NCBI RefSeq assembly: GCF_001748285.1
Contig: NZ_BDGT01000020.1
Location: 1 to 64,000 of the forward strand
DNA length: 64,000 nucleotides
Reading direction: 5' to 3'
From: Thermogemmatispora onikobensis
Lineage (GTDB): Bacteria > Chloroflexota > Ktedonobacteria > Ktedonobacterales > Ktedonobacteraceae
Shown here: positions 1-64,000 of the stretch, piece after piece
Numbering within the stretch: the first letter of the stretch is position 1
Layout of the letters: the number at the start of each line of letters is the position of its first letter
The notes under the pieces: model-generated
What the model saw: the letters and a program-made list of their open reading frames with translations, nothing else
Told to the model about the DNA's origin: nothing
The model's database searches: none
Made by a program: the position numbers and the translations under genes

Positions 1-929
1 GCGTCTCCGGCTCGGGCAAAAGCTCGCTGATGATCGATATTCTTTATCGCAAACTGGCGCAGGCGCTCAACCGCGCCCACGAGAAGCCGGGAGCCCACGA
101 CCGTATCGAGGGCATCGAATACCTGGACAAGGTGATCGATATCGATCAGTCGCCCATCGGACGCACGCCGCGCTCAAACCCGGCAACCTATACGAATGCT
201 TTTACGGGCATCCGCGACCTGTTCGCTCAGGTGCCCGAGGCACGTCTGCGTGGCTACCAGCCAGGCCGCTTCTCCTTCAACGTCAAGGGGGGGCGCTGCG
301 AGGCCTGCAAGGGCGAGGGTATTGTACGCATCGAGATGAACTTTTTGCCCGATGTCTACGTGCCCTGTGAGGTCTGTCACGGGAAGCGCTACAATCGCGA
401 GGCGCTAGAGATCCGCTATAAGGGGAAGAACATCGCCGAAGTGCTGGATATGACCGTCGAGGATGCCATGCACTTCTTCGAGCACGTGCCGACGGTCTAC
501 AGCAAGCTGAAGACGCTCTACGATGTTGGTCTGGGCTATATCCGCCTGGGCCAGCCGGCGACGACCCTCTCCGGCGGCGAGGCGCAGCGTGTGAAGCTGG
601 CCACAGAGCTGTCGCGCCGCGCTACGGGTCGAACCCTCTATCTGCTGGATGAGCCGACGACGGGGCTGCACTTCGCCGACATTGAGCGCTTGCTCAACGT
701 GCTCCAGCGCCTGGTCGATGCCGGCAATACGGTGCTGGTCATTGAGCACAACCTTGATGTGATTAAGTGCGCGGACTGGATCATTGATCTGGGACCGGAG
801 GGCGGCGAGGCCGGCGGCGAGGTGATTGCCGAGGGCACCCCCGAGGAGGTGGCCAGGCAGGAGCGTTCTTACACCGGCCAGTTCCTGAAAGAGATCTTCG
901 CCCGCGAAGGCCGGGAGGTCAGGATCTGA
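1..929 (+). CDS. uvrA: UvrABC excision nuclease subunit A, C-terminal part
   Basis: Damage-recognition ATPase of nucleotide excision repair; acts in the cytoplasm with UvrB. The reading frame is open from base 3 and enters with VSGSGKSSL, the Walker A loop of the second ABC module, so only about the last 309 codons are here. Following in order: a zinc-finger insertion (CEACKGEG and CEVCHGKR), the ABC signature [12 protein letters not shown], Walker [13 protein letters not shown], and the switch histidine in VLVIEHN. The C-terminus resembles full-length UvrA, so the truncation is the window edge and not damage. The following gene is on the opposite strand, so this is the end of its transcription unit. 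Identification is very secure. Confidence 0.97.
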
Positions 930-1061
930 GGGCTCCCTCCCGGTCCTTCGCCCCTTGCTTTTCTGCCGCTCAGCACCCTCCAGAGCGCTGCGAGCGCCTG
1001 GGACTTGTGCAGCAGCAGGGCCACCCGTTGTCTCCCTGTCCCAGTTCCCTATTAGTGGCCG

Positions 1062-2039
1062 CTAGCTGGTCCAATGGCGCATCGGCAGTCCAGGCACAGG
1101 TGAGCGGAAGGTGGGCAGGCGTGACATCGCCAGCGAGCCAATGTAGACGGTCCGCAGGTCAGGCCCTCCAAAGGTGATGCTGGTCAGCGATTGGAGCGTC
1201 TGCCCGGCACAGGCGGCCATGTCGGCAGGGGTAGCCGTGCCGTTGGCGATTTTCTCTTCGAACGTTGACAGGACCTCCTCGTTGGCCTCTTCGAAGACGA
1301 CATGATAGTCACCGTCGGTGGTGATAATGCCGAGGCCGTTGCGCAACGGGGTCGTCACCCAGACATTGCCTTCGGCATCAAAGGCAAAGCCATCGACGAC
1401 GGCCCCCAGGCCAAGACCATCGGGTCCAAAGACCTCTTTATCGGTCAGGCTGCCATCAGGCTGGACGCGGAAGCGCAGGATGCGGTTTTTCATGGTCTCG
1501 GCAACATAGAGAAATTCCTCTTTGGCATCCAGACGGATCTCGTTGGTGAAATAGATGCCATCATAGACGATACGGGGTCCCTTCTCGTCAAGCAGCACAA
1601 TATAGCCATCGGGCCGTGGCTGTGCCGCGGCGGGCCACCACTGCTGCTCTCGCGTTGAGAAGGCCAGCCAGAGGCGATCTTTGCTGTCGATAAAGACATA
1701 GTTGGCGCAGGTGGTGGGAACGCCATCGATCTCGGTCAGCACCTCCTTACTGCGGCCATCGGGATAGAGGCGCTGAATATGCCCGTTGCCGATATTGGCG
1801 ATGTAGAGCGAGCCATCGCGCGCCATCGCCAGGCCATTGGGTTCGCCTCCCAGACCACCGAAGAATTGTTGGCCGCCATCGGGAGCAATGCGCATGACTC
1901 CGCCGCGACCGTCTGAGGTCCAGAGGGTGCCGTCCGGCTGCGCGATGATCGACTCGGGGCGGACAAGGTCGTGGCCAGTGTAGGTGAGATCGCTCAGTTC
2001 AAGGCGAAATTCTTTGATAGGGGAATGGCTCTCGCTCAT
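1062..2039 (-). CDS. SMP-30/gluconolactonase-family protein
   Basis: A 325-residue predicted six-bladed beta-propeller of the SMP-30/gluconolactonase/LRE family, which hydrolyses sugar lactones or related esters with a divalent metal. Family features visible: the first-blade metal region RPESIIAQPDGTLW, the blade NGLAMARDGSLYIAN, TNEIRLDAKEEFLYVAET with the metal-binding Asn, and VVDGFAFDAEGNVWVT with the catalytic/metal Asp. There is no signal peptide, so it should be cytoplasmic. The ATG at 2039 is preceded by GGGAGGAAG at good spacing. It is monocistronic, with a recognisable promoter and palindrome upstream at 2188-2217. The substrate cannot be deduced. The C-terminus (RHWTS) is short but normal. 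Confidence 0.85.
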   Translation of the reverse strand: MSESHSPIKEFRLELSDLTYTGHDLVRPESIIAQPDGTLWTSDGRGGVMRIAPDGGQQFFGGLGGEPNGLAMARDGSLYIANIGNGHIQRLYPDGRSKEVLTEIDGVPTTCANYVFIDSKDRLWLAFSTREQQWWPAAAQPRPDGYIVLLDEKGPRIVYDGIYFTNEIRLDAKEEFLYVAETMKNRILRFRVQPDGSLTDKEVFGPDGLGLGAVVDGFAFDAEGNVWVTTPLRNGLGIITTDGDYHVVFEEANEEVLSTFEEKIANGTATPADMAACAGQTLQSLTSITFGGPDLRTVYIGSLAMSRLPTFRSPVPGLPMRHWTS

Positions 2040-2187
2040 GGTGCTTCCTCCCTTTCTTCTTTGAAAAGGGTCCTGCTACCTGGACCAGTCGTTGATCGCC
2101 ATAAGGTGACTGCCTTCGTCATGGCGCCGCTACTGGCCTCAGAGGCCGAAAGAGGCACACAGAAGTCGCTGCCTCATTCTGTGACAG

Positions 2188-2217
2188 ATTGTATACTATC
2201 GCATCAGACTGATGCAA
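2188..2217 (-). promoter_or_regulatory. Promoter of the SMP-30 gene
   Basis: Read on the minus strand: -35 TTGCAT (2212-2217), then TATACAAT (2188-2195). The spacing is 16 to TATACA or 18 to TACAAT. It lies about 150 bp upstream of the ATG at 2039. The remainder of 2040-2359 holds nothing else I recognise. Confidence 0.55.
2201..2215. promoter_or_regulatory. 15-bp palindrome inside the SMP-30 promoter (operator candidate)
   Basis: GCATCAG-A-CTGATGC is a perfect inverted repeat with a 1-nt centre. It sits between, and partly over, the -35 element of the promoter at 2188-2217. That is the classic place for a repressor site. The regulator is unknown. Confidence 0.5.
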
Positions 2218-2359
2218 CAGTATGGCACGGGCGCGAGAGCCAGCCCGGTTTCTCCTGCGCTTGCTGGAGTGCAGTACCCGGCGAGCAGCGAGCTGCAGCA
2301 CAGTCGACCCGTCCTGCAGCCCGGAGCAGGGTAGTGCGCAACCGCGAGGGAGGACGCAG

Positions 2360-2662
2360 CTAGATGTTTGAGCGGGAGCCTCTGCTCGTGCCGCCCCTGC
2401 CCAGACCCAGCAACCAGGCCGGGACGGTGCAGAGCAGGGCCAGAATGATTCCAATGAGAGCCATGTTCTTTAGATCCAGGGCTATGCTAAAGGATGGGCC
2501 GCCCTCGAGCTCGGCGAGTGGTAGCGAGAAGAGCACCAGGTGAAGCGACTGCCCCGTCAGCATCCCATAGGCCGTCAATCCTGCCACTCCCAGGAGCAGC
2601 AGAAGCAGAGCCGCGAAGATTCCAAACATTACACATTCAAACACACGTCTGACCAGTTGCAT
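2360..2662 (-). CDS. Small two-TM membrane protein
   Basis: A 100-residue protein beginning MQLVRRVFECVMF, with one hydrophobic helix at about residues 7-31 and a second at about 70-91, separated by a polar extracellular-type loop (LPLAELEGGPSF). A longer frame reaches 2707, but the ATG at 2662 has GGAGAGGAG eight bases upstream and is preferred. It follows the ABC exporter pair (ATPase then permease) on the same strand, about 125 bp after the permease stop, so it may be co-transcribed. I do not recognise the family; an accessory subunit of the exporter is possible but not shown. Confidence 0.55.
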   Translation of the reverse strand: MQLVRRVFECVMFGIFAALLLLLLGVAGLTAYGMLTGQSLHLVLFSLPLAELEGGPSFSIALDLKNMALIGIILALLCTVPAWLLGLGRGGTSRGSRSNI

Positions 2663-2787
2663 AAGGATCACTCCTCTCCTTCTTCCTTGTGCCAGTGAGC
2701 GAATCAATCTGCGCCAACATCAGCAAGCTATAAGAAATGCTCCTTTTCTTCTCTTCCAGAGCCAGTCTGTGCTGATGGCTTCTTCGT

Positions 2788-4323
2788 TCAATCACGCTCG
2801 TGCTCCAGGCGGGTGGTTCCCAGCCAGAGGCTGCCTCTGTAGAGCGCCAGCACCAGCAGCAGGGCGAGGGTGACCTCGATCAGCAGCTGCCCCCAGCTGC
2901 CACCAGGCAAGGCTGGCAGCATTCCCTGTATAGAAATGTAGAGGATGGATAGAGGCAGATCGACGAGAAAAAGTGCACAGCCCAGGGTCAGCATGCTCAG
3001 CGGATCATCGGGGGAGTAAGGCAGCAAAATGCCCATGAGGAAGCAGAGCGGCGTCACCATGAGAGCAGGTGGCAGCCAGAGCAGCAGCAGACCGGGCAGG
3101 CCGGCTACCAGCAGCAATACCAGGGTTGCCAGTAACCAGAGGAACAGCGTCAGCCCCAGGCAGGTCCAGAACTTGGCGGAGAGCAAAAGACGCAGCTCAA
3201 GCGGCGTCGCAGCCAGCAGGCGGTAGGCCCGGCGATCGCGCCCCCATGAGGACTGGCCGAAGCCGGCCAGCAGCGGTAAGAACAAGGGCGGGACCACCTG
3301 CGCTAGCGTCAGGTGGAAGAGGGGATTGGCCGCGCGTGTCAGGAGCAGGCCCACCAGTGCGACCAGCCACATCCCAAAGATCATCACTCCGTCGATGACC
3401 AGGTAGGGAGAGCGACAGAGGCTCTTCAGCTCGTAGAGGCAGGCTGTCCACCAGAGAGGTGGCGCGAAGGGAAGCCGACGCAGGGGGGCCCACTGACCGC
3501 GTGTGCCGCTCGTCAGGCGTTCGCAGCCTTCCAGCAGCAGGGTATAGAGTAGCCCAGCCAGCAGCGTCGCGGCCAGCAGAAGCGCGATCCCACTGAGGAT
3601 GGCCTCCGGACGCGGCTCCAGAACAAGCGCCATCCAGCGGGCCGGCCAGAGCAGCGTCCAGAGCGGCAGGGGACTCGACAGGGCCGGCAGTAGCGTGAAG
3701 ATGGGCGCTTCCAGTAGGACCAGTCCCAGGGCCAGGCTTAGACCCAGCACGCTGAGCCGTACTCCTTGATGCTCTCCGCCGAAGAGACGCAGCGCTCCAT
3801 AGAGCAGCGCCTGATGAAAAGCCAATGTCAGGAGATTGTAGCAGAGAAGGGCTAGCACAAGCGCCAGCACAAGTTGGAAAGGGGTAATCAGGCCCAGGGT
3901 CATCAATGCTAACAAGGCTGGTCCCCAGAGCAAGCCCTGGACAACCAACAGTGTCAGTAAGCCCGGCAGTAGCAAGCCAATTCGCAGCTGCAGCGTCGAC
4001 AGAGGAAGTGGCAGCATCATGCGCCTTAGCCGCGTATCATCGGGCGAGAGCATGATAATCAGAGTAAGAATGATAAATGAGAAGACGAGGAAGAAATTGC
4101 AGAGACTCAGCGTTATCAGTGGCCGTAGCAGCTCTCCCAGGTCCCCTTCTGGCAACAAGCTCTCGCCAAGCTTGTGGAAGAAACTATACGTCAGCAAGCC
4201 AATCAAAGGCAGGGCCAGGAGCAAGAGCGGGAGCAGCAGCCACAGCCCCGGGAGACGGCGCAGTAGCTGAGCCAGGCGATGGCGCCAGGTTGTGATCACC
4301 AGTCTAGAAACGTGCCAGAACAC
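2788..4323 (-). CDS. ABC exporter permease (many TM segments)
   Basis: A 511-residue, extremely Leu-rich membrane protein with roughly ten to twelve hydrophobic segments, typical of large ABC-2-type or bacteriocin/drug exporter permeases. The frame is open from 4395. The best start is the GTG at 4323, which has GGAGAAGGAG seven bases upstream and overlaps the end of the ATPase gene by 20 bp, indicating translational coupling. With the preceding ATPase it makes a two-gene export system. The substrate is unknown. There is no peptidase domain or periplasmic domain, which argues against a MacB- or bacteriocin-peptidase-type system. Confidence 0.75.
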   Translation of the reverse strand: MFWHVSRLVITTWRHRLAQLLRRLPGLWLLLPLLLLALPLIGLLTYSFFHKLGESLLPEGDLGELLRPLITLSLCNFFLVFSFIILTLIIMLSPDDTRLRRMMLPLPLSTLQLRIGLLLPGLLTLLVVQGLLWGPALLALMTLGLITPFQLVLALVLALLCYNLLTLAFHQALLYGALRLFGGEHQGVRLSVLGLSLALGLVLLEAPIFTLLPALSSPLPLWTLLWPARWMALVLEPRPEAILSGIALLLAATLLAGLLYTLLLEGCERLTSGTRGQWAPLRRLPFAPPLWWTACLYELKSLCRSPYLVIDGVMIFGMWLVALVGLLLTRAANPLFHLTLAQVVPPLFLPLLAGFGQSSWGRDRRAYRLLAATPLELRLLLSAKFWTCLGLTLFLWLLATLVLLLVAGLPGLLLLWLPPALMVTPLCFLMGILLPYSPDDPLSMLTLGCALFLVDLPLSILYISIQGMLPALPGGSWGQLLIEVTLALLLVLALYRGSLWLGTTRLEHERD

Positions 4324-5071
4324 GATCAAGCTCCTTCTCCTGCTGAGCCAGCCCGAGAGCCTGTAGAAAGGCCTCTTCCAGGTTGGCAACACCATAGTGC
4401 TCTAGTAAGGCCCGCTGGGTACCCTGGGCCACCACCTGGCCCTGATGGAGCAGGATCACCTCATCGCAGAGGTCCTGAGCCATGAGCAGGTCGTGCGTGG
4501 AGATCAGCACGCCTACCTCCCGTTCTCGCAGCCGACGCAATAGACGCTTGACCAGAATGGTCATCTCGGGATCAAGGCCCGAGAGCGGCTCATCGAGCAG
4601 CAGCAGGCGCGGCTGATGGAGGAGGGCCGCAATGACCTGCAGCTTCTTGCGCTGGCCGTGTGAATAGGTCTCCAGGAGGTGGTGAGCCTTCTCTTCAAGC
4701 CGCAGAAGGGCCAGATACTCCCTGGCCAGATTCCACTGTTCTTCAGAGAGGCCATAGATGCGACGGAGGAACTGGAGATATTCGAGGCCGGTGAGGTGCT
4801 CGATCACATCCTGGGAGTCAGGAACAAAGCCAAAGAAGGCTTTCTTGCGCGCGGGCACGCGCTGAAGCTCTTCGCCATTGAGGAGAATGGAGCCGCTCGT
4901 CGGTGGTAGCAAACCGACGAGCATTGAGAGCAAGGTGGTTTTGCCCGCTCCGTTGGGGCCAAGGAGGCCCACAATCTGACCTGCCGTTACCGTGAATGAA
5001 ACGCGATCGACGGCTGTGAAAGTACCGAAGCGCCGGCTAAGCTGGCGTACTTCGAGCAGCGATGCTTGCAT
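4304..5071 (-). CDS. ABC transporter ATP-binding protein
   Basis: A 255-residue nucleotide-binding subunit that powers the permease encoded immediately downstream. Visible motifs: Walker A GPNGAGKTTLL (about residues 38-48), the signature region YSHGQRKKLQV (SHGQ rather than the usual LSGGQ), Walker B LLLLDEPLSGLD and the switch His in LISTHDLL. The altered signature is common in drug and ABC-2-type exporters. The start ATG at 5071 follows GGAGGGAAACAGGTAGG. A perfect palindrome lies about 31 bp upstream (5103-5122), suggesting dedicated control. Function as an exporter ATPase is secure; the cargo is unknown. Confidence 0.9.
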   Translation of the reverse strand: MQASLLEVRQLSRRFGTFTAVDRVSFTVTAGQIVGLLGPNGAGKTTLLSMLVGLLPPTSGSILLNGEELQRVPARKKAFFGFVPDSQDVIEHLTGLEYLQFLRRIYGLSEEQWNLAREYLALLRLEEKAHHLLETYSHGQRKKLQVIAALLHQPRLLLLDEPLSGLDPEMTILVKRLLRRLREREVGVLISTHDLLMAQDLCDEVILLHQGQVVAQGTQRALLEHYGVANLEEAFLQALGLAQQEKELDRVLARF

Positions 5072-5102
5072 CCTACCTGTTTCCCTCCTTGCATGCGAAT
5101 GA

Positions 5103-5122
5103 AGCTAGAGTAAGCTCTAGCT
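5103..5122. promoter_or_regulatory. 20-bp palindrome upstream of the ABC exporter genes
   Basis: AGCTAGAG-TAAG-CTCTAGCT: perfect 8-bp arms with a 4-nt spacer, 31 bp before the ATG at 5071. It could be an operator for a dimeric regulator (TetR, GntR or MarR type). No such regulator gene is adjacent, apart from the divergent XRE gene at 5501. Confidence 0.45.
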
Positions 5123-5394
5123 CTGATTGGTAGTAAGAGTGGGGAACGTGTCCTTACGTCTCTGGCGTCGCTGCCGTCTCGAACAGACCTGGCATCCCAG
5201 TGAGCGTTGTGTTTTTTCAGCTCCTTTCCGCCGGCTGCTCCTGATTGCAATCCTCTGCCAGGACTCTCTCTTTGGTTAAACGTTTCACTCTCGCTTTTTC
5301 CAAGCGCTACGCGGGTAGCTCTTTCTAAGAGGATACCATATCTTCTCTGGAAGCAGTTGCTCCTTCCTGATGGAATGACATCGAGATAGCGAAG

Positions 5395-5423
5395 TTGAAA
5401 TATAGAAGTTCATGCTTTATAAT
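5395..5423 (+). promoter_or_regulatory. Sigma-70-type promoter of the XRE gene
   Basis: TTGAAA (5395-5400), a 17-bp spacer, then a perfect TATAAT (5418-5423), 78 bp before the ATG at 5501. This is the best consensus promoter in the window. The rest of 5123-5394 shows nothing I can identify. Confidence 0.75.
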
Positions 5424-5500
5424 CCTCTGCAGAGAGCAGATCCCTGCACTCTCCAATTTTCTGCTATCAGACCGCGACAGGGAGGTCGGAGGCGATTGCC

Positions 5501-6616
5501 ATGAAGCGCGAAAGGGGCCAGCGCTGGGAAGAGAACAGCGCTTTGAGAAAGGCGCGCGAAGAGCGTGGCTGGAGCCGTGAATATCTGGCCAGTGTGCTTG
5601 GCACCAACGCCTTTACGATCTACCGCTGGGAAAGTGGTAGGGCCTATCCAGGTCCCTATTTCCGTCAGAAGCTCTGTGCTGCCTTCGGATACGAGCCCAC
5701 AGCTCTTGGCCTCACTGGCAGAAAGCGGCATGCCACTCCTCCCTTGGGGGAGCCGACGAACCCGCATCCGCAGCCAACACCTTCTTCCACGCCGCCTTTG
5801 TCTACATTTTGGTCGCATCTGCCCTTGCAGGGACGCACAGCTCTATTGAATCAGCTGCGGAATTCGCCACGCCTGGCTGCCCGTCTTGCTCCCCATCGCA
5901 TTGTACCGGTGCCGCCGCTAGAGCCAGCAGCGGCTCTGGAATTGCTACGGATGCTCGCGCCTCAAGCTGTGAACCAGGAGCCAGCCCTGGCCATGCGCTT
6001 AGTCGAAGCTGTTGGCGGCTTGCCTCTGGCCATCTTACTCCTGGGCAGTCACCTCTATGAGGAGTCGCTGTACGAGCAACCGCGCCGTATTGCAGCGGCT
6101 TTTCGCTGTCTTCTTGAGCGGCCTGCTCGCTGGTTCTCGCTCTGCTTGCCAGCGAGTGGCAACCATGCCGGCCTGCTCAGGGAGAGCCTGCAGCGCAGTC
6201 TTGCTCGTTTGCCTTCCGCTGCCCTGGCTCTTCTCCATTCCCTGGCTGTTTTCTCTCCCCAACCTAACAGCTTTAGCGAGGAGGCTGCCGCTGCAGTTTG
6301 TCTGTGTGAGGCGACGACCTTCACTATGGCGCTCGATCTCCTCTGTGATAGCGGCCTGCTGGAATGTCGGGCCGCCCGTTATAGCCTGCACCCGGTGGTT
6401 GGCGCCTATCTTCGGCTTGATCAGCCCGAGCTGAGCGCCGCCGAGCGCCATTTAGTTGACTACTACGCCGCCCTGGTCCGGCAGCAGCTCGCTGCGGGCA
6501 GCCCTCCATCGCTCGTTGAGCAAGAGAATCTTCAGACCGCTCTGCAGCTAGCAAAGCAGCACACGCTATGCGCAGAGCAACATCTCCTGCAGGCGGCTCT
6601 CGAGGCCCTGGAGTAA
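5501..6616 (+). CDS. XRE regulator with a STAND/NB-ARC remnant lacking the NTPase core
   Basis: A 371-residue protein. Residues 13-70 form an XRE-type HTH (LRKAREERGWSREYLASVLG, then AFTIYRWESG). A Pro-rich linker runs from 75 to 105. The text then resembles XRE-NB-ARC regulators: GRTALLNQL at 111-119, directly followed by PRLAARLAPHRIVPVPPL, ALELLRMLAP and VGGLPLAILLLG. In relatives I recall, the P-loop, Walker B and sensor lie between the first two of these, about 100-150 residues. Here they are absent without loss of frame, so it should not bind nucleotide through the usual core. The C-terminus (about 200-371) is a helical winged-helix/TPR-like region. SD GGAGG precedes the ATG by eight bases. 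Family assignment comes from motif memory only. Confidence 0.7.
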   Translation: MKRERGQRWEENSALRKAREERGWSREYLASVLGTNAFTIYRWESGRAYPGPYFRQKLCAAFGYEPTALGLTGRKRHATPPLGEPTNPHPQPTPSSTPPLSTFWSHLPLQGRTALLNQLRNSPRLAARLAPHRIVPVPPLEPAAALELLRMLAPQAVNQEPALAMRLVEAVGGLPLAILLLGSHLYEESLYEQPRRIAAAFRCLLERPARWFSLCLPASGNHAGLLRESLQRSLARLPSAALALLHSLAVFSPQPNSFSEEAAAAVCLCEATTFTMALDLLCDSGLLECRAARYSLHPVVGAYLRLDQPELSAAERHLVDYYAALVRQQLAAGSPPSLVEQENLQTALQLAKQHTLCAEQHLLQAALEALE

Positions 6617-6685
6617 CGGCGTTTCTTTCTGAGCGGCTAGGCCCGCCGGACCTTCCAAGAACAGCGAGGGAGCAATCTGTTATGT

Positions 6686-6730
6686 CAGGACTGCCCCCTC
6701 TGCTCGCTGATCAGTCAGCGCACAGTCCTG
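6686..6730. other. Two nested inverted repeats between convergent genes
   Basis: CAGGACTG (6686-6693) pairs with CAGTCCTG (6723-6730). Inside the loop, CGCTGA-TCAG-TCAGCG (6705-6720) forms a second perfect stem. No T-run follows, so it is not a standard terminator. It lies in the 345-bp gap 6617-6961 between convergent genes, which otherwise holds only a short GC-rich hairpin near 6750. Confidence 0.4.
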
Positions 6731-6961
6731 CTTAGAACGCCAGGGCCTGCCCCCGTCGGGGTGGACCTGGCTGTAGCGGTACCACTGCAATAGCTTCTTT
6801 TGGTCCCAACTAGCCTGGCCCGGTCGTCTCCACTTTCAGCCCCTCCAGCACTGCCCGCTAGCGCCTGGACTCTGCTGATGGTCCATCCGCCAGTCTACCA
6901 CGTTCGCTCAAATCCCTTGAGAAGCATCAGAAGGCTACCAGCGGTGCACCTGGCCTGCTGT

Positions 6962-7387
6962 TTATAGCGTTGCAGATGGGAGTATAAAAAGATCCCCCTG
7001 TTCGTCCACCGTGGCTGTCCAGGGGCTGGCTTCAGCTCCACCAAGCCCATAACCACATAGGAAACTGTTGTCCCAGTACACCCAGACTAGTGAAGCGGTG
7101 ACTGTGAGTAGATAGTTTCCCGACGAGGCCGTAGCGTCTGGAGCAATAGCCCGAGCTGCCACAGAGCTAGTCTTCTGCTGAAGGGTCTTAGCAGTTACAA
7201 AGGCAATCCCTGGCGTCTTCCTCAACTTCGCTAAACTATATTTTTTCACCACCCCATGTGCTGTCTGTACCGTCTGATCAGGCTGGGGAGCAGAATCGGC
7301 AGAAACTCGAGTCACAGGAACGAAAGCGATGACAAGAGCAATCAGGACAGCCAACCCCCAGTGCTTTGGGCAAGGCCTTTGCTTCAA
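6962..7387 (-). CDS. Putative secreted protein of unknown function
   Basis: A 141-residue frame with a convincing Sec signal: positive start (MKQRPCPKHW), hydrophobic core LAVLIALVIAFVPV and an AxA-like cleavage site near TRVSADS. The mature part is polar, then ends in aromatic- and Gly-containing text (LVWVYWDNSFLCGYGLGG). The start would be a TTG at 7387 with a poor Shine-Dalgarno, overlapping the upstream gene by 110 bp. That large overlap means the true start may be further in, or that expression depends on coupling or a frameshift. It is the last gene of a small membrane/secreted cluster on this strand. I recognise no family. Confidence 0.5.
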   Translation of the reverse strand: MKQRPCPKHWGLAVLIALVIAFVPVTRVSADSAPQPDQTVQTAHGVVKKYSLAKLRKTPGIAFVTAKTLQQKTSSVAARAIAPDATASSGNYLLTVTASLVWVYWDNSFLCGYGLGGAEASPWTATVDEQGDLFILPSATL

Positions 7388-7556
7388 CCAGCCCGATAGC
7401 TGCCACTTGCCGCACTTGACGCCGCTGACGACGGGCCCGCCAGGTCTTCACGCTCAGCTGGATCTCTCTGACAAGCAGGACGAGAGTCACCAGCAGCCCC
7501 ACACTGAGCACCGGGGTCGCAGCTTCCAGGATCATTACCTGCTCCGGACACGGCAT
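7278..7556 (-). CDS. Small single-TM protein
   Basis: A 92-residue frame. The ATG at 7556 has AAGGAGGT seven bases upstream and lies one base after the stop of the preceding small gene, a clear operon arrangement. Residues 13-33 (TPVLSVGLLVTLVLLVREIQ) form one TM helix, followed by a strongly basic stretch KTWRARRQRRQVRQV. From about residue 68 the sequence turns Cys/Ser/Arg-rich, which looks like out-of-frame translation of the signal-peptide coding region of the next gene. The gene may have been extended past its original stop by a frameshift. Function unknown. Confidence 0.5.
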   Translation of the reverse strand: MPCPEQVMILEAATPVLSVGLLVTLVLLVREIQLSVKTWRARRQRRQVRQVAAIGLVEAKALPKALGVGCPDCSCHRFRSCDSSFCRFCSPA

Positions 7557-7557
7557 C

Positions 7558-7749
7558 TCAGGAACCTCCTTGGAGCGTCAAGAAAACAAAAAAGCCAGCT
7601 GCCAGTACAGCGACGAATACGCCTATCGCTCCAATCAGCTGCCCCACACGTTCCGGACCAGGTGGCAAACGCCACACTCGTAGCCAGAGGATCAGATCGC
7701 TGACGAACAGCGCCAGGAAGCAAACAAGAGGCAAAATTATGCGAAGCAC
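7558..7749 (-). CDS. Small two-TM protein
   Basis: A 63-residue protein (start MLRIILPLVCF, GTG at 7749, SD AGAGGAG about nine bases upstream) with two hydrophobic helices at about residues 4-24 and 38-59 and a charged Trp/Arg turn between (WLRVWRLPPGPERVG). Size and layout resemble holin-like or small accessory membrane proteins, but I cannot assign a family. It opens the intact part of the cluster and is translationally linked to the gene at 7278-7556. The gap 7750-7922 shows no gene. Confidence 0.5.
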   Translation of the reverse strand: MLRIILPLVCFLALFVSDLILWLRVWRLPPGPERVGQLIGAIGVFVAVLAAGFFVFLTLQGGS

Positions 7750-7922
7750 GGCAGACTTCTCCTCTACAAGGGTAACTACAGCTCGCCAATCTCATAGTAC
7801 GAATCCCTTCACAAGAGGCGTTCTCACCCCACAACCCTTGAAAGATGCATCTAAGGCAAGAATACCAGGTACTCATCTAGAGAGCCAGCGCCTTTACTAG
7901 TCTCCTTGCTAGTCTTCTTCTC

Positions 7923-8242
7923 TCATCCTCTCCTCACTTCATGTAGGGCCGCCAGCCCAATCTGGCCGTTACTGCTAACAATGTAGCCCTCTCCTATCTG
8001 CCGTTGCCGATCAGCCAGCACAACGTCTAGACTGTATTCCTGAGCCTTACGACTGTACGTAACTGTTACGTCTTGCTGCGATCCTGCGATCCCAATGGTT
8101 GTCTATAGCAGAGCGATAGAATCGTTTCCTGCTCCCAGCGCGGCCCCGTCTGACGATAGAGATAATAGCCTTCCAGCAAAGCATCAGAAAGCATCAATCC
8201 TCTTTGCTTCAAAAATTCCTCTACCTGAGTAAAACCTGGCAT
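7923..8242 (-). pseudogene. Gene broken by an 8-bp tandem duplication (about 103 residues)
   Basis: From the ATG at 8242 the frame reads MPGFTQVEEFLKQRGLML and onwards to GYYLYRQTGPRWEQET and CYRQPLG, then stops early after about 57 codons. On the minus strand GGATCGCA occurs twice in tandem (8085-8092 and 8077-8084). Deleting one copy restores one open frame through QQDVTVTYSRKAQEYSLDVV and GYIVSSNGQIGLAAL to a TGA at 7923, 103 residues in all. Both halves have coding character. No family recognised; it is soluble, with no signal or TM. Either a real inactivating (possibly reversible) mutation or an assembly error. It lies upstream of the small membrane genes at 7749-6962. Confidence 0.65.
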
Positions 8243-8263
8243 TGTCGTAAGCGCTGCTCTTCT

Positions 8264-8276
8264 AGCCTAACAGGCT
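8264..8276. other. Short hairpin upstream of the broken gene
   Basis: AGCCT-AAC-AGGCT, a 13-bp inverted repeat about 22 bp before the ATG at 8242. It may be an operator or a leader hairpin. The rest of 8277-8519 is AT-richer than its surroundings and holds no gene I can support. Confidence 0.25.
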
Positions 8277-8519
8277 TGAGTCTTTTGGCTAGTCCTTTTT
8301 CTTTGTGAGGTCCACAGAGAAATCCGCTATAGTGTGTCTGGCATCGCCTGCATTACCTCATGGGGCATAGATCAGCCTTCCCCACTTACCCCAGCAATCC
8401 GCGCGAGCAGAGTCTTCTTTATCACAAGCCCTGGTGATGATGGAACCGAGGGAATTCTTCAACAATTATGCTGATAAGATCAACCAAGTCTCAAAAAAAC
8501 GTATCGAGGCATAGGCAAT

Positions 8520-8550
8520 GGCCTTGAGCCAGCCAGGCTGGCTCAAGGCC
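8520..8550 (-). terminator. Terminator-like perfect hairpin
   Basis: GGCCTTGAGCCAGCC (8520-8534) and its exact reverse complement (8536-8550) flank a single base. The hairpin begins one base after the stop codon of the transferase gene on the minus strand. A run of seven T in the minus-strand sense lies about 20 bases further on, not immediately after the stem, so it is an imperfect intrinsic terminator. Confidence 0.6.
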
Positions 8551-8551
8551 G

Positions 8552-9979
8552 CTAATGCAGCTGATCTATTCCGGTCTGCAGTCGCCATTCACCTGGCTCC
8601 AGGCGAGAGGCCTCCTCGCTGCTTGAGGCTGGTTGCGTCCAGCTATTGCCGCTGACCTGATTCCTCGTTGAGGCAGGGGTCGAGGTCGAGGTCGAGGTCA
8701 GGTGTTCCGTGGGCAGTGTCGTCTCTTGCTCCTGAGTCGTCGCCGAGACGGCAGCGCCATCGGCATGGCCAGAAGGAGAAGAATCACCGAGTTGGAGGCG
8801 TCCCCCGCGCTGACGTTGGCGATAATCGATCCAGACGATCAGGGCCACCATAATCACCACTACCAGCAGAATACTGATAAACTTAAAGAGATGGGCATTT
8901 TGCCGATTGGCAATATCAAGCGACAAAATTGACAGGCCAGCCGCCAAAACCCCAAAGGCCAGGGTCACACCATAGAACAGATAACAGATCTGCTTCACCG
9001 TCAACCCGGCAGCCATCAGCCGATGGTGCAGATGCGTCTTGTCATAGTGCCAGGGGCGCTGACCGTGCCGCACGCGATTGATCGCCACCACCGCCACATC
9101 GAGAATCGGCACCCCGAGCAACATCAGGGCCAGGGCCAGCTTTGCGCCGCCAATCGTCGACATCACCGCCAGCCCCAGGCCCAGAAACATCGATCCTGTA
9201 TCGCCCATAAAGATACGCGCTGGATTCCAGTTATGGGGCAGAAAGCCCAGCACCGCACCCGTGAAGATTGCCGCCAGTACCGCGATGCTCTCCTGATGGA
9301 AGACCCAGCTAATCAAAGCGGTAAACAGACCGGTGATCCCTACCACTCCAGCGGCCAATCCATCGACCCCATCGATCAGATTGACCGTATTCATCATGCC
9401 CACCATCCAGAACCAGGTAAAGCAAAGGGCAGGGATCGCCGCTAGCGTGATCGCATTATCGCGCACTCCCAGATAGACCAGGCCAGGAGCAAAAGGATTA
9501 TTAAAGGAGAAGAGAAAGATCCCGTGAAAGCGGCCCTCCCAGGGCGCCAGCAGAATCGCCGCCGCCACCGTTTGCGCCAGCAACTTAATCAGAGGTTTCA
9601 AACCAATCAGATCATCGATGAGGTGGACCGTCACCAGGAGCAGCGAAGCCAGCAGGAACAGCCAGTAGACCGTACTCTCCACATACAGAGAGGTAGGGAT
9701 ATTGCGCGCTGGCGTATAGAAGAGCAGCGAGGCCACCACGAACGAGAGAAAAATAGCCACGCCTCCCAAACGAGGGACAGGGACCGTATGCACACGGCGC
9801 TCCGAAGGATAGTCGAGCCAACCCATACGGCGACAGAGCGCTCGCACGACAAAAGTCAGCAGATAGGTCAGAACAAAAGCAGCAATGCCTCCGAGCAAGG
9901 GCAGCGCCAGTGGAGGAAGCCAGGAAGCCACAGGCAGAAGCGCCGCCATAGTCAACTGCAAGTCACCGGCCTGGACCAT
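8552..9979 (-). CDS. WecA/TagO-type undecaprenyl-phosphate sugar-1-phosphate transferase
   Basis: A multi-pass membrane enzyme of the MraY/WecA (glycosyltransferase 4) family that moves a HexNAc-1-phosphate from a UDP-sugar to the lipid carrier, starting cell-envelope polysaccharide synthesis. Motifs: VHTVPVPRLGG, the DDLIGL Asp pair, NLIDGVDGLAAG, FMGDTGSMFLG and the His cluster HLHHR. About eleven TM helices; the C-terminal tail (about 90 residues) is Ser/Thr-rich and includes a TSTSTST run from a GGTCGA hexanucleotide repeat. Lack of MraY-specific flanking genes favours WecA/TagO. The frame extends to 10087, but the ATG at 9979 has AGGAGA at correct spacing; the extra 36 residues are charged and have no SD. 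Confidence 0.88.
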   Translation of the reverse strand: MVQAGDLQLTMAALLPVASWLPPLALPLLGGIAAFVLTYLLTFVVRALCRRMGWLDYPSERRVHTVPVPRLGGVAIFLSFVVASLLFYTPARNIPTSLYVESTVYWLFLLASLLLVTVHLIDDLIGLKPLIKLLAQTVAAAILLAPWEGRFHGIFLFSFNNPFAPGLVYLGVRDNAITLAAIPALCFTWFWMVGMMNTVNLIDGVDGLAAGVVGITGLFTALISWVFHQESIAVLAAIFTGAVLGFLPHNWNPARIFMGDTGSMFLGLGLAVMSTIGGAKLALALMLLGVPILDVAVVAINRVRHGQRPWHYDKTHLHHRLMAAGLTVKQICYLFYGVTLAFGVLAAGLSILSLDIANRQNAHLFKFISILLVVVIMVALIVWIDYRQRQRGGRLQLGDSSPSGHADGAAVSATTQEQETTLPTEHLTSTSTSTPASTRNQVSGNSWTQPASSSEEASRLEPGEWRLQTGIDQLH

Positions 9980-10110
9980 GTACCGTCTCCTGTGAGGAGC
10001 CTGTCGCTGCTCCTCACCGTGTTCTTCATCTGCCTCTCCGTTGCCCTGGCCGGCCAGCTTCACCACTTCCAGTGTAGTGGCAGCCATCCAGGAAACACAA
10101 CGGTAGTCCG

Positions 10111-10140
10111 ATTATACGGACTCTATCAGAAGGAACGCAA
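10111..10140 (-). promoter_or_regulatory. Promoter of the WecA/TagO-like gene
   Basis: Minus strand: -35 TTGCGT (10135-10140), 18-bp spacer, perfect -10 TATAAT (10111-10116). This gives a leader of about 125 nt to the preferred ATG at 9979, or about 20 nt to the alternative at 10087. The region 10141-10302 shows no gene. Confidence 0.65.
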
Positions 10141-10302
10141 TGAGTTCCCCGATTTATACTAGTCCGGAATGGGAGAGCAAAGGAAAAGAGTATGCCCATC
10201 TGGCGTGCTTTCGTCTCTTACCCTTTACCCCGGTCGTCATTCTCTCTCCGTCCGCCGCGCGGGCGGCTACCCTCTACGGTCAGTCCGCAGAGAGAAGACG
10301 CC

Positions 10303-11172
10303 TCAGAAGGCCAGAATGAGGAGGCGCTCCTGACCCGCATAATCGCGTCGACAGGTCAGTCGCAGCGCAGGCCAGAGCTGGCGAGCGAGTGCTTCTAGCG
10401 CCTCACGCTGCCGATGGCCGATCTCTAGAAAGACCATCGCCCGCTCTTTGAGCAGGGGACGCTCGTGGAGCTGCCGGAGCAGGCGCTCCAGCAGCGCTAA
10501 ACCGCGGGGACCGGCAAAGAGAGCCTCCGGTGGCTCAAAGTCGCGCACATCCGGGGCAAGCAGCTCTCGCTCCTCAGTGCCAACATAGGGAAGGTTGGCC
10601 ACCAGCAAATCGACCGGCTCGGGCAGCGGCTCCGCCAGGTCACCCTGCAGCAGGCGCACGCGCTGACTGACTCCATGCCGCTGACAGTTCAGTTGCGCGA
10701 CCTCTAGCGCCTCCGCCGAGCTGTCGCAGGCATACAGGTAGGGCAGACGCGGCTCACTCACCGCTAGAGCCACGGCGATCGCACCAGAGCCAGTGCCGAT
10801 ATCGGCCACGATCGGCACCTCTTCCCGCCTCAAGCGCTTCCGCGCTTCAGCAAGAACCTCCTCTACCAGGAGCTCTGTCTCGGGGCGCGGAATGAGAACA
10901 CGCCGATCGACGAGCAGGTCCAGCCCGAAAAACTCCTTGTGACCAAGCAGATAGGCCACTGGCTCACCGCGTTGGCGCCGCTCCAGTAAAGCCGTCAAGC
11001 GTTGCCACTCTGCCGCTGTCAGCTCCCGCTCAGGATGAGCATAGAGGGCTGCGCGCTCCACGCCCAGGACATGGCCCAGCAGCACCTGCACATCACGTCC
11101 AGCCTCCTGAGCGGGTCGGCCAGCGGCCTGGAGCAGACGCCTTCCCCACTCCAGGGCCTCTCCGACCGTCAT
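10303..11172 (-). CDS. prmC: Release-factor glutamine methyltransferase PrmC
   Basis: SAM-dependent N5-glutamine methyltransferase that methylates the GGQ motif of peptide-chain release factors. 289 residues: an N-terminal helical substrate domain (about 1-85), then the Rossmann domain with DIGTGSGAIAVALA (SAM motif I) and NLPYV in place of the canonical NPPY catalytic motif. The Pro-to-Leu change is seen in some PrmC/HemK homologues. PRPETELLVEE is also typical. The frame runs open to 11298, but the ATG at 11172 has GGAGGAAGG upstream and gives a normal-length protein. The preceding DUF2203 gene is about 76 bp upstream on the same strand, so the two are probably co-transcribed. Confidence 0.92.
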   Translation of the reverse strand: MTVGEALEWGRRLLQAAGRPAQEAGRDVQVLLGHVLGVERAALYAHPERELTAAEWQRLTALLERRQRGEPVAYLLGHKEFFGLDLLVDRRVLIPRPETELLVEEVLAEARKRLRREEVPIVADIGTGSGAIAVALAVSEPRLPYLYACDSSAEALEVAQLNCQRHGVSQRVRLLQGDLAEPLPEPVDLLVANLPYVGTEERELLAPDVRDFEPPEALFAGPRGLALLERLLRQLHERPLLKERAMVFLEIGHRQREALEALARQLWPALRLTCRRDYAGQERLLILAF

Positions 11173-11248
11173 CAGCCTTCCTCCCTCGTTCGCTCCGACT
11201 TGTCTCGACTCAGCAGCCTGCTTCAGCCTCCTCCGTTCTCCCCCCGCT

Positions 11249-11656
11249 CTACTCCTGCTCCTCATCAAGCGGGCGTCGCCCCTGAAAGCCCGCATCAAGT
11301 GGATGCCAGTACTTGATGCGCTCTTCCCCCAGGTGCCAGCAGAGATAGACCTCCCGTCCCTCCCGCAGGCTCAAAAAGTCAACCAGACCCATATCGGGAT
11401 CTTTCAACTCACAGCCCAACTCGCTAAGTTCCGCCAGTGCCTCCTGCAGCCGCCGCAGATGGAGCACCTGCGCTCGCTGAATCTCCATCATGGTCTCATT
11501 GACATCATGACCATTTTTCATGATACGCAGTCGGATCGCATGAGCACGCTCTTCCCCCTCCCTGAGCTGACGCCGCTGCTCCTGAATATGATGCAGGATC
11601 GGCGAGATGACCGGCAGTAGGGCCTCGGCCTCCTCGCGCGTAAAATAATGAGGCAT
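11249..11656 (-). CDS. DUF2203 family protein
   Basis: A 135-residue soluble protein starting MPHYFTREEAEALLPVISPI, matching the pattern I know for DUF2203: an N-terminal (F/Y)(T/S)xEEAxxLLP, a central amphipathic helix pair and a C-terminal DPDMGLVDFLSLREGREVYLCW followed by ERIKYWHPLDAGF. The family has no assigned reaction. SD GAAGGAGG lies six bases before the ATG at 11656. It precedes prmC and follows the large membrane protein gene on the same strand, with a 72-bp gap. Confidence 0.8.
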   Translation of the reverse strand: MPHYFTREEAEALLPVISPILHHIQEQRRQLREGEERAHAIRLRIMKNGHDVNETMMEIQRAQVLHLRRLQEALAELSELGCELKDPDMGLVDFLSLREGREVYLCWHLGEERIKYWHPLDAGFQGRRPLDEEQE

Positions 11657-11728
11657 CCCAACCCTCCTTCTTTTAGGACTACTGTCACTCCAGCTGTCTG
11701 CCCTGCCGCTCTCCCCCCAGACCCGCGG

Positions 11729-13672
11729 CTAGCGACCAGCGGAGGGAGTGCCCTTGCTCGCAGGGGGCAGCGTAGGAGTCACCTGCGGCGAAGCCGTTGG
11801 TGGCGGGGTCGCCGTTGGTCCAGCGAGCTGGATGCTCACATCATCGAAAGTCTTAAAGACCATCACCTGCCCACCGCTATCATAATAGTCGCCTTTGACT
11901 ACATCCCCAGGCTGCACCAGCGGCAATTTCGGCGAGAGCGAGAGATTAGCCGTGAAGATGTACGGCTGGCCAGCAAGCTGCAGGTAAAAGATTGTGTTCG
12001 ACCCCTCCTGTACGGAAGCAATGCGCACCACCTTGCCTACCACGCTCTTGACGGTGCCGCTGGTGGGGCGGTTGGCGGCTGACGCCTGCTGCGTCAGCCA
12101 TTGCTGATAAGCCTGCAAGGCGCCGCTCAGCGTCGTATCGTACTGGACATTGCTGCCATTGAGGTTGCGTGCGTCCACAATGCCCACCGCCTGAAAGATA
12201 CTGCCGCTGCTGACATGTTGGACAAAGATGGCGACCCAGGTCGGTTCTCCATAGAGCTGATAGAGCTGTACACTATCAACATCGTAGCTGCGCAGATTAG
12301 CTCGCGTCGACTGAATGGTATTCTCGACATTGCTCCCGATGCCAATCCCCGTCAGCGGGTAGAACGTTCCGCGATTCGTATGGGTATCAAAGAGAACGAT
12401 GCCCGTACTGGAATTGTCATTGAGCGACGAGGAGGTCATGGGCACCAGCCAGACCGGCTGATCAACACTGTTATAAAGCAGCTGGGGCTCGCTCGCCGGC
12501 ACCTGCTGATTGGCGCCCGAAGGATTGAACCAGGGAGCGGCATGGTAGAGACCCCACCACTGCAGGTACTGCGTGACGGTCGCCGCCGGCATGACGCGAT
12601 CCACCCAGCTCGGAACCTCCTGGGGAAGATAGCGCGTGATCTGGCCAGTATGGGCATCAACCAGCAGGACCTCGCTCAGGACGTCACCGGTATAGCCTCG
12701 CGAAGGCTGCATCAGCGAGATGGTCCAGTAGGGATGATAGCGGTCATCCAACTCTAACGTTGGATCAACCAGACGCCCATAGGTGTAGCCGCTCAGATAA
12801 ACGTGACGCAGCAGATCCTGATTGAGCAAAGCCCCCGGCAAATAGGCCAGGGTCTTATCTCCCCCAGTCATCAGCCGCGGAGTCGCTTCGGGATTCTCAG
12901 CATCGACAACTACAAAGCCAGGAGTATGGGAGTTGGAGAGATTGACAAAGATGTTGTTGTAGCTGAGCGGCGCTACGTAGTAGAGGTGATGGTTGATGGA
13001 CTGCAGTGTGTAGCTGTTAGGATCGAGATTGTAGGTCGATCCGAGATTCTGGCCGGTAGCCCCCAGGATCTGCTGCCCCTCGTAGGCCGCTACACCTGGA
13101 CTGACCAGCACAATATGGTTGGGATCAGTCGGCGGCAGCGTCGGCGAGTTGGCCGCTTTGATCTGGGGAATGGCCGCCAGAGCTTTGGCATTGCTGTCAA
13201 ACCAGGTAGTGAAGACGACGATGAGTCCCGAAACCACCAACCCCACGATCCCCACTACTACCAGCCCAAAGAGGCCAGCCGCCACGTTCCCACGCGCAAC
13301 AGCCTGACTCTGCTTGCCCACCTCCTCCTGTCGTGCCCCTTGTCCCCGCGTCACCCGGCGTCTCTCTGTACTCGTCGCCGTCTCCTCCCCTACTCTGAGA
13401 ATCGGACGCAACAGCGATAAGAGGTTCGCCAGGCTACTGATCGCCAGCGGCCAGAGCACCCACTGCCAGCCCCCTAGCGGTCCAGTCAGCGCCGGAAGTT
13501 CAAAATAGACGAGTAGAAAGCAAAAGAGGACGTTGAAGAGGAAATAGCTCCCGAACCAGCGCAGAAAGCGGCGGGCCTCAAACGGCTCCCGCCGTCCAAA
13601 TCCCAGGCGACCCACCGTCAATATAGCCATGACAATCAGCGCCCCGCCGATTGCCAGAAGGACCGTAATCAT
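11729..13672 (-). CDS. Large membrane protein with extracytoplasmic domain, unknown function
   Basis: A 647-residue protein. Hydrophobic segments near residues 1-20 (ITVLLAIGGALIVMAILTVG), 36-55, 68-90 and about 130-158 (AAGLFGLVVVGIVGLVVSGL) form an N-terminal membrane region. It is followed by a roughly 450-residue polar domain rich in Tyr, Asn and Gln, with repeated beta-strand-like text (HHLYYVAPLSYNNIFVNLS, SEVLLVDAHTGQITRYLP). A Pro/Thr-rich tail ends the protein. The frame is open to 13798, but the ATG at 13672 has AGGAGGGAG at good spacing. The interspersed VVDAxxG-type lines suggest a propeller-like fold, which is inference. I do not recognise a named family. Confidence 0.6.
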   Translation of the reverse strand: MITVLLAIGGALIVMAILTVGRLGFGRREPFEARRFLRWFGSYFLFNVLFCFLLVYFELPALTGPLGGWQWVLWPLAISSLANLLSLLRPILRVGEETATSTERRRVTRGQGARQEEVGKQSQAVARGNVAAGLFGLVVVGIVGLVVSGLIVVFTTWFDSNAKALAAIPQIKAANSPTLPPTDPNHIVLVSPGVAAYEGQQILGATGQNLGSTYNLDPNSYTLQSINHHLYYVAPLSYNNIFVNLSNSHTPGFVVVDAENPEATPRLMTGGDKTLAYLPGALLNQDLLRHVYLSGYTYGRLVDPTLELDDRYHPYWTISLMQPSRGYTGDVLSEVLLVDAHTGQITRYLPQEVPSWVDRVMPAATVTQYLQWWGLYHAAPWFNPSGANQQVPASEPQLLYNSVDQPVWLVPMTSSSLNDNSSTGIVLFDTHTNRGTFYPLTGIGIGSNVENTIQSTRANLRSYDVDSVQLYQLYGEPTWVAIFVQHVSSGSIFQAVGIVDARNLNGSNVQYDTTLSGALQAYQQWLTQQASAANRPTSGTVKSVVGKVVRIASVQEGSNTIFYLQLAGQPYIFTANLSLSPKLPLVQPGDVVKGDYYDSGGQVMVFKTFDDVSIQLAGPTATPPPTASPQVTPTLPPASKGTPSAGR

Positions 13673-14056
13673 CGCACGCTCCCTCCTGCCTCTGCCTCCA
13701 GCAGGTAAACCCACGTAGTGATCTGCTCTGCTCACTGGTAAAGCGAGGGATCTGCTCAAGCTCGCGGCCTGCTCTCGCCCACCCCTGTCTCCGGCCATCC
13801 TATCTATCCTGCTTCATTCCTCCGTGGTCTGGTCCTCACCAGGCCGGCACCCTCGCTTGTACAGCTGCCCCTCTATTGTAGTGCCTGCTAGAATAAAGCA
13901 CAACACCCGCCCATCAGCAGTCCTCTGGAGTCCCTCACCAGCCCAGGGGAATTTTCCTCTGGGCGAGACTGTTATGACTGTTGTAACATACTGTCTGCCT
14001 GACCTTTGCCAGCTATTGCTCACCTGGAGATTACCAGGCACAAGGAGTCAAGCCGC

Positions 14057-14674
14057 ATGAGTCTGTTTAAACGACAGGCATCCGAAACAGCAACCAATCC
14101 CACCGCCAAAGAAGGGATGGGAGCAGACCGGCTGCCGCCCGGCCAGTATCTGACCAAGAAATGGCCTGTACTGAGCTACGAGCGCACGCCGAGCTTCCCG
14201 CCCGACTGGCGACTCAAGATCACCGGCGAGGTCGAACATCCTCTTGAACTGACCTGGGAAGAATTCCTCGCGCTACCACGGGTGACCATTACCACCGATA
14301 TCCATTGCGTCACCACCTGGAGCCGTTTCGATAACACCTGGGAAGGCGTCCACATCCGCGAGCTTCTCAAGCGCGCCCGCCCGCTGCCGAGCGCCAGGTA
14401 CGTCATGGCCCATTCCTGGACCGGCTATACGACCAATATGCCGCTCTCCAGCCTGGACGACGATGACGTGCTGATCGCTATCAAGCACGATGGCAAAGAC
14501 CTGGAGCCGGAGCACGGCGGCCCGGTGCGCCTGGTCGTACCCAAGCTCTACTTCTATAAGAGCGCCAAGTGGCTCGACGGACTGGAGTTCATGGCTGAGG
14601 ACCGCCCGGGCTTCTGGGAGATGCGCGGCTACCACAACCGCGGCGACCCGTGGCAGGAAGAACGCTACTGGTAG
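14057..14674 (+). CDS. Sulfite-oxidase-fold molybdopterin oxidoreductase (cytoplasmic form)
   Basis: A 205-residue protein of the sulfite oxidase/YedY (MsrP) molybdopterin superfamily. The key region DIHCVTTWSRFDNTWEGV carries the Cys expected to ligate molybdenum; GGPVRLVVPKLYFYKSAKW and WLDGLEF are also characteristic. It is only the catalytic domain. There is no Tat signal and no heme or dimerisation domain, so it should be cytoplasmic and to use an unknown electron partner. Start ATG at 14057, SD AAGGAG nine bases upstream; a longer frame from 14006 lacks a signal peptide. No molybdenum cofactor genes are nearby. The physiological substrate is unknown. Confidence 0.85.
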   Translation: MSLFKRQASETATNPTAKEGMGADRLPPGQYLTKKWPVLSYERTPSFPPDWRLKITGEVEHPLELTWEEFLALPRVTITTDIHCVTTWSRFDNTWEGVHIRELLKRARPLPSARYVMAHSWTGYTTNMPLSSLDDDDVLIAIKHDGKDLEPEHGGPVRLVVPKLYFYKSAKWLDGLEFMAEDRPGFWEMRGYHNRGDPWQEERYW

Positions 14675-14820
14675 TTGCTTGTAGTTGCCTGCCCTTTCGC
14701 TAGCAGGCAACAGAAAACAGACCGCGCGCCGGTCGCCCCGCCCCATCATTGCCGAAGCTTGACCTCAGCAAGGCTGGCCGGAGCACCGGCGCGGCGCAGT
14801 ACGTCGATTGAGACAGAGCG

Positions 14821-15630
14821 CTAGGAGCGGTTCCTGCGCAGCATGTTAATCACGACCGCGATCAAACTATAGAGCGAGTCGCCAGCTCCGTAAAGACAGC
14901 GCTTTCTGGCCTTACCGCGTGGGTTCATCTTCCCTCCACTGCCACTCTCTGGGGTGAGGCTTCCCTCAAACGCCAGCGGATGAGCCTCATCCGCCTTATC
15001 ATCGCTCCAGTGCAGCTCAGGAAAGGTGCGCACAGCCACCTCAGCCGTATAGTCACCACAGGCGATCAGCGTCGCCGGCGAGAGGACCCGAAAGCGCCAT
15101 TCCGGCTCCACCTCCTCCATCAGGAGCAGCTCGTCCAGCTTCTTCACGCTCTCAAAGGAGCCATCCAGATCGAGGCCGAGCGCAGTACGCGCAGCTTCCA
15201 TGAGGACGTTCATATTGTGCACTGCGACGCTGGTGTGCTCATCGTGAGGAAGGCGGGGATCACGAGGATCGACTCGCCGCACCAGCTCCTCCTGGAGCGC
15301 CCGATAGCCCTCATCCAGCTCCCAGCTGAGGGGAAAGGGCTGGGACCAGTCCCCAGCACTCTGAACGAAGCCATTCTCCTGCAGCACCTCCTCCTGAGCA
15401 GGGGTCAGTCGATCCTCCTCTCGATGCACAATGCGCAGAGAGATCCCCTTGGGCAACCCCTCCCTATAGAGCATCTCATTGCTCACTGCGCTCCAGCGAG
15501 CACGATCGATCACCTGCCGGAGTCCCTCGGCGAAGGCTGGCGCATCCTCCTGCTGCGGTTCATAGTAGATGCCAATCAACTGCCACAACCCGGCCTCTTG
15601 AGCGATGAACATGTTTGCGGTAAACGGCAT
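14821..15630 (-). CDS. Unknown soluble protein after spoVR
   Basis: A 269-residue cytoplasmic protein starting MPFTANMFIAQEAG (GGGAGGAG precedes the ATG at 15630). The N-terminal half is acidic and helical; the C-terminal half has the order SFESVKKLDELL, LIACGDYTAEVAVR, ELHW, then NPRGKARKRCLYGAGDSLYSLIAVVI. That layout resembles DUF3806-like proteins, but I cannot confirm it. A frame extension to 15783 is Ser/Cys/Trp-rich and unlikely to be coding. It is the last gene of the prkA-yhbH-spoVR strand run, 219 bp after spoVR, so co-regulation is plausible. Confidence 0.6.
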   Translation of the reverse strand: MPFTANMFIAQEAGLWQLIGIYYEPQQEDAPAFAEGLRQVIDRARWSAVSNEMLYREGLPKGISLRIVHREEDRLTPAQEEVLQENGFVQSAGDWSQPFPLSWELDEGYRALQEELVRRVDPRDPRLPHDEHTSVAVHNMNVLMEAARTALGLDLDGSFESVKKLDELLLMEEVEPEWRFRVLSPATLIACGDYTAEVAVRTFPELHWSDDKADEAHPLAFEGSLTPESGSGGKMNPRGKARKRCLYGAGDSLYSLIAVVINMLRRNRS

Positions 15631-15848
15631 ACACTCCTCCCTGGAAGATATCAGCGATCTCGACCAGGAGCGACAAAGAGGAGCGCCCGCCAGTGGTCCG
15701 TTTTTACCCCTCAAGTACCTGGAGGAAATGCAGGAATAGGTAACCCAAGGCCATATTTTAGAGCAGATCACCCAAAAAGACAAGTGGCGCGGCGGCCAGG
15801 CAGAAGCAGCCAGCTACCGCGCCAGTCCATAGGGGTCCGAGCCAGCCA

Positions 15849-17312
15849 TCAGCGCTCAAGCGTCGTCTTACTACTGCGCTCCCCATCGTAAGAGAGCAGA
15901 ATGCGCTTGCCATCGTAGACTGTCTCCAGATGCACCGGGCGGCCCCAGAGCTGATAGACATACTGCAGCGTTCTCTCAGCATAGACCAGGTCAAGGTCCT
16001 GGCCCTCGTGCAGATGACGCAGGTATAGCTCACGGTTGCCCCGATAGTCGCCGTCGTCGACCACAATATAGGGGAAGCCAAAGTTGGTCATGCTGGCCAC
16101 GATGCCGTCGCGCACCTTCTCCCAGTTCTTTTCTACAATCACCCACTCATCGCCTTCCTTTTTATACAGGTAAAGATCCAGCTCCTCAACCAGATCCTTG
16201 GTCAGATAGTTGCGCAAGAAGGAGACATCGTTATCCAGCTCGCGAACCTCAAAGATCTTCTGGCGACCCATGCCCGGCTTGCGCCCCAGGCGCTCCTGCT
16301 CCTCCCTGGTTGGGCTATCCCAGCGGCGCTCGATATCCTCGAAAATCTTGTAGCCCAGATAGTAAGGATTGAGCGAGGTGCGCGAAGGCGAAAGGACGCT
16401 CGCGTGCATGCGCGCAAACTCCACCGTCTCGGCATCGGAGATAATGCCGCGATCGGCCATTTCGCGCATGATGCGCGAATGCCAGATAGAGGCCCAGCCC
16501 TCGTTCATGACCTTGGTTTGCATCTGGGGCACAAAGTACAAGAACTCCTGGCGCACAATCTCGATCACATCGCGCTGCCACGGCTCCAGAATAGGCGAAT
16601 GGCGGATCAAAAAGAGCAGGAGATCCTTCTGAGGCTTCTCAGGGAACTTTGGAGGACGGCCCCGGCGGCGCTCACGCTCCTCCTCGGCGCGACGCTCCTT
16701 CGCCTCGCGATCCAGTGCCCAGAGATCATCGTACTCCGTCGAGGGCCGCGTGCGAGACTCCTCACCTCGTCTGAGCTGCTCCTCTTCCTCCTCGTCGTCC
16801 TCGCCTCTCAAGAAGAGATGGTAGTCAACATGCTCCTGAATCGAGAGCACGGCGTCGAGAAAGTGCTCCACCTCCAGCTTGCCGTGATCGAACTCATACC
16901 TGGCAATGCGCTCGGCATTGAGGCTGGCGCGTTCGATCATCCGGCGCGACGTATGCTGGAAGTAGACATTATTCTTAAAGAAATCGGTATGCCCGAAGAC
17001 ATGCGCCGCCACGAAGGTATTCTGGAGCAGATCATTCATCTCCATCAGGAAGGCGTAGCTCGGGTTCGTGTTGACCACCATCTCATAGATCTTGCTCAGC
17101 CCCAGGTCATAGAGCATCTTCTGACGGTAGTAGGCCTTCCCGTGAGTCCAGTGGCTGAAGCGGCCCGGCAGGCTGTAGGAAGCGAACTCGTACATGATGG
17201 TCGCCGGGACCAGCTCGAAATGAGTCGGGAAGGGGTCCAGCCCGAACTCATGGGCAATATCCCAGGCATAGCCAATGCGATCACGCAGGCGCTCCAGATC
17301 GGTCTCCGCCAT
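15849..17312 (-). CDS. spoVR: Stage V sporulation protein R (SpoVR family)
   Basis: A 487-residue SpoVR-family protein, known from Bacillus spore-cortex formation and from the E. coli ycgB/yeaGH stress group; its biochemistry is unresolved. Diagnostic text: MLYDLGLSKIYEMVVNTNPSYAFLMEMN, FVAAHVFGHTDFFKNN, MNEGWASIWHSRIM, SLNPYYLGYKIFEDIERRWD and a C-terminal IVVDDGDYRGNRELYLRH. An acidic/basic low-complexity insert lies at about 175-225. Two ATGs are two codons apart; the inner one (17312) has better spacing from AAGGGAG than the outer (17318). It lies 25 bp downstream of yhbH, so it is in an operon. Confidence 0.95.
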   Translation of the reverse strand: MAETDLERLRDRIGYAWDIAHEFGLDPFPTHFELVPATIMYEFASYSLPGRFSHWTHGKAYYRQKMLYDLGLSKIYEMVVNTNPSYAFLMEMNDLLQNTFVAAHVFGHTDFFKNNVYFQHTSRRMIERASLNAERIARYEFDHGKLEVEHFLDAVLSIQEHVDYHLFLRGEDDEEEEEQLRRGEESRTRPSTEYDDLWALDREAKERRAEEERERRRGRPPKFPEKPQKDLLLFLIRHSPILEPWQRDVIEIVRQEFLYFVPQMQTKVMNEGWASIWHSRIMREMADRGIISDAETVEFARMHASVLSPSRTSLNPYYLGYKIFEDIERRWDSPTREEQERLGRKPGMGRQKIFEVRELDNDVSFLRNYLTKDLVEELDLYLYKKEGDEWVIVEKNWEKVRDGIVASMTNFGFPYIVVDDGDYRGNRELYLRHLHEGQDLDLVYAERTLQYVYQLWGRPVHLETVYDGKRILLSYDGERSSKTTLER

Positions 17313-17337
17313 AGGCATCTCTCCCTTGCCGTTACAC

Positions 17338-18486
17338 TTATCTGCCAGCAGGCACAGCGTCGCCGCGGCGCGCGAAGAACTTGCGCAGCGCCGGATAGAC
17401 TTCCTTCTTATCCGAGATCGTCACTGCCACAAACTTCTTGTCCGTGATACGGCTATAGGCCGACATCAACGTACTGGGAGAGCGATAGTGACCCTCGCGG
17501 ATCTCACCATAGCCGAAGATATTGCACAGCTCGATGAGCTGCTGCACCAACTGCACGCAGCGATCATTATCCCAGGGAAGGTTGTCGCCATCCGAGAAAT
17601 GGAAGGGGTAGATATTCCAGTCGTGGGGATTAAAGCGCTCCTTGATGATTTGTAGCGCCAGCTCATAGGCCGACGAAACCTGCGTGCCGCCGCTCTCGCC
17701 CTTGTGGAAAAACTCCTCTTCCGTGACCTCCTTGGCCTCGGTGTGGTGGCTGATGAAAACAATATGGACGTTATTATACTTCGTTCGCAGGAAGCGCACC
17801 ATCCAGAAGTAGAAGCTTCTGGCGATATACTTCTCAAACTCCCCCATCGAGCCGGAGACATCCATCATGGCAATCACCACGGCGTTCGACTCGTAGCGGA
17901 TGGTCGGCTCCCAGACCTTGAAGCGCAGATCCTCGTTCTTGATGTCCTTAAAGCGCGGCTCGCCCTTGGCGGCATTGCGCTTCATATTCTCCAGAATGGT
18001 GCGCTTCTTATCAAGATTGGTCAGCGGGCCATGCTTGCGGATATCGGTAAAGCGCACGGCATCGGTCTGCAGCTCCTGCTGGCGCTTCTGCTCCAGATTA
18101 GGAAGCTCCAGATCCTCGAAGATCAGCTCTGACAGCTCCTCCATGCTGATCTCGGCCTCGTAGTAGTCGTAGCCGGGATCTTTGCCGGCCTCGCCTTTCT
18201 TGCCGCGGCCCGCGCGTGGCTCCTGAGCAATCACATCGCCGACGCGGCTCTTGCCATCGCCCTGGCCCGCATGAGACTGGCGCCCGGGATCATAGCGGAA
18301 GCGGTACTCCTCCAGCGAGCGGATCGGCACGCGGACCGTCTTCTTGCCATCGGAGAGAATGATACTCTCTTCGCTGACAATCTCCTGCAGATTCTTTTTA
18401 ATAGCCTCGCGAATCTTCTCCTTGTGGCGCTCCTGGTCAATCTGCCCCTTGCGGTGCAGCGACCAATCGTGCTGCGAGACGGACAT
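17338..18486 (-). CDS. yhbH: YhbH/YeaH family protein (DUF444, VWA-like)
   Basis: A 382-residue DUF444 protein, partner of PrkA/YeaG and SpoVR in sporulation and stationary-phase stress. It has a von Willebrand A-like region with the MIDAS-type DVSGSMGEFEKY, preceded by an N-terminal segment binding a charged linker (HAGQGDGKSRVGDVIAQEP). Further typical text: HHTEAKEVTEEEFFHKGESGGTQVSS and YPFHFSDGDNLPWDND. Start ATG at 18486 with AGGAAGGAG seven bases upstream; the open frame above it is not coding-like. The 293-bp interval up to prkA (18487-18779) contains only GC-rich sequence with no clear promoter. Confidence 0.95.
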   Translation of the reverse strand: MSVSQHDWSLHRKGQIDQERHKEKIREAIKKNLQEIVSEESIILSDGKKTVRVPIRSLEEYRFRYDPGRQSHAGQGDGKSRVGDVIAQEPRAGRGKKGEAGKDPGYDYYEAEISMEELSELIFEDLELPNLEQKRQQELQTDAVRFTDIRKHGPLTNLDKKRTILENMKRNAAKGEPRFKDIKNEDLRFKVWEPTIRYESNAVVIAMMDVSGSMGEFEKYIARSFYFWMVRFLRTKYNNVHIVFISHHTEAKEVTEEEFFHKGESGGTQVSSAYELALQIIKERFNPHDWNIYPFHFSDGDNLPWDNDRCVQLVQQLIELCNIFGYGEIREGHYRSPSTLMSAYSRITDKKFVAVTISDKKEVYPALRKFFARRGDAVPAGR

Positions 18487-18779
18487 AGCGTACACTCCTT
18501 CCTGGCTGGAAGCGCAGCGAAAAGAGAACAGGGGATGAACCACCGGCCCAGCTCCTCACCCCCACACCCTGGGCCTGGGCCGGCCTCTGCTTTCGCTGCA
18601 GCTGCTCTGGTCAGCCTGGTCAGCCTGCCAGAGTCAGCCGATCGGCAAGCGAACAAGAGCCGGGCAGGAGAGTGGCGCGGCTCGATCGGCTGGCTGCTCA
18701 GCGCTGTGGCTGGCCACGGCCACGCCAGGGCCTGGGTAGTTCGGCAGCGCGGCTGGTTCACCCCCTGGAAAACTATTCC

Positions 18780-20675
18780 TTAGCGATTCAACAGGCTTCC
18801 GACGTAGCGCAAGATCTCATTGGCGCAGACATGGCAGTAGCCATGCTCCGTCATCAGACGATCAACCACCTCATTAATCTTACGCAGCTGCTCCTTATCA
18901 GGCGTGCGCGTCGAGGTTGTGATCTTGACAACATCGCGCAGATCGGCGAAGAGCTTCTTCTCGATGGCTTCCTTCAAGCGCTCATGGCTGGTATAGTCAA
19001 AGGTCAGCCCCTTGCGCGCCAGCGACGAAATGCGGATCAGAATCTCCTCACGGAAGGCCCGCTTGGCGTTCTCCGTGATGCCGATCTGCTCCTCGATCGA
19101 GCGCATCAGCTGCTCATCGGGATCGATCTCCTCATCGGTGATGGGATCGCGCAGCTTCGTCTTATTGCAATAGGCCTCGACGTTGTCCAGGTAGTTATTG
19201 AGCAGCGTGCGCGCCGCCTCCTCATAGGAATAGACGAAGGCGCGCTGCACCTCCTTCTTGGCCAGCTCGTCGTACTCCTTGCGCGCCTCACTGATAAAGT
19301 TGAGGTAGCGCTCGCGCTCCTCGCGTGTAATGCTTGTATGCTGATCAAGGCCATCGCGCAGAGCACGCAGAGCATCGATCGGATTGATGCAGGTCACATT
19401 CTGACGCACCAGAGCATTCGAGAGACGGTTAATGACATAGCGCGGCGAGATGCCGTCCATGCCCTCGCGCTGGGCCTCCTCCTGCAGCTCGCGGACATCC
19501 TTCTGCTTGAAGTCCTCGATGTCCTCACCGTCGTAGAGGCGCAGCTTCTTCATCAGGCTCATACCAGCCTTCTTCGATGGCTCCAGGCGCGTCAGGACAG
19601 CAAAGATGCTGGCAATACGCAGCGTGTACGGGGCAATATGCACGTTACGCAGGGCGCTCTGCTTGAGGAGCTTCTCGTAGATCTTGATCTCATCGGAGAC
19701 GCGCAGGTTGTAGGGCACCTTCACCAGAATGATGCGGTCCTGCAGCGCCTCAGACTTCTTGTTGCCGACGAAAGCCTGATACTCATGCTCATTGGTATGG
19801 CTGACTACCACCTCGTCGGCATAGATCATACTAAAGCGGCCCGTCTTGATATTCTGCTCCTGACTGAGGGTGAGCAGCACATACAGGAACTTCTCATCGA
19901 CCTTGAGCATCTCGATGAATTCCATCAGGCCGCGATTAGCAACGTTCAATTCGCCGTCGAAGCGGTAGGCGCGGGGATCGCTCTCGACACCAACCTCACC
20001 GATCGTCGAGAGGTCGATGCCGCCAACCAACTCGCTGATGTCCTGGCTCTTGGGGTCTGATGGGGTAAACGTGCCGATGCCGACGCGATACTTCTCGCTA
20101 AAGGCGATGCGCTGGACGGGGACATCTTCAATGCGCCCGTGATACTCGTTATCGAGCATGTAACGGCAGCGCGGGCACAGATCGCCCTCGATGTAGAGGC
20201 CAAACTCCTTCTCGATATCGGGGCGCAGCTCCTGGGGGATGAGATGCAAAGGCTCCTCATGCATCGGGCAACCTTTGATCGCGTAGACGGCGCCGGCCTC
20301 GGTGCGCGTGTAGGCTTCCAGGCCCCGCTTGAGCAACTGCACAATGGTCGACTTGCCGCCTCCAACTGGCCCCATCAGCAGCAGAATGCGCTTGCGCACC
20401 TCCAGGCGCTGGGCTGCCGAATGGAAGTAGTCGACGATCTGCTGCAGCGCCTTCTCGATGCCGAAAATCTCCTGGCTGAAGAAGTTGTACCGCAGTTCGC
20501 CGTTGCGCGTAGTCTCGACACCCGCCTCCATGATCATGTCGTAAATGCGCTCATGCGAGAGGCGGGCGACTTTCGGCCTCTTACACGCGATCTCAAAGTA
20601 TTGGGCGAACGTCCCCTCCCACGCAAGTGCTCGCTCTCGGTCCCGATATTCCTCTAACCGCTTCACCAGGTCCAT
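18780..20675 (-). CDS. prkA: PrkA AAA+ protein (sporulation/starvation kinase or protease)
   Basis: A 631-residue PrkA/YeaG protein: an N-terminal AAA+ domain and a C-terminal PrkA domain. It has been described as a serine kinase and later as a AAA+ protease involved in sporulation and starvation adaptation. Walker A is GPVGGGKST (residues 102-110); a CxxC-like zinc motif DLCPRCRYMLDNEYHG follows; Walker B text FIEMLKVDEKFLYVLLTLSQEQ and sensor SMIYADEVVVSHTNEHEY are visible. The C-terminus ends HGYCHVCANEILRYVGSLL. It is the first gene of the prkA-yhbH-spoVR run. A 13-bp palindrome lies about 110 bp upstream. Confidence 0.96.
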   Translation of the reverse strand: MDLVKRLEEYRDRERALAWEGTFAQYFEIACKRPKVARLSHERIYDMIMEAGVETTRNGELRYNFFSQEIFGIEKALQQIVDYFHSAAQRLEVRKRILLLMGPVGGGKSTIVQLLKRGLEAYTRTEAGAVYAIKGCPMHEEPLHLIPQELRPDIEKEFGLYIEGDLCPRCRYMLDNEYHGRIEDVPVQRIAFSEKYRVGIGTFTPSDPKSQDISELVGGIDLSTIGEVGVESDPRAYRFDGELNVANRGLMEFIEMLKVDEKFLYVLLTLSQEQNIKTGRFSMIYADEVVVSHTNEHEYQAFVGNKKSEALQDRIILVKVPYNLRVSDEIKIYEKLLKQSALRNVHIAPYTLRIASIFAVLTRLEPSKKAGMSLMKKLRLYDGEDIEDFKQKDVRELQEEAQREGMDGISPRYVINRLSNALVRQNVTCINPIDALRALRDGLDQHTSITREERERYLNFISEARKEYDELAKKEVQRAFVYSYEEAARTLLNNYLDNVEAYCNKTKLRDPITDEEIDPDEQLMRSIEEQIGITENAKRAFREEILIRISSLARKGLTFDYTSHERLKEAIEKKLFADLRDVVKITTSTRTPDKEQLRKINEVVDRLMTEHGYCHVCANEILRYVGSLLNR

Positions 20676-20782
20676 AGGTTACCCTTTCTTCTTCTGTCTG
20701 CTAGGCTGCCGGCCAGTTCTGCAGGCGGGACGCTTCGCCTCAGACCAGCGCCGGCGGGACGGGAAGAACGCTTACTGACTGT

Positions 20783-20795
20783 TACACCGGGTGTA
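20783..20795. promoter_or_regulatory. 13-bp palindrome upstream of prkA
   Basis: TACACC-G-GGTGTA is a perfect inverted repeat, 108 bp before the prkA ATG. A dimeric regulator site is possible. I could not place an unambiguous -35/-10 pair beside it. Confidence 0.4.
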
Positions 20796-20887
20796 CGCCT
20801 TTGCCGAGGTTCCTTTCCTTCTATGCCTGCTATGACTACAATGACTGCTGCTCCTTCCGGCGCGAAAAACAGGTAAACTATGATATC

Positions 20888-20940
20888 AAAGGGCTGGTTT
20901 TCCGCTCGATCTGCATGCCAAGCTAGAGAACCAGCCCTTT
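20888..20940. other. 12-bp-arm inverted repeat
   Basis: AAAGGGCTGGTT (20888-20899) is exactly complementary to 20929-20940 across a 29-nt loop. The A/T ends of the arms allow it to act as a terminator in either direction. It is the only structured element I see in the 850-bp gene-free interval 20676-21525, apart from a (CTGG)4 tract at 21381-21396. Confidence 0.4.
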
Positions 20941-21525
20941 CTACGTTGCAACATGCGATATGACTGTACTTGCTGCCTGCATCTTCTGCTCGCTCTCCTT
21001 CCGCTTCTCCTCTCGCCTGCCTTCAATACCCTCTCGCGGCTTGCCAAGCTGCAGCGAAGATGGGCCGCTGAACGTCTGGCCCTCGGGCCGCGTGGAGCAA
21101 GTGCTCTCCCTGCTTTTTGTTCTCTCCCCTCCTTCTCCTTGCCCCTGCGCTCCCCCCGAGAGGTCCCACTTGTTCCCCCTGCAGGGGATACCGTGTCTGG
21201 TTGAATGTCATATGTTGCTTGATTCGGACGTGTTCCAGAGTAAACAGTAACGGTAATCGTAGCATACAGTACAGACCGGCCCCTGTCAAGTGGCGACCGC
21301 CGCTTTTCAGCATCCCCCATCTGGGTCATCTCCTGGCTGCTCCCTCAGCCTCGTCGCTGGCCAGTCTTCCCTGCATGCACCTGGCTGGCTGGCTGGCCCA
21401 CGCCGGTTCTTTCTTTCGACAGGGGGCGAAAGCGGCAAACCGTTCCGGTGGAGGTGGCGAAGGCGATAGCCGCAGAGCGCTGGCTGCCGAGGCCGTGTCG
21501 GGCCTCTCTAAGCGGGCAGGGCCAG

Positions 21526-22971
21526 CTATCTGTCTACTTCTTCATGCTCTTCACGGGCGCGATCACGCGCGGTGTCACGCGGGGCTTCGATGAGGGGGAT
21601 GCTGACGTGGAGGCGACAGCCACCGTCGGCGGGACAACTGAGATGCAACTCGCCCCCTAGCTCGTGCACGCGCTCACGCATGCCGATCAGGCCGTAATGG
21701 CCCGGCCCCGAACCGGCGTCCGTGAGCGGAACGAAAAGGCTGTCGCTGGCAACGGGAGCCTCGTCTCGGCTGCAGGCCGCGAGCTGGGCCTGCACCTCCA
21801 GCGGCAGACCAACGCCGTTGTCGGCAAGGGTGAGCTGAAGCCGGCCAGCTTCTGTGCGCAACCGCAGCCAGACCCGTGTGGCCTGGGCATGCTTCTCGAT
21901 GTTGGTGAGGGCCTCTTGAATGATTTTGAGCAGGGTCTCAATGATTTTGAGCAGGGCCTCTTGCCGGTCACCGGGCAGATGCTCCAACTCGGGGGGAAGG
22001 TCTAGCTCCAGGCTCCACCCGCAGCGCGCCGCCCGACGCTGGGCAATGGAGGTAATCGCTTGCCGGAGGGAGCCTTGCAGCAGCACAGGTGAACGCAGAT
22101 TCGCGATGGAGGCCCGTAGCCCGCTCATGGCCTCGCGCGTGACTTGCAGCGTCTCGACAATCTCCCGCTCACAGCGCTGCGGGTCCCGACCGACAAGGCG
22201 ACGCAGTACCTCTAGCTTGACACTGACCAGGGTAAGGGCATGACCAAGAGTGTCATGCATTTCGCGCGCCAGGCGCGTGCGCTCGCGCAGGACGGCCAGC
22301 TCCTGTTCCTGAGCCGCCGAGAGCGCCAGACGCTGATGGGCCTCCTCCAGTTCACTATGGGCCTGGGCCAATTCCTGTAAAAGGCGCGCATTGCGTTCCT
22401 GTTCTCTGAAGAGACGGGCAATGGTAAGGGCCGAGATAACCGCAGAGCTGAGCGAGAGAAGCAGTCCCCCTAGCACACCCAGATCATTCAGCTCCAGAGG
22501 CCAGTGGAAGACCCCGCTGAGCAGCAGGAAGGTCAGGAGCGAGCAGAGTAGCGGCCAGACGAGGAAAGGCAGTTCAAAGATGGAGAAGCAGAGACCAAAG
22601 ACAAGCCAGTAGTCCCAGGCCAGACCGCGGTCAATGCAGGCCAGCGCCAGACAGATGAGATAGCAGCAGGCCCAGAGGATCAGGGCATAGGGACGAGCTG
22701 GAGGCCAGCGACGCTCTAGCCGTAGCCACATACGCCCAAAGTGGAAACCCTGTACGAGGAGCAAGAGTAACGAGAGCAGGATAATAGTCACAGCCCGCCA
22801 GTCATGAAAGTAACTGGGAGAAGCGCTAAGTACTATATAGTCAGCGATGGTCAGGGCAACGATATAAAAGAGGAGCCATTGCAGGCCGAACAGGCGCAGA
22901 CGACGGTGAAATCGCTGCTCAGCCTCGCTGGCAGCCGCCATGTGCTCCTCACTCTTCTCGACAGCGGTCAT
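21526..22971 (-). CDS. Sensor histidine kinase, NarL/LiaS type (HisKA_3)
   Basis: A 481-residue membrane sensor kinase. About six TM helices (residues 25-190) form the sensor, followed by a coiled coil (LLQELAQAHSELEEAHQRL), the phosphoacceptor box REMHDTLGHALTLVSVKLE and an HATPase_c domain with EALTNIEKHA, LADNGVGLP and GHYGLIGMRERV. Within the N-box helix the heptad LLKIIET/LLKIIQE occurs twice because of a 21-bp tandem duplication (21919-21956), lengthening the helix before the ATP-binding Asn. No response regulator gene is adjacent, which is unusual for this class. Start ATG 22971 with AGGTGA upstream; the open frame extends to 23058. Confidence 0.88.
   Translation of the reverse strand: MTAVEKSEEHMAAASEAEQRFHRRLRLFGLQWLLFYIVALTIADYIVLSASPSYFHDWRAVTIILLSLLLLLVQGFHFGRMWLRLERRWPPARPYALILWACCYLICLALACIDRGLAWDYWLVFGLCFSIFELPFLVWPLLCSLLTFLLLSGVFHWPLELNDLGVLGGLLLSLSSAVISALTIARLFREQERNARLLQELAQAHSELEEAHQRLALSAAQEQELAVLRERTRLAREMHDTLGHALTLVSVKLEVLRRLVGRDPQRCEREIVETLQVTREAMSGLRASIANLRSPVLLQGSLRQAITSIAQRRAARCGWSLELDLPPELEHLPGDRQEALLKIIETLLKIIQEALTNIEKHAQATRVWLRLRTEAGRLQLTLADNGVGLPLEVQAQLAACSRDEAPVASDSLFVPLTDAGSGPGHYGLIGMRERVHELGGELHLSCPADGGCRLHVSIPLIEAPRDTARDRAREEHEEVDR
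21919..21956. repeat. 21-bp tandem duplication inside the kinase gene
   Basis: The 17-mer starting AATGATTTTGAGC occurs at 21919-21935 and again at 21940-21956, period 21. The translation repeats seven residues in frame, just before the ATP-binding N box. Confidence 0.85.
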
Positions 22972-23095
22972 GGTCTTCACCTGCTCTCCTCTCCAGAGCC
23001 TGCCTGGCCTGCTTGCTGAGGATTTCCTGACGATGCCACTGGCGCTTCGTCGCTCCACACCGCACCTTGCTGGTAGCGGCAGAGCTAGATGGGCT

Positions 23096-23163
23096 GTCGA
23101 CCCATCCGTCTTGAACCTGCAGCCGAAACGGATGGCCGCAGCGACACGACGGGATGGGTCGAC
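23096..23163. other. Competing inverted repeats in the kinase leader
   Basis: GTCGACCCATCC (23096-23107) is the exact complement of 23152-23163. The overlapping CCATCCGT (23102-23109) can instead pair with ACGGATGG (23128-23135). The two stems are mutually exclusive in a transcript read toward the histidine kinase. Confidence 0.4.
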
Positions 23164-23182
23164 CCGCGTTCTCTGTTCGCGT

Positions 23183-23228
23183 TGTCAGTCCCTGTCTACA
23201 AGGATCAGTATAATCGCTGGGACTGACA
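23183..23228. other. 10-bp-arm inverted repeat after the SAM hydrolase gene
   Basis: TGTCAGTCCC (23183-23192) pairs exactly with 23219-23228 over a 26-nt loop, 28 bp after the stop of the hydrolase gene on the minus strand. No T-run follows. A factor-dependent terminator or processing site is possible. Confidence 0.4.
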
Positions 23229-23255
23229 GGCGCCAGTGCCGAAAGAACGAAAGAA

Positions 23256-24128
23256 CTAGGCTTCCTCTATGACTAAAGTCACGGCTTCCCCTACGGAGAT
23301 ACCCAGGGCGGCAGCGGCGTTGCCATTGCGAATGGCCACCCCCACATAGCCGGCGCTGTCGCTGTAGATGAAGGGTTCGCCTTCGCCAGCCTCTCCGGCA
23401 AAGAAGGGCTGCCGCCGCTCGATGGTCAGGCGACGCCCGGGTATGAGCAGGCGCACACGCGGGGCAGTGAAGAGGTCAGGCACGAGGGTCAGGGGAATGC
23501 TCGTCACCAGGTTGCCAAAGTGGTCGATGTAGATGACGCTGGACTCGATGCTCCCTCCCTCGCGCCGCGGCTGGCTGAGATCAAGGCGCTGCAACGAGCC
23601 AGGATCAAGGATAGTGCCGAGGTCCGCGAGCGGCACCCCACGTGCCAGATGGGCCGCCGCCGGCGCAAAGATGTCTCGCCCGTGGAAGGTCGTGCTGACC
23701 ACCGGCAGACGATAGGCCGGGTTCTCCAGAGCCACTGCCCGACGCAGCGGCTGCTCGGCCAGCACATAGCTGAAGAGACCATTGTCCGGCCCAACAAAGA
23801 ACCAGTCGCCGGCTTCCAGCACAATGGCCCGACGCCGGCTCCCAACCCCTGGGTCCACAACACAGAGAAAAATACTGCCCGCCGGAAAATAGCGATAGGC
23901 GGTTGAAAGCAACCAGGCCCCAGCCGCGACGTTCTGGGGCGCAATGTCATGGCTGATGTCTATTAACTGCGCCTGCGGGACAATGCTGGCAATGACTCCC
24001 TTCATGATGCCCACAAAGCCGTCGCGCAGGCCAAAGTCGGTCATGAGGGCAATGACAGGAATGGATCGGCGAACGGCGGCCTGCTCGTGAGCGCTGGCCG
24101 CCTGGGGCTGCTCTTCTTTTTGCACCAT
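23256..24128 (-). CDS. SAM hydroxide adenosyltransferase (SAM hydrolase, DUF62)
   Basis: A 290-residue member of the DUF62/fluorinase-like family that splits S-adenosylmethionine with hydroxide to adenosine and methionine. Family text: ALMTDFGLRDGFVGIMKGVI near the N-terminus, IDISHDIAPQNVAAGAWLL, FLCVVDPGVGSRRRAI, WFFVGPDNGLFSYV, TFHGRDIFAPAAAHLA and, in the second domain, VIYIDHFGNLVTSIP. The Asp-Arg/Lys-His residues of hydrolases are compatible with FHGRD and DHFGN; the fluorinase-specific loop is not evident, so chlorinase or fluorinase activity is unlikely. No signal peptide. The nearest gene downstream is the histidine kinase, with a structured 285-bp gap. Confidence 0.9.
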   Translation of the reverse strand: MVQKEEQPQAASAHEQAAVRRSIPVIALMTDFGLRDGFVGIMKGVIASIVPQAQLIDISHDIAPQNVAAGAWLLSTAYRYFPAGSIFLCVVDPGVGSRRRAIVLEAGDWFFVGPDNGLFSYVLAEQPLRRAVALENPAYRLPVVSTTFHGRDIFAPAAAHLARGVPLADLGTILDPGSLQRLDLSQPRREGGSIESSVIYIDHFGNLVTSIPLTLVPDLFTAPRVRLLIPGRRLTIERRQPFFAGEAGEGEPFIYSDSAGYVGVAIRNGNAAAALGISVGEAVTLVIEEA

Positions 24129-24292
24129 GATGGCTTCTCTCTTCGCTTCGTTTCAGCCGGCCCCACAGAGAAGGCCGGGCCTTTTCTTCTTTCTGTGTAG
24201 TCGCTGGCGAACACCCTGTCAAGAGGGCTCAAGAGGGCAGGCCAGCGAATCGCTCAATGGTACTGGCCAGCTACCCTTCTTTAGCCATTGTA

Positions 24293-24301
24293 TGCTATAC
24301 T
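24293..24301 (+). promoter_or_regulatory. Extended -10 element (TGCTATACT)
   Basis: TGC-TATACT, about 140-260 bp before the candidate starts of the scaffold protein gene, without an obvious -35. The same TGn-TATA(A/C)T form recurs before several plus-strand genes in this window. The interval 24129-24441 contains nothing else I recognise. Confidence 0.4.
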
Positions 24302-24441
24302 AGCCACGATATAGAGCGGTCCTGACAAGAATACAGGTAGAATAGAAGAATAGTCCAGGCAATTTCAGTCTTTCTTGAGCCTGTTCTTTCTGCGCTACGA
24401 GCGGGTGGTCTGGGTATTCCCGGCCAAAACGCAGCTTTGCA

Positions 24442-26910
24442 GTGAAACATTCCCTATTTGATTCATTTGCACACGATCACTACAGACAGTCGAAACTCGA
24501 TGGAAAAGGAGGCGGCGCTTCTTCCCCACGTCTGCAGTCAGGGAGATGCGCTCTGCATGAGCCGATGAATGTCAGTACCGGTGGCTCGCATATCCTTATT
24601 TTTGAACGCGATCAGCAACTTGCCGCCTTGCTCAGTAGCGAGCTGCAGCTGGCAGGCTATGAGTGCCATATAGCTCGCACGGCAGTGGAAGTCTTTGACG
24701 CGATTGCACGCCATCAGGTGCGGCTGGTCTTGGTCAACCTGGCCCAGGCGGCGGCAGGGCGCCGTGAGTTCTGGGTGGCGCTAGAGGCCCAGCGTCGGGG
24801 GCGCGGTGTCCTGGTGCTGACCTATCGCTGCACCAACCTGGCCGGCTACGGTCCGTATGATCCCGAGGAGCATCGGCAGAGCGTCGATGTGGAGGTTGAT
24901 GGGATGCTCGGCATCATGCGTCTGGTCGAGGCGGTCCGGGCTCAGGTGCCTTTGCCGGCCACGGCCTCGCATCCCCAGGTACGCCTGGCCGATCTGCCAA
25001 CGCAGGCGTCGCCCGCTCCTACCCTGACAAGTCTGCAGCAGACGGTTCCACACCCGGCAGTCTTTTCGCCAAGCCAGAGCCAGGTCAGCGAGCTTCAGCG
25101 GCAGTCATCGCCGGCTCCGTCGGCCTATGCGGCCAGCGCCCAAGCGGTCCCTTCTGTTCCCCCGCCGCCGACCTTCACCGATAAGATCCGGGCGGTGATC
25201 TACCCGGGCAGCCGCAGCTTTTCGCCGGCTCCGGCCTCTGCGCCCGCGCAGGAGGCTGCCTGGGGGGCAGCCTTCGGGGCAGACGGCTTCCAGGGTCCCG
25301 ATGGGTTTGTGACCTCCGCCTCCCCTTCCTCAGCACGCATACCCGCCGTTTCGCCGGCGGCCAGTGCCGGCTCGCGCCAGCCGCCGCTCAACCAGGCTGG
25401 CCAGTTCTCGCCTGCCTCTCCCGCGGCTGCGTCTTCTCCAGCGCAGCCGCCATACTATCCTCCTTCGGCCCAGTCTGCGCCGCTGGAGTTCTATGCCCAG
25501 CAGCGATCTCAGCCGCTGGAGCCGTTCGTCCAGGAGTCGGCAGAGACCTTCTATCAGGCAACGCGCTCTCAGGCTTCGGGGCCTTTGCCCCAGCCCCAGG
25601 CGGCGCTTTCTGGCGAGCAAGTGCCTCCGCAGATGGCGCATCTTCCTTCTATGGCTCAGGTGAGTCCCGCGCCTTTCGCCTCGGCATCCCAGGCTGCAGC
25701 GCCAGCGCCAGCGCCAGTCTATCAGCCGGTCTTTCAGGAAAGCCCCTATCATCCCAATCAGGCCTATACCCAGTACGCGCCACCCGAGGAGAAAGGGGAG
25801 TCGAGCCTGGCGCAGCTGACGCGCCTGCTGCGCGAACGTTCCGCCCTCTCTGCTCCAGGAGAGCGTGGACCAGAGCCGGGCGAGGCGCAGATCCCACCTG
25901 GTGGAGCGGCAGCTCCAGCGGCCCCAGCCTCGCCTTCGCCGTTGAGTACAGCCTCGCTGCGAGCAGCGCCGATTCAGGGCTTGCAATCAGACCAGGAGCC
26001 TGATTATCGGCCCTCGCGCTCGGCGGAGTCTCATGCCGTGGCCCGCAGTCATCTGCAGGCCCTGGCGGGCGCCAGTCCGACCATTGGAGAGCTGTCGTCG
26101 CTGCGCATGGCCTCCCCATCTTCGGCGTCTGCCACGGCTGCGGCCCAGAGCCAGGCGGCAACTCAGCACCACACCGCTCAGGCCCGGGCTTATAGCGCTG
26201 AGCAGCCAGCGGTCGAACGGCGTCCGGCCTATAGCAGCCCCCATGAAGCCCGAGCAGAGGACCTCTCTCCCGGCCAGATACAGATACGGAACGCAGGGCC
26301 AGTCGAGCAAGCCGAACGGGAGGCGCCCGCCCCCCCCAGCCAGCCCCTGTCTGGTGACGACCTGGCCGCTACGGCTGACGAGGAGACCAAGAAGGAGATG
26401 ATGCAGCATGCGGAGGCTGCCCCAGTCGAGACAGCGCGCCGCCTTTCGTTCGATCGCGAGTCGATCACGTCCGATACGACCTTGCTCGACATTGTGCAAA
26501 GCCTGCCGCCGATGGAGCCGCCTCCACAGCGGCAACAGCCGCAGTCGCCACCAGTTCTCAATGGACGGGCCACGCGCTCGCTTGGCAGCGTCCTGTTGGA
26601 GGGCCATCTGGTACCACCCGAGCGCCTGGAGGTAGCGCAGAACGTTCAACGCATGCTCCGCGGGGTCGATCTCAATTATCAGTTGGGGGAGATTTTGCTC
26701 ATGTTCAAGCTGCTGACCCCCGATCAGCTGCTAGCGGCTAGCCTGGTGAGCTATGGTCTGCTCAATACGGCACAGATCCGCTCGCTGGGCCGCATCCGCC
26801 AGGAGCTGCATTCGATGGGTCTGGAATACGATCTGGAGAATTTGCTCATCCTTTTCCGCATCCTGACTCCCGAGCAGCTGCGCGAGGTGCGCGCCAGCTG
26901 GTCGTCATGA
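24442..26910 (+). CDS. Receiver-like / disordered linker / MshEN-like C-domain protein
   Basis: 822 residues in three parts. Residues about 45-170 look like a response-regulator receiver fold (SHILIFERDQQLAALLSSEL, VRLVLVNLAQ), but the expected phosphoacceptor Asp is Asn in LVLVN, so it is probably a pseudo-receiver. About 175-700 is a Pro/Ala/Gln/Ser-rich disordered linker. The C-terminus (about 710-822) has two related helical repeats, LGSVLLEGHLVPPERLEVAQ with ILLMFKLLTPDQLLAA, and LENLLILFRILTPEQLREV, resembling MshEN/GspE N-terminal domains. It could scaffold a membrane or pilus machine; that is inference. The start is uncertain: GTG at 24442 or the ATG at 24565, directly before the folded domain. 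Neither has a good SD. Confidence 0.6.
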   Translation: MKHSLFDSFAHDHYRQSKLDGKGGGASSPRLQSGRCALHEPMNVSTGGSHILIFERDQQLAALLSSELQLAGYECHIARTAVEVFDAIARHQVRLVLVNLAQAAAGRREFWVALEAQRRGRGVLVLTYRCTNLAGYGPYDPEEHRQSVDVEVDGMLGIMRLVEAVRAQVPLPATASHPQVRLADLPTQASPAPTLTSLQQTVPHPAVFSPSQSQVSELQRQSSPAPSAYAASAQAVPSVPPPPTFTDKIRAVIYPGSRSFSPAPASAPAQEAAWGAAFGADGFQGPDGFVTSASPSSARIPAVSPAASAGSRQPPLNQAGQFSPASPAAASSPAQPPYYPPSAQSAPLEFYAQQRSQPLEPFVQESAETFYQATRSQASGPLPQPQAALSGEQVPPQMAHLPSMAQVSPAPFASASQAAAPAPAPVYQPVFQESPYHPNQAYTQYAPPEEKGESSLAQLTRLLRERSALSAPGERGPEPGEAQIPPGGAAAPAAPASPSPLSTASLRAAPIQGLQSDQEPDYRPSRSAESHAVARSHLQALAGASPTIGELSSLRMASPSSASATAAAQSQAATQHHTAQARAYSAEQPAVERRPAYSSPHEARAEDLSPGQIQIRNAGPVEQAEREAPAPPSQPLSGDDLAATADEETKKEMMQHAEAAPVETARRLSFDRESITSDTTLLDIVQSLPPMEPPPQRQQPQSPPVLNGRATRSLGSVLLEGHLVPPERLEVAQNVQRMLRGVDLNYQLGEILLMFKLLTPDQLLAASLVSYGLLNTAQIRSLGRIRQELHSMGLEYDLENLLILFRILTPEQLREVRASWSS

Positions 26911-26987
26911 GCGCTTCCTGCTCCTGACCGGCGCTCTCCAGCAGGCGTGAGATTGATCAGCAACGACACAGACAACGCAAGAGGCCT

Positions 26988-27015
26988 GGCCCGCCAGCGC
27001 GGGCCTTCCTTATTT
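26988..27015 (+). terminator. Intrinsic terminator after the scaffold gene
   Basis: GGCCCGC-CAGC-GCGGGCC (26988-27005) followed by TTCCTTATTT. It lies about 80 bp after the stop codon at 26910. Confidence 0.75.
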
Positions 27016-27148
27016 ATCTTCACGCGCCGGGCCTGGTCCAACCACAACCAGACCCTCCTTGCCCTGGCTACGCTCTCTCCTGACCGTAGTGGGGCAAGGA
27101 GAGCAGGGTCGGTCGCTCGCCTTGCTACCTCCCGGCACGGAGATTGGC

Positions 27149-27154
27149 TATAAT
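27149..27154 (+). promoter_or_regulatory. -10 element (TATAAT) of the membrane stress-protein gene
   Basis: A perfect TATAAT, 49 bp before the ATG at 27203. No convincing -35 at 17 bp. Confidence 0.45.
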
Positions 27155-27202
27155 GTCTGGTGCTAAGAGAGCGCATTTCCATCCTTAGCAGGAGCCATTC
27201 TC

Positions 27203-27790
27203 ATGCCACAACAACAGCAACAACAGCAACAGTTTGCCGACTACGATCTCCTCGCAGTGTTTAGCGATGAGGAGAAAGCCAGCACGGCTGAGGGGAAGCT
27301 GCGCCGGGAGGGTTTCAAGGATGAGGAGATTTATCGCCTGAGCGCCGGGGCAGTCAAAGGCGGAGAGTTCCGCGATCATGGTCCACGCCAGGATCGCAGC
27401 GCTTTCTTCTTGCAGACGACGCGCAGCGGTCCCGCGCCGGCACTGCTGCTGGTACTGGCACTGGTGGCGGGCCTGGTCATGGGCCTGCTGGGCTTTGCAC
27501 TGGGCTTCGCCTTTCCCGCCTCTGAACACGGGCTGATTACGGTGATCGGGGTGGCAGTGGGCCTGGTCTGCGGCGTAGTGCTGGCCTTTGTCCGCGGGAG
27601 CCGGGTGCGCGGCGCGATCGGGCAGGACCTGTCACGCCTCCCCCAAACCACCGCTCCCACGCGCGAGGCACGGACAGTGATCGCTTTGCGCTTGCTCGAT
27701 CCCGAGAATATCAGCCGTAAAACCCGGGCACGGGCGATCTTGCTCAATAACGGAGGCCGCATCGATCGTAGGGTGGGCCGCCGGGAGTGA
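27203..27790 (+). CDS. Membrane protein with N-terminal poly-Gln tract (general-stress-like)
   Basis: 195 residues. It opens MPQQQQQQQQFADYDLLAVF with eight Gln encoded by alternating CAA/CAG codons, a length-variable repeat type. Residues about 15-50 resemble the heat-induced/general-stress fold in which the protein reads its residue range with a DEEKASTAEGKLRREGF helix. Two adjacent TM helices (about 77-105 and 110-130) follow; the C-terminus is basic and cytoplasmic. SD AGGAG is eight bases before the ATG. A possible intrinsic terminator follows at 27813. The relation to GSP17M-type proteins is a guess from layout. Confidence 0.55.
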   Translation: MPQQQQQQQQFADYDLLAVFSDEEKASTAEGKLRREGFKDEEIYRLSAGAVKGGEFRDHGPRQDRSAFFLQTTRSGPAPALLLVLALVAGLVMGLLGFALGFAFPASEHGLITVIGVAVGLVCGVVLAFVRGSRVRGAIGQDLSRLPQTTAPTREARTVIALRLLDPENISRKTRARAILLNNGGRIDRRVGRRE

Positions 27791-27812
27791 GGAGCGGCGA
27801 GCCGGGCGCAAT

Positions 27813-27837
27813 GGAGCGCTCTGCTCCCGCTTTTTTT
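27813..27837 (+). terminator. Intrinsic terminator
   Basis: GGAGC-GCTCT-GCTCC (27813-27827), three bases, then seven T (27831-27837). It lies 22 bp after the stop of the poly-Gln membrane protein gene. Confidence 0.6.
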
Positions 27838-28053
27838 CGCTCGCTAGCAGTGACGCAGCGCTCGCTGTAGTCTGCCCATTGAAGAACCTCATAGCAATAA
27901 TGAGGCAGGTGAGGGTCTTACCACTCTGCTGGGCAAACACTGGTAATATCTTGGTTTCTCGATTAGAATTAGAATAGATTTACAGCAAAGTATTGGCAAG
28001 CGCCGGCGGCCCTGAGCAGAAGCCCAGGGATGCCCAGGCGGGAGAAAGAGCGT

Positions 28054-28362
28054 ATGAAGGGGAACACTGTGCCACCAGCGAGACTGCAGGTTGATCTGGA
28101 GAAGCTCGCGCGCCTGCGCGACGCGCTCTTTCCACCGTATAAGGTCATTCTCTTCAACGACGATGAGAATACCATGGATTATGTGGTTGCTGCCCTACTG
28201 CATGCCGTCAATAGCCTGACGCTGCCAGAGGCAGAGCGCATCATGCTGACAGCCCACGTGACTGGGAGCGCCGTGGTTGTGGTCTGTCCCAAGGAGCTGG
28301 CCGAGTACTATCAGGAGCGCCTGCTCAGCTACGGCCTGACAGCTACGATCGAGCCGGATTAG
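28054..28362 (+). CDS. clpS: ATP-dependent Clp protease adaptor ClpS
   Basis: A 102-residue N-recognin that binds N-end-rule substrates and hands them to the Clp AAA+ unfoldase. ClpS signature: YKVILFNDDENTMDYVVAAL, with the substrate-pocket NDD, then LPEAERIMLTAHVTGSAVVVVCPKELAEYY and a C-terminal strand GLTATIEPD. The start is the inner ATG at 28054 with GGGAG nine bases upstream; an ATG at 28030 is in frame but has no SD. No Clp unfoldase gene is in the window. A small inverted repeat (CCTCAT/ATGAGG at 27887-27905) lies upstream; the rest of 27838-28053 shows nothing clear. Confidence 0.92.
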   Translation: MKGNTVPPARLQVDLEKLARLRDALFPPYKVILFNDDENTMDYVVAALLHAVNSLTLPEAERIMLTAHVTGSAVVVVCPKELAEYYQERLLSYGLTATIEPD

Positions 28363-28712
28363 CCACCGGCTGGGTCCCTTGGGCTAGCCGCCTACTCCGC
28401 GGGAAGCTTCCTGGTCCAACCCGCTGGCCCACTCGTTGCTGACCGGGTTGGCCGGACCGGTGGTTCTGGCTGCAGAGTGATCGCGCTGGTCGCCCAAAGA
28501 GAGTAAGGACTGGCAGCAGGCTTGCTAAATAGCGCTCACTACCATTGACGCTGCCAGTCTCTTCCACTTAGAATCTGTAGAAGGGCCTGCAGGGATGCAG
28601 CAAGTAGGCTCTTTCAGGCGTATGCAGAGGCGCAACGCGCAGAGCCTGCAAGAGATCCGAACGAAGATGATGCTGTTTTGTCAGATTCGAGATCGAGAAG
28701 AGGGGAGACACT

Positions 28713-29279
28713 ATGGTTCACCTATGGCGCTCAAGAACGAAGGAGGAGGCCGAGACCACCAAGGCGCCCGGGGTCGGAGCCACCGGCGATATCGCGGTGA
28801 TTGTCGAGGGGAAGAAACTGGATACGGAACTGGTCAGGTTGGCTTGCCTGATGGCCAAGCGCGCCAAACGCAAGGTTCACCTGGTCCACATCATCGAAGT
28901 TCCTCGTACCCTCCCCCTCAAGGCTGTCCTCACAGAGAAGTCGAATGCCGCTAATAAGCTGCTCTCCGAGGCCATTGCCATTGCTGAAGAGGCCGGCTGC
29001 GATGCTGTCGCCGAGATTGTCCAGGCCCGCGATGCCGGCCCGGCGATTGTGGATGAGGCCCGCGATCATGGCTGCGCTCTGATTATGCTAGGGTTGGTGC
29101 GTAGCCACCGCTCCCAGAATCATCTGGGCAAGACGATCCCGTATGTGTTGCTCAATGCCCCCTGCCGGGTCTGGGTGATCCAGGACCCCAATGGCACGGC
29201 TGCCGCCGGTACACCCAGTACACCCGCGACCGCCGCCACGAGCAATAGCAGCAGCGATGCTAGCGCCTCAAAAGCATGA
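28713..29279 (+). CDS. Universal stress protein (UspA family)
   Basis: 188 residues. The UspA Rossmann-like fold runs about 24-150: IAVIVEGKKLDTELVRLACLMAKRAKRKVHLVHIIEVPRT, EEAGCDAVAEIVQARDAGPAIVDEARDHGCALIMLGLV, then a C-terminal VLLNAPCRVWVIQ. The ATP-binding G-2x-G-9x-G(S/T) loop is not conserved (GLVRSHRSQNHLGKT), so nucleotide binding is uncertain. A Ser/Thr/Ala-rich tail of about 30 residues follows. The ATG at 28713 has AGGGGAG five bases upstream. The 350-bp gap before it (28363-28712) and the 470-bp gap after it show no gene. Confidence 0.8.
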   Translation: MVHLWRSRTKEEAETTKAPGVGATGDIAVIVEGKKLDTELVRLACLMAKRAKRKVHLVHIIEVPRTLPLKAVLTEKSNAANKLLSEAIAIAEEAGCDAVAEIVQARDAGPAIVDEARDHGCALIMLGLVRSHRSQNHLGKTIPYVLLNAPCRVWVIQDPNGTAAAGTPSTPATAATSNSSSDASASKA

Positions 29280-29468
29280 TGATAGATTGGTATTCATGCC
29301 ACATACACATACTACTCTAGCCGCCTATGACTGCTTCAGGATACGCTGAATACGGGTGAGGCGCACCCCACACGCTAGCTAGACGTCTACGCCAGACTGC
29401 TACCAACATAGCCAGACGCTAGACGCCAGAGACCAGGCTCAGTCTGGCCAGACCGTGAGAGGCTCTCG

Positions 29469-29502
29469 CCCCGGCGCGTGAGACCTGCGCCGCCACCGGG
29501 GA
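29469..29502. other. GC-rich hairpin after the Usp gene
   Basis: CCCCGGCGC and a matching GCGCC…CCGGGG can fold into a stem with a short internal loop, followed by ACTTTGCTTC. It may terminate the Usp transcript. The surrounding 29280-29660 has repeated GCCAGAC/GCTAGAC motifs but no gene. Confidence 0.35.
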
Positions 29503-29667
29503 CTTTGCTTCTCTCGCATTGCGTCGCAGCGCCTGGCCTTGCAGGTGCCTTCTGTTTTTCACGCATGGCGAACGCTCGCGATGGGTGAGGGCTGGCTTTT
29601 TCTCTTCTCTTTCGCTCGCTTGCTTTGATGGGTCAGCCTTTTTCTGATCGCTGCCAGCATGCTGATA

Positions 29668-29676
29668 TGCTATAAT
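29668..29676 (+). promoter_or_regulatory. Extended -10 promoter (TGC-TATAAT)
   Basis: TGC-TATAAT immediately followed by TAAAG, about 75 bp upstream of the GAF gene ATG at 29750. The -35 is weak, as expected for an extended -10 promoter. Confidence 0.6.
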
Positions 29677-29749
29677 TAAAGTGAGCGGAATTCTTCTTTT
29701 TGTTGACTCAACCGGCTATCACCAGCTCAATCCTGGGAGGAGTCTCGCC

Positions 29750-30355
29750 ATGACGACTAACCCACAGAATGCAGGGCCTCCGCCACGCTCCCATAAGGAT
29801 TACTATACCGCCCTTCATCAGGCTGCGCTGACCTTCTCGTCCAGCCTTGAGCTGGACGAGGTGCTCCACAGTGTGGCTAAAAGCATCGCCGAGGCGATGC
29901 AGGTGAAAGCCTGTGTGCTACGTCTGTTCAACAAGCGCACCGGTCAGCTTGAGATCAGTGCCTCCTATGGGCTGAGCAGCAACTACCTCGGCAAGGGCCC
30001 GGTAGATGTCTCTCATAGCCCTATTGATCATGAAGTGATCCAGAGCGGCAAGCCGGTCTTTATTCCCGATGTGCGCGTCGACTCCCGTTTTCAGTATCAG
30101 GAGGCCGCGCGGCGCGAGGGCCTGGTCTCGCTGCTCTGTGTTCCACTGGAGGTGCGTGGCGAGGTCATCGGCGTCTTGCGTGTCTATACTGCCGAGCCGG
30201 CGACCTTCCACGAGGATGATGTGCAGTTCCTGACTGTTCTCGCCAGTCTGGCCGCGCTCGCCATTGAGAACGCCAGACTGTACGAGAATCTGAAGAGTTC
30301 GTATGATGGCGTGATGGATGCTCTTTGGGGGAGCAGCCTCAGTCGTCAGCCATAA
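29750..30355 (+). CDS. Stand-alone GAF domain protein
   Basis: A 201-residue protein that is essentially one GAF domain (about 30-180): ALTFSSSLELDEVLHSVAKSIAEAM, ACVLRLFNKRTGQLEISASYGL, SGKPVFIPDV, LCVPLEVRGEVIGVLRVYTAE, and DDVQFLTVLASLAALAIENARLYE. GAF domains bind small ligands, light-absorbing pigments or redox signals and usually couple to an output domain; here none is present, so it must work with another protein. No Cys is placed for bilin binding. Start ATG 29750 with GGGAGGAG seven bases upstream; a GTG at 29681 is in frame but overlaps the promoter. Confidence 0.85.
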   Translation: MTTNPQNAGPPPRSHKDYYTALHQAALTFSSSLELDEVLHSVAKSIAEAMQVKACVLRLFNKRTGQLEISASYGLSSNYLGKGPVDVSHSPIDHEVIQSGKPVFIPDVRVDSRFQYQEAARREGLVSLLCVPLEVRGEVIGVLRVYTAEPATFHEDDVQFLTVLASLAALAIENARLYENLKSSYDGVMDALWGSSLSRQP

Positions 30356-30464
30356 GCTGGCGCCGTGGTCGCCCCCTGTCCTCGACCTTGCCTTGCGCCT
30401 GCCTGTTTTTTGCTCCTTGCTTCCCTCTGCCTGATCCGGTTTCCGTTGTGTCGATTTGCCCACT

Positions 30465-31640
30465 TCAGCGGATACGTGTGTTGGTGAGATAGGGCGAGGT
30501 GAAGGTCGTGCGTTCTCCTGGCCGTTTGCCAGGTACAGGGAAGAGCCGCGCCGCCAGTGGCTTGCGCAGGCGTGTGGCCAGGGTAGCGACGTCGAGGAGG
30601 AGGCCGGCAATGGTCTGCTCTGAGCTGTCGCCCGGCAGAGGAATGGTGTCCAGTCCTGTGCCGCAGACAGCGGAGTAGAGTAGCAATTGATGAATGTGCA
30701 GGCGCCCCTCCTCCCAGCGTCGCCCTAAAAGGGCGTCCTCCAGTACAGGCAGCATGAGGCCACAGTAGCCACAGGTGGGCAAGGCAGTGCTTTGGAGACC
30801 ACGGGTAATCGCGGCGGCGACGGTCAGAGTACCCGGATCACCGATGAGGCCGTAGCCACAGGCTTCGAGCGCGGGTACAATGCTCTCTTCGCCAAGAGGG
30901 GCAGGCGAGAGGTCAAGGCCATTGTAGTGGAGCTGGTGCTCGTCGCTGAGCACGCGCGCCAGGCCGGCCAGCGGTCCCAGTTGCTCTTCAAGTGTGCGAC
31001 GAACAATGGCACTGATCGTTTCCGGGGCCAGGGGGTGGTGCGCTTCTGCTGCCGCGGCGCCAAGGGCCTGGCCAAGGAGAGGTGCGCCCTGAAGACCCAG
31101 GCCGAGGCTGGCTGGACCGCGATGGTAGGCGGCGGGGAAGAAGGGACAACCCGGTTCGACACAGGCCAGCGCGGCGAAGCGGAAGTTGCCATCGCCTTCG
31201 GGAGTCTCCCGGGCTAGACGGAGTATGAGGCGGGCTACGGCTGGAGCTGCGTCGTGACGCAGACCTTGCTCGCTACTGGCCAGCAGGACGCTGGCGCTGA
31301 AGGCCGGGCCAGCGCTGAGGAGGTCGACAAGCAGGGCCAGGCGCTCAAGCGGAAAGCCCGGCTCGACGGCAAGAGCGGGACCGAGCGAGCAAAAGACGAT
31401 TTCTGACTCTGTGAGCATCTCTTGTAGCTCACGCCCGTAACGCTCGACGTCTTTGGCCGGCCAGGCGGCCAGGTCGCTGAGCAGCGGACGGGTGGCGAGG
31501 CGCTGCGTCTGCACCTCATAGCCCGCCTCGTGCAGACGAGCCGCGATGGCTCGCAGCTGCTGGGCCAGACGCCGCACAATGGCAGGCGTCAGCGGATGTG
31601 GCTCGGCTACGCCCAGGGTGATGGTGCGAATGGGGACCAT
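30465..31640 (-). CDS. DUF711 family protein
   Basis: 391 residues of the DUF711/UPF0210 family, a pyruvate-formate-lyase-like fold without an assigned reaction. Recognisable text: VPIRTITLGV at the N-terminus, CYGxxG-like ACGYGLIGDPGTL, the conserved VCGTGLDTIPLPGDSS and the C-terminal KPLAARLFPVPGKRPGE followed by SPYLTNTR. The ATG at 31640 has AAAGGAG nine bases upstream. The gene is divergent from the nuclease-helicase gene with about 160 bp between them. The family often functions with an ACT-domain protein, which I do not see here. Confidence 0.82.
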   Translation of the reverse strand: MVPIRTITLGVAEPHPLTPAIVRRLAQQLRAIAARLHEAGYEVQTQRLATRPLLSDLAAWPAKDVERYGRELQEMLTESEIVFCSLGPALAVEPGFPLERLALLVDLLSAGPAFSASVLLASSEQGLRHDAAPAVARLILRLARETPEGDGNFRFAALACVEPGCPFFPAAYHRGPASLGLGLQGAPLLGQALGAAAAEAHHPLAPETISAIVRRTLEEQLGPLAGLARVLSDEHQLHYNGLDLSPAPLGEESIVPALEACGYGLIGDPGTLTVAAAITRGLQSTALPTCGYCGLMLPVLEDALLGRRWEEGRLHIHQLLLYSAVCGTGLDTIPLPGDSSEQTIAGLLLDVATLATRLRKPLAARLFPVPGKRPGERTTFTSPYLTNTRIR

Positions 31641-31804
31641 TGTTGCTGACTCCTTTCCTCCCTCGTTGCTATCCGTATACAATATCTCAGGATACGCTAT
31701 TTGGAGGCGGGCCGCCAGCAGACCAGCCCACGCCAGCGATGTCGCGCTCGCTGCCTTCGATGACAAGCTTGCAGGGAGAGAGGTGACAGCCAGGTGCTAT
31801 GTCT

Positions 31805-34800
31805 ATGACGTTAGAGACCGCCCAGCAGGCTGGCACCTGCTTTTTGTGCTCGCTTGCTGCCTTGACTCGCCCCTGCGCTGTTCCCCGCCTTGAAGGCTTT
31901 CTCCTTGCCGCCTGGGAACAACCGGCCAGCTCCGGTGAGCGCCTGCCCTGCCTGCTGTTGAAATGTACCGAGGGACTGGTCTCTCTCCAGTTGACCCGCG
32001 ACTATCGGCGCCTGGTGCAGGAGCTGCGGGCCCGTGGGCGCCGGGCGCGCGGGCTACGGCTGCGGGCCTATCACCTGCCCACTCCGGCCCAGCCTACTGA
32101 GCAGCATGGGCGCCCCGTGCTTTCCTATCGTGCTGACCCCTGGACGCTGGTCGTGATCGAGCCGGATACGCTGCTCAATATTACGGACCTGCTTTACGCC
32201 GAATATTGTCCGCGTCAGTATCTGCTTCAGCGCCTGCTTCCCAGCGAGGCAACGCTGGAAACGTTGCGCGGCACGCTCGTCCATGCCTGCTTTAAGGAGC
32301 TGCTGAAGGCCCATGATCGCGGCTCGCTGACAGAGGAAAGCGGCCAGGCTCTGACGCTACTGCATCAGCAACTGCGTCGGGTCCTGGAACACAGTCGCCT
32401 TGAGCTGGCGCTCTTGAACCTTGCGCCAGAGCAGTTGGAAGCAGAGGTAGCTCCCCATTTGGAGAGCCTGGCGAACTGGTTCGAGCAGCAGCGCAGCACG
32501 CTATGGGATGTGCCTTTGCCGGCTGAGGGTCCAGCGGGTCCTGTGAGCAACCCGGGGGAGCACGGCGATCATCTGGTGCGCGCAGAAACGTTTCTGCTGG
32601 CGCCAGAGATCGGTCTGAAGGGGCGCTTAGATGTGCTTTGGCAGCAGGGAGGGCGACGGCGGTTGCTGGAGTTGAAGACGGGCGGCGCCTCGGGACCGCT
32701 GCCACGACGCAATCATCGCTGGCAGGTGCACGGCTATCACGCGCTCTTGACTGTCCGCCGCCAGGCTCGCACGCAGAAGGCCCTGGCGACCCTGCTCTAT
32801 AGCGGCACACCCGGCGAGGCCCAGGCTTTTGGGATTCCTTTCTCGATCCGCGAGTTGCAGCAGGTGAATGAGCAGCGCAATCTGCTGGCGATCAGCCACG
32901 TCACTGGCGAGCCTTGCGCTCCGCCGGGGCCAGGGCGCTGCTCGAAATGTGCGCTGCGGGAGGAGTGCCGCCTCGTCTCCTGGCTGCTGGATTGGGAGCC
33001 GCCGGCGCTGGCTGCAACTTCGGACGCCACGCCTGCCTCCAACGCGCCCGCGCTGCCACCGCGAGCCGCCGGGCTTACGGAGAGTGACCGCGCTTTCTTC
33101 GCCCGCTACTACCGCCTGCTTCAGGCCGAGGGCCGGGCCAGCGAGCAGGAGCAGGCCCTGCTCTGGCAGGCACCGGTCGCTGAGCACGTGGCCCGCGGGA
33201 TGGCGATCGCTGGACTGACCCCGCTGGAGCCACCTCAGCTCACAGAGCAAGGCGAGTGGGTGCAGCGCTTCCGCTGTGAGAATCGGTCGGAGCTGCGCAG
33301 CGGCGATGAGATCCTGCTCTGCGATGGCCACCCCCTGGATGGTGAGGTGGTCACGGGTACCGTTCTGGAGATCGGCGCCCGCGAGGTAACGGTCTGGACC
33401 CCCGAGCTGATCGCCCATCCTACCTTGATCGAGCGCCACGCCACAGATGTGGTTCATCTGCGCACGCTGCAGAATCTCTGGCGCTGGTTAGATGTGGAGC
33501 CGCGTCTGCGCGAGCTGGTCTATGGCCTGCGCCGTCCGCGCTTCAGCGATGAGCCGGTGACGTCGCGGGCAGACTTCAATCGCGAGCAGAATCTGGCAGT
33601 AGAGCGCGCACTTCAGATGCAGGATTATCTGCTAATCCACGGTCCTCCTGGCACGGGAAAGACCGCGGTCATTGCCGAGATTGTTAAACGGCTTTGTCAG
33701 CGCGGCGAACGGGTTCTGCTGGCAGCCTTTACGAACCAGGCGGTGGATAACATGCTGCTGCGTCTGGAGGCCGAGGGCTTCCATGATTACCTGCGCCTGG
33801 GACATGAGCGCAGCGTGGCCGAGGGCGTTCAAGACCATCTCTTGAAGCACCTGGCCCCGCTTTCGCCGGAGCCAGGAGAGGCAGCCACCGAGGAAGGGCG
33901 GGCCGACCTGGCCACCGCCAGACTGCGGGCCGCCCTGCGCATGCTGCCCGTGGTGGCCTCGACGACAGCCACCTGGTCATCTGAGCGCTATGCGCCCGCA
34001 GAGGCTCAGGGGAATGAGGCTGACTCGCTGCTGCGCTTCGATGTGGCCCTGATCGATGAGGCCGGCCAGTTGACGGTTCCTGCGCTGCTCGGAGCTTTGC
34101 GCTTTGCGCGACGCTTTATCCTGGTGGGCGACGAGAAGCAGTTGCCGCCGCTGGTGCTGAGCCGTGAGGCGGCGGAGGGCGGCCTGCGCGAGTCGCTGTT
34201 TAGCCTGCTGAAGCGCCGCGATGAGGAGTATCTGGCCAGGCACCCGGGAGCAGAGAGCGCCTGCGTGGCCCTGACAACCCAGTACCGCATGCATGAGCAG
34301 ATCGCGGCCTTCCCTTCGCGCTATTTCTATGGGGGAGAGCTGCGCGCCCATCCGTCGGTGGCACGGCGTCAGCTCAGCTTAGGCGGGCCAGCGGCGCCAC
34401 GTCTGGGCGAGCGGGCGGCCATCCTGCGTGCCTTGCGTCCCAGCCAGCCAGTAGTTTTTCTCGATGTGACCACTCCCGAGAGCGAGGCTCGCGTTAGCCA
34501 GGCTGAGGCTCGTCTGGTGCGCGAACTGGTCACGGCGCTGCTGGCGCGCGGAGTCGGTCCATCGCAGATCGGGATCATCGCGCCTTATCGCGCTCAGGTG
34601 GCGAACCTGCGCCGCCATCTGGTCTGGAAACAGTACGGCGCTCCCCATCCGGCTTTGACGATCGATACGGTCGATCGCTTTCAGGGTGGCGAGCGCGCAG
34701 CGATCATTATCTCGTTCGCCACCACGCAGCCGCCGCCGCCGGACAGCCTGCTCTATGAGTTTCTGACCGATGCCCACCGCCTCAATGTGGCCCTGACCCG

Positions 34801-34921
34801 CGCCCAGCGCAAACTGATTCTCGTGGGGCATGCTGCCGCACTGGAGGGGCTGCCGCTCCTGAGCGATCTACTGAGCTACTGCCGCGAGCTGGGGGCCTTT
34901 ATCTCAACGGAAGAGGAGTAA
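31805..34921 (+). CDS. Dna2-like RecB/Cas4 nuclease fused to SF1 helicase
   Basis: A 1038-residue fusion (1040 if the ATG at 31799 is used; AGGTG spacing favours 31805). Numbering from 31799: the Cas4/RecB nuclease has Asp278 (GLKGRLDVL), Glu291 and Lys293 (LLELKTG) and Gln309/Tyr313 (QVHGYHALL). A 4Fe-4S cluster is predicted from Cys137 (EYCPRQ) and Cys381, Cys384 and Cys390 (CSKCALREEC). The helicase has Walker A HGPPGTGKTA (about 613-622), DEAGQLT, GDEKQLPPLVLS, and the terminal TVDRFQGGERAAIIIS and NVALTRAQRKLILVG. This matches Dna2-type nuclease-helicases, implying end processing, but the cellular role is unknown. It may be coupled to rbsK 8 bp downstream. No CRISPR or cas neighbour. Confidence 0.85.
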   Translation: MTLETAQQAGTCFLCSLAALTRPCAVPRLEGFLLAAWEQPASSGERLPCLLLKCTEGLVSLQLTRDYRRLVQELRARGRRARGLRLRAYHLPTPAQPTEQHGRPVLSYRADPWTLVVIEPDTLLNITDLLYAEYCPRQYLLQRLLPSEATLETLRGTLVHACFKELLKAHDRGSLTEESGQALTLLHQQLRRVLEHSRLELALLNLAPEQLEAEVAPHLESLANWFEQQRSTLWDVPLPAEGPAGPVSNPGEHGDHLVRAETFLLAPEIGLKGRLDVLWQQGGRRRLLELKTGGASGPLPRRNHRWQVHGYHALLTVRRQARTQKALATLLYSGTPGEAQAFGIPFSIRELQQVNEQRNLLAISHVTGEPCAPPGPGRCSKCALREECRLVSWLLDWEPPALAATSDATPASNAPALPPRAAGLTESDRAFFARYYRLLQAEGRASEQEQALLWQAPVAEHVARGMAIAGLTPLEPPQLTEQGEWVQRFRCENRSELRSGDEILLCDGHPLDGEVVTGTVLEIGAREVTVWTPELIAHPTLIERHATDVVHLRTLQNLWRWLDVEPRLRELVYGLRRPRFSDEPVTSRADFNREQNLAVERALQMQDYLLIHGPPGTGKTAVIAEIVKRLCQRGERVLLAAFTNQAVDNMLLRLEAEGFHDYLRLGHERSVAEGVQDHLLKHLAPLSPEPGEAATEEGRADLATARLRAALRMLPVVASTTATWSSERYAPAEAQGNEADSLLRFDVALIDEAGQLTVPALLGALRFARRFILVGDEKQLPPLVLSREAAEGGLRESLFSLLKRRDEEYLARHPGAESACVALTTQYRMHEQIAAFPSRYFYGGELRAHPSVARRQLSLGGPAAPRLGERAAILRALRPSQPVVFLDVTTPESEARVSQAEARLVRELVTALLARGVGPSQIGIIAPYRAQVANLRRHLVWKQYGAPHPALTIDTVDRFQGGERAAIIISFATTQPPPPDSLLYEFLTDAHRLNVALTRAQRKLILVGHAAALEGLPLLSDLLSYCRELGAFISTEEE

Positions 34922-34929
34922 GCCAGACA

Positions 34930-35949
34930 ATGGAGGAGCAGAAGCGCATTTTAGTGGTTGGTAGTCTGAACATGGATCAGGTGGTGCAGGTGCCGCGCCT
35001 GCCGGTGCTCGGCGAGACGCTGCTGGGTGCCGGCTCGTTGAAGCTGGTGCCCGGGGGAAAAGGCGCCAATCAGGCGGTGGCAATGGCTCGTTTAGGGGGG
35101 ACCGTGATGATGGCCGGTCGAGTGGGCCGCGATCCTTTTGGACAGCAGCTACTGGCAGCCCTGCAGGCGGCAGGCGTCTCTACGGAGCTGGTGGCCAGCG
35201 ATGAGGAGGAGGCCAGTGGCACGGCCTTTATTTTCCTCGTAGAGCAAGACAATGCCATCATCGTGGCGGCAGGTGCCAATGGCCGCCTCGGGTATGACAC
35301 TGGGCACATGGCCCGCATCGAAGAGGCTCTGTCACACGCCTCGGCCCTGGTCCTGCAGCTTGAGATTCCTCTGGCAACGGTTGAGCACCTGATCAAGGCA
35401 GCCCGGGCTGCGGCTGTCCCGGTCGTGCTGAACGCCGCTCCAGCCCAGCCTTTGAGTCCCGAGCTGCTGCGCCAGATCGAGCTGCTGATTGTGAACGAGC
35501 ACGAGGCTCAGGCCCTGGTCACAGCCCTGGAGACAGCTCCCGGTTCCAGCGAGACCGTAGCTGAGCCAGGGGAGCCGGAGGCAAAGGATGGCCTGGCCCA
35601 GGCGCGCGCGCTGGCTCTGCGACTGCATGAGCAGGGAGTAGCAACGGTGGTGGTCACCCTGGGGGCGGCGGGGGCGCTGCTGGTCACCAGGGAGACCCAG
35701 GCAGGCAATGGCCTGCTCTCCCTCTATGAGCCGGCTCCCCGCGTCCAGGTGACCGATACGACGGCTGCCGGCGATTGCTTCGTGGGTGCATTGACGGTCG
35801 CGCTGCTGGAGGGCCAGGCCCCCGCTCAGGCTTTGCGCTTTGCGATCTACGCCAGTGCCCTGAAGGTGACGCGCTTCGGCGCTCAGTCTGGCCTGCCGAG
35901 CCGGAGCGAGGTGCTGGCTTTCCTGACCGGAGGCGAGCCTCCAGCTTAG
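34930..35949 (+). CDS. rbsK: Ribokinase (PfkB family)
   Basis: A 339-residue cytoplasmic carbohydrate kinase that phosphorylates ribose (or a close pentose) at O5 with ATP. PfkB signature 1 is GGKGANQAVAMARLG, with substrate contacts in GSLNMDQ; signature 2 is DTTAAGDCFVGALTVAL with the catalytic Asp. KLVPGGKGANQAV and LQLEIPLATVEHL are ribokinase-like; an Ala/Glu-rich insert lies at about 205-225. Start ATG 34930, eight bases after the helicase stop, with GAGGAG upstream, indicating co-transcription. No ribose transporter is adjacent, and RbsK versus another PfkB sugar kinase cannot be separated beyond motif level. Confidence 0.83.
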   Translation: MEEQKRILVVGSLNMDQVVQVPRLPVLGETLLGAGSLKLVPGGKGANQAVAMARLGGTVMMAGRVGRDPFGQQLLAALQAAGVSTELVASDEEEASGTAFIFLVEQDNAIIVAAGANGRLGYDTGHMARIEEALSHASALVLQLEIPLATVEHLIKAARAAAVPVVLNAAPAQPLSPELLRQIELLIVNEHEAQALVTALETAPGSSETVAEPGEPEAKDGLAQARALALRLHEQGVATVVVTLGAAGALLVTRETQAGNGLLSLYEPAPRVQVTDTTAAGDCFVGALTVALLEGQAPAQALRFAIYASALKVTRFGAQSGLPSRSEVLAFLTGGEPPA

Positions 35950-36089
35950 TCTCCCGGCTGGCGGAGGACAGACAATGTCTCTACCGGCTTCTTTTGACAA
36001 GGCCTCGGCCTTGCGCTATATTTATGTGGAGTAATCCCTACTATGGTACTTGGAATATTGAGCTATCAGCAGGGAAGGAGCAGCAGACT

Positions 36090-36401
36090 ATGCCCCAGAT
36101 CAATGAGGCCGAGGTAATCGAGGCCCTGCGGGAATGTTACGATCCAGAGATTCCCGTCAATATCTACGACCTCGGCCTGGTCTATGGGATCGATATCAAT
36201 CAGGAAACAGGCCACGTGCATATTAAGATGACGCTGACATCAATGGGGTGCCCATTGGTGGGCGACGTGATGTCTGAGGTCGAGATGCGCGTCAGCCAGG
36301 TCGAGCATGTCAAGTCATGCGATGTGGAGATGACCTTTGATCCTCCCTGGACGCCTGACCGCATGAGCGAAGATGCAAAGTGGGAGCTGGGTTTGATCTA
36401 G
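36090..36401 (+). CDS. MIP18/DUF59 iron-sulfur assembly factor
   Basis: A 103-residue MIP18 (DUF59/SufT-PaaD-like) protein, a small factor in iron-sulfur cluster maturation. Diagnostic text: EVIEALRECYDPEIPVNIYDLGLVYGI, HIKMTLTSMGCPLVGDVMSEVE and VEMTFDPPWTPDRMSEDAKWELG. The Cys in SMGCP is the conserved candidate cluster/metal ligand. SD AAGGAG lies about ten bases before the ATG at 36090; the frame extends upstream across the rbsK 3' end but that part is a shadow. Preceding intergenic space is only 140 bp. The gap after it, 36402-36970, holds no gene I can support. Confidence 0.92.
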   Translation: MPQINEAEVIEALRECYDPEIPVNIYDLGLVYGIDINQETGHVHIKMTLTSMGCPLVGDVMSEVEMRVSQVEHVKSCDVEMTFDPPWTPDRMSEDAKWELGLI

Positions 36402-36658
36402 CGAGTGTGGTGTCGCTTCCAGCGGCTGCGAATCTGGCCTTGGCCTTGCCACCACGCCCGCTGGCCGCAGAGGACAGACACCTCGCTCCCTCCTCCCCCA
36501 CCATAGGGCTTGCCCTGACACGTGACCATCCCCCGGCAGCGCGGCGCTCCATCGCCTCTGTCCGCTTGCTGTCGCGACATTGGCTCGCTGCCTGCCGGCT
36601 GCGGTCTGTCACGTGTTATTTTTTTCTCTTTTTACCCTTCCCTTCGACAAAGCAGTGT

Positions 36659-36666
36659 GTTATACT
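36659..36666 (+). promoter_or_regulatory. Extended -10 element (TGT-TATACT)
   Basis: TGT-TATACT at about 310 bp before the first zinc-ribbon/lectin gene. The long leader contains only a short, unconvincing frame (36709-36921). Confidence 0.4.
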
Positions 36667-36970
36667 GAGTGTCGTCAATCAATACATTTATCTTCATAAT
36701 ATGAAAGGATGAGGAGCACCTTCTTCCGCCCTGGAAGGGAGCCCTCAAACGTCTTCTCTTCTTCCACTCTCTGTGCTGCATCGCCAGCCCTGGCCTGGAA
36801 GGAGGGCACTTACTTGCAGCGAAAGAATCGTGAGAGGAAATACATGGGCAGCATCAGCTTCGTGCGAGCAGAGAAACTGGAGTCTCGGGAGCCGGGGCAC
36901 GGGTGCAAGGGAGCGATCTAGGTAAGGATAGAGCAAGAAAATTGAGAGAGCAGGAGGTTTGAGAAGACTC

Positions 36971-38014
36971 ATGGTCAGGCACTGTGAGTTTTGCTACGCA
37001 GCGGTGCCCGCGGATTACACCACGTGCCCTGTCTGCGGAGGGGCGCTAAGGGCGAGCCGGGGCGAGCCAGGCCCTCCGGCCCCACCTGGTGGACAGTCAG
37101 CGACGCCGATGTCGGCGGCGCCGCGGCGCCTATCCCATTTTCACCGCAGCGAGTTCTCGAAGAAGAGCAGCTTTTCGCTGTCGCGCACGCTGCGGCTCGG
37201 CTTCGTCTTGATGCTTTTCCTGTTTCTGACAGGGTTGGGCCTGCTCATCTACGGCGGCATCTACCATCCAGCCCAACTGCGAGCGGGGGCCACGGCTACA
37301 GTCAGCGCTGCTTTGACGGCCCTCACGCAGAGTACTGCCCAGGCGCATGCCCACGCCACAGCAACAGCCATTACCCAGGCTCATGCTACGGCCACCGCTG
37401 CCGCCCAGGCGACCGTCGTTGCTGCTGCTACGGTCACCGCCCAGCAGGCCACCTACACAGCGGCCACGCAAGGAGCACCAACCCTGGTCGATCCTTTGAC
37501 CGGGCAGAACGGCAATCTGTGGACCCTGGATAGCAACCTGCGCGAGGGCTGCCTCTTCTCCGGCTCTAGCTTGCATTCGATCGTCTCCAGCGACCATGTC
37601 TTCGTCCCTTGCCTGGCATTGGCTACGAGCTTTGCCAACTTCACGCTGCAGGTTCACATGCGCCTGGCGCGAGGCGATGGCGGCGGCCTGGTCTTCCGCG
37701 CGAACGCGGGTAGCGGCACCGGCTATCTCTTCTTCGTTGGCAGCGATGGGAACTATAGCCTCATGCTCTCCGATGGGACCCAGGCGAACGCTCTGGTGGG
37801 TGGCCCAACGCCAGCTATCCATACGGCGCCTGGCCAGGATAACTTGCTGACGGTGATCGCCCGCGGCTCATCAATCCTTCTCTATGTTAATAAGCAATAC
37901 GTGGGCAGCGCCCAGGATACGAGCTTTAGCACGGGACAGATCGGGGTCTTCGCCATTGATCTTGGCCATGTGACCGATGCTGCTTTTTCCCAGCTCCAGG
38001 TCTGGTCGCGCTAA
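36971..38014 (+). CDS. Zinc-ribbon/TM/lectin-like membrane protein, paralogue 1
   Basis: 347 residues. An N-terminal zinc ribbon (Cys5, Cys8, Cys19, Cys22) precedes a short Pro-rich linker, one TM helix at about 77-96 and a 60-residue Ala/Thr/Gln repeat (about 106-166) that may form a stalk. The C-terminal domain (about 175-347) is all-beta, with LVFRANAGSGTGYLFFVGSDGNYSL, LLTVIARGSSILLYVNKQYVG and STGQIGVFAID, resembling LamG/3-keto-disaccharide-hydrolase folds. Topology suggests zinc ribbon inside and lectin outside. An ATG at 36971 lies 13 bases after AGGAGG, matching paralogue 2's unusual spacing; TTG at 36959 is too close to be preferred. Confidence 0.75.
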   Translation: MVRHCEFCYAAVPADYTTCPVCGGALRASRGEPGPPAPPGGQSATPMSAAPRRLSHFHRSEFSKKSSFSLSRTLRLGFVLMLFLFLTGLGLLIYGGIYHPAQLRAGATATVSAALTALTQSTAQAHAHATATAITQAHATATAAAQATVVAAATVTAQQATYTAATQGAPTLVDPLTGQNGNLWTLDSNLREGCLFSGSSLHSIVSSDHVFVPCLALATSFANFTLQVHMRLARGDGGGLVFRANAGSGTGYLFFVGSDGNYSLMLSDGTQANALVGGPTPAIHTAPGQDNLLTVIARGSSILLYVNKQYVGSAQDTSFSTGQIGVFAIDLGHVTDAAFSQLQVWSR

Positions 38015-38155
38015 CCATCCATGCCCGTTTCTCCTCCTGCTCTCTGTCTGCATACCTTGCCGTCAGAACCAAAGCCAGAGATAACCAGGGGCAGGAGCGG
38101 TTTTCGCCCATGCTACCGCGCCCGGCTCGCTTCTCACAAGCTATGTTGAGATCAC

Positions 38156-38184
38156 TTGGCATAGATTGAAAAGCATGTTATGCT
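38156..38184 (+). promoter_or_regulatory. Promoter of paralogue 2
   Basis: TTGGCA (38156-38161), 17-bp spacer, TATGCT (38179-38184) with a TG one base before the -10. It lies 55 bp before the ATG at 38239, implying each paralogue is transcribed separately. Confidence 0.6.
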
Positions 38185-38238
38185 GATGATGCATTCGGGA
38201 GTCACTACGCTCAGCCCTTGAGGAGGATCTTCTTACCT

Positions 38239-39969
38239 ATGCAATGCCAGATCTGCAAGGCCGAGCTGCCCGCGGGGGCACGGGTCTGCCCAGCCTGTGG
38301 CGCTCCTACTCCTTACAATGTGCTGGAGCCAGAGAAGGAGCAGACCTCGTCTTCTACGTTCGGCAGCCCAGATGATACGCTGATTAAGCACCGCTCCGAG
38401 AGGAGCGAAGAGTCGACTGGCGTCGAGGATAGCGAGCGCACCTTGCGCGCTCCCTACAGCGAGCCTACGGTACGAGCGCCTTCGCGCTGGCAGCAACCGC
38501 CGCCAGTGCCGGCCAGTGCCGAAGGGGAAGCGTCTGCCCAGCCGGGCGCGGCTCAAGCTTCGGCTTCGGGAGATGCGCATCCTCACGCCGATGCGGCAGC
38601 GGGTGCGACGCCAACGGCATCGCCAGCCAGCGGGCCAGCTGCGGCCCCTGCCCCCCCCTCTCAGCCCAGCAGTGTAGCGCCGGTCCCGCCGCCACGGGAT
38701 GTGGCTACCAGCTATGGGTGGGTGCCGCCATCTGCCAGCTCTGGCAGTCCCTCCTATCCTGGCCTGAGCGGCACTGTTCCGCCCTCGCCCGCTCAATTCC
38801 AGACAGCGGGGGCCGCGCCGCCCCCAACCGCTGGTTCCCCGCCTCAGCCGGCCAGCCAGGTTAGCCAGAGTGGTATCTTAACGCCTCCTGGACCTGGCTA
38901 TCCGCCCGCAGCAGCTCCGCAGCCAGGGCCTCTCAGTCCTTCTGGCGTCTCCTATCCTGGCTATCCACCTTCATTCTTCCCGCCCGGCCCAGCGAGTGCA
39001 GCAGGTCCTAACAGAGAGGCGGGCGCCGCCCTCCCTCAACAGAGTCAGCCTGGCTGGCCGTGGTATTCACAGCAACCAGCCCCTGGAGCACCCGCACCAG
39101 GAACAGGCCCGGGCTTTCCCCCCGCTCCCTCTGCGCCAGGACAGGCCAGAGGAGGCCGGTCTACGTTGCTACTCATTCTGGCCATCTTGCTGATTTGTGT
39201 CATGATCCTGCTTGGGAGTACCGTCTACCTCGGCGTCATCCGCCCAGGCCAGGAGCATGCCGCCGCCACGGCCACGGCTCAGAGTGCCACAGCCCTCGCT
39301 CGCAGCCACCAGACGGCGACAGCCGTTGCTCAGGCGAATGCCACGGCCACGGTGACTGCTCTGCAGGACAATCCCCAGGCGTTCTATAGCTATGTCACCT
39401 CGCAGACTCCCCAGGTGAATGACTCGCTGGCCAGCCAGAGCGCCAGCAACTGGGATGATACACGCAATAACGATGGCAGCGGCTGCCAGTTCAACAATGG
39501 CGCTCTGCATATCCTGACTACTACCAGCACCCCGGCCTGGGCCTGCGCTGCCAACGCCTCGACGTACCACAATCTGGCCTTCCAGGTTGATATGACGATG
39601 GTCAAGGGCGATAAGAGCGGCCTTCAAACTATGGCGGGCCTGGTCTTCCGCCTTAATGAGAACGCGAGCAGCTTCTATAGCTTCACCATCAGCCCCAGCG
39701 GTGCCTACCTGTTGAGTAAAGTCAATAACGGGAATGTCACCTATCTCTCTGAGGGCGTCAGCTCCGCCATTAACGCCAATCTCGGCGAGAGTAATACCCT
39801 GACCGTCATCGCCCAGGAGAATACGCTCATGCTGTTCGTGAACCAGCACTACCTTTCTACGGCTCACGACAGCACCTTGACGAGCGGAATGGTCGGTCTG
39901 ATTGCGCTGAACGCCGGCAAGATCTCCGCCGACGCTGCCTTCCAGAATGCGAAAATCTGGCGGCTGTAG
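38239..39969 (+). CDS. Zinc-ribbon/TM/lectin-like membrane protein, paralogue 2
   Basis: 576 residues, the longest of the three. Zinc ribbon Cys3, Cys6, Cys17, Cys20 (MQCQICKAELPAGARVCPAC), then about 260 residues of Pro/Ala/Ser/Gln-rich disordered linker. One TM helix follows (about 316-340, STLLLILAILLICVMILLG), then a short Ala/Thr stalk (EHAAATATAQSATALARS) and a C-terminal lectin-like domain with LVFRLNENASSFYSFTISPSG, NTLTVIAQENTLMLFVNQHY and TSGMVGLIALN. SD GAGGAGG is twelve bases before the ATG at 38239; the earlier TTG at 38218 is rejected. Domain sequence parallels paralogues 1 and 3. Ligand unknown; carbohydrate is a guess. Confidence 0.75.
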   Translation: MQCQICKAELPAGARVCPACGAPTPYNVLEPEKEQTSSSTFGSPDDTLIKHRSERSEESTGVEDSERTLRAPYSEPTVRAPSRWQQPPPVPASAEGEASAQPGAAQASASGDAHPHADAAAGATPTASPASGPAAAPAPPSQPSSVAPVPPPRDVATSYGWVPPSASSGSPSYPGLSGTVPPSPAQFQTAGAAPPPTAGSPPQPASQVSQSGILTPPGPGYPPAAAPQPGPLSPSGVSYPGYPPSFFPPGPASAAGPNREAGAALPQQSQPGWPWYSQQPAPGAPAPGTGPGFPPAPSAPGQARGGRSTLLLILAILLICVMILLGSTVYLGVIRPGQEHAAATATAQSATALARSHQTATAVAQANATATVTALQDNPQAFYSYVTSQTPQVNDSLASQSASNWDDTRNNDGSGCQFNNGALHILTTTSTPAWACAANASTYHNLAFQVDMTMVKGDKSGLQTMAGLVFRLNENASSFYSFTISPSGAYLLSKVNNGNVTYLSEGVSSAINANLGESNTLTVIAQENTLMLFVNQHYLSTAHDSTLTSGMVGLIALNAGKISADAAFQNAKIWRL

Positions 39970-40188
39970 GCAGGCTTTCGAACGGGAGGAAGGAGATCAG
40001 CGGTGGTAATGTGACGAGAGGCGAGCCGCTGGCCCAAGTGTAGTGTAGAAATACCGCTCACCACGGGGATGGGGCAGGCCCTGCCCTCCCCGAGACTGCC
40101 AGCACTCGCGCCCTTCTCTCCCGCTGGAGGGTCTTCTGCACGCTTCGCCAGGTCCAGGCAGAGCTGGTCTTGTATACAGTGTTCATGC

Positions 40189-40194
40189 TATAGT
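40189..40194 (+). promoter_or_regulatory. -10 element (TGC-TATAGT) before paralogue 3
   Basis: TATAGT at 40189-40194, preceded by TGC, 55 bp upstream of the ATG at 40249. The -35 is not convincing. Position and form match the other extended -10 sites. Confidence 0.45.
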
Positions 40195-40248
40195 AGCAGA
40201 GAGGAGCAGAAGGAGAGAAGCCTCTTGCCAAGCGAGGGAGTGCCATCT

Positions 40249-41337
40249 ATGCCAGGAAAGCAGCACTCAAGCCGCCCACAGGTGAGCACTGGCGGCCCCG
40301 AACCGGAGCTACCACCACCTCACACGTGGACGTCAAGAGCAGAGGGGAGCAGCGAGATTTCCGCCGAAAGGCCAACAGAAGGAGGAGGGTCACAAGAGCA
40401 GGCTGAGACAGGGACGCTCGTGCAGACGCCTGCTGCTGAGCCTGCCCCTTTCCGGCTGCGCTCTGCCGGACTCTCGCGCGGTCAGTGGTGGCTCTATGGG
40501 TCGCTGGCCGCTCTGCTGCTGCTGACAAGCACGGCTCTGCTCGTGATGCTGACCACGGGCCAGGCCACGGCCATACTTCAGGCCCAGGCCACTGCCCGCG
40601 CCCAGGCCACGCGCCAGGTTCTGGCCAGCGCCAGCGCTCAGGCTGCAGGCACCGCGCAGGCCCTGGCAACCCAACAGGCGGCGATCTACGCCACCGCCAC
40701 AGCCCAGAGCCTGGCAACAGCTCAGAATAGCCAGCTCACAGCGACCGCTACCGCCTACGACGAGCGCCTGAGCCAGATTACGCAGGGCCAGCCGGCCTTC
40801 AGCGACGATCTGAGCAGCCTCGATGAGAGCCACGGCTGGGACCAGGGCTTCAGCGACGCCGGCACCGGCTGCTTCTTCAACAACGGCGCCTATGAGGCGC
40901 GAGCCGGTCACCCCGGACTGCTACAACCATGCCTCGCTCACAATACAAACTTCAGCCAGTTTGTCTACGAGGTCCAGCTGACAATTACCCACGGCCAGGA
41001 GGCCGGGCTGCTCTTCCGCGCCAGCAGCGATGGCCAGAGCTACTATCTTTTCCGCGTGAGCATCAACGGCTCGTTCGCTCTTGATCTCTACCAGGGTCAG
41101 AGGGGCCAAACCCTGCTGACCGGCTTTAGCCCGGCGATCAGCAGCGGCCTGACGCAGACGAACATTCTGGGCGTGCTGGTCAGTCAGGAGAGCATCGTGC
41201 TCTATGTCAACGAGCAGGCCGTGGGCAGCGTGCAGGACCACACTCTCTCAACGGGGGCGATCGGCGTCGTCGCCATCGATGATCAGCTGCCCTGTGTGGC
41301 TCAGTTCAGCAATGCCCAGGTCTGGGCCCTTCACTAG
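40249..41337 (+). CDS. TM/lectin-like membrane protein, paralogue 3 (no zinc ribbon)
   Basis: 362 residues. It lacks the zinc ribbon of its two upstream paralogues; the N-terminal 80 residues are polar and disordered. One TM helix (about 85-108, WWLYGSLAALLLLTSTALLV) is followed by an Ala/Thr/Gln stalk (ATAILQAQATARAQATRQVL). The C-terminal lectin-like domain shows LLFRASSDGQSYYLFRVSINGS, NILGVLVSQESIVLYVNEQAVG and STGAIGVVAID. SD GAGGGAG is eight bases before the ATG at 40249; the in-frame region above it (from 40069) is upstream leader. Three tandem copies with separate promoters indicate local gene duplication. Function unknown. Confidence 0.73.
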   Translation: MPGKQHSSRPQVSTGGPEPELPPPHTWTSRAEGSSEISAERPTEGGGSQEQAETGTLVQTPAAEPAPFRLRSAGLSRGQWWLYGSLAALLLLTSTALLVMLTTGQATAILQAQATARAQATRQVLASASAQAAGTAQALATQQAAIYATATAQSLATAQNSQLTATATAYDERLSQITQGQPAFSDDLSSLDESHGWDQGFSDAGTGCFFNNGAYEARAGHPGLLQPCLAHNTNFSQFVYEVQLTITHGQEAGLLFRASSDGQSYYLFRVSINGSFALDLYQGQRGQTLLTGFSPAISSGLTQTNILGVLVSQESIVLYVNEQAVGSVQDHTLSTGAIGVVAIDDQLPCVAQFSNAQVWALH

Positions 41338-41423
41338 TGAGCCGTCTGCGCCGTGGTCTGGAATCAGACAGGCTGCAGCCACCAGTCCGGAGCGCTTTGT
41401 GCATAAAGGCATGCCGCTGGGGG

Positions 41424-41443
41424 CCCCTGGCTTCATCCAGGGG
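41424..41443 (+). other. Hairpin sharing an 11-bp core with the IS605-like end
   Basis: CCCCTGG-CTTCAT-CCAGGGG. The string GCCCCTGGCTT (41423-41433) recurs at 41673-41683 in the same orientation, where it starts the second hairpin. Both look like ends of IS200/IS605-family elements. Confidence 0.45.
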
Positions 41444-41478
41444 AGAAAGATGGCATCCTGCTCACCCTCACCCTGGGG

Positions 41479-41508
41479 TTGACTCAGCCGACTCTCCTAT
41501 GGTATCCT
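41479..41508 (+). promoter_or_regulatory. Candidate promoter of the serS leader
   Basis: TTGACT (41479-41484), 18-bp spacer, TATCCT (41503-41508). If used, transcription starts near 41516 and runs through the IS605-like segment into the T-box leader. The TTGAC is alternatively the left boundary of the mobile remnant. Confidence 0.4.
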
Positions 41509-41701
41509 GCTTTTCAGGCTGAAGGCACTGGCTTGTTTGTGACCAGCAACAGCTGTGCCTCATCGTGCAGAGGGGCGGCGGAGCAAACGGGTCAATTGCG
41601 CTCTCCTGTCCTACGGGGCGGTGGGCTGCTGTCAACCAGCCCTGAAGCCCGGGCCAACACAGCTGCGGGCAAGCCCCTGGCTTGAGTCAGGGGTCGTTGA
41701 C
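41484..41701 (+). mobile_element. IS200/IS605-like non-coding remnant with omega-RNA-like 3' end
   Basis: About 218 bp flanked by TTGAC at both sides (41479-41483 and 41697-41701), as expected for a target pentamer and right-end cleavage site of ISDra2-like elements. The right half contains CTGTCAACCAGCCCTGAAGC and ends in the hairpin CCCCTG-GCTTGAGT-CAGGGG (41674-41693). From memory, this order resembles the omega-RNA scaffold and right end that follow tnpB. No tnpA or tnpB reading frame remains. It ends exactly where the serS T-box leader begins. This is inference from motif memory; it may simply be a non-autonomous element. Confidence 0.45.
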
Positions 41702-41992
41702 TGAGTAAAGGCGAAGAACAGGACAAGTACTTCATGCCTGCGAGCGCTAGAGAGCTGCGGGTTGGTGCAACGCAGTGCCGGGGATGAGGGAATCCACCTG
41801 GGAGCCCACGCGATGAGCGTTTGCGGTGGCCTCCGTTAACAGGCCAAATGAGGGATGGCTCTGCACAGCCAGTTTCTAGAGTCTCTTGCTCTCTGGCTAG
41901 CCGGCAACAGAGCATCTAAACAAAGGTGGCACCACGATCGACGCAGCAATCAGCGTTGTCGTCCTTGCACAGTGGACGATAACGCTTTTTTT
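41702..41992 (+). ncRNA. Serine T-box riboswitch upstream of serS
   Basis: Stem I elements are present (AGAGAGCTGCGGGTTGGTGC, then GAATCCACCTGGGAGCC). The specifier is UCC, a serine codon (41793-41795), followed by the usual purine. The antiterminator is exact: AAGG (41923-41926) and ACGA (41934-41937) flank the 7-nt bulge UGGCACC and pair with UCGU (41959-41962) and CCUU (41963-41966). The bulge UGGC matches a tRNA 3' end GCCA, as for tRNA-Ser with discriminator G73. The competing terminator GCGTTGTCGTCC/GGACGATAACGC (41953-41985) is followed by seven T (41986-41992). Uncharged tRNA-Ser should switch on serS. The remaining leader to 42195 has no gene. Confidence 0.92.
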
Positions 41993-42195
41993 ATTGCTGC
42001 AGGACCGTTATAGGCGGTCAGTTGTCAGGCTCGCGGCCCCCTGGCCGGTTCGGGCTGCACCTGACGTCTTGCAGCCAGGGCGGATCATAGTGATCTGACC
42101 ATCCCGGCCAGCGAGCTGGCGCGCGCGACCTGCTACAGACCAAGGCCCAAGACCCATGTTTGAGGACGAAAAGAGCAGAAGGAGGGATGTTTTTC

Positions 42196-43476
42196 GTGCT
42201 GGATCTTGGCTTCATTCGCAATCATCCAGAGCTTGTCAAAGAGGCTGTACGCCTCAAGCAGAGCGATTTTGATGTCGACCAGTTTCTGGCCCTTGACCGC
42301 CAGGTCCTCGAACTGCAGCATCAGGTCGAGATGCTGCGGGCAGAGCAGAACCAGCTTTCGAAGCGCATCGGACAGGCCGGCAAAGACAAGGAGCTGCGCG
42401 AGTCCCTCATCGTCCAGGGCAAACAGCTGGCGGCACGCCTCAAGGAACTGGAGCCGCAGCTGGAGGCTCTCAGCGAGCAGCGCCAGCAGCTCCTCTACCT
42501 GGTGCCGCAGATTCCTGATCCCTCGGCTCCAGTCGGCACGAGCGAAGAGGACAACGTCCCAGTGCGCTATTGGGGAGAGAAGCCACAGTTCGACTTCCCG
42601 CTGCTGGACCACTATACGCTGATGCAGAAGCTGGACCTGGTCGACATGGAGCGCGCGGCAAAAATCGCCGGCTCGCGCAGCTATGTGCTCAAAGGCGATG
42701 CCGCTCGTCTTGAGCTGGCCCTCTTGCACTTCGCTTTCGATCGCATCGCCGCCAAGGGCTTTACGCCCCTGATCGTGCCGGCGATGGCGCGCGAGTTCTG
42801 TTTCATCGGCAACGGCCAGTTTCCGCGTGGACGGGACCAGGTCTATGCCCTGGAAGGCGAGGACACTTTCCTTGTGGGAACCGCCGAGGTCTCGATTACG
42901 GGCATGTTCAAGGACGAGATTCTTAGCTACGAGGAGCTGCCCCTGACCTTTGTCGGCTTCTGCCCCTGCTTCCGCAAAGAGGCCGGCACCTATGGCAAGG
43001 ACACGCGCGGCGTCTTCCGCGTCCATCAGTTCAACAAGGTCGAGCAGTATGTGATCTGCGAAGCCTCACACGAGGAGTCGGTGCGCTGGCACGAGCAGCT
43101 GATCCACAACGCCGAGGAGCTGGTTCAGGCCCTGGAGATCCCCTATCGCGTGGTCAATGTCTGCACCGGTGACATGGGCGATGGCAAGGTCGGCATGTAC
43201 GATCTGGAATGCTGGGTTCCCAGCGAGGGCCGCTATCGCGAGACGCACTCTTGCTCGTACTTCCACGACTGGCAGGCGCGGCGCGTCAATATTCGCTACC
43301 GCGATCGCGACGGCAAGGTGAAGTTCGTGCACACGCTCAATAACACGGCCATTGCATCGCCGCGCATCCTGATCCCGCTGCTGGAAAACCATCAGCAGCC
43401 CGATGGCTCGGTACGCATTCCCGAGGCCCTGCGCCCCTATCTGGGCGGCCAGGAGGTGCTGCGGGCACGCCACTGA
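42196..43476 (+). CDS. serS: Seryl-tRNA synthetase
   Basis: Class II synthetase that charges tRNA-Ser. 426 residues: an N-terminal coiled-coil arm (about 1-100: RNHPELVKEAVRLKQSDFDV, VEMLRAEQNQLSKRIGQAGKD), then the catalytic domain with motif 2 FRKEAGTYGKDTRGVFRVHQF and motif 3-like text LLENHQQPDGSVRIPEAL. NNTAIASPR replaces the usual NGSA/NGTA string, a tolerated variant. The start is the GTG at 42196, giving MLDLGFIRNHPELV as in other SerRS; AAGGAGGG lies nine bases before it but would abut the ATG at 42187. A serine T-box riboswitch precedes the gene. Confidence 0.97.
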   Translation: MLDLGFIRNHPELVKEAVRLKQSDFDVDQFLALDRQVLELQHQVEMLRAEQNQLSKRIGQAGKDKELRESLIVQGKQLAARLKELEPQLEALSEQRQQLLYLVPQIPDPSAPVGTSEEDNVPVRYWGEKPQFDFPLLDHYTLMQKLDLVDMERAAKIAGSRSYVLKGDAARLELALLHFAFDRIAAKGFTPLIVPAMAREFCFIGNGQFPRGRDQVYALEGEDTFLVGTAEVSITGMFKDEILSYEELPLTFVGFCPCFRKEAGTYGKDTRGVFRVHQFNKVEQYVICEASHEESVRWHEQLIHNAEELVQALEIPYRVVNVCTGDMGDGKVGMYDLECWVPSEGRYRETHSCSYFHDWQARRVNIRYRDRDGKVKFVHTLNNTAIASPRILIPLLENHQQPDGSVRIPEALRPYLGGQEVLRARH

Positions 43477-43549
43477 TTGCCGCCTCCTGGCCTCCTTCCG
43501 TTGGGCTGCCGACCAGCGAGCGCCGGGGCGGCTCCGCCTTGGCGCCAGC

Positions 43550-44083
43550 TCAGCAGGTAGAGGAGGCAAGGGGGATGATTTCCCCACGCGGGCTACCGCT
43601 GGCGTCTTCAATGTAGAGACGGCCAATCGTGCAGACTGGCTGACTGCGCCGATCGGTAGCGCTGCCAGGATTGAAGAGCAGCAGCCCGTCCCGTTGACAG
43701 AGATAGGGAACGTGGGTATGACCGAAGATCACACAGCGCGCCCGCGGGAACTCCCGACGGGCCGCCTCCAGACGCGCCACATCCTCACTGCGCCCTCGTC
43801 GCGCGCCATCCGGGCTGAGGATGTGGACCACGCCAATGCGGCAGCCGCCGATCACCAGCTCGCGCTTGAGGGGCAGCGCACGCCGCACTTCGTCACTCTC
43901 GACGTTGCCCTGCACAGCGACGACGGGCGCGATGGTCTCTAGCTCACTGACGACGGAGAGCACCGAGAGATCCCCGGCATGAATGATCAGTTCGACACCG
44001 GCAAAATGGCGCCAGAGGACCTCGGGCAAAGCTTTGAAGCGCGGAATATGGGTATCCGACAGGACGCCGATGACGTGTTCCAT
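43550..44083 (-). CDS. YfcE/MJ0936-type metallophosphoesterase
   Basis: A 177-residue calcineurin-like phosphoesterase of the small YfcE/MJ0936 class, which hydrolyses phosphodiesters with two metal ions. Metal-ligand motifs in order: SDTHIPR (DxH), HAGDL (GD), GNVESD (GN), VVHILS and FGHTHVPY (GHTH). NPGSATDRR is also typical of this class. It ends by convergence with serS (73-bp gap). A second, distinct metallophosphoesterase gene starts divergently at 44234. Natural substrate unknown. The ATG at 44083 is preceded by an AGG-like SD (GGAGGTGAGAG). Confidence 0.9.
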   Translation of the reverse strand: MEHVIGVLSDTHIPRFKALPEVLWRHFAGVELIIHAGDLSVLSVVSELETIAPVVAVQGNVESDEVRRALPLKRELVIGGCRIGVVHILSPDGARRGRSEDVARLEAARREFPRARCVIFGHTHVPYLCQRDGLLLFNPGSATDRRSQPVCTIGRLYIEDASGSPRGEIIPLASSTC

Positions 44084-44191
44084 CGGCTCTCACCTCCGTT
44101 GCAGCAGACAGGTCCACCCCTGGCCAGACCAGACGGCAAGCCGCTGGCTGCTTTGCCCGACGGCGGGGCAGACTATGCCTTGCCTTCCTTG

Positions 44192-44209
44192 TCGCTCGCT
44201 CGCTCGCTC
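44192..44209 (+). repeat. (TCGC) tetranucleotide repeat upstream of an SD
   Basis: TCGC repeated four times, then TC, directly before the AAGGAG (44211) of the second metallophosphoesterase gene. A length change here would alter the leader but not the coding frame. Confidence 0.7.
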
Positions 44210-44233
44210 TAAGGAGAGAATAGCAGATTGACT

Positions 44234-44944
44234 ATGCGCATTGCCATTATCTCTGATATTCATGGGAATCAGGTGGCCCTGGAGGCCGTACTGGAAGATC
44301 TGCGCCGCCAGCCAGCAATCGATCAGCTAGTCATCGCTGGCGACCTCTGCTTGAATGGCCCGCGCCCTCGTGAGGTGCTCACGATTGTCCAGCAGCTCGG
44401 CTGCCCGGTCATTAAAGGCAACGTCGATGAGGAGGTGGTCAGCACCGCCCCCGAGAAAGGGCGCAAAAAACAGAGCACCGTAGCCTGGACGCGCGAGCAG
44501 ATCGGACCGGAAGGCATCGCCTACCTGCGCGACCTGCCTTTCTCGTACCGCGTGACCAATCCCAATGGCAGCGATGTCCTGGTCGTGCACGCCAACCCGC
44601 GCAATTTGGAGGACGCCATCCCTCCTCACGCCTCCGATCAGGAGCTGGAGCGCTTGCTCGACGGCCTGGATGAGCAGATTGGCGCCCTGGCCTTCGGCCA
44701 CCTGCATATCGCTTACCTGCGACGCTGGCGGCGACTGTTGCTGTTAGATGCGGCCAGCTGCGGCCTGCCACGCGATGGAGATCAGCGCGCCGCCTACGGC
44801 ATTCTTAGCTGGCAAGGCAACGACTGGGAGGGGGAGATCCGCCGCGTGCCCTACGATCTGGAGACCGTCGTCGCTCAGATCCGCACCAGCGGCATGCCCC
44901 ATCCCGAGCGGCGCATCAACATCCTGCTGGCGGCCCACTACTGA
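44234..44944 (+). CDS. Metallophosphoesterase (calcineurin-like)
   Basis: 236 residues (238 if the TTG at 44228 is used). A two-metal phosphoesterase: AIISDIHGNQVAL (DxHGN), VIAGDLCLNGPRP (GD), VIKGNVDEEV (GN), VVHANPRN and FGHLHIAY. The D-I-H-G-N pattern is like Rv0805/YfcE relatives and the diadenosine-tetraphosphatase-type groups. A TTG at 44228 sits nearer to AAGGAG than the ATG at 44234, so the start is uncertain by two codons. It is divergent from the other metallophosphoesterase gene. After it, an inverted repeat at 44994-45047 may end transcription. Substrate unknown. Confidence 0.82.
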   Translation: MRIAIISDIHGNQVALEAVLEDLRRQPAIDQLVIAGDLCLNGPRPREVLTIVQQLGCPVIKGNVDEEVVSTAPEKGRKKQSTVAWTREQIGPEGIAYLRDLPFSYRVTNPNGSDVLVVHANPRNLEDAIPPHASDQELERLLDGLDEQIGALAFGHLHIAYLRRWRRLLLLDAASCGLPRDGDQRAAYGILSWQGNDWEGEIRRVPYDLETVVAQIRTSGMPHPERRINILLAAHY

Positions 44945-44993
44945 GGTCCTCCAGCGCGCAACCGCAGTCCAGAGCGGAAGGAGTAGAATACAG

Positions 44994-45047
44994 AGCAACG
45001 GGGCACCGGCAGTGGTGGGGAGTCGCCACAGCCTGCGCCCCGTTGCT
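44994..45047. terminator. Bidirectional terminator-like inverted repeat
   Basis: AGCAACGGGGC (44994-45004) pairs exactly with 45037-45047. The loop contains a nested GGCAGTGG/CCAC stem. It lies between convergent genes ending at 44944 and 45083. No T-run follows. Confidence 0.5.
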
Positions 45048-45082
45048 AAGGTGAAGCGCTGAAGCGGAGCAGCTATTTTGCT

Positions 45083-45286
45083 CTATAAGACATGCAATAA
45101 TTGACAGAAGATACAGGTACAGGTCGCAGGATGACCAGGAGCATGCTCCAGCAGCGACGGCGGTTGCTCGTTGCGAGGCAGCTCCTGCACTGGCATCGCC
45201 TCCTCACCAAGATAGCTGGCAGCATCGCCGATATCGACCAGCTCAAGCTCGCGCACAATTTCCTTCAGTTCACTCGTAGTCGCCAT
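45083..45286 (-). CDS. Small Cys-tailed protein, unknown
   Basis: 67 residues, starting MATTSELKEIVRELELVDIG; acidic and helical to about residue 45, then Pro-rich, ending with a compact Cys cluster ATCTCIFCQLL. The CxCxxC triplet could bind metal, or the protein could be a modified peptide precursor with a helical leader; neither is shown. SD AGAGGGA about ten bases before the ATG at 45286. The same frame is open to 45433 with another Cys pattern (MQCEVCSLLQQEC), so a longer form is possible. No modification enzyme is adjacent. The gap 45287-45938 contains a large hairpin and no other gene. Confidence 0.5.
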   Translation of the reverse strand: MATTSELKEIVRELELVDIGDAASYLGEEAMPVQELPRNEQPPSLLEHAPGHPATCTCIFCQLLHVL

Positions 45287-45823
45287 GCTCAATGATCCCT
45301 CTCCTCTCGCAGGACACTCAGCCCCGGGACGCAGAGAGCCCGCACGAGTGGCGCACTCCTGCTGCAACAGAGAGCATACCTCACATTGCATCAGGAAATG
45401 CTCGATAGAATACTCCGATTCGATAAATTTCAATAATTAAGCAATAAAACCAGGCTCTGTTTGGCTTTACGCCGCTTACTGGAGGCGGCGAGGCCGTAGC
45501 CAGGGCCTTTTATTTGCTCGGCTCAGCCAGAGAGTCGGCGCCAGTTTGCCGAGCGGGAAGCCAGAGAGCTTCCACTTAATATATACGTGTCCAGGTTGAC
45601 ATTCATCGCCGTAAGTGCAAGCGAATAGGCCAGTTGGGTCAGGCAAGCGAGCAAGAGGCAAGCAGACAAAGAGAATGGGGGGGCGGCAGGCAGGGCGAAC
45701 GCAGCGGTAGCGCGGCGAGATCACCCTCACAGGAAGCCAGAGCGGCGGAGTGGAGGCGGCGCGAGGGGAGGGCAGTGATGTAGCATCCAGGGCCGGGCCG
45801 GCGTTGGAGCTTTGCCCAGGCGA

Positions 45824-45889
45824 GTTGCTCACCGGCTGTCCCCATTCCGCGGGGCCGCAGACAGGGGACAGCCGGTCGTCATGAGCAAC
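45824..45889. other. Long inverted repeat downstream of the binding-protein gene
   Basis: ACCGGCTGTCCCC (45831-45843) is exactly complementary to 45864-45876, and GTTGCTC (45824-45830) extends the arm to GAGCAAC (45883-45889) with a short bulge. It lies about 50 bp after the stop of the binding-protein gene on the minus strand, so it may end the liv transcript. The region 45434-45823 shows no gene. Confidence 0.55.
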
Positions 45890-45938
45890 CACACACCAGG
45901 GCAGACAGGGAAGAAAAGGAGCGAGCTAGCGAACCTGA

Positions 45939-47201
45939 TTAGAAATGAGACTGGCTGGCGGCCACCCCAGTGAAATCTGACGAGAGCGGCTTAACACCGG
46001 CAGGCTGGGTAGCATCAACCTGGTAGATCACCGAATCGCGCGTTGGCACACGCTGGTCGGGCGTCGAGCCATAGTGCGCCGGCGGCAGCAAGCCACCCAT
46101 ATCCACCGACTGCAGCGACTCGAAAGCGCGGAAGAGGCCATCGCGTGTCAGATCACCGTTCTCCATTGCCTTCTTCAGGATGGCGTAGGTCACGTAGGAC
46201 TCGGCATAGCCAAACTCGAAGTAGCCATCGGGCTGCTGCTTCGGGAAATACTTGGCCTGGTCCTCCAACATCTGCTTCATCCCTGGCACGCTCGTATCGC
46301 CCCAGGCCGCTCCCTGCGAGACGACCCAGGCCCGGCTGATCAAGGGCTTGAGCGCCGGCACCGCCAGCAGCTGAATCGAGAAGGCCGGGCTTTGCAGAAT
46401 CCACTGCGGATTGTAGCCCAGCTTGTAGGCTGTAGCGATAATGGTCGCTGTCGCCGTTGGCAGCGTTGTCATAAAGACGTACTTCGCACCAGAAGCCTTC
46501 AGCTGCGCCACCTGAGCGGTGAAATCCGTATCATTGACCGCAAAGGAGACCTGGGCGACGTCGTGCAGATGGTAAGCGCTCACGGCTTCACGATAGCCTG
46601 TCAGCCCATCCTGGCCATAGTCATCGTTCTGGTAAATGATGGCCGTGGCCGGATTCTTGACGCCCAGCTTGTTGACGATGTAGTCAAAGGCATTCTCGAC
46701 CTGCAGACGGTAAGGTGTGCCAACCAGGATCAGATATTTCTCACGCGCCAGCGCCGATGAGAGGGTTGCCGCCGAGACCAGCATGTGGTCGGCAGCCGCC
46801 AGATCCTTGATGGCAAAAGTCGGCTGCGTCCCGAGGCTGTCGGCGATCATCAGCACCTGGTTGCGAATCTGGTTATACTTCTGCACCTCCAGCTGCGGGC
46901 TATACTGCGTATCCTGTTCAACGAACTGGACCTTGAAGCCGTTAATGCCGCCGTGGTCATTGACATGATAGAAGAAAGCTTTCACCCCATTGGCGATCGG
47001 GATGCCGACCGGCCCGGCCACCGGTCCCGAGTAGGGCGAGAGAATGCCTAGCGTGATCGTCTTCTTGTTGAGATCGACGCCTGGTCCCGCCTTGAGGCCA
47101 CCCGAGCTACTGCCCGTGCTGCTGCCCGCGCAGCCCGCAAGGATCGGTAGACCGGCCAGGAGGATGAGTATACAGGCAAAGAAGAAACGTTTAGTAACCA
47201 T
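45939..47201 (-). CDS. ABC transporter substrate-binding lipoprotein (LivJ-like)
   Basis: 420 residues. A lipoprotein signal (KRFFFACILILLAGLPIL, lipobox LAGC) anchors it outside the cell. The fold is the type I periplasmic binding/receptor family: TITLGILSPYSGPVAGPVGI, GINGFKVQFVEQDTQYSP, a middle AIIYQNDDYGQDGLTGYREA and VAQLKASGAKYVFMTT. Such proteins bind branched-chain amino acids, amides or aromatic compounds. It follows the two permease and two ATPase genes of the same importer (order F, G, H, M, then J). Start ATG 47201, GGGGG eight bases upstream; the TTG at 47207 is less likely. Ligand not determinable. Confidence 0.9.
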   Translation of the reverse strand: MVTKRFFFACILILLAGLPILAGCAGSSTGSSSGGLKAGPGVDLNKKTITLGILSPYSGPVAGPVGIPIANGVKAFFYHVNDHGGINGFKVQFVEQDTQYSPQLEVQKYNQIRNQVLMIADSLGTQPTFAIKDLAAADHMLVSAATLSSALAREKYLILVGTPYRLQVENAFDYIVNKLGVKNPATAIIYQNDDYGQDGLTGYREAVSAYHLHDVAQVSFAVNDTDFTAQVAQLKASGAKYVFMTTLPTATATIIATAYKLGYNPQWILQSPAFSIQLLAVPALKPLISRAWVVSQGAAWGDTSVPGMKQMLEDQAKYFPKQQPDGYFEFGYAESYVTYAILKKAMENGDLTRDGLFRAFESLQSVDMGGLLPPAHYGSTPDQRVPTRDSVIYQVDATQPAGVKPLSSDFTGVAASQSHF

Positions 47202-47434
47202 AAACAATTACCCCCTTATCGAGCCAAAGGCACAAGATACTACCAAAAACCCGGCTGGTTCGCCTTTTTCGCCTTTACTGGCTTCCTGACTGCAGACCTG
47301 CCGCCCGACCAGACCCGACCAGACCCCGGCCCGTGCCCCCACAGGCCGGTTCGCTTGCAACGCGGCAGGCAAGAGGGAGAGAAGGCGGAGGGAGGCAGAC
47401 GCGACGACGCCCGTCAAAGCGCTCTCGGGCGCGC

Positions 47435-48688
47435 TCAAGAGGCGCCAGTTCCCCTGCGCCCCTGCCCCTCGTCAGGACCAGAGGAGCGCTGCTGAAGATC
47501 AACCACCTCGATGCTCTCACCTCCTTCTTTGAGCGTCGCGGCGCCCGCATTGGCGCTGGCCCCTGCTGCCTGCAAGCGAGGCCCACCAGGGCGTAGGCGA
47601 CGCACCAGACCAATGACTCCGCCTGGCTCAAACAGCAGGAAGACAATGATGAGCAGGCCATAGAGCAGGGCATTCAGATCGCCGCTGCTGAGGCCCCCGC
47701 CGCCAGTGCTGGGCGGCAGCAGCGAGAAGTAGTCGATGACCTGGGGCAGGGCGAAGACAAAGGCCGCTCCCAGAATCGACCCCCAGACATCGGCAATGCC
47801 GCCGATGATGATGGCTGCCACAAACTGGATCGAGAGGCTCAGACTCCAATAGTCGGGGATCACATAACGCGCATAGGAGACATAGAGCGCGCCGGCCACG
47901 CCCGCCAGGAACGACGAGAGCACGAAGGCCCCCATCTTGACCTCAAAAAGGTTCACCCCCATGATGGCAGCGCCCACTTCGTGGTCCCGCACGGCCCGCA
48001 TAGCACGACCGACGCGCGAACGGCTGAGGTTGTAGACGAAGAGTGCCGAGAACAGGAGGATGACCAGAATGAGCAGGAAATATTGTTGCCCAGAGGTCAG
48101 GGCGATGCCAAAAATGCTGTTCTGCTGGTCGAGCGAGAAGCCCCCAAAAGCCGGCACAGGGAAATTGCGCCCCTGCGGCCCTCCAGTGATGAAATTCAGG
48201 TTGCGGAACAGATAATTGCCGATGAAGACCAGGGCCAGGGTCACAATGCCCAGATAGAAGCCGCGCAGGCGCAAGGCGCTCGGTCCAATCAGCGCCCCAA
48301 CCAGGGCCGCGACCAGGCCCGCCGCCGGCAGCCAGATGAAGACAGGCAGGCCCAGACCCCAGGGATCAAGCGCTCCCTGTGGCGGATTGCCCCCCAATAG
48401 GGCCGCCGTATAGCCTCCCAGCCCCATGAAGAAAGCCAGACCCAGCGAAATCTGACCGGTATAGCCTGAGAGGAGATTGAGCGCCAAAGTGGCAATCGCC
48501 GCAATCAGGCAGTAGTTGACAATGGTAAACCAGTCGTCGCCGGCCAGCGAGAAGAAGAGCAGCAGGGCCAGCACTCCAACCCCCAGCCAGAGCCAGCGCG
48601 CCAGGTTCCCTAGCAGGCGCGGCGGCTCGGCCTCCCGTGGCAGCTCCTGACGAAGACGGCTACGGCCACGCTCCCGTGTAGCGATCAT
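47435..48688 (-). CDS. livM: Branched-chain-type ABC permease, LivM family
   Basis: 417 residues, about eight to ten TM helices. LivM hallmark text: LNLLSGYTGQISLGLAFFMGLGGYTAALL, LRGFYLGIVTLALVFIGNYLFRNL, VGRAMRAVRDHEVGAAIMGVN and SLSIQFVAAIIIGGIADVWGSILGA. About 40 residues of cytoplasmic N-terminal extension and a Gly/Ala/Glu-rich C-terminal tail exceed the usual length. The ATG at 48688 overlaps the livH stop by four bases (ATGA), showing translational coupling. The 233-bp gap before the binding-protein gene (47202-47434) contains no gene. Confidence 0.93.
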   Translation of the reverse strand: MIATRERGRSRLRQELPREAEPPRLLGNLARWLWLGVGVLALLLFFSLAGDDWFTIVNYCLIAAIATLALNLLSGYTGQISLGLAFFMGLGGYTAALLGGNPPQGALDPWGLGLPVFIWLPAAGLVAALVGALIGPSALRLRGFYLGIVTLALVFIGNYLFRNLNFITGGPQGRNFPVPAFGGFSLDQQNSIFGIALTSGQQYFLLILVILLFSALFVYNLSRSRVGRAMRAVRDHEVGAAIMGVNLFEVKMGAFVLSSFLAGVAGALYVSYARYVIPDYWSLSLSIQFVAAIIIGGIADVWGSILGAAFVFALPQVIDYFSLLPPSTGGGGLSSGDLNALLYGLLIIVFLLFEPGGVIGLVRRLRPGGPRLQAAGASANAGAATLKEGGESIEVVDLQQRSSGPDEGQGRRGTGAS

Positions 48689-49584
48689 ACGCGCTCTACC
48701 TTTCTTGAGCCAAAGAGACCATAGGGACGAATCAGGAGGATGAGGATCATGATCAGATAGGGCGTCACTTCGTGCAGGCCCGTGCCAACCACTGCCGGCA
48801 GGCGACTCTCGTAGCCAGCCGTCAGGACGCTGGTCAGGCCGATGATGACGCCACCAACGACCGCGCCGCTGATCGAGTCGAGGCCCCCCAGAATGATAGC
48901 CGGGAAGGCCACCAGGGCCGCATTGCCAAAGTTGGGATCAATGGCCAGACTGTCGATCGCCAGCAGCACACCGCCAAGCGTTGTGATGGCTGCCGCCAGC
49001 CCCCAGGCCAGTGCATAGACAGTGCGCACGTCGATCCCCATAGCAAGAGCCGCCTCCTGATCCAGAGCCGTGGCCCGCATGGCCAGCCCATAGCGCGTGC
49101 GGCGAAAGAAATAGTAGAGGGCCGCACAGAGCACAATAGTTACGGCAATGGTCCAGAGGTCACTGCTGCCCAGATGGACCCCGGCCACGTTGAAGCCACT
49201 GGTGACAGTGAAAGGCGTGGCCGCCGGAATGGTGCGCGACCCCCAGCCTACAACCACAAGCGTGCGCAGAATAATGTCCAGACCAATGGTAATCATGAGG
49301 ATAGTGAAAGGCGGACGACCAATCATCCTGCGCAGGACAAGACGCTCAAAGAGGAGGCCGATGAGAATCGTGACCAGCAGCCCCAACGGTAGCGCCAGCA
49401 AAAAAGGCAGGTGCCAGTTCAGAACAGCGCTGGCTACCACATAGGTGCCCACAAGCAGCAGCTCGCCCTGGGCGAAATTGATGACCTGACTCGCCTTGAA
49501 GATGATGCTAAAGCCCAGTCCGATAAGGGCGTAGATACAGCCCTGGGCCGCGCCCGCAAAGACCAGCTGAAGGAAGTAGGCCAT
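48685..49584 (-). CDS. livH: Branched-chain-type ABC permease, LivH family
   Basis: 299 residues, about eight TM helices. LivH hallmarks: FAGAAQGCIYALIGLGFSIIFKASQVINFAQGELLLVGTYV, TRYGLAMRATALDQEAALAMGI (the EAA-like loop contacting the ATPases), IAVVLLAIDS and FPAIILGGLDSISGAVVGGVIIG. The protein partners LivM in the membrane. The start ATG at 49584 is preceded by GGAGGAGCTATGAGCT. It follows livG after a 217-bp gap containing a tandem repeat, which may cut or modulate the operon. Confidence 0.93.
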   Translation of the reverse strand: MAYFLQLVFAGAAQGCIYALIGLGFSIIFKASQVINFAQGELLLVGTYVVASAVLNWHLPFLLALPLGLLVTILIGLLFERLVLRRMIGRPPFTILMITIGLDIILRTLVVVGWGSRTIPAATPFTVTSGFNVAGVHLGSSDLWTIAVTIVLCAALYYFFRRTRYGLAMRATALDQEAALAMGIDVRTVYALAWGLAAAITTLGGVLLAIDSLAIDPNFGNAALVAFPAIILGGLDSISGAVVGGVIIGLTSVLTAGYESRLPAVVGTGLHEVTPYLIMILILLIRPYGLFGSRKVERV

Positions 49585-49700
49585 AGCTCATAGCTCCTCC
49601 TGACACAAGCAAGCCGCAAATAGCGCGATCGAGCGACACGTAACAAGAGAGCGCCCTGGTACATTCAGGGCCAGAGAAGAAGCCTTCGGGCCTCTCCATA

Positions 49701-49756
49701 CAAGCAAGCAAGTAAGCAAACCAACAAACCAACAAACCAACAAACCAACAAACGGA
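49701..49756 (-). repeat. 8-bp tandem repeat array between livG and livH
   Basis: CAAACCAA repeated four times exactly (49717-49748), then CAAACGGA, preceded by CAAG tetramers (49701-49716). It occupies the 217-bp gap inside the liv operon. Confidence 0.85.
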
Positions 49757-49801
49757 CAAAGAAGCGAGTCTGCCGATTGATCTGCCAGCACGAGGCAATC
49801 T

Positions 49802-50674
49802 TTAGTTTTCGGAGACAGCGGGCAGGTCATCGGCGGGCGCCGGTAGCTGCTCCGATTCTTCGCCCAGATAGGCTTTGATGACCGCCGGATTGGCCTGGAT
49901 TTCCGCAGGCCTCCCTTCGGCAATGACCCGGCCAAAGTCCAGCACCAGCACGCGGTCGGCCAGGCCCATGACCAGGGCCATATCGTGCTCAACGAGGATC
50001 TGGGTAATGCCCAGCTGCTCTTTGATCTCCAGGATAATGGCGGCAATCTCCTCGGTCTCTTCCAGACCCATGCCCGCCACCGGCTCATCCAGCAGCAGCA
50101 GGCGCGGCTCCATCGCCAGGGCACGCGCCAGGTCAGCCCGCTTCTGCAGGCCATAGGGCAGGCTGCCTAGAGGACGGTCGCGCACCTCTTTCATGTTTAG
50201 CAGATCAAGAATATGGAGACAATAGGCGCGGTTCTCCCATTCTTCGCGTCGAGTTGGACCGATAAACAGTCCAGCGCGCAGGATGCCACTGTGCATGCGT
50301 GTATGGCGTCCCAGCAGCAGATACTCTAACACAGTCATAGTGGGGAACTGGCCCATATTCTGAAAAGTTCGAGCAATACCAGCTCTTGCTACCTGATGGG
50401 GTTTGAAGCGCAGCAGGTTCTGACCTGCAAAGGTGACGTGGCCCGCCTCGGGCTGATAGACGCGCGAGAGCACATTAAACAGGGAGGTTTTGCCGGCGCC
50501 GTTGGGGCCGATAACGGCAAAGAGTTCCCCTGGCCAGACGACGAAAGAGACCTCGCTGAGGGCGCGCACGCCGGCAAAGCGCACCGAGAGCCGTTCAACG
50601 CGCAGGAGCGGCTCATTGGCCTTCAGCTGATGGTTGTTGCCGGGCAGGTTACTCTGGTTGGGCCTCTCGCTCAT
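49802..50674 (-). CDS. livG: Branched-chain-type ABC ATPase, LivG family
   Basis: 290 residues. ABC ATPase with Walker A GPNGAGKTSLFNVLS, Q-loop FQNMGQFPTMTVLEYLLLGRHTR (the long LivG insertion), signature LPYGLQKRADLARAL (LPYG as in LivG) and Walker B LLLLDEPVAGMG, followed by ILVEHDMALVMGLADRV. One of two ATPases of this importer. Start ATG 50674 with GGAGGT seven bases upstream, overlapping the livF stop by four bases (ATGA). The upstream frame adds three codons without an SD. A longer C-terminal tail (EESEQLPAPADDLPAV) is beyond the usual length. Confidence 0.94.
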   Translation of the reverse strand: MSERPNQSNLPGNNHQLKANEPLLRVERLSVRFAGVRALSEVSFVVWPGELFAVIGPNGAGKTSLFNVLSRVYQPEAGHVTFAGQNLLRFKPHQVARAGIARTFQNMGQFPTMTVLEYLLLGRHTRMHSGILRAGLFIGPTRREEWENRAYCLHILDLLNMKEVRDRPLGSLPYGLQKRADLARALAMEPRLLLLDEPVAGMGLEETEEIAAIILEIKEQLGITQILVEHDMALVMGLADRVLVLDFGRVIAEGRPAEIQANPAVIKAYLGEESEQLPAPADDLPAVSEN

Positions 50675-51474
50675 GACTGCCACCTCCTCTCTGCCGATCC
50701 CGCTCGCCGCCGCTGACGCAGGTACCCAAGCGCGAGCTGGCGCTCTCCTTCGCGCAGGCCCAGGTAGAACTGACGGATGTTCTCCTCTTGCAAGAGGCGC
50801 GCGGCTGGAGCTGCCAGAACCACACGCCCGGTCTCCAGTACATAGCCATAATGGGCGACCGAGAGAGCCATCTGCGCATTTTGTTCAACGAGCAGAACAG
50901 CGGTGCCTTCGGCGTTGATCTCGGTGATGATGCTGCGGATGCGCTGCACCATGAAAGGGGCCAGGCCAAGGGAAGGTTCGTCGAGGAGGAGCAGGCGCGG
51001 CGAGGCCATCAGGGCGCGCCCAATGGCCAGCATCTGCTGTTCGCCGCCTGAGAGATAGCCCGCACGACTGTTGCGCCGCTCGGCCAGAACCGGGAAGAGG
51101 CTCATGACACGATCGTAGGCCCGCCGGATAGCAGCGGGATTGCGCACAGTGATGGCGCCGGCGTGGAGGTTCTCATCAACGGTCAGGTCTTCAAAGAGGC
51201 GGCGCCCCTCCAGGACCTGGGCGATACCCAGCTGCACGATGCGCGTGGGGGAGAGGCGGTCAATGCGCTCGCCCTCAAAGAGGATGTGACCACCAACGAG
51301 GGCGCCACGATGCATTGGGAGCAGGCCGGAAATGGCCCGCAGGAGGGTGGTCTTGCCAGCTCCATTGGTGCCCAGCAGGGCGACGACCACCTTGTCAGGG
51401 ATCTCAAGCGAGACACCCCGCAGCGCGGGGATGACGTTCTGATAGGTGACAGCAACGTCCTGCAGCACTAGCAT
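50671..51474 (-). CDS. livF: Branched-chain-type ABC ATPase, LivF family
   Basis: 267 residues. Walker A GTNGAGKTTLLRAISGL, Q-loop region LEGRRLFEDLTVDENL, signature YLSGGEQQMLAIGRAL, Walker B LLLLDEPSLGLAP and LLVEQNAQMALSVAHYGYVLETGRV, all LivF-typical. The C-terminus is extended by an Arg-rich segment. It is the first gene of the livFGHM-J run; the ATG at 51474 has GGAGG eight bases upstream and the frame continues to 51609 without coding character. The regulator gene at 51818 is divergent, sharing the promoter region. Confidence 0.94.
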   Translation of the reverse strand: MLVLQDVAVTYQNVIPALRGVSLEIPDKVVVALLGTNGAGKTTLLRAISGLLPMHRGALVGGHILFEGERIDRLSPTRIVQLGIAQVLEGRRLFEDLTVDENLHAGAITVRNPAAIRRAYDRVMSLFPVLAERRNSRAGYLSGGEQQMLAIGRALMASPRLLLLDEPSLGLAPFMVQRIRSIITEINAEGTAVLLVEQNAQMALSVAHYGYVLETGRVVLAAPAARLLQEENIRQFYLGLREGERQLALGYLRQRRRAGSAERRWQS

Positions 51475-51609
51475 AGGCGCTTCCTCCGTCGGCAGCGATG
51501 CTGACTCTCTCTCCCTGGCCCTGGCTCGCTTCCCTGCTCCGGCCCACCCGCCCGCGGATACTCCGCCGGCGCTGCAGCCCAACTCAGCCAGGCTTGTCTC
51601 TCTCTGCAA

Positions 51610-51627
51610 CTAGCCCAAACAGGCTAG
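51610..51627. promoter_or_regulatory. Hairpin in the livF leader
   Basis: CTAGCC-CAAACA-GGCTAG, perfect 6-bp arms, about 136 bp before the livF ATG. It could be an operator or leader hairpin. Confidence 0.3.
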
Positions 51628-51724
51628 CCCCCCGCCTGCTCTCTCCATCTGCCTGCGCCGCCGCAGGACCGTCTCCTTGCCGCTGGCACCGACCCTGGCG
51701 GCCACTGGCGTTTCATGCAAGCCT

Positions 51725-51755
51725 ATTGTAAACAGGCAGCGCGATGGTATACAAT
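51725..51755. promoter_or_regulatory. Symmetric bidirectional promoter of livF and the PucR-type gene
   Basis: ATTGTA (51725-51730) and TACAAT (51750-51755) form an inverted repeat. Plus strand: TTGTAA, 18 bp, TACAAT. Minus strand: TTGTAT, 18 bp, TACAAT. Each -10 is therefore the reverse complement of the other side's -35. Confidence 0.55.
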
Positions 51756-51817
51756 GTCTCTATCTACAAATTGGCGGATAGCTATTTGTTGGCTTCCACA
51801 ATGGCGAGGGCGCCACT

Positions 51818-53959
51818 ATGCAAGAGCATTGTCCAGATCCCTGGACCCCCGTGACGCATGCCCTGAAGAGCGCGGCCCTCTATCCGGGGCAGCGCGAGGA
51901 CGCGATTGCGCGCGCTCTCCAGGAGCTGTTGGCGCGCGTGCCCGCCGTGGCCACGGCCTTGATCTGGCCTTGCCCGCAGCGCAAGGGGCCGTGGAAGGTC
52001 TACTATGCCGGCATCCGGCGTAACGCCATGCACCGCTGGCTCTCGGCACGCCTTGATCCTTCTCCTGAGATGCTGGCCAGCGTCCTCGAACGCGACCTGC
52101 GCACCAGCCTCAGCGAGATGCCCCCGGCCCTCCTCCTGAAGCTCGCTTCCCCCGAGAGCGCTCGGCGCGCCTTCTGGATTCTCTGGCCCACTCCTGGCGA
52201 GGGCGGCGCCTTCTCGCTACCGCCCAACGAGGGGCTGCTGCGCGTCCGCCAGACCCTGGAGGCTCTGCTGGAGGTAGAGGAGAAGGAAGAACAGTATTTC
52301 GCGCCTAGCTCGCCCGTGCATGATCGCTCCCTGATCGAGGCCCTGACCCACGGCGATGCCCAGGCCCTGGCCGCTATTTTGAGCCTGGCCCGCATCGTGA
52401 CTCGCGCCGATTTTACCTTCTGGGGCCGCGCCTATAACGATGTGGTGGAGATCGCCGGTCACCTGGGAGCCCGTCAGAGCAATTTCGGCTTCGCCCTGGG
52501 CCTGGGACGCGGGATCGGCGGGCGCGTCGCTGCCTACGGCACCCCTATGGGGCGCGGCGACTACCGCAATTCCCCTTATCGCGACCCAAGCGTCTGCGAC
52601 ATTGTCGATCGCGAGCAGGTGCGCTCAGGCATGGCCCTGCCGGTGCGCTCGCAGACGGCCCCCGACGGCAGCGCTCATGTGGCCGCTGTCCTCTATACCA
52701 CCCGGCGCACGGTTGCCCCCTTCTCGCTGGCGGAATTTCTCCTTGGCCAGCGCCTCACCCGTCTGCTGGAGCCACTGCCGCCCGCCGAGCGCCCTACCGT
52801 GATCCACTGGCCCGGCCTGGCGCGCACTCCCGATGCCAAGACGGCCTGGTACGAGCTGCTGCTGCACGCCAATCGGGTGGAGGCCGTCGAGAACTGGGCT
52901 GGCCAACTGATCAAAGGTCCGGTGATCGTGACCGATGGCAACGGGAAACCCTATGTCCTGGCGCGCAGCGAGGAGCTGGAGCAGTTGCGCGCCGAGCGCG
53001 CCCGCCAACCCGAGAAGGTGCAGGTGGTTCCGTTGGCGCTCGCCGGCCTCGAGCGCGCCGGCTCGGTCTATCTCTGCCCCGCTGTGCCATTACCCCCCCC
53101 ACACTGGCCGGACTTCCTCTACGATCTGGTGGTGGCCTGCAACCTGGTGATTACACGCCTGGAACAGGTTCAGGATCAGCTCGATCGCCGCCGTGAGCAG
53201 TGGCTCCGTTCGCTGCTCAAGGGGCATTCGCTGCAATATGTCGAGCAAGATGGTTATCGGCTCGGCCTGCCGGTGGAGCGCGGTCAGTTCTGGGTACTGG
53301 CCTGGCCGCAGGAGAGCCTGCAAGCCATGAAGTCGGCCCGCAAGCGCATGATCGCCGAGAGTGTGGTGCTGGAGTGCCTGAAGAGTCCCTTGATCTTCGT
53401 CGACGACGACACGGCTATCGTCTTACTCGAAGGCCAGGCCCCTCAGCCGCCTTCCAAGGTGCGCGATGCTCTGCTGCAACACTGCGGCGTGCAGCCGCTG
53501 TGGATCGTCTACGGCGGACGCTATCACTCGCTTGAAGATCTGAAGATGGGCCTGACCCACACCATCGCCCTGGCCCAGAAGGCCCGCCGCGAGGGCTACG
53601 GCGAGTACTTGCTCGATGTCTATACCTTCGGCCTCGATAGCCTGCTGGAGAACCCGCGCCTGACGAAGGACCTGGAGGCTTTCGCCACCAAGCTGCTCAA
53701 GCCCTTGCTCGACTACGATCGTGCCACTGGCTCTCACCTGACGGAGACCTTCGTGCTGGCTCAGACCCTGGGCTCAGCCCAGGCTGTGGCCGAACGCCTG
53801 GGGGTCCACGTCAATACCATCCGCTATCGCTTGCACCGCGCCCAGGATCTGCTGGGCAGCGATGAACACACCCCCAAGGAACAAACGGCGATGGCCCTGG
53901 CGGCTTTCATCTGGCAACGCAGCCAGGCAGGAGAGGGCGCCGGCACCGCGAGCCTCTAG
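51818..53959 (+). CDS. PucR-type transcriptional regulator
   Basis: 713 residues. The C-terminus carries the PucR HTH_30 domain: LTETFVLAQTLGSAQAVAERLGVHVNTIRYRLHRAQDLLG, about residues 648-690. A GGDEF-like/CdaR region precedes it (GQFWVLAWPQESLQAMKSARK and RYHSLEDLKMGLTHTIALAQ). The N-terminal 400 residues contain a sensory (GAF-like) segment and are not recognised further. Proteins of this type activate nearby catabolic or transport genes. Its divergence from livFGHM across a shared promoter strongly suggests it controls that importer and responds to its substrate. The ATG at 51818 has only a weak Shine-Dalgarno. Confidence 0.85.
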   Translation: MQEHCPDPWTPVTHALKSAALYPGQREDAIARALQELLARVPAVATALIWPCPQRKGPWKVYYAGIRRNAMHRWLSARLDPSPEMLASVLERDLRTSLSEMPPALLLKLASPESARRAFWILWPTPGEGGAFSLPPNEGLLRVRQTLEALLEVEEKEEQYFAPSSPVHDRSLIEALTHGDAQALAAILSLARIVTRADFTFWGRAYNDVVEIAGHLGARQSNFGFALGLGRGIGGRVAAYGTPMGRGDYRNSPYRDPSVCDIVDREQVRSGMALPVRSQTAPDGSAHVAAVLYTTRRTVAPFSLAEFLLGQRLTRLLEPLPPAERPTVIHWPGLARTPDAKTAWYELLLHANRVEAVENWAGQLIKGPVIVTDGNGKPYVLARSEELEQLRAERARQPEKVQVVPLALAGLERAGSVYLCPAVPLPPPHWPDFLYDLVVACNLVITRLEQVQDQLDRRREQWLRSLLKGHSLQYVEQDGYRLGLPVERGQFWVLAWPQESLQAMKSARKRMIAESVVLECLKSPLIFVDDDTAIVLLEGQAPQPPSKVRDALLQHCGVQPLWIVYGGRYHSLEDLKMGLTHTIALAQKARREGYGEYLLDVYTFGLDSLLENPRLTKDLEAFATKLLKPLLDYDRATGSHLTETFVLAQTLGSAQAVAERLGVHVNTIRYRLHRAQDLLGSDEHTPKEQTAMALAAFIWQRSQAGEGAGTASL

Positions 53960-54078
53960 CTCTCACTCCGGCTCCCCCTCCCCCGCTTTGGCACGCGCTG
54001 CGCCCCCCCTCACCTGCGGGGATCGCCTTCCCCGGGACGGCACAGCCTCCTGTTCCCTGCCACAAAGAAGCAGCCTTG

Positions 54079-54127
54079 AATTTGTCAGTCAAAACATTGC
54101 CTTCCCCTGTTGCTCTCCTCATACAAT
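54079..54127 (+). promoter_or_regulatory. Upstream element A of the acyl-CoA dehydrogenase gene
   Basis: The block AATTTGTC…AAACATTG (54079-54099), then TACAAT (54122-54127). The same element occurs at 56118 before the MFS gene (18 of 21 positions identical, followed by TACAAT and GCTCTG in both). A -35 TTGCCT lies 19 bp before TACAAT. The gap 53960-54346 otherwise shows no gene. Confidence 0.55.
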
Positions 54128-54346
54128 AGCTCTGTACCCGGACCAGGCGTCCTGATCAGCTCTGCCTGCCATTGCTGGACAACTCACCAACCGGTCGCTC
54201 CTCTGTCGCCTGGAGGCAGCCCGCGCCATTCTTTAGTCAGCAGGCAAGGCCACCGCTGCCCGTCTTCAGGATGGGAGCGTGTTGGTCCGGCCCTGCCAGC
54301 AGGCAGGGAGAGAAGAAGCAGCCAGCAACCAACGAGGAGGAGAACT

Positions 54347-55513
54347 TTGGATTTCCGCCTGACAGAAGAACAGAAGATGATCCAGGAGACGGTGCGCGCC
54401 TTCGTCAAGAGGGAGCTGATGCCACTGGAAGGCGAGGTCTTGCGCAACGAACGAGAGGGACGCCCCGGCTTAGACCGCGCCAGGCTCCGCGAGCTTCAGC
54501 AGAAGGCCCGAGAACTAGGCTTCTGGGGCATCAACACGCCCGAGGAGTATGGCGGGGCCAACCTTGGCCCAATGATGACGGCAGTCATCACCATCGAACT
54601 TTATCGCACCTTTGTGCCCTTCACCTTCGGCGGCTCTGCCGATAATATTCTCTATAGCTGCAACGAGGAGCAGAAGAAGCGCTACCTGATCCCCACCATT
54701 AACGGCGAACGGCGCTCTTGCTTTGCCCTGACCGAGCCGGGGGCCGGCTCCGATGTCTCTAACCTCAAGATGCGGGCCGTCAAGGACGGCCATGACTGGG
54801 TCCTCAACGGCGAAAAGATCTTCATTACCAACGGCAACGAGGCCGACTTCGCCATGGTCTTCGCCCTCACCGACCCCGAGAAAGGGGTACATGAGGGCCT
54901 GACCTGCTTCCTGGTAGACCGGGAGATGGGCTGGCGCTCCAGCTATATTCCGACGATGGGTTCCTGGGGACCGGCATCCCTCTATTTCGAGAACGTGCGC
55001 GTTCCCGAGGAAAACATTCTGGGCGAGTTGAACAAGGGCTATCAGCTCGCCATGAAGTGGATCGGAGCCGGTCGCTGGCACATCGCCGCCCGCGCCGTTG
55101 GGGCCGCCGAGCGCCTGCTAGAGATGGCCATCGAGTACGCCCGCACGCGCGTGACCTTTGGCAAGCCCATCGCCGACCGCCAGGCCATCCAGTGGATGAT
55201 CGCCGACTCCTACGTGGAGATCGAAGCCGCCCGCTGGCTCACCCTCTTCGCCGCCTGGCAGGCAGAGCAGCAGATGGATAACCGCCAGGCCTCCTCGGTG
55301 GCCAAGCTCTACGGCGCCAATATGGCGAATCGCGTCGTGGACCGCGTCCTGCAGATTCATGGAGGCATGGGCTACACTAAGGAACTGCCGATTGAACGCT
55401 GGTACCGTGAGATGCGGGTCTGGCGGATCTTCGAGGGCACCGATGAGATCCAGCGCTTCATCATCGCCCGCAATCTGCTCCGCGGCCATGTCAAGGTCGG
55501 CGAGACGTTCTAA
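54347..55513 (+). CDS. Acyl-CoA dehydrogenase
   Basis: 388-residue flavoenzyme that oxidises acyl-CoA at the alpha-beta bond, passing electrons to ETF. N-terminal helical domain LDFRLTEEQKMIQETVRAFV, then the FAD/substrate middle domain with CFALTEPGAGSDVSNLKMRAV and WVLNGEKIFITNGNEADF. C-terminal text IFEGTDEIQRFIIARNLL carries the usual catalytic Glu in the YEGT-like position. The start is the TTG at 54347: GAGGAGGAG lies four bases upstream and gives a normal-length N-terminus, whereas the upstream frame is Pro/Arg-rich. Chain-length specificity cannot be told. It is preceded by a promoter-like element shared with the MFS gene. Confidence 0.93.
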   Translation: MDFRLTEEQKMIQETVRAFVKRELMPLEGEVLRNEREGRPGLDRARLRELQQKARELGFWGINTPEEYGGANLGPMMTAVITIELYRTFVPFTFGGSADNILYSCNEEQKKRYLIPTINGERRSCFALTEPGAGSDVSNLKMRAVKDGHDWVLNGEKIFITNGNEADFAMVFALTDPEKGVHEGLTCFLVDREMGWRSSYIPTMGSWGPASLYFENVRVPEENILGELNKGYQLAMKWIGAGRWHIAARAVGAAERLLEMAIEYARTRVTFGKPIADRQAIQWMIADSYVEIEAARWLTLFAAWQAEQQMDNRQASSVAKLYGANMANRVVDRVLQIHGGMGYTKELPIERWYREMRVWRIFEGTDEIQRFIIARNLLRGHVKVGETF

Positions 55514-55723
55514 GTAGCCTCCCCAGGCACAGCTCGGCCATCGTCCGCTGCTCCCAGCAGGAGGATGAGCAGGAAGCAGGAGAAAGGAAGAACAGAAGGA
55601 AAAGAAGGGCTTTCGCAGGCAGACCGGTAAGGCAAGGCAAGGATAGCCAGTTCTCACCTAGGGATGGGTTGGAGAGAGGTCGTCAATTGCCGCAAACTGC
55701 AGGAAGAGAAGGAGCTGGCTCTG

Positions 55724-55972
55724 ATGTCTGCATCCGAAGAGCAACCCAGTCGAGACGGGTCCGAGGTAGCTCGCCTGCTAGCCCAGATTCAGGCCGAATA
55801 CGAGGCGGCGGAGCGCGGCCTCCAGGGCCTGGCCGCAGGAGTAAGCCGCCATTGCTTTATCACACGACGCATGGAGCGCATGGGAGAGATTCATGCCCGG
55901 TTGCGGGCCCTGGTCGGCGAGCAAGCGATGACTCTGATCGCTCGCCAGCTTGATGGCCCTCAGCAGAGATAA
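55724..55972 (+). CDS. Small helical protein, unknown
   Basis: 82 residues, starting MSASEEQPSRDGS, then two or three amphipathic helices (EVARLLAQIQAEYEAAERGL and MERMGEIHARLRALVGEQAM) with a central Cys/His (SRHCFITRR). AAGGAG lies nine bases before the ATG at 55724; the upstream frame from 55664 has no SD. No domain recognised. It sits between the acyl-CoA dehydrogenase and MFS genes, possibly in the dehydrogenase transcript (210-bp gap). Confidence 0.6.
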   Translation: MSASEEQPSRDGSEVARLLAQIQAEYEAAERGLQGLAAGVSRHCFITRRMERMGEIHARLRALVGEQAMTLIARQLDGPQQR

Positions 55973-56117
55973 GCTCAATTCCCTCTCCATCCACATGCTC
56001 AGCCCGCACGAGCCAGCAGTTGGCCCCGCCAGTTTGCAGCGCCCCTGTCGGGAGCGCAAGACGACGGGGCCAGCTGGCCCGCCTTCTTGTTGTTGCTGAG
56101 TACAATTTCTCCCCGCC

Positions 56118-56164
56118 AATTTGTCCTTCCAAACATTGTCTGCCTGCCACTTTTTCTCTACAAT
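56118..56164 (+). promoter_or_regulatory. Upstream element B of the MFS gene
   Basis: AATTTGTC…AAACATTG (56118-56138), then TTGTCT (56136-56141), 17 bp, TACAAT (56159-56164). Near-duplicate of element A at 54079. It precedes the MFS ATG by about 190 bp; the leader between has no gene. Confidence 0.6.
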
Positions 56165-56350
56165 GGCTCTGCATACGTCACCTTCTCGCTATGTTGTCCG
56201 AGTGGATAACATGAGCACAGAGATGAGTACTCTTCTTCCTTTTTCGTACAAGGGAGGCTGCCAGGGCATCAGAGAAGAGAAAAGAAAGGATCTTCTCTTT
56301 CTCATGGAACATAGCTGATTTCCCAGACGTAGAAGCAATAGGAGTGCAGC

Positions 56351-57814
56351 ATGTCAGCTCATACGAGCAGGGTTGTCTTTCCTGGCCAGAAGAAATCGCG
56401 CATCGCGGCGGCGATCATTGCCCGGCAGGACCGCATTCCGGTCTGGGCTTTACCTCGAACAGTGCTGTTGGTGATTGGTCTGGGGCTGCTCTTCACGTTC
56501 TACGACATTGGTGACATCAACGTCTCCTTTATTCAGACTTGCACACAAATTGTGGTTGGCTGCCTTCCGCTGACGGCCAGCCAGTATCTGGGCTTTCCCG
56601 TTCTGATGAACCTCCTGGGCTATGTGCTGGGGGCCCTGGTCTTTAGCCCTCTGGCCGATCGCTATGGGCGCCGCGATATGATGGTGGTGACGATGGCGAT
56701 CACCGGCCTTGGTTCTCTCTACACGGCCTTTGTGGGAGACTATACGCATTTTGTGTTGGCGCGGACCCTGACCGGCGTCGGGATCGGGGCCGACCTGGCG
56801 CTGGTGAATACCTATATCAATGAGCTGGCGCCACGGGGAGAGCGCGCTCGCTACACTGCCCTTATTTTCATTATGTCTTCGATTGGAGGCTCGCTCGGCG
56901 TCTGGCTCGGCTTCTATCTGACGACGCCACCCGAACCTTTCCCTTACGGACTGCCTATTGCCCTGGCCGGCCCGCAGTTTACCTTCGGCTGGCGCATTGT
57001 CTATGCCATCGGCGCTTCCCTGGCCTTTATCGGCCTGCTCTTGCGCTTCCAGCTGCCCGAATCGCCGCGCTGGCTCATTACCAAGGGCCGCATCTACGAG
57101 GCCGAGCGCGTGGTCGAGCGCATGGAAGACCATGCCCGCCAGCGCCTGGGTAGCGAGCTGCCTCCGCCAGAGCCTGAGCTGCAGGCCCCTATCTACGACC
57201 GGCGCACCGGCTACAAGGAGATCTTTAGCAACACGCTCTATTTCAAGCGCACCATTCTGCTTCTGGTCATCTGGTTGCTGGCCTATATCACGGTCTATTC
57301 GAACATTTCAGGGATGACCACCTTGTTGGTGGCCCTGCACTATCCAGTCGCCGAGGCCGGCCTGATCACCTCTTGCGGCATCATTGGCAGTACGATTTGC
57401 GCTCTCTCAGCCTACCTGCTTGGCGAATATGTGGAGCGCAAGATCTGGCTGCTGGTCGCCGCTTTGCTGACCATGCTGGGAGAGGTCACCGTCGCTTTCA
57501 GCGGCAATAGCTTTGGGCTGGCAGCGCTCGGCACCATCGTGCTGGGCATGGGCTGCTATATCTGGCTGCCAATGGTCTATTCCTGGTCGACGGAGAATTA
57601 CCCAACGCGGGCCCGCGCCAGCGGCTTCGCTCTGGTCGATGGCATCGGCCATGTGGGCGGCGGGATCGGCGTCAGCTACGTCACTTCGCTGGTGACGCGC
57701 CTGGGACCAGGTGGCACCTTTGTGCTGATCGGGAGCTTTCTCTTACTGGCAGCTCTGCTTGCACAGTTTGGTCCGTCCACCCGGCAGAAACGGCTGGATG
57801 AGGTGTCTCCCTAG
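56351..57814 (+). CDS. MFS transporter (metabolite:H+ symporter-like)
   Basis: 487 residues, twelve predicted TM helices. MFS signatures: DRYGRRDMM between helices 2 and 3, RTLTGVGIGADLALVNTYINELAPRGER, ESPRWLITKGR after helix 6 and a second-half loop EYVERKIW. The pattern (AxxESPRWL, long central loop) is that of the sugar-porter and aromatic-acid:H+ symporter groups. SD AGGAG is six bases before the ATG at 56351. It shares an upstream element with the acyl-CoA dehydrogenase gene, hinting that the imported compound enters an acyl-CoA pathway. Substrate not determined. Confidence 0.87.
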   Translation: MSAHTSRVVFPGQKKSRIAAAIIARQDRIPVWALPRTVLLVIGLGLLFTFYDIGDINVSFIQTCTQIVVGCLPLTASQYLGFPVLMNLLGYVLGALVFSPLADRYGRRDMMVVTMAITGLGSLYTAFVGDYTHFVLARTLTGVGIGADLALVNTYINELAPRGERARYTALIFIMSSIGGSLGVWLGFYLTTPPEPFPYGLPIALAGPQFTFGWRIVYAIGASLAFIGLLLRFQLPESPRWLITKGRIYEAERVVERMEDHARQRLGSELPPPEPELQAPIYDRRTGYKEIFSNTLYFKRTILLLVIWLLAYITVYSNISGMTTLLVALHYPVAEAGLITSCGIIGSTICALSAYLLGEYVERKIWLLVAALLTMLGEVTVAFSGNSFGLAALGTIVLGMGCYIWLPMVYSWSTENYPTRARASGFALVDGIGHVGGGIGVSYVTSLVTRLGPGGTFVLIGSFLLLAALLAQFGPSTRQKRLDEVSP

Positions 57815-58034
57815 GAATGCTCGGGCGGATACCTTCGCAGAGCCGATTGTCTGCCACCGCCGGCTTCCACCCCGCTTTGTCAGGTCTTGCCTGACTGATA
57901 TTCTATCTGTCTGCCTGTCTATCGCACCTGGTCCGATCGCTCAAAGACGAGCCGTTTGTGCTCTCTAGCCGACTGACACTATCGACGCTGAGACGCGCTT
58001 GTTTGGCGCTCTACTCATTGCGTAGCTCATTTTA

Positions 58035-58054
58035 CTTGCTTGCTTGTTTGTTTG
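58035..58054 (+). repeat. (CTTG)3(TTTG)2 tetranucleotide tract
   Basis: CTTG three times, then TTTG twice, in the 362-bp gap before the pseudokinase gene. On the opposite strand it resembles the CAAG/CAAA tract at 49701. The gap 57815-58176 contains no gene. Confidence 0.7.
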
Positions 58055-58176
58055 CTCGTCAGACACCACGTACCATCGTTTCTCACTCAGTGTACCAGAG
58101 TATATGAGACGAGAAGAGAAAAACGAAGTTGTTCGCTGTTCTTCTGGCTCGGAGGCCAGAAAAGGAGAGGTAGCGT

Positions 58177-59298
58177 ATGCGGTGTCCACGTTGCGCGTAC
58201 GAGGGAATGTTTTTTGATGGTCGTTGTCCGCGCTGTGGCTACCAGGCGGCAATGGCGCCGCCCAGCACAGGTGCGCTCCTGGGATTACCTCAGCCGCAGC
58301 AGTATTTGCTCATGCGTGGCGATAGCCTGGCCAAGGGTCGATACCGCATCCTGGGTCCTGTGCCGCTGCCGGAGACGCAACGTCGCCAGGGGCGGGCCTG
58401 GTCGGCCATCGATCAGGAGCAGGGGCGTCGTCAGGTCCTGATTCGCGAGGTGCTTATGCCGCCGGAGCTACTCCAGCGCACCAGTGCCAATCAGGTGATC
58501 GCCGAGGTGATGGAGCGCCAGCAGCGCCTGGGCCAGCATCAGGGCTTTCCACAGGTCGTGGAGGGCTTCAGCGAGCGCGGCAGCTATTTCCTGGTTCTGA
58601 CCCAACCGGAAGGGGAGACCCTGGGCACGATTCTCAAGCGCCAGGGGGGTGCGCTGCCCGAGGTTCAGGTGGTGCACTATGGCTATCAACTTTGTGGCCT
58701 GCTGGCGGTCCTGGCTGAGCAGCAGCCGCCGATCGTGCATGGCTCGATCAATCCAGAGACCATCGTGATCAACATGGCCCAGCAAGCAGTCTGGCTCACT
58801 CACATTCCCCTCTTCCCACCAGATCCCCCCGTCGAGAAAGGAGATACGGTCGCGGCTGGCTACTACGCCCCCGAGGAGGTCCGCGGCGAGCTTGATCCTT
58901 CCGTTGACCTCTACAGTCTGGCGGCCACACTGCACCACGCCGTCACCGGCTACGATCCCAACGAGCGCCTGGTCTTCTTCCATCCGCCAGCGCGCCGTCT
59001 CAATCCCGCTGTCAGTCCGCAGATGGAGATGATTCTCGTGCGTCAGCTCAGTCTGTCGCGCGCCCAGCGCTATCCGCATCCCAGCGCCATGCAGCGGGAT
59101 CTAGAAGCCCTGCTGGAGCGCTACCTGGAGCGACAAGATAACGAGATGGCAACTGGTGCTGCAGCTGATCCATTGCGCCTGCCCTCGGAGCAGTTTCGCG
59201 AGCAGACGCGCAGCAATATGCTGCTCAACGCCGGCGTCTTTGCCGCCATTGGCGTGCTTTTGCTCCTGGGCGTGCTGCTGGTCCTTTTGCGTCCTTAG
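58177..59298 (+). CDS. Zinc-ribbon pseudokinase membrane protein
   Basis: 373 residues. Zinc ribbon Cys3, Cys6, Cys17, Cys20 (MRCPRCAYEGMFFDGRCPRC), a kinase-like domain at about 55-310 and one C-terminal TM helix (about 347-371). The kinase active site is lost: the beta-3 Lys is Arg90 (RRQVLIREV), the HRD loop is HGSINPETIVI (188-198) with no catalytic Asp, and DFG is replaced by LTHIP. The C-lobe still shows GYYAPEEVRGELDPSVDLYSLAATLHHAVTG. It is therefore a pseudokinase, anchored with its catalytic domain in the cytoplasm. SD AAGGAGAGG upstream. The partner is unknown. Confidence 0.8.
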   Translation: MRCPRCAYEGMFFDGRCPRCGYQAAMAPPSTGALLGLPQPQQYLLMRGDSLAKGRYRILGPVPLPETQRRQGRAWSAIDQEQGRRQVLIREVLMPPELLQRTSANQVIAEVMERQQRLGQHQGFPQVVEGFSERGSYFLVLTQPEGETLGTILKRQGGALPEVQVVHYGYQLCGLLAVLAEQQPPIVHGSINPETIVINMAQQAVWLTHIPLFPPDPPVEKGDTVAAGYYAPEEVRGELDPSVDLYSLAATLHHAVTGYDPNERLVFFHPPARRLNPAVSPQMEMILVRQLSLSRAQRYPHPSAMQRDLEALLERYLERQDNEMATGAAADPLRLPSEQFREQTRSNMLLNAGVFAAIGVLLLLGVLLVLLRP

Positions 59299-59444
59299 TC
59301 CTTGAGACAGCCCGCCAGAGAGGGAGGGGAGGGCCGCGCTGGGGTCTCCGACCCTGGGCGCTGGCTCCTGTCCACCTCTGCCAGAGGAGGGAGCTGAGCC
59401 AGGGGAAGGAAGGGAGCGGGCTGCTGGTCGTGCTCTCTGGAACG

Positions 59445-59453
59445 TGCTATACT
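59445..59453 (+). promoter_or_regulatory. Extended -10 element (TGC-TATACT) before lpdA
   Basis: TGC-TATACT, about 46 bp upstream of the ATG at 59499. Same form as the elements at 24293 and 29668. Confidence 0.5.
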
Positions 59454-59498
59454 GACTGAGGTACCCACAACGCAAATGGGTTGCAGGAGAGAAGTTCC

Positions 59499-60935
59499 AT
59501 GACCAGTAGCCACTATGATGTAGCAGTGATCGGCGCCGGCCCGGGCGGGTACGTGGCAGCCATTCGGGCGGCCCAGCTCGGGGCCCGCGTTGCCATTGTC
59601 GAGAAGCAGTATCTTGGTGGGACCTGCCTCAACGTTGGCTGCATTCCCTCCAAGGCCATGCTGCATGTCGCGGAGAGCCTGCACCGCCTCGAATCTCTGG
59701 CGGAGCTGGGCATCACTCTGCCACAGCCGCCCACCTTCGACATGCGGCGCGCCATGACCTTTAAGGATAAGGTAGTCAAACGCATGACCAACGGCGTGGG
59801 GACGCTGCTGAAGGGCAACAATGTGACGATCTACGAGGGGCTGGGCAGCGTTGAGGCTAATCGCACGGTGACAGTGACAAAGAGCGATGGCAGCCGCGAG
59901 CAGTTCAGCGCGGAGAAGGTGATTCTGGCCAATGGCTCGCTGCCGCTGATGCCGCCGTTCCCAGGTATTGACGGGCGCAATGTCATCAATAGCGATACAT
60001 GCTGGAACCTGACAGAGGTGCCCGAGAGTGTCGTGTGCGTGGGCGGGGGAGTGATCGGCGTCGAGCTGGCCTGCATGTTCCAGGCCCTTGGCTCGCGCGT
60101 GACTATCGTCGAGATGCTGCCCGATATTTTGGCTCCCGTCGATGAGGAGGTGCGCCGCCTGCTCGTGCGCATTCTGAGCCGCCGCGGCATTACCATTGCT
60201 ACCGGGGCCAGGGTTGAGGCCATCGAAGATGACGGCGAGCAGAAGAAGGTCGTCGCCCGCGGCGAGCAGGGGGAGCAGGTCTTCCACGGCTCCTATGTGC
60301 TGGTGGCGGTCAGCCGCCGCCCCAATACGAGCGGCCTGGAGCAGTTGTTTGAGCAGGGCCTGGATCATGACCGCGGCAGGGTGCGCGTCAATGAGCAGAT
60401 GGAGACAAACCTGCCAGGCATCTACGCCATTGGCGACCTGGTGCACGGGGCCGGGCTGGCGCACGTGGCCTCGATGGAGGGCGAGGTGGCCGCTGAAAAT
60501 GCGCTCGGCCATGCGGCCCGCATGGACTACAGCGTGGTGCCTAACCCGATCTATACCTTCCCCGAGGTGGCTTTCGTTGGCCTGACCGAGGCCCAGGCCC
60601 GCGAGCAGCACGGCCAGGAGGTGCGCGTGGAGCGCTTTCCCTGGAGCGCCATCGGCAAGGCGGTGGCGATCGGCGAGACCGACGGCTTCACCAAGGTCAT
60701 CCTGGGCAAGTATAACGAAATCCTCGGCGCCCATATCATCGGCCCCGATGCCACAAATCTGATCAGCGAGTACTCGGTAGCGATGCGCGGCGAGTTGACC
60801 GGCGACGAAATTATCGAGACCATCCATCCGCATCCAACCTTGAGCGAGGGACTGCGCGAGGCTATCCTGGCAGCCGAGGGGCGCCCGCTGCATATTCCGC
60901 CCAAGACGCCCAAAGCCGCAGCCCGCAGTCGCTAG
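59499..60935 (+). CDS. lpdA: Dihydrolipoyl dehydrogenase
   Basis: 478-residue FAD disulfide oxidoreductase (E3 component) that reoxidises dihydrolipoamide with NAD+. FAD site GAGPGGYVAAIRAAQLG (about 12-28), redox-active disulfide Cys43-Cys48 (GGTCLNVGCIPSKAML), NAD site VGGGVIGVELACMF, FAD contact YAIGDLVHG, and the catalytic-base region IHPHPTLSEGLREAI. All active-site residues are present. The start is the ATG at 59499 with AGGAGA eight bases upstream, not the TTG at 59481. No 2-oxoacid dehydrogenase E1 or E2 genes are adjacent, so it may serve several complexes or the glycine cleavage system. Confidence 0.96.
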   Translation: MTSSHYDVAVIGAGPGGYVAAIRAAQLGARVAIVEKQYLGGTCLNVGCIPSKAMLHVAESLHRLESLAELGITLPQPPTFDMRRAMTFKDKVVKRMTNGVGTLLKGNNVTIYEGLGSVEANRTVTVTKSDGSREQFSAEKVILANGSLPLMPPFPGIDGRNVINSDTCWNLTEVPESVVCVGGGVIGVELACMFQALGSRVTIVEMLPDILAPVDEEVRRLLVRILSRRGITIATGARVEAIEDDGEQKKVVARGEQGEQVFHGSYVLVAVSRRPNTSGLEQLFEQGLDHDRGRVRVNEQMETNLPGIYAIGDLVHGAGLAHVASMEGEVAAENALGHAARMDYSVVPNPIYTFPEVAFVGLTEAQAREQHGQEVRVERFPWSAIGKAVAIGETDGFTKVILGKYNEILGAHIIGPDATNLISEYSVAMRGELTGDEIIETIHPHPTLSEGLREAILAAEGRPLHIPPKTPKAAARSR

Positions 60936-61407
60936 CTTGCTCGCCTTGCTCTCCTCAGCTTACTACTTTCTCCAATACCGGCCTGCCGGCTTCGGTCTGG
61001 CAGGCTGTCTTTCGCTTGCCAGGTCAGCCTCTCTCCCCACACTTCGGTCCTCAGCTTCAGCCGGCTTCCCGCTCGCCTGCACTGCCTGCCCATACATACA
61101 TAGGCTGGCTCTGCCTTGAGTCGAGCAAGGCCGAAGCCCCCACCGCTCGCAACAGCAATTGAGAGATACTGCGATTGCTGCGACACGCCAGTGAGGCACT
61201 TTGTCCAAAATTTTCGGGGAACCTGTCCTGTAAAGCCTTCTCAAAAAAAGCGCTTCCTTCCTCCACTGGCGCATACACTTGCAGCAGAGGCCAGCGAGCC
61301 AGGCTGAAGGTATCACACTCAGTAGAGAAGCGAAAGCGGATGGATTGCGCTCGCTGCCTGCCTGTTTCTGTTCATTGAATGCGGCCAGAGAGACAGGAGG
61401 GTCTGCC

Positions 61408-62778
61408 TTGAAGCCTTTTCGTTTTGAGCAACCAACGCGCTCCGGTCCAGTGACCGGCAGCAGCAACAGCAGTCACAGTAGCGGCGGCTCCAGCAGCGGC
61501 GGCCTGCAACCGTTCGGCTCTCTTCCCACGACCCGCCCGCTGGGCCAGTTTGGCAGCAGCGCACCGCGGCGCCGGCCCTGGCTCCCGACCATCATTGTTG
61601 GCCTGGCCCTGGTGGTCTCATTGGTGGTTCTGCTGGTCAGTGGCGGCCTGAACCTGCTGCCTTTCGCCCATAGCAGCGGAACACAGTCCCAGTCAGCAGG
61701 AGCCGGCCCAACCAGCGCTATCATCGGTCATGTCTTCTTCTTAAGCAGTGGTCAAGTCAACGTGAGTACCAGTCAAGGCATTGCCGATCAGGTGCAGGTC
61801 GACCTGAGCAAGATTCCGCCGCCAGCGCCCGGCAAAGCCTACTATGCCTGGCTCCAGAGCGACGACAGCGTCGAGGGTCAGTCGATTCTTCTGGGCAAGC
61901 TCGCCCTCAGTCAGGGCACCGCCCACCTCCTGTACAAGGGAGACCGGCAGCATACCAATCTGCTGGCCATCGCCAGCCGTTTTCTGGTCACCGAGGAGGA
62001 CGCGGCGACCACGCCAACGGTGCCCTCGCTCGACCGCAGCGCCTGGCGCTACCAGGCAGTTATTCCGAATACGCCTGATCCCCACGACAGCGAGCACCAC
62101 TATAGTCTGCTGGACCACCTGCGCCACCTGCTGGCGCTCGATCCGACGCTACAGAAGCTGGGCCTGCCCGGCGGTCTGGATATCTGGCTCTTCCGCAACG
62201 GGCAGAAGATTCTTGAGTGGGCAGGGGCGGCGCGCGATGACTGGAACCACGGTAGTACCGACCTGATGCATCGCCAGTTTATTCGTATTCTGGACTATCT
62301 CGACGGTATTGAGTTTCTGGGCAACGACGTCCCCGCCGGCTCGCCGGTGCTGGTGGACCCGCATATCGGGCGCGTTGGCCTGCTGCAGTTCAACGCCAAC
62401 CAGCAGCCACCTGGCTATCTTCATCACATCGGCATCCATCTAGAGGGTGTGGTGCAGTCACCCGGCTCGACCCGTGAGCAGGCGAGCCTGGCCCAGCAGA
62501 TCACCCAAGCCCTCAACAAGGTCCAGAGCCTCTATCAGCAGATCCGCCAGGTTGCTATTCAGCTTGCCCACATGAACAGCAGCCAGCTACGTCAGTCGGC
62601 AGCTCTGGCTCTTCTGGACACACTGGTCAAGCAGGCGCAGGATGCCTTTGTGGGCCAGTTCGATCCACAGACGGGCGAGCTGCAGGACGGCGTGACCCAG
62701 ATCCACTATGCCATTGAGCGACTGGCCACACTGGATGTGACCCCGCTCAACAATTCGTCATCGGCCACCCATGCATGA
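61408..62778 (+). CDS. Single-TM protein with beta-rich extracytoplasmic domain, unknown
   Basis: 456 residues. The TTG at 61408 has AGGAGGG six bases upstream and gives MKPFRFEQPTRSGP. A Ser/Gly-rich cytoplasmic segment precedes one TM helix (about 60-82, WLPTIIVGLALVVSLVVLL). The outside part begins with VDLSKIPPPAPGKAYYAWLQSDD and ILLGKLALSQGTAHLLYKGD, a layout reminiscent of the C-terminal domain of anti-sigma-K (RskA) proteins. A helical C-terminal region follows (QQITQALNKVQSLYQQIRQV). No sigma-factor gene is adjacent, so the anti-sigma idea is weak. The gap 60936-61407 shows no gene. Confidence 0.55.
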   Translation: MKPFRFEQPTRSGPVTGSSNSSHSSGGSSSGGLQPFGSLPTTRPLGQFGSSAPRRRPWLPTIIVGLALVVSLVVLLVSGGLNLLPFAHSSGTQSQSAGAGPTSAIIGHVFFLSSGQVNVSTSQGIADQVQVDLSKIPPPAPGKAYYAWLQSDDSVEGQSILLGKLALSQGTAHLLYKGDRQHTNLLAIASRFLVTEEDAATTPTVPSLDRSAWRYQAVIPNTPDPHDSEHHYSLLDHLRHLLALDPTLQKLGLPGGLDIWLFRNGQKILEWAGAARDDWNHGSTDLMHRQFIRILDYLDGIEFLGNDVPAGSPVLVDPHIGRVGLLQFNANQQPPGYLHHIGIHLEGVVQSPGSTREQASLAQQITQALNKVQSLYQQIRQVAIQLAHMNSSQLRQSAALALLDTLVKQAQDAFVGQFDPQTGELQDGVTQIHYAIERLATLDVTPLNNSSSATHA

Positions 62779-62848
62779 AGTCCCAGCACAGAGACCAGGC
62801 TACGGGAAAGCAGCAGCAAACAGTTGAAGAGAGGAGTAGAGAGCAGCT

Positions 62849-64000
62849 ATGGCGCGCGACCCCGACTATTATGTGCATATGATCACTAGAGGTGTGCGCG
62901 AGGCGCGCACGGCCTCCCTGGGACAGAGCCAGAGCCAGGAAGCAAGCCAGGGCAGCGCGCTGAGCCGGCGCCGCACCGACGAGCTGAGTGGACCGCTAAG
63001 CGCTGGGACGGCGCTGGCTGAGCGCATTGTCCGCTTTATCCACAGCCAGCAGCGGGCGCCGCTCCCCTCCTACTATCGGCCCCGCATCGGAGTGCTTTCT
63101 TCCAGCGGCTGCCTGCGTGATGGGGGCTGGCCCGTCTACGCTGGCGATGCCGCCACAGTCAACGCCATCTTCGAGAGCGGCGGGGAGCCGCTGGTCTTGC
63201 CAACGCTCCCCATGCTGCAGAGCTGCGACCCCTTCGACATCCTGGGCAACGAGGATCTTTTCGAGGAAGTCTTTCGCATTATCTGGCCGGTGGTGCGCAA
63301 TGTCGACGGACTGGTCTTTGCCGGCGGAGGCGACTTCTATTCCTGCCTCTATGGCGATGTGCTGCACCCACAGACCCAGACACCCGAGCTGTGGCGCGAT
63401 ATTTGGGAGCGCTATTGCGCCCTGCTGGCCTGGCTGCTCTGCATTCCGACGCTGGGCATTTGCCGCGGCATGCAGGTCATGAACGTGGTGCGCGGCGGCG
63501 GCCTCTATCAAGATATCCGCTCGCAATGGCCGCGGAGTATGCCGCCGCTGGTGCCCCATCGCGCCCGGGGACGCATCACCGCCGACAATTGGGTCGAGCA
63601 TCCGATCGCCGTCAATCCGCGCAGTCGCCTGGCCCGTGTCCTGCGCGGACCGGAGGCGCGCGGGCCGCAGCGCAACTACATCGATGCCGTCCTCTCCATG
63701 CACCACCAGATTGTGGGCTACATGACCCCCGAAGGCGAGCTGATCGGGTACCTGGCCCCAGGCCAGATTGTGGCGGCGACCGCTCCCGACGGGGTGATCG
63801 AGGCTATCGAGGATAGCGATCCACGCCGCTTCTGGCTAGCTGTGCAGTTCCATCCCGAGTGGGTGGTCTACCTGGGTTGGGCCCATAGCCTCTTTTCCGC
63901 GCACGTGGATGCCTCCTACCGCTACGCCTCGCTGCCCCTGGAGGAGCTGGACCAGTTCCTGCCGGAGATCCGCGCCTGGCTACGGGAATGCGACCAGGCC
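62849..64000 (+). CDS. Peptidase C26 / gamma-glutamyl-gamma-aminobutyrate hydrolase-like, partial
   Basis: The gene runs off the right edge. A class I glutamine-amidotransferase-fold hydrolase of the PuuD/peptidase C26 group, which cleaves gamma-glutamyl bonds in cytoplasmic small molecules. The nucleophile Cys is in TLGICRGMQVMNVVRGG (the codon for Cys is near 63462), and the catalytic His-Glu pair is in QFHPEW near 63850. An unusually long N-terminal segment (about 60 residues, Gln/Ser-rich) precedes the fold. SD GAGGAG lies upstream of the ATG at 62849. It follows the TM protein gene by 70 bp, probably the same transcript. Identification is good, substrate unknown. Confidence 0.83.
   Translation, partial: MARDPDYYVHMITRGVREARTASLGQSQSQEASQGSALSRRRTDELSGPLSAGTALAERIVRFIHSQQRAPLPSYYRPRIGVLSSSGCLRDGGWPVYAGDAATVNAIFESGGEPLVLPTLPMLQSCDPFDILGNEDLFEEVFRIIWPVVRNVDGLVFAGGGDFYSCLYGDVLHPQTQTPELWRDIWERYCALLAWLLCIPTLGICRGMQVMNVVRGGGLYQDIRSQWPRSMPPLVPHRARGRITADNWVEHPIAVNPRSRLARVLRGPEARGPQRNYIDAVLSMHHQIVGYMTPEGELIGYLAPGQIVAATAPDGVIEAIEDSDPRRFWLAVQFHPEWVVYLGWAHSLFSAHVDASYRYASLPLEELDQFLPEIRAWLRECDQA

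Follow-up and report, generated by a model that had tools for sequence, protein, structure and literature searches.

The serS gene of Thermogemmatispora onikobensis, which encodes the essential seryl-tRNA synthetase, is preceded by a T-box leader, and directly upstream of that leader lies a non-coding segment resembling the right end and omega-RNA of a TnpB transposon. This locus raises the question of what the segment is, how it came to adjoin the T-box, and whether it has a part in serS expression. Comparison with related copies and alleles shows positions 41405-41701 of the window (the whole stretch of 64,000 nucleotides analysed here) to be a 297-bp, plus-strand, non-autonomous, tnpB-derived element of IS200/IS605 type (PATE-like) that entered behind a CCAT motif upstream of serS and left no target duplication (Table 1). 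Our best explanation of the locus as a whole, to which we give a probability of about 0.72, joins this identity to the loss of 106 bp containing the native serS promoter and to an element promoter that would now drive serS.

Table 1. Features of the element and of the serS upstream region, in window coordinates.
Feature	Position	Strand	Basis or remark
Insertion target (TAM-like), GCAT	41401..41404	+	reads CCAT in T. carboxidivorans and T. aurantia; almost every other copy has CCAT/CCAC
Whole non-autonomous IS200/IS605-type element (PATE-like)	41405..41701	+	empty serS sites at L021/L022/L038 and alignment of 21 copies
Left-end subterminal hairpin, GCCCCTGGCTTCATCCAGGGG	41423..41443	+	kept in copies possessing a left end
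Promoter-like TTGACT-18-TATCCT, candidate serS promoter	41479..41508	+	position conserved in family; same position precedes tnpB in L094
Leader module (GAGGC...GCCTC segment)	41515..41598	+	common to the 5′ leader of the tnpB-only element L094
tnpB 3′ tail and right end, omega-RNA scaffold-like	41599..41701	+	88-89% identity to DNA directly behind tnpB at C49 and C11 (own genome)
Right-end hairpin	41673..41693	+	sequence; GTTGAC next, element end 41701
Right terminus GTTGAC; right cleavage site by analogy with IS608/ISDra2	41696..41701	+	kept in nearly all listed right ends
Guide-equivalent bases, TGAGTAAAGGCGAAGAACAG; first bases of T-box region and deletion junction	41702..41721	+	once per genome in six genomes; ACCAT precedes in L021, L022, L037
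T-box leader	41705..41969	+	RF00230; begins 3 nt after element end
T-box terminator-like stem and T-run	41951..41990	+	read from sequence; not picked up by a simple scan
serS (seryl-tRNA synthetase)	42187..43476	+	start chosen is the ATG after AGGAGG

A search of the organism's own genome with 41390-41760 returned 14 matching places (best non-self E 1e-45), three of which (C49, C11 and C85) lie directly behind tnpB (PF07282). This comparison with same-genome IS605/TnpB elements, proposed in the initial annotation, excludes a lack of similarity to IS605-family ends. Together with the empty sites of relatives, the occurrence of the element's right ~100 bp directly behind tnpB bears out the earlier view that the segment is the right end of an IS605/TnpB element and includes an omega-RNA-like part. 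Across six Thermogemmatispora genomes, partial and full matches number in the dozens, and the family alignment comprises 21 distinct full-length copies (the genomes hold at least that many) of 270-318 bp, too short for a transposase. Judged from these copies, the element has a hairpin at its left end and a sigma-70-like promoter motif inside, then a short leader, and closes with a tnpB tail and the right end. In nearly all copies, CCAT/CCAC and AAAG-like bases lead into a CCCCTGG...CCAGGGG hairpin on the left, and the copy closes on the right with a similar hairpin and GTTGAC. The two hairpins of the window copy are 86% identical over 21 nt, and subterminal palindromes are thus present at both ends; no inverted pairs indicative of terminal inverted repeats were found in 41300-42100. 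Both hairpins had been noticed before, and the second, reported near 41424, proves to be the element's own left-end hairpin. In addition, CTGTCAACCAGCCCTGAAGC is present at 41629-41648. The element contains no complete tnpA or tnpB, as first described, although the frame for the last ~30 TnpB residues is still open (end of ORF 41479-41685) because the same DNA doubles as the right end.

The borders follow from the empty sites and the alignment of copies. The initial annotation had placed the element between TTGAC pentamers at 41484-41701; its right end, GTTGAC at 41701, stands, but the left border at 41484 is rejected in favor of 41405, which makes the TTGAC at 41479 internal. Empty sites were found at three loci, namely serS, the C17 copy of the same genome, and a T. 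tikiterensis copy (L065). Joined-flank searches recovered the C17 empty site as TTCCAT| in four relatives, with a less conserved right-hand sequence, and the T. tikiterensis site as TTCCAC|TCATG in two relatives. Target duplication was absent at the empty-site loci compared, and insertion 3′ of CCAT/CCAC without duplication is the manner of IS200/IS605 elements, as for ISDra2 and IS608 (PMC8612924). Element-free species with an intact serS leader, which had been named as potential counter-evidence, do exist, but they carry an empty site, as expected.

The parentage of the short family is suggested by L094, a 1.47-kb tnpB-only element of T. tikiterensis that matches the family in its left end, leader module and right end, and also holds tnpB and a TTGACA-18-TACCCT promoter-like site. 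Because L094 shows a complete tnpB-only layout with the same ends, promoter and leader, internal deletion from such an element is the best account of the short family. Two intact TnpB proteins, of 402 aa (C49) and 406 aa (C85), are encoded in the organism's own genome, and no Y1 transposase gene (Y1_Tnp) was found there. Y1 genes occur in two of the six genus genomes, T. tikiterensis (G001) and HOG59 (G002), and no ends matching this family were seen at these genes. Other T. tikiterensis elements with the same ends are larger. Those of 2.8-3.1 kb (L091:525-3320, and likewise upstream of tnpB in L015) carry a small HTH-like ORF and a ~208-aa ORF ahead of tnpB; the latter has a Cys-rich C-terminus and no Pfam match, and it is possibly an unknown TnpB partner. 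Two stretches of 7.4-7.9 kb between family left and right ends (L095:576-8000 and L096:530-8426) have parallel gene content, with parts masked, and may be large cargo-carrying elements. Among distant TnpB copies of Ktedonobacteria (G029, G032), several were matched across one in-frame stop, mostly TAG, copy after copy.

The history of the insertion can be read from the nearest serS loci, those of T. carboxidivorans, T. aurantia, T. tikiterensis and two MAGs (protein identity 96-98%). The element is absent at serS in T. tikiterensis, HOG59 and HOG45 (G004), and in these three and T. aurantia (G005) a TTGACA-18-TATCCT promoter is conserved shortly before the T-box. The T. aurantia element lies behind GTCCAT|; next come CTCGTCAATCC..., a stretch of 106 bp that holds the native promoter and ends in ACCAT, and then the T-box. 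In the window and in T. carboxidivorans (G003), TGAGTAAAGG, the sequence behind ACCAT, follows immediately on the right end (GTTGAC/ATTGAC). The 106 bp missing from these two alleles run from the element right end exactly to behind the next CCAT and include the native promoter. The comparison shows that the element once stood 106 bp upstream of the T-box, an ancestral state preserved in T. aurantia, and that the DNA between GTTGAC| and ACCAT|TGAGTAAAGG, including the native serS promoter, was lost in the common ancestor of T. carboxidivorans and the window species. On serS these two group as sisters (94.7% serS identity, node support 0.999), and a single deletion event therefore suffices. The loss may have arisen when a transposase joined the right end to the second CCAT target, giving an adjacent deletion; alternatively, a second copy may have inserted at that CCAT and recombined with the first, with the same product. 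AACCAT serves as the target for another family copy (L106). The element is present in T. aurantia and, in the serS comparison, absent from its closest relatives, a distribution explained either by two precise (scarless) losses or by a separate arrival or more complex insertion history. Precise excision is normal for IS200/IS605-class elements.

Two further observations concern the neighborhood of serS. Downstream of the T-box terminator and before the serS start, T. aurantia lacks approximately 83 bp that the window has (42039-42120). Upstream, three consecutive co-directional ORFs (36959-41337) have alike C-terminal domains, Laminin_G_3-like in the first, and look like a tandem paralogue array.

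Because the 106-bp loss removed the native promoter, the promoter-like site within the element is the best candidate for the serS promoter, and serS is probably transcribed from it. It is the only such site found in 41300-42200, where shuffled sequences average 0.2. At this position, 18 of the 21 copies score at least 8/12, compared with ~2.5% of random positions, which, as the copies are related, shows conservation and is not independent evidence. In the three serS sequences with the element, the −35 reads TTGAGA in T. aurantia, where the native promoter is kept, and TTGACT in both species without it. The motif itself had been recognized in the initial annotation as overlapping the left border; it is instead internal and kept across the family. 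The accompanying suggestion that the element is transcribed with serS is strengthened by the native promoter loss, with promoter use itself deduced. The serS mRNA would then begin with a ~187-nt omega-RNA-like leader (start ~41515) and continue into the T-box, which the element adjoins as originally described and which would still regulate serS through tRNA-Ser-dependent attenuation. The T-box matches RF00230 over its full length (92.2 bits, E 1.1e-20), 0.8 bits under the gathering score of 93; with the gathering score as threshold, no Rfam family was matched anywhere in the window. A UCC (Ser) specifier at 41793-41795 is suggested by alignment with the Rfam consensus.

The same arrangement could be reached if the element were decayed mobile DNA of no consequence, with serS transcribed by read-through from the upstream gene at 40069-41337 or from another promoter. 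That ORF points the same way as serS and stops 141 bp short of the promoter-like site; a scan for terminator-like sites from the ORF to the T-box gave none, and the genome yielded no transposase. However, the sole promoter-like site found is retained in both species without the native promoter, and four other genus genomes have a dedicated promoter-like site beside the T-box. We therefore regard an inert fossil as unlikely, if the most credible of the alternatives to promoter takeover.

A second possibility, compatible with promoter takeover and not exclusive of it, is that the transcript 41515-41721 is processed to an omega-RNA that would guide a TnpB encoded elsewhere to element-less serS alleles. 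In known systems, TnpB processes its own mRNA and the flank after the right end acts as the guide (PMC8612924, PMC10278001). By sequence and position, the right part of the element fits this TnpB omega-RNA (reRNA) layout of the tnpB 3′ end plus right end, with the flank as guide. The 20 nt behind the right end are identical in the T. tikiterensis, HOG59 and T. aurantia alleles, where they follow ACCAT, which has the same core as the insertion target. Since this 20-mer is unique per genome and identical after ACCAT in the relatives' alleles, it would be a suitable TnpB target should the RNA act as a guide. Of the two intact TnpB ORFs, the one at C49 aligns to solved TnpB/Cas12f proteins over the RuvC region. 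The predicted stem-loops are retained across copies (96% of cells paired), and the GUCAAC-GUUGAC pairing of a terminal pseudoknot is available in most of them. In contrast, covariation of the predicted pairs across copies did not rise above shuffles and so lends no support to an RNA structure, the window copy folds only modestly better than shuffles (z −1.97), and there is no Rfam match at gathering score. An active guide RNA thus seems improbable. It is more doubtful still that the 5′ part of the serS messenger would itself be a TnpB guide RNA, with which the resident TnpB would cut ancestral-type leaders (ACCAT-TGAGTAAAGGCGAAG...), so that the nuclease would hold the swapped promoter in place.

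An IscB/HEARO element in reverse orientation, to which a weak RF02033 match on the minus strand (41595-41701, 21.2 bits, E 0.047) might point, is rejected as very improbable and largely refuted, as the score is far below the gathering score of 83 and the sequence sits in sense orientation behind tnpB in its own genome and in relatives. Hairpins are common in GC-rich DNA, and this is all that favors a chance resemblance by hairpins of the serS leader itself, a reading already refuted by the 21 aligned copies, the empty sites at three loci, and the tnpB adjacency.

Taken as promoter takeover, the alleles provide a natural stepwise record, from the empty site, to insertion with the native promoter, to insertion with the native promoter deleted, in which both deletion ends are transposon motifs. 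The record concerns a transposase-less IS605-type element that would have become the promoter source of an essential gene under T-box control. Beyond the initial annotation, our comparison adds the left border, the left-end nature of the second hairpin, the multi-copy family and the 106-bp deletion; the central addition is, on the aligned alleles, the loss of a promoter with transposon motifs at both limits. A further outcome is the definition of a bacterial PATE-like family in which a promoter and an omega-RNA-like scaffold are retained together, so that trans guide use by a resident TnpB becomes directly testable. Targeted literature look-ups returned no text on TnpB-less omega-RNA loci or PATEs, nor on orphan or non-autonomous cases.

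The closest described kind of element is the PATE (palindrome-associated transposable element) of Haloquadratum walsbyi (PMC3119063). Both share near-terminal palindromes, ends as in IS605-type elements, an origin by internal deletion, and the lack of terminal inverted repeats, target duplication and a transposase gene. In contrast to the Haloquadratum PATEs, the present family is bacterial (Chloroflexota) and retains a promoter-like site and a tnpB tail, and one copy is fused to the leader of an essential gene after loss of that gene's promoter. With ISDra2/IS608 and TnpB reRNA (PMC8612924, PMC10097598), the family has in common a short, fixed target motif, equal to the TAM, with insertion on its 3′ side, a right end and tnpB 3′ part as RNA scaffold with the flank as guide (here as read from sequence and position), and terminal bases able to pair with an upstream segment. 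The target is CCAT/CCAC here and TTGAT/TTAC there, tnpA and tnpB are missing from this element, and its expression and guide role are putative. The leader at 41705-41969, upstream of serS, is a T-box like other RF00230 members, and it differs in its ~187-nt 5′ extension of mobile-element origin. Finally, an element-borne promoter that takes a neighboring gene, with an adjacent deletion, is familiar from reviewed insertion sequences (PMC9330008); whereas those cases concern resistance genes, here a promoter from a transposase-less, tnpB-type element would serve an essential, T-box-regulated tRNA synthetase.
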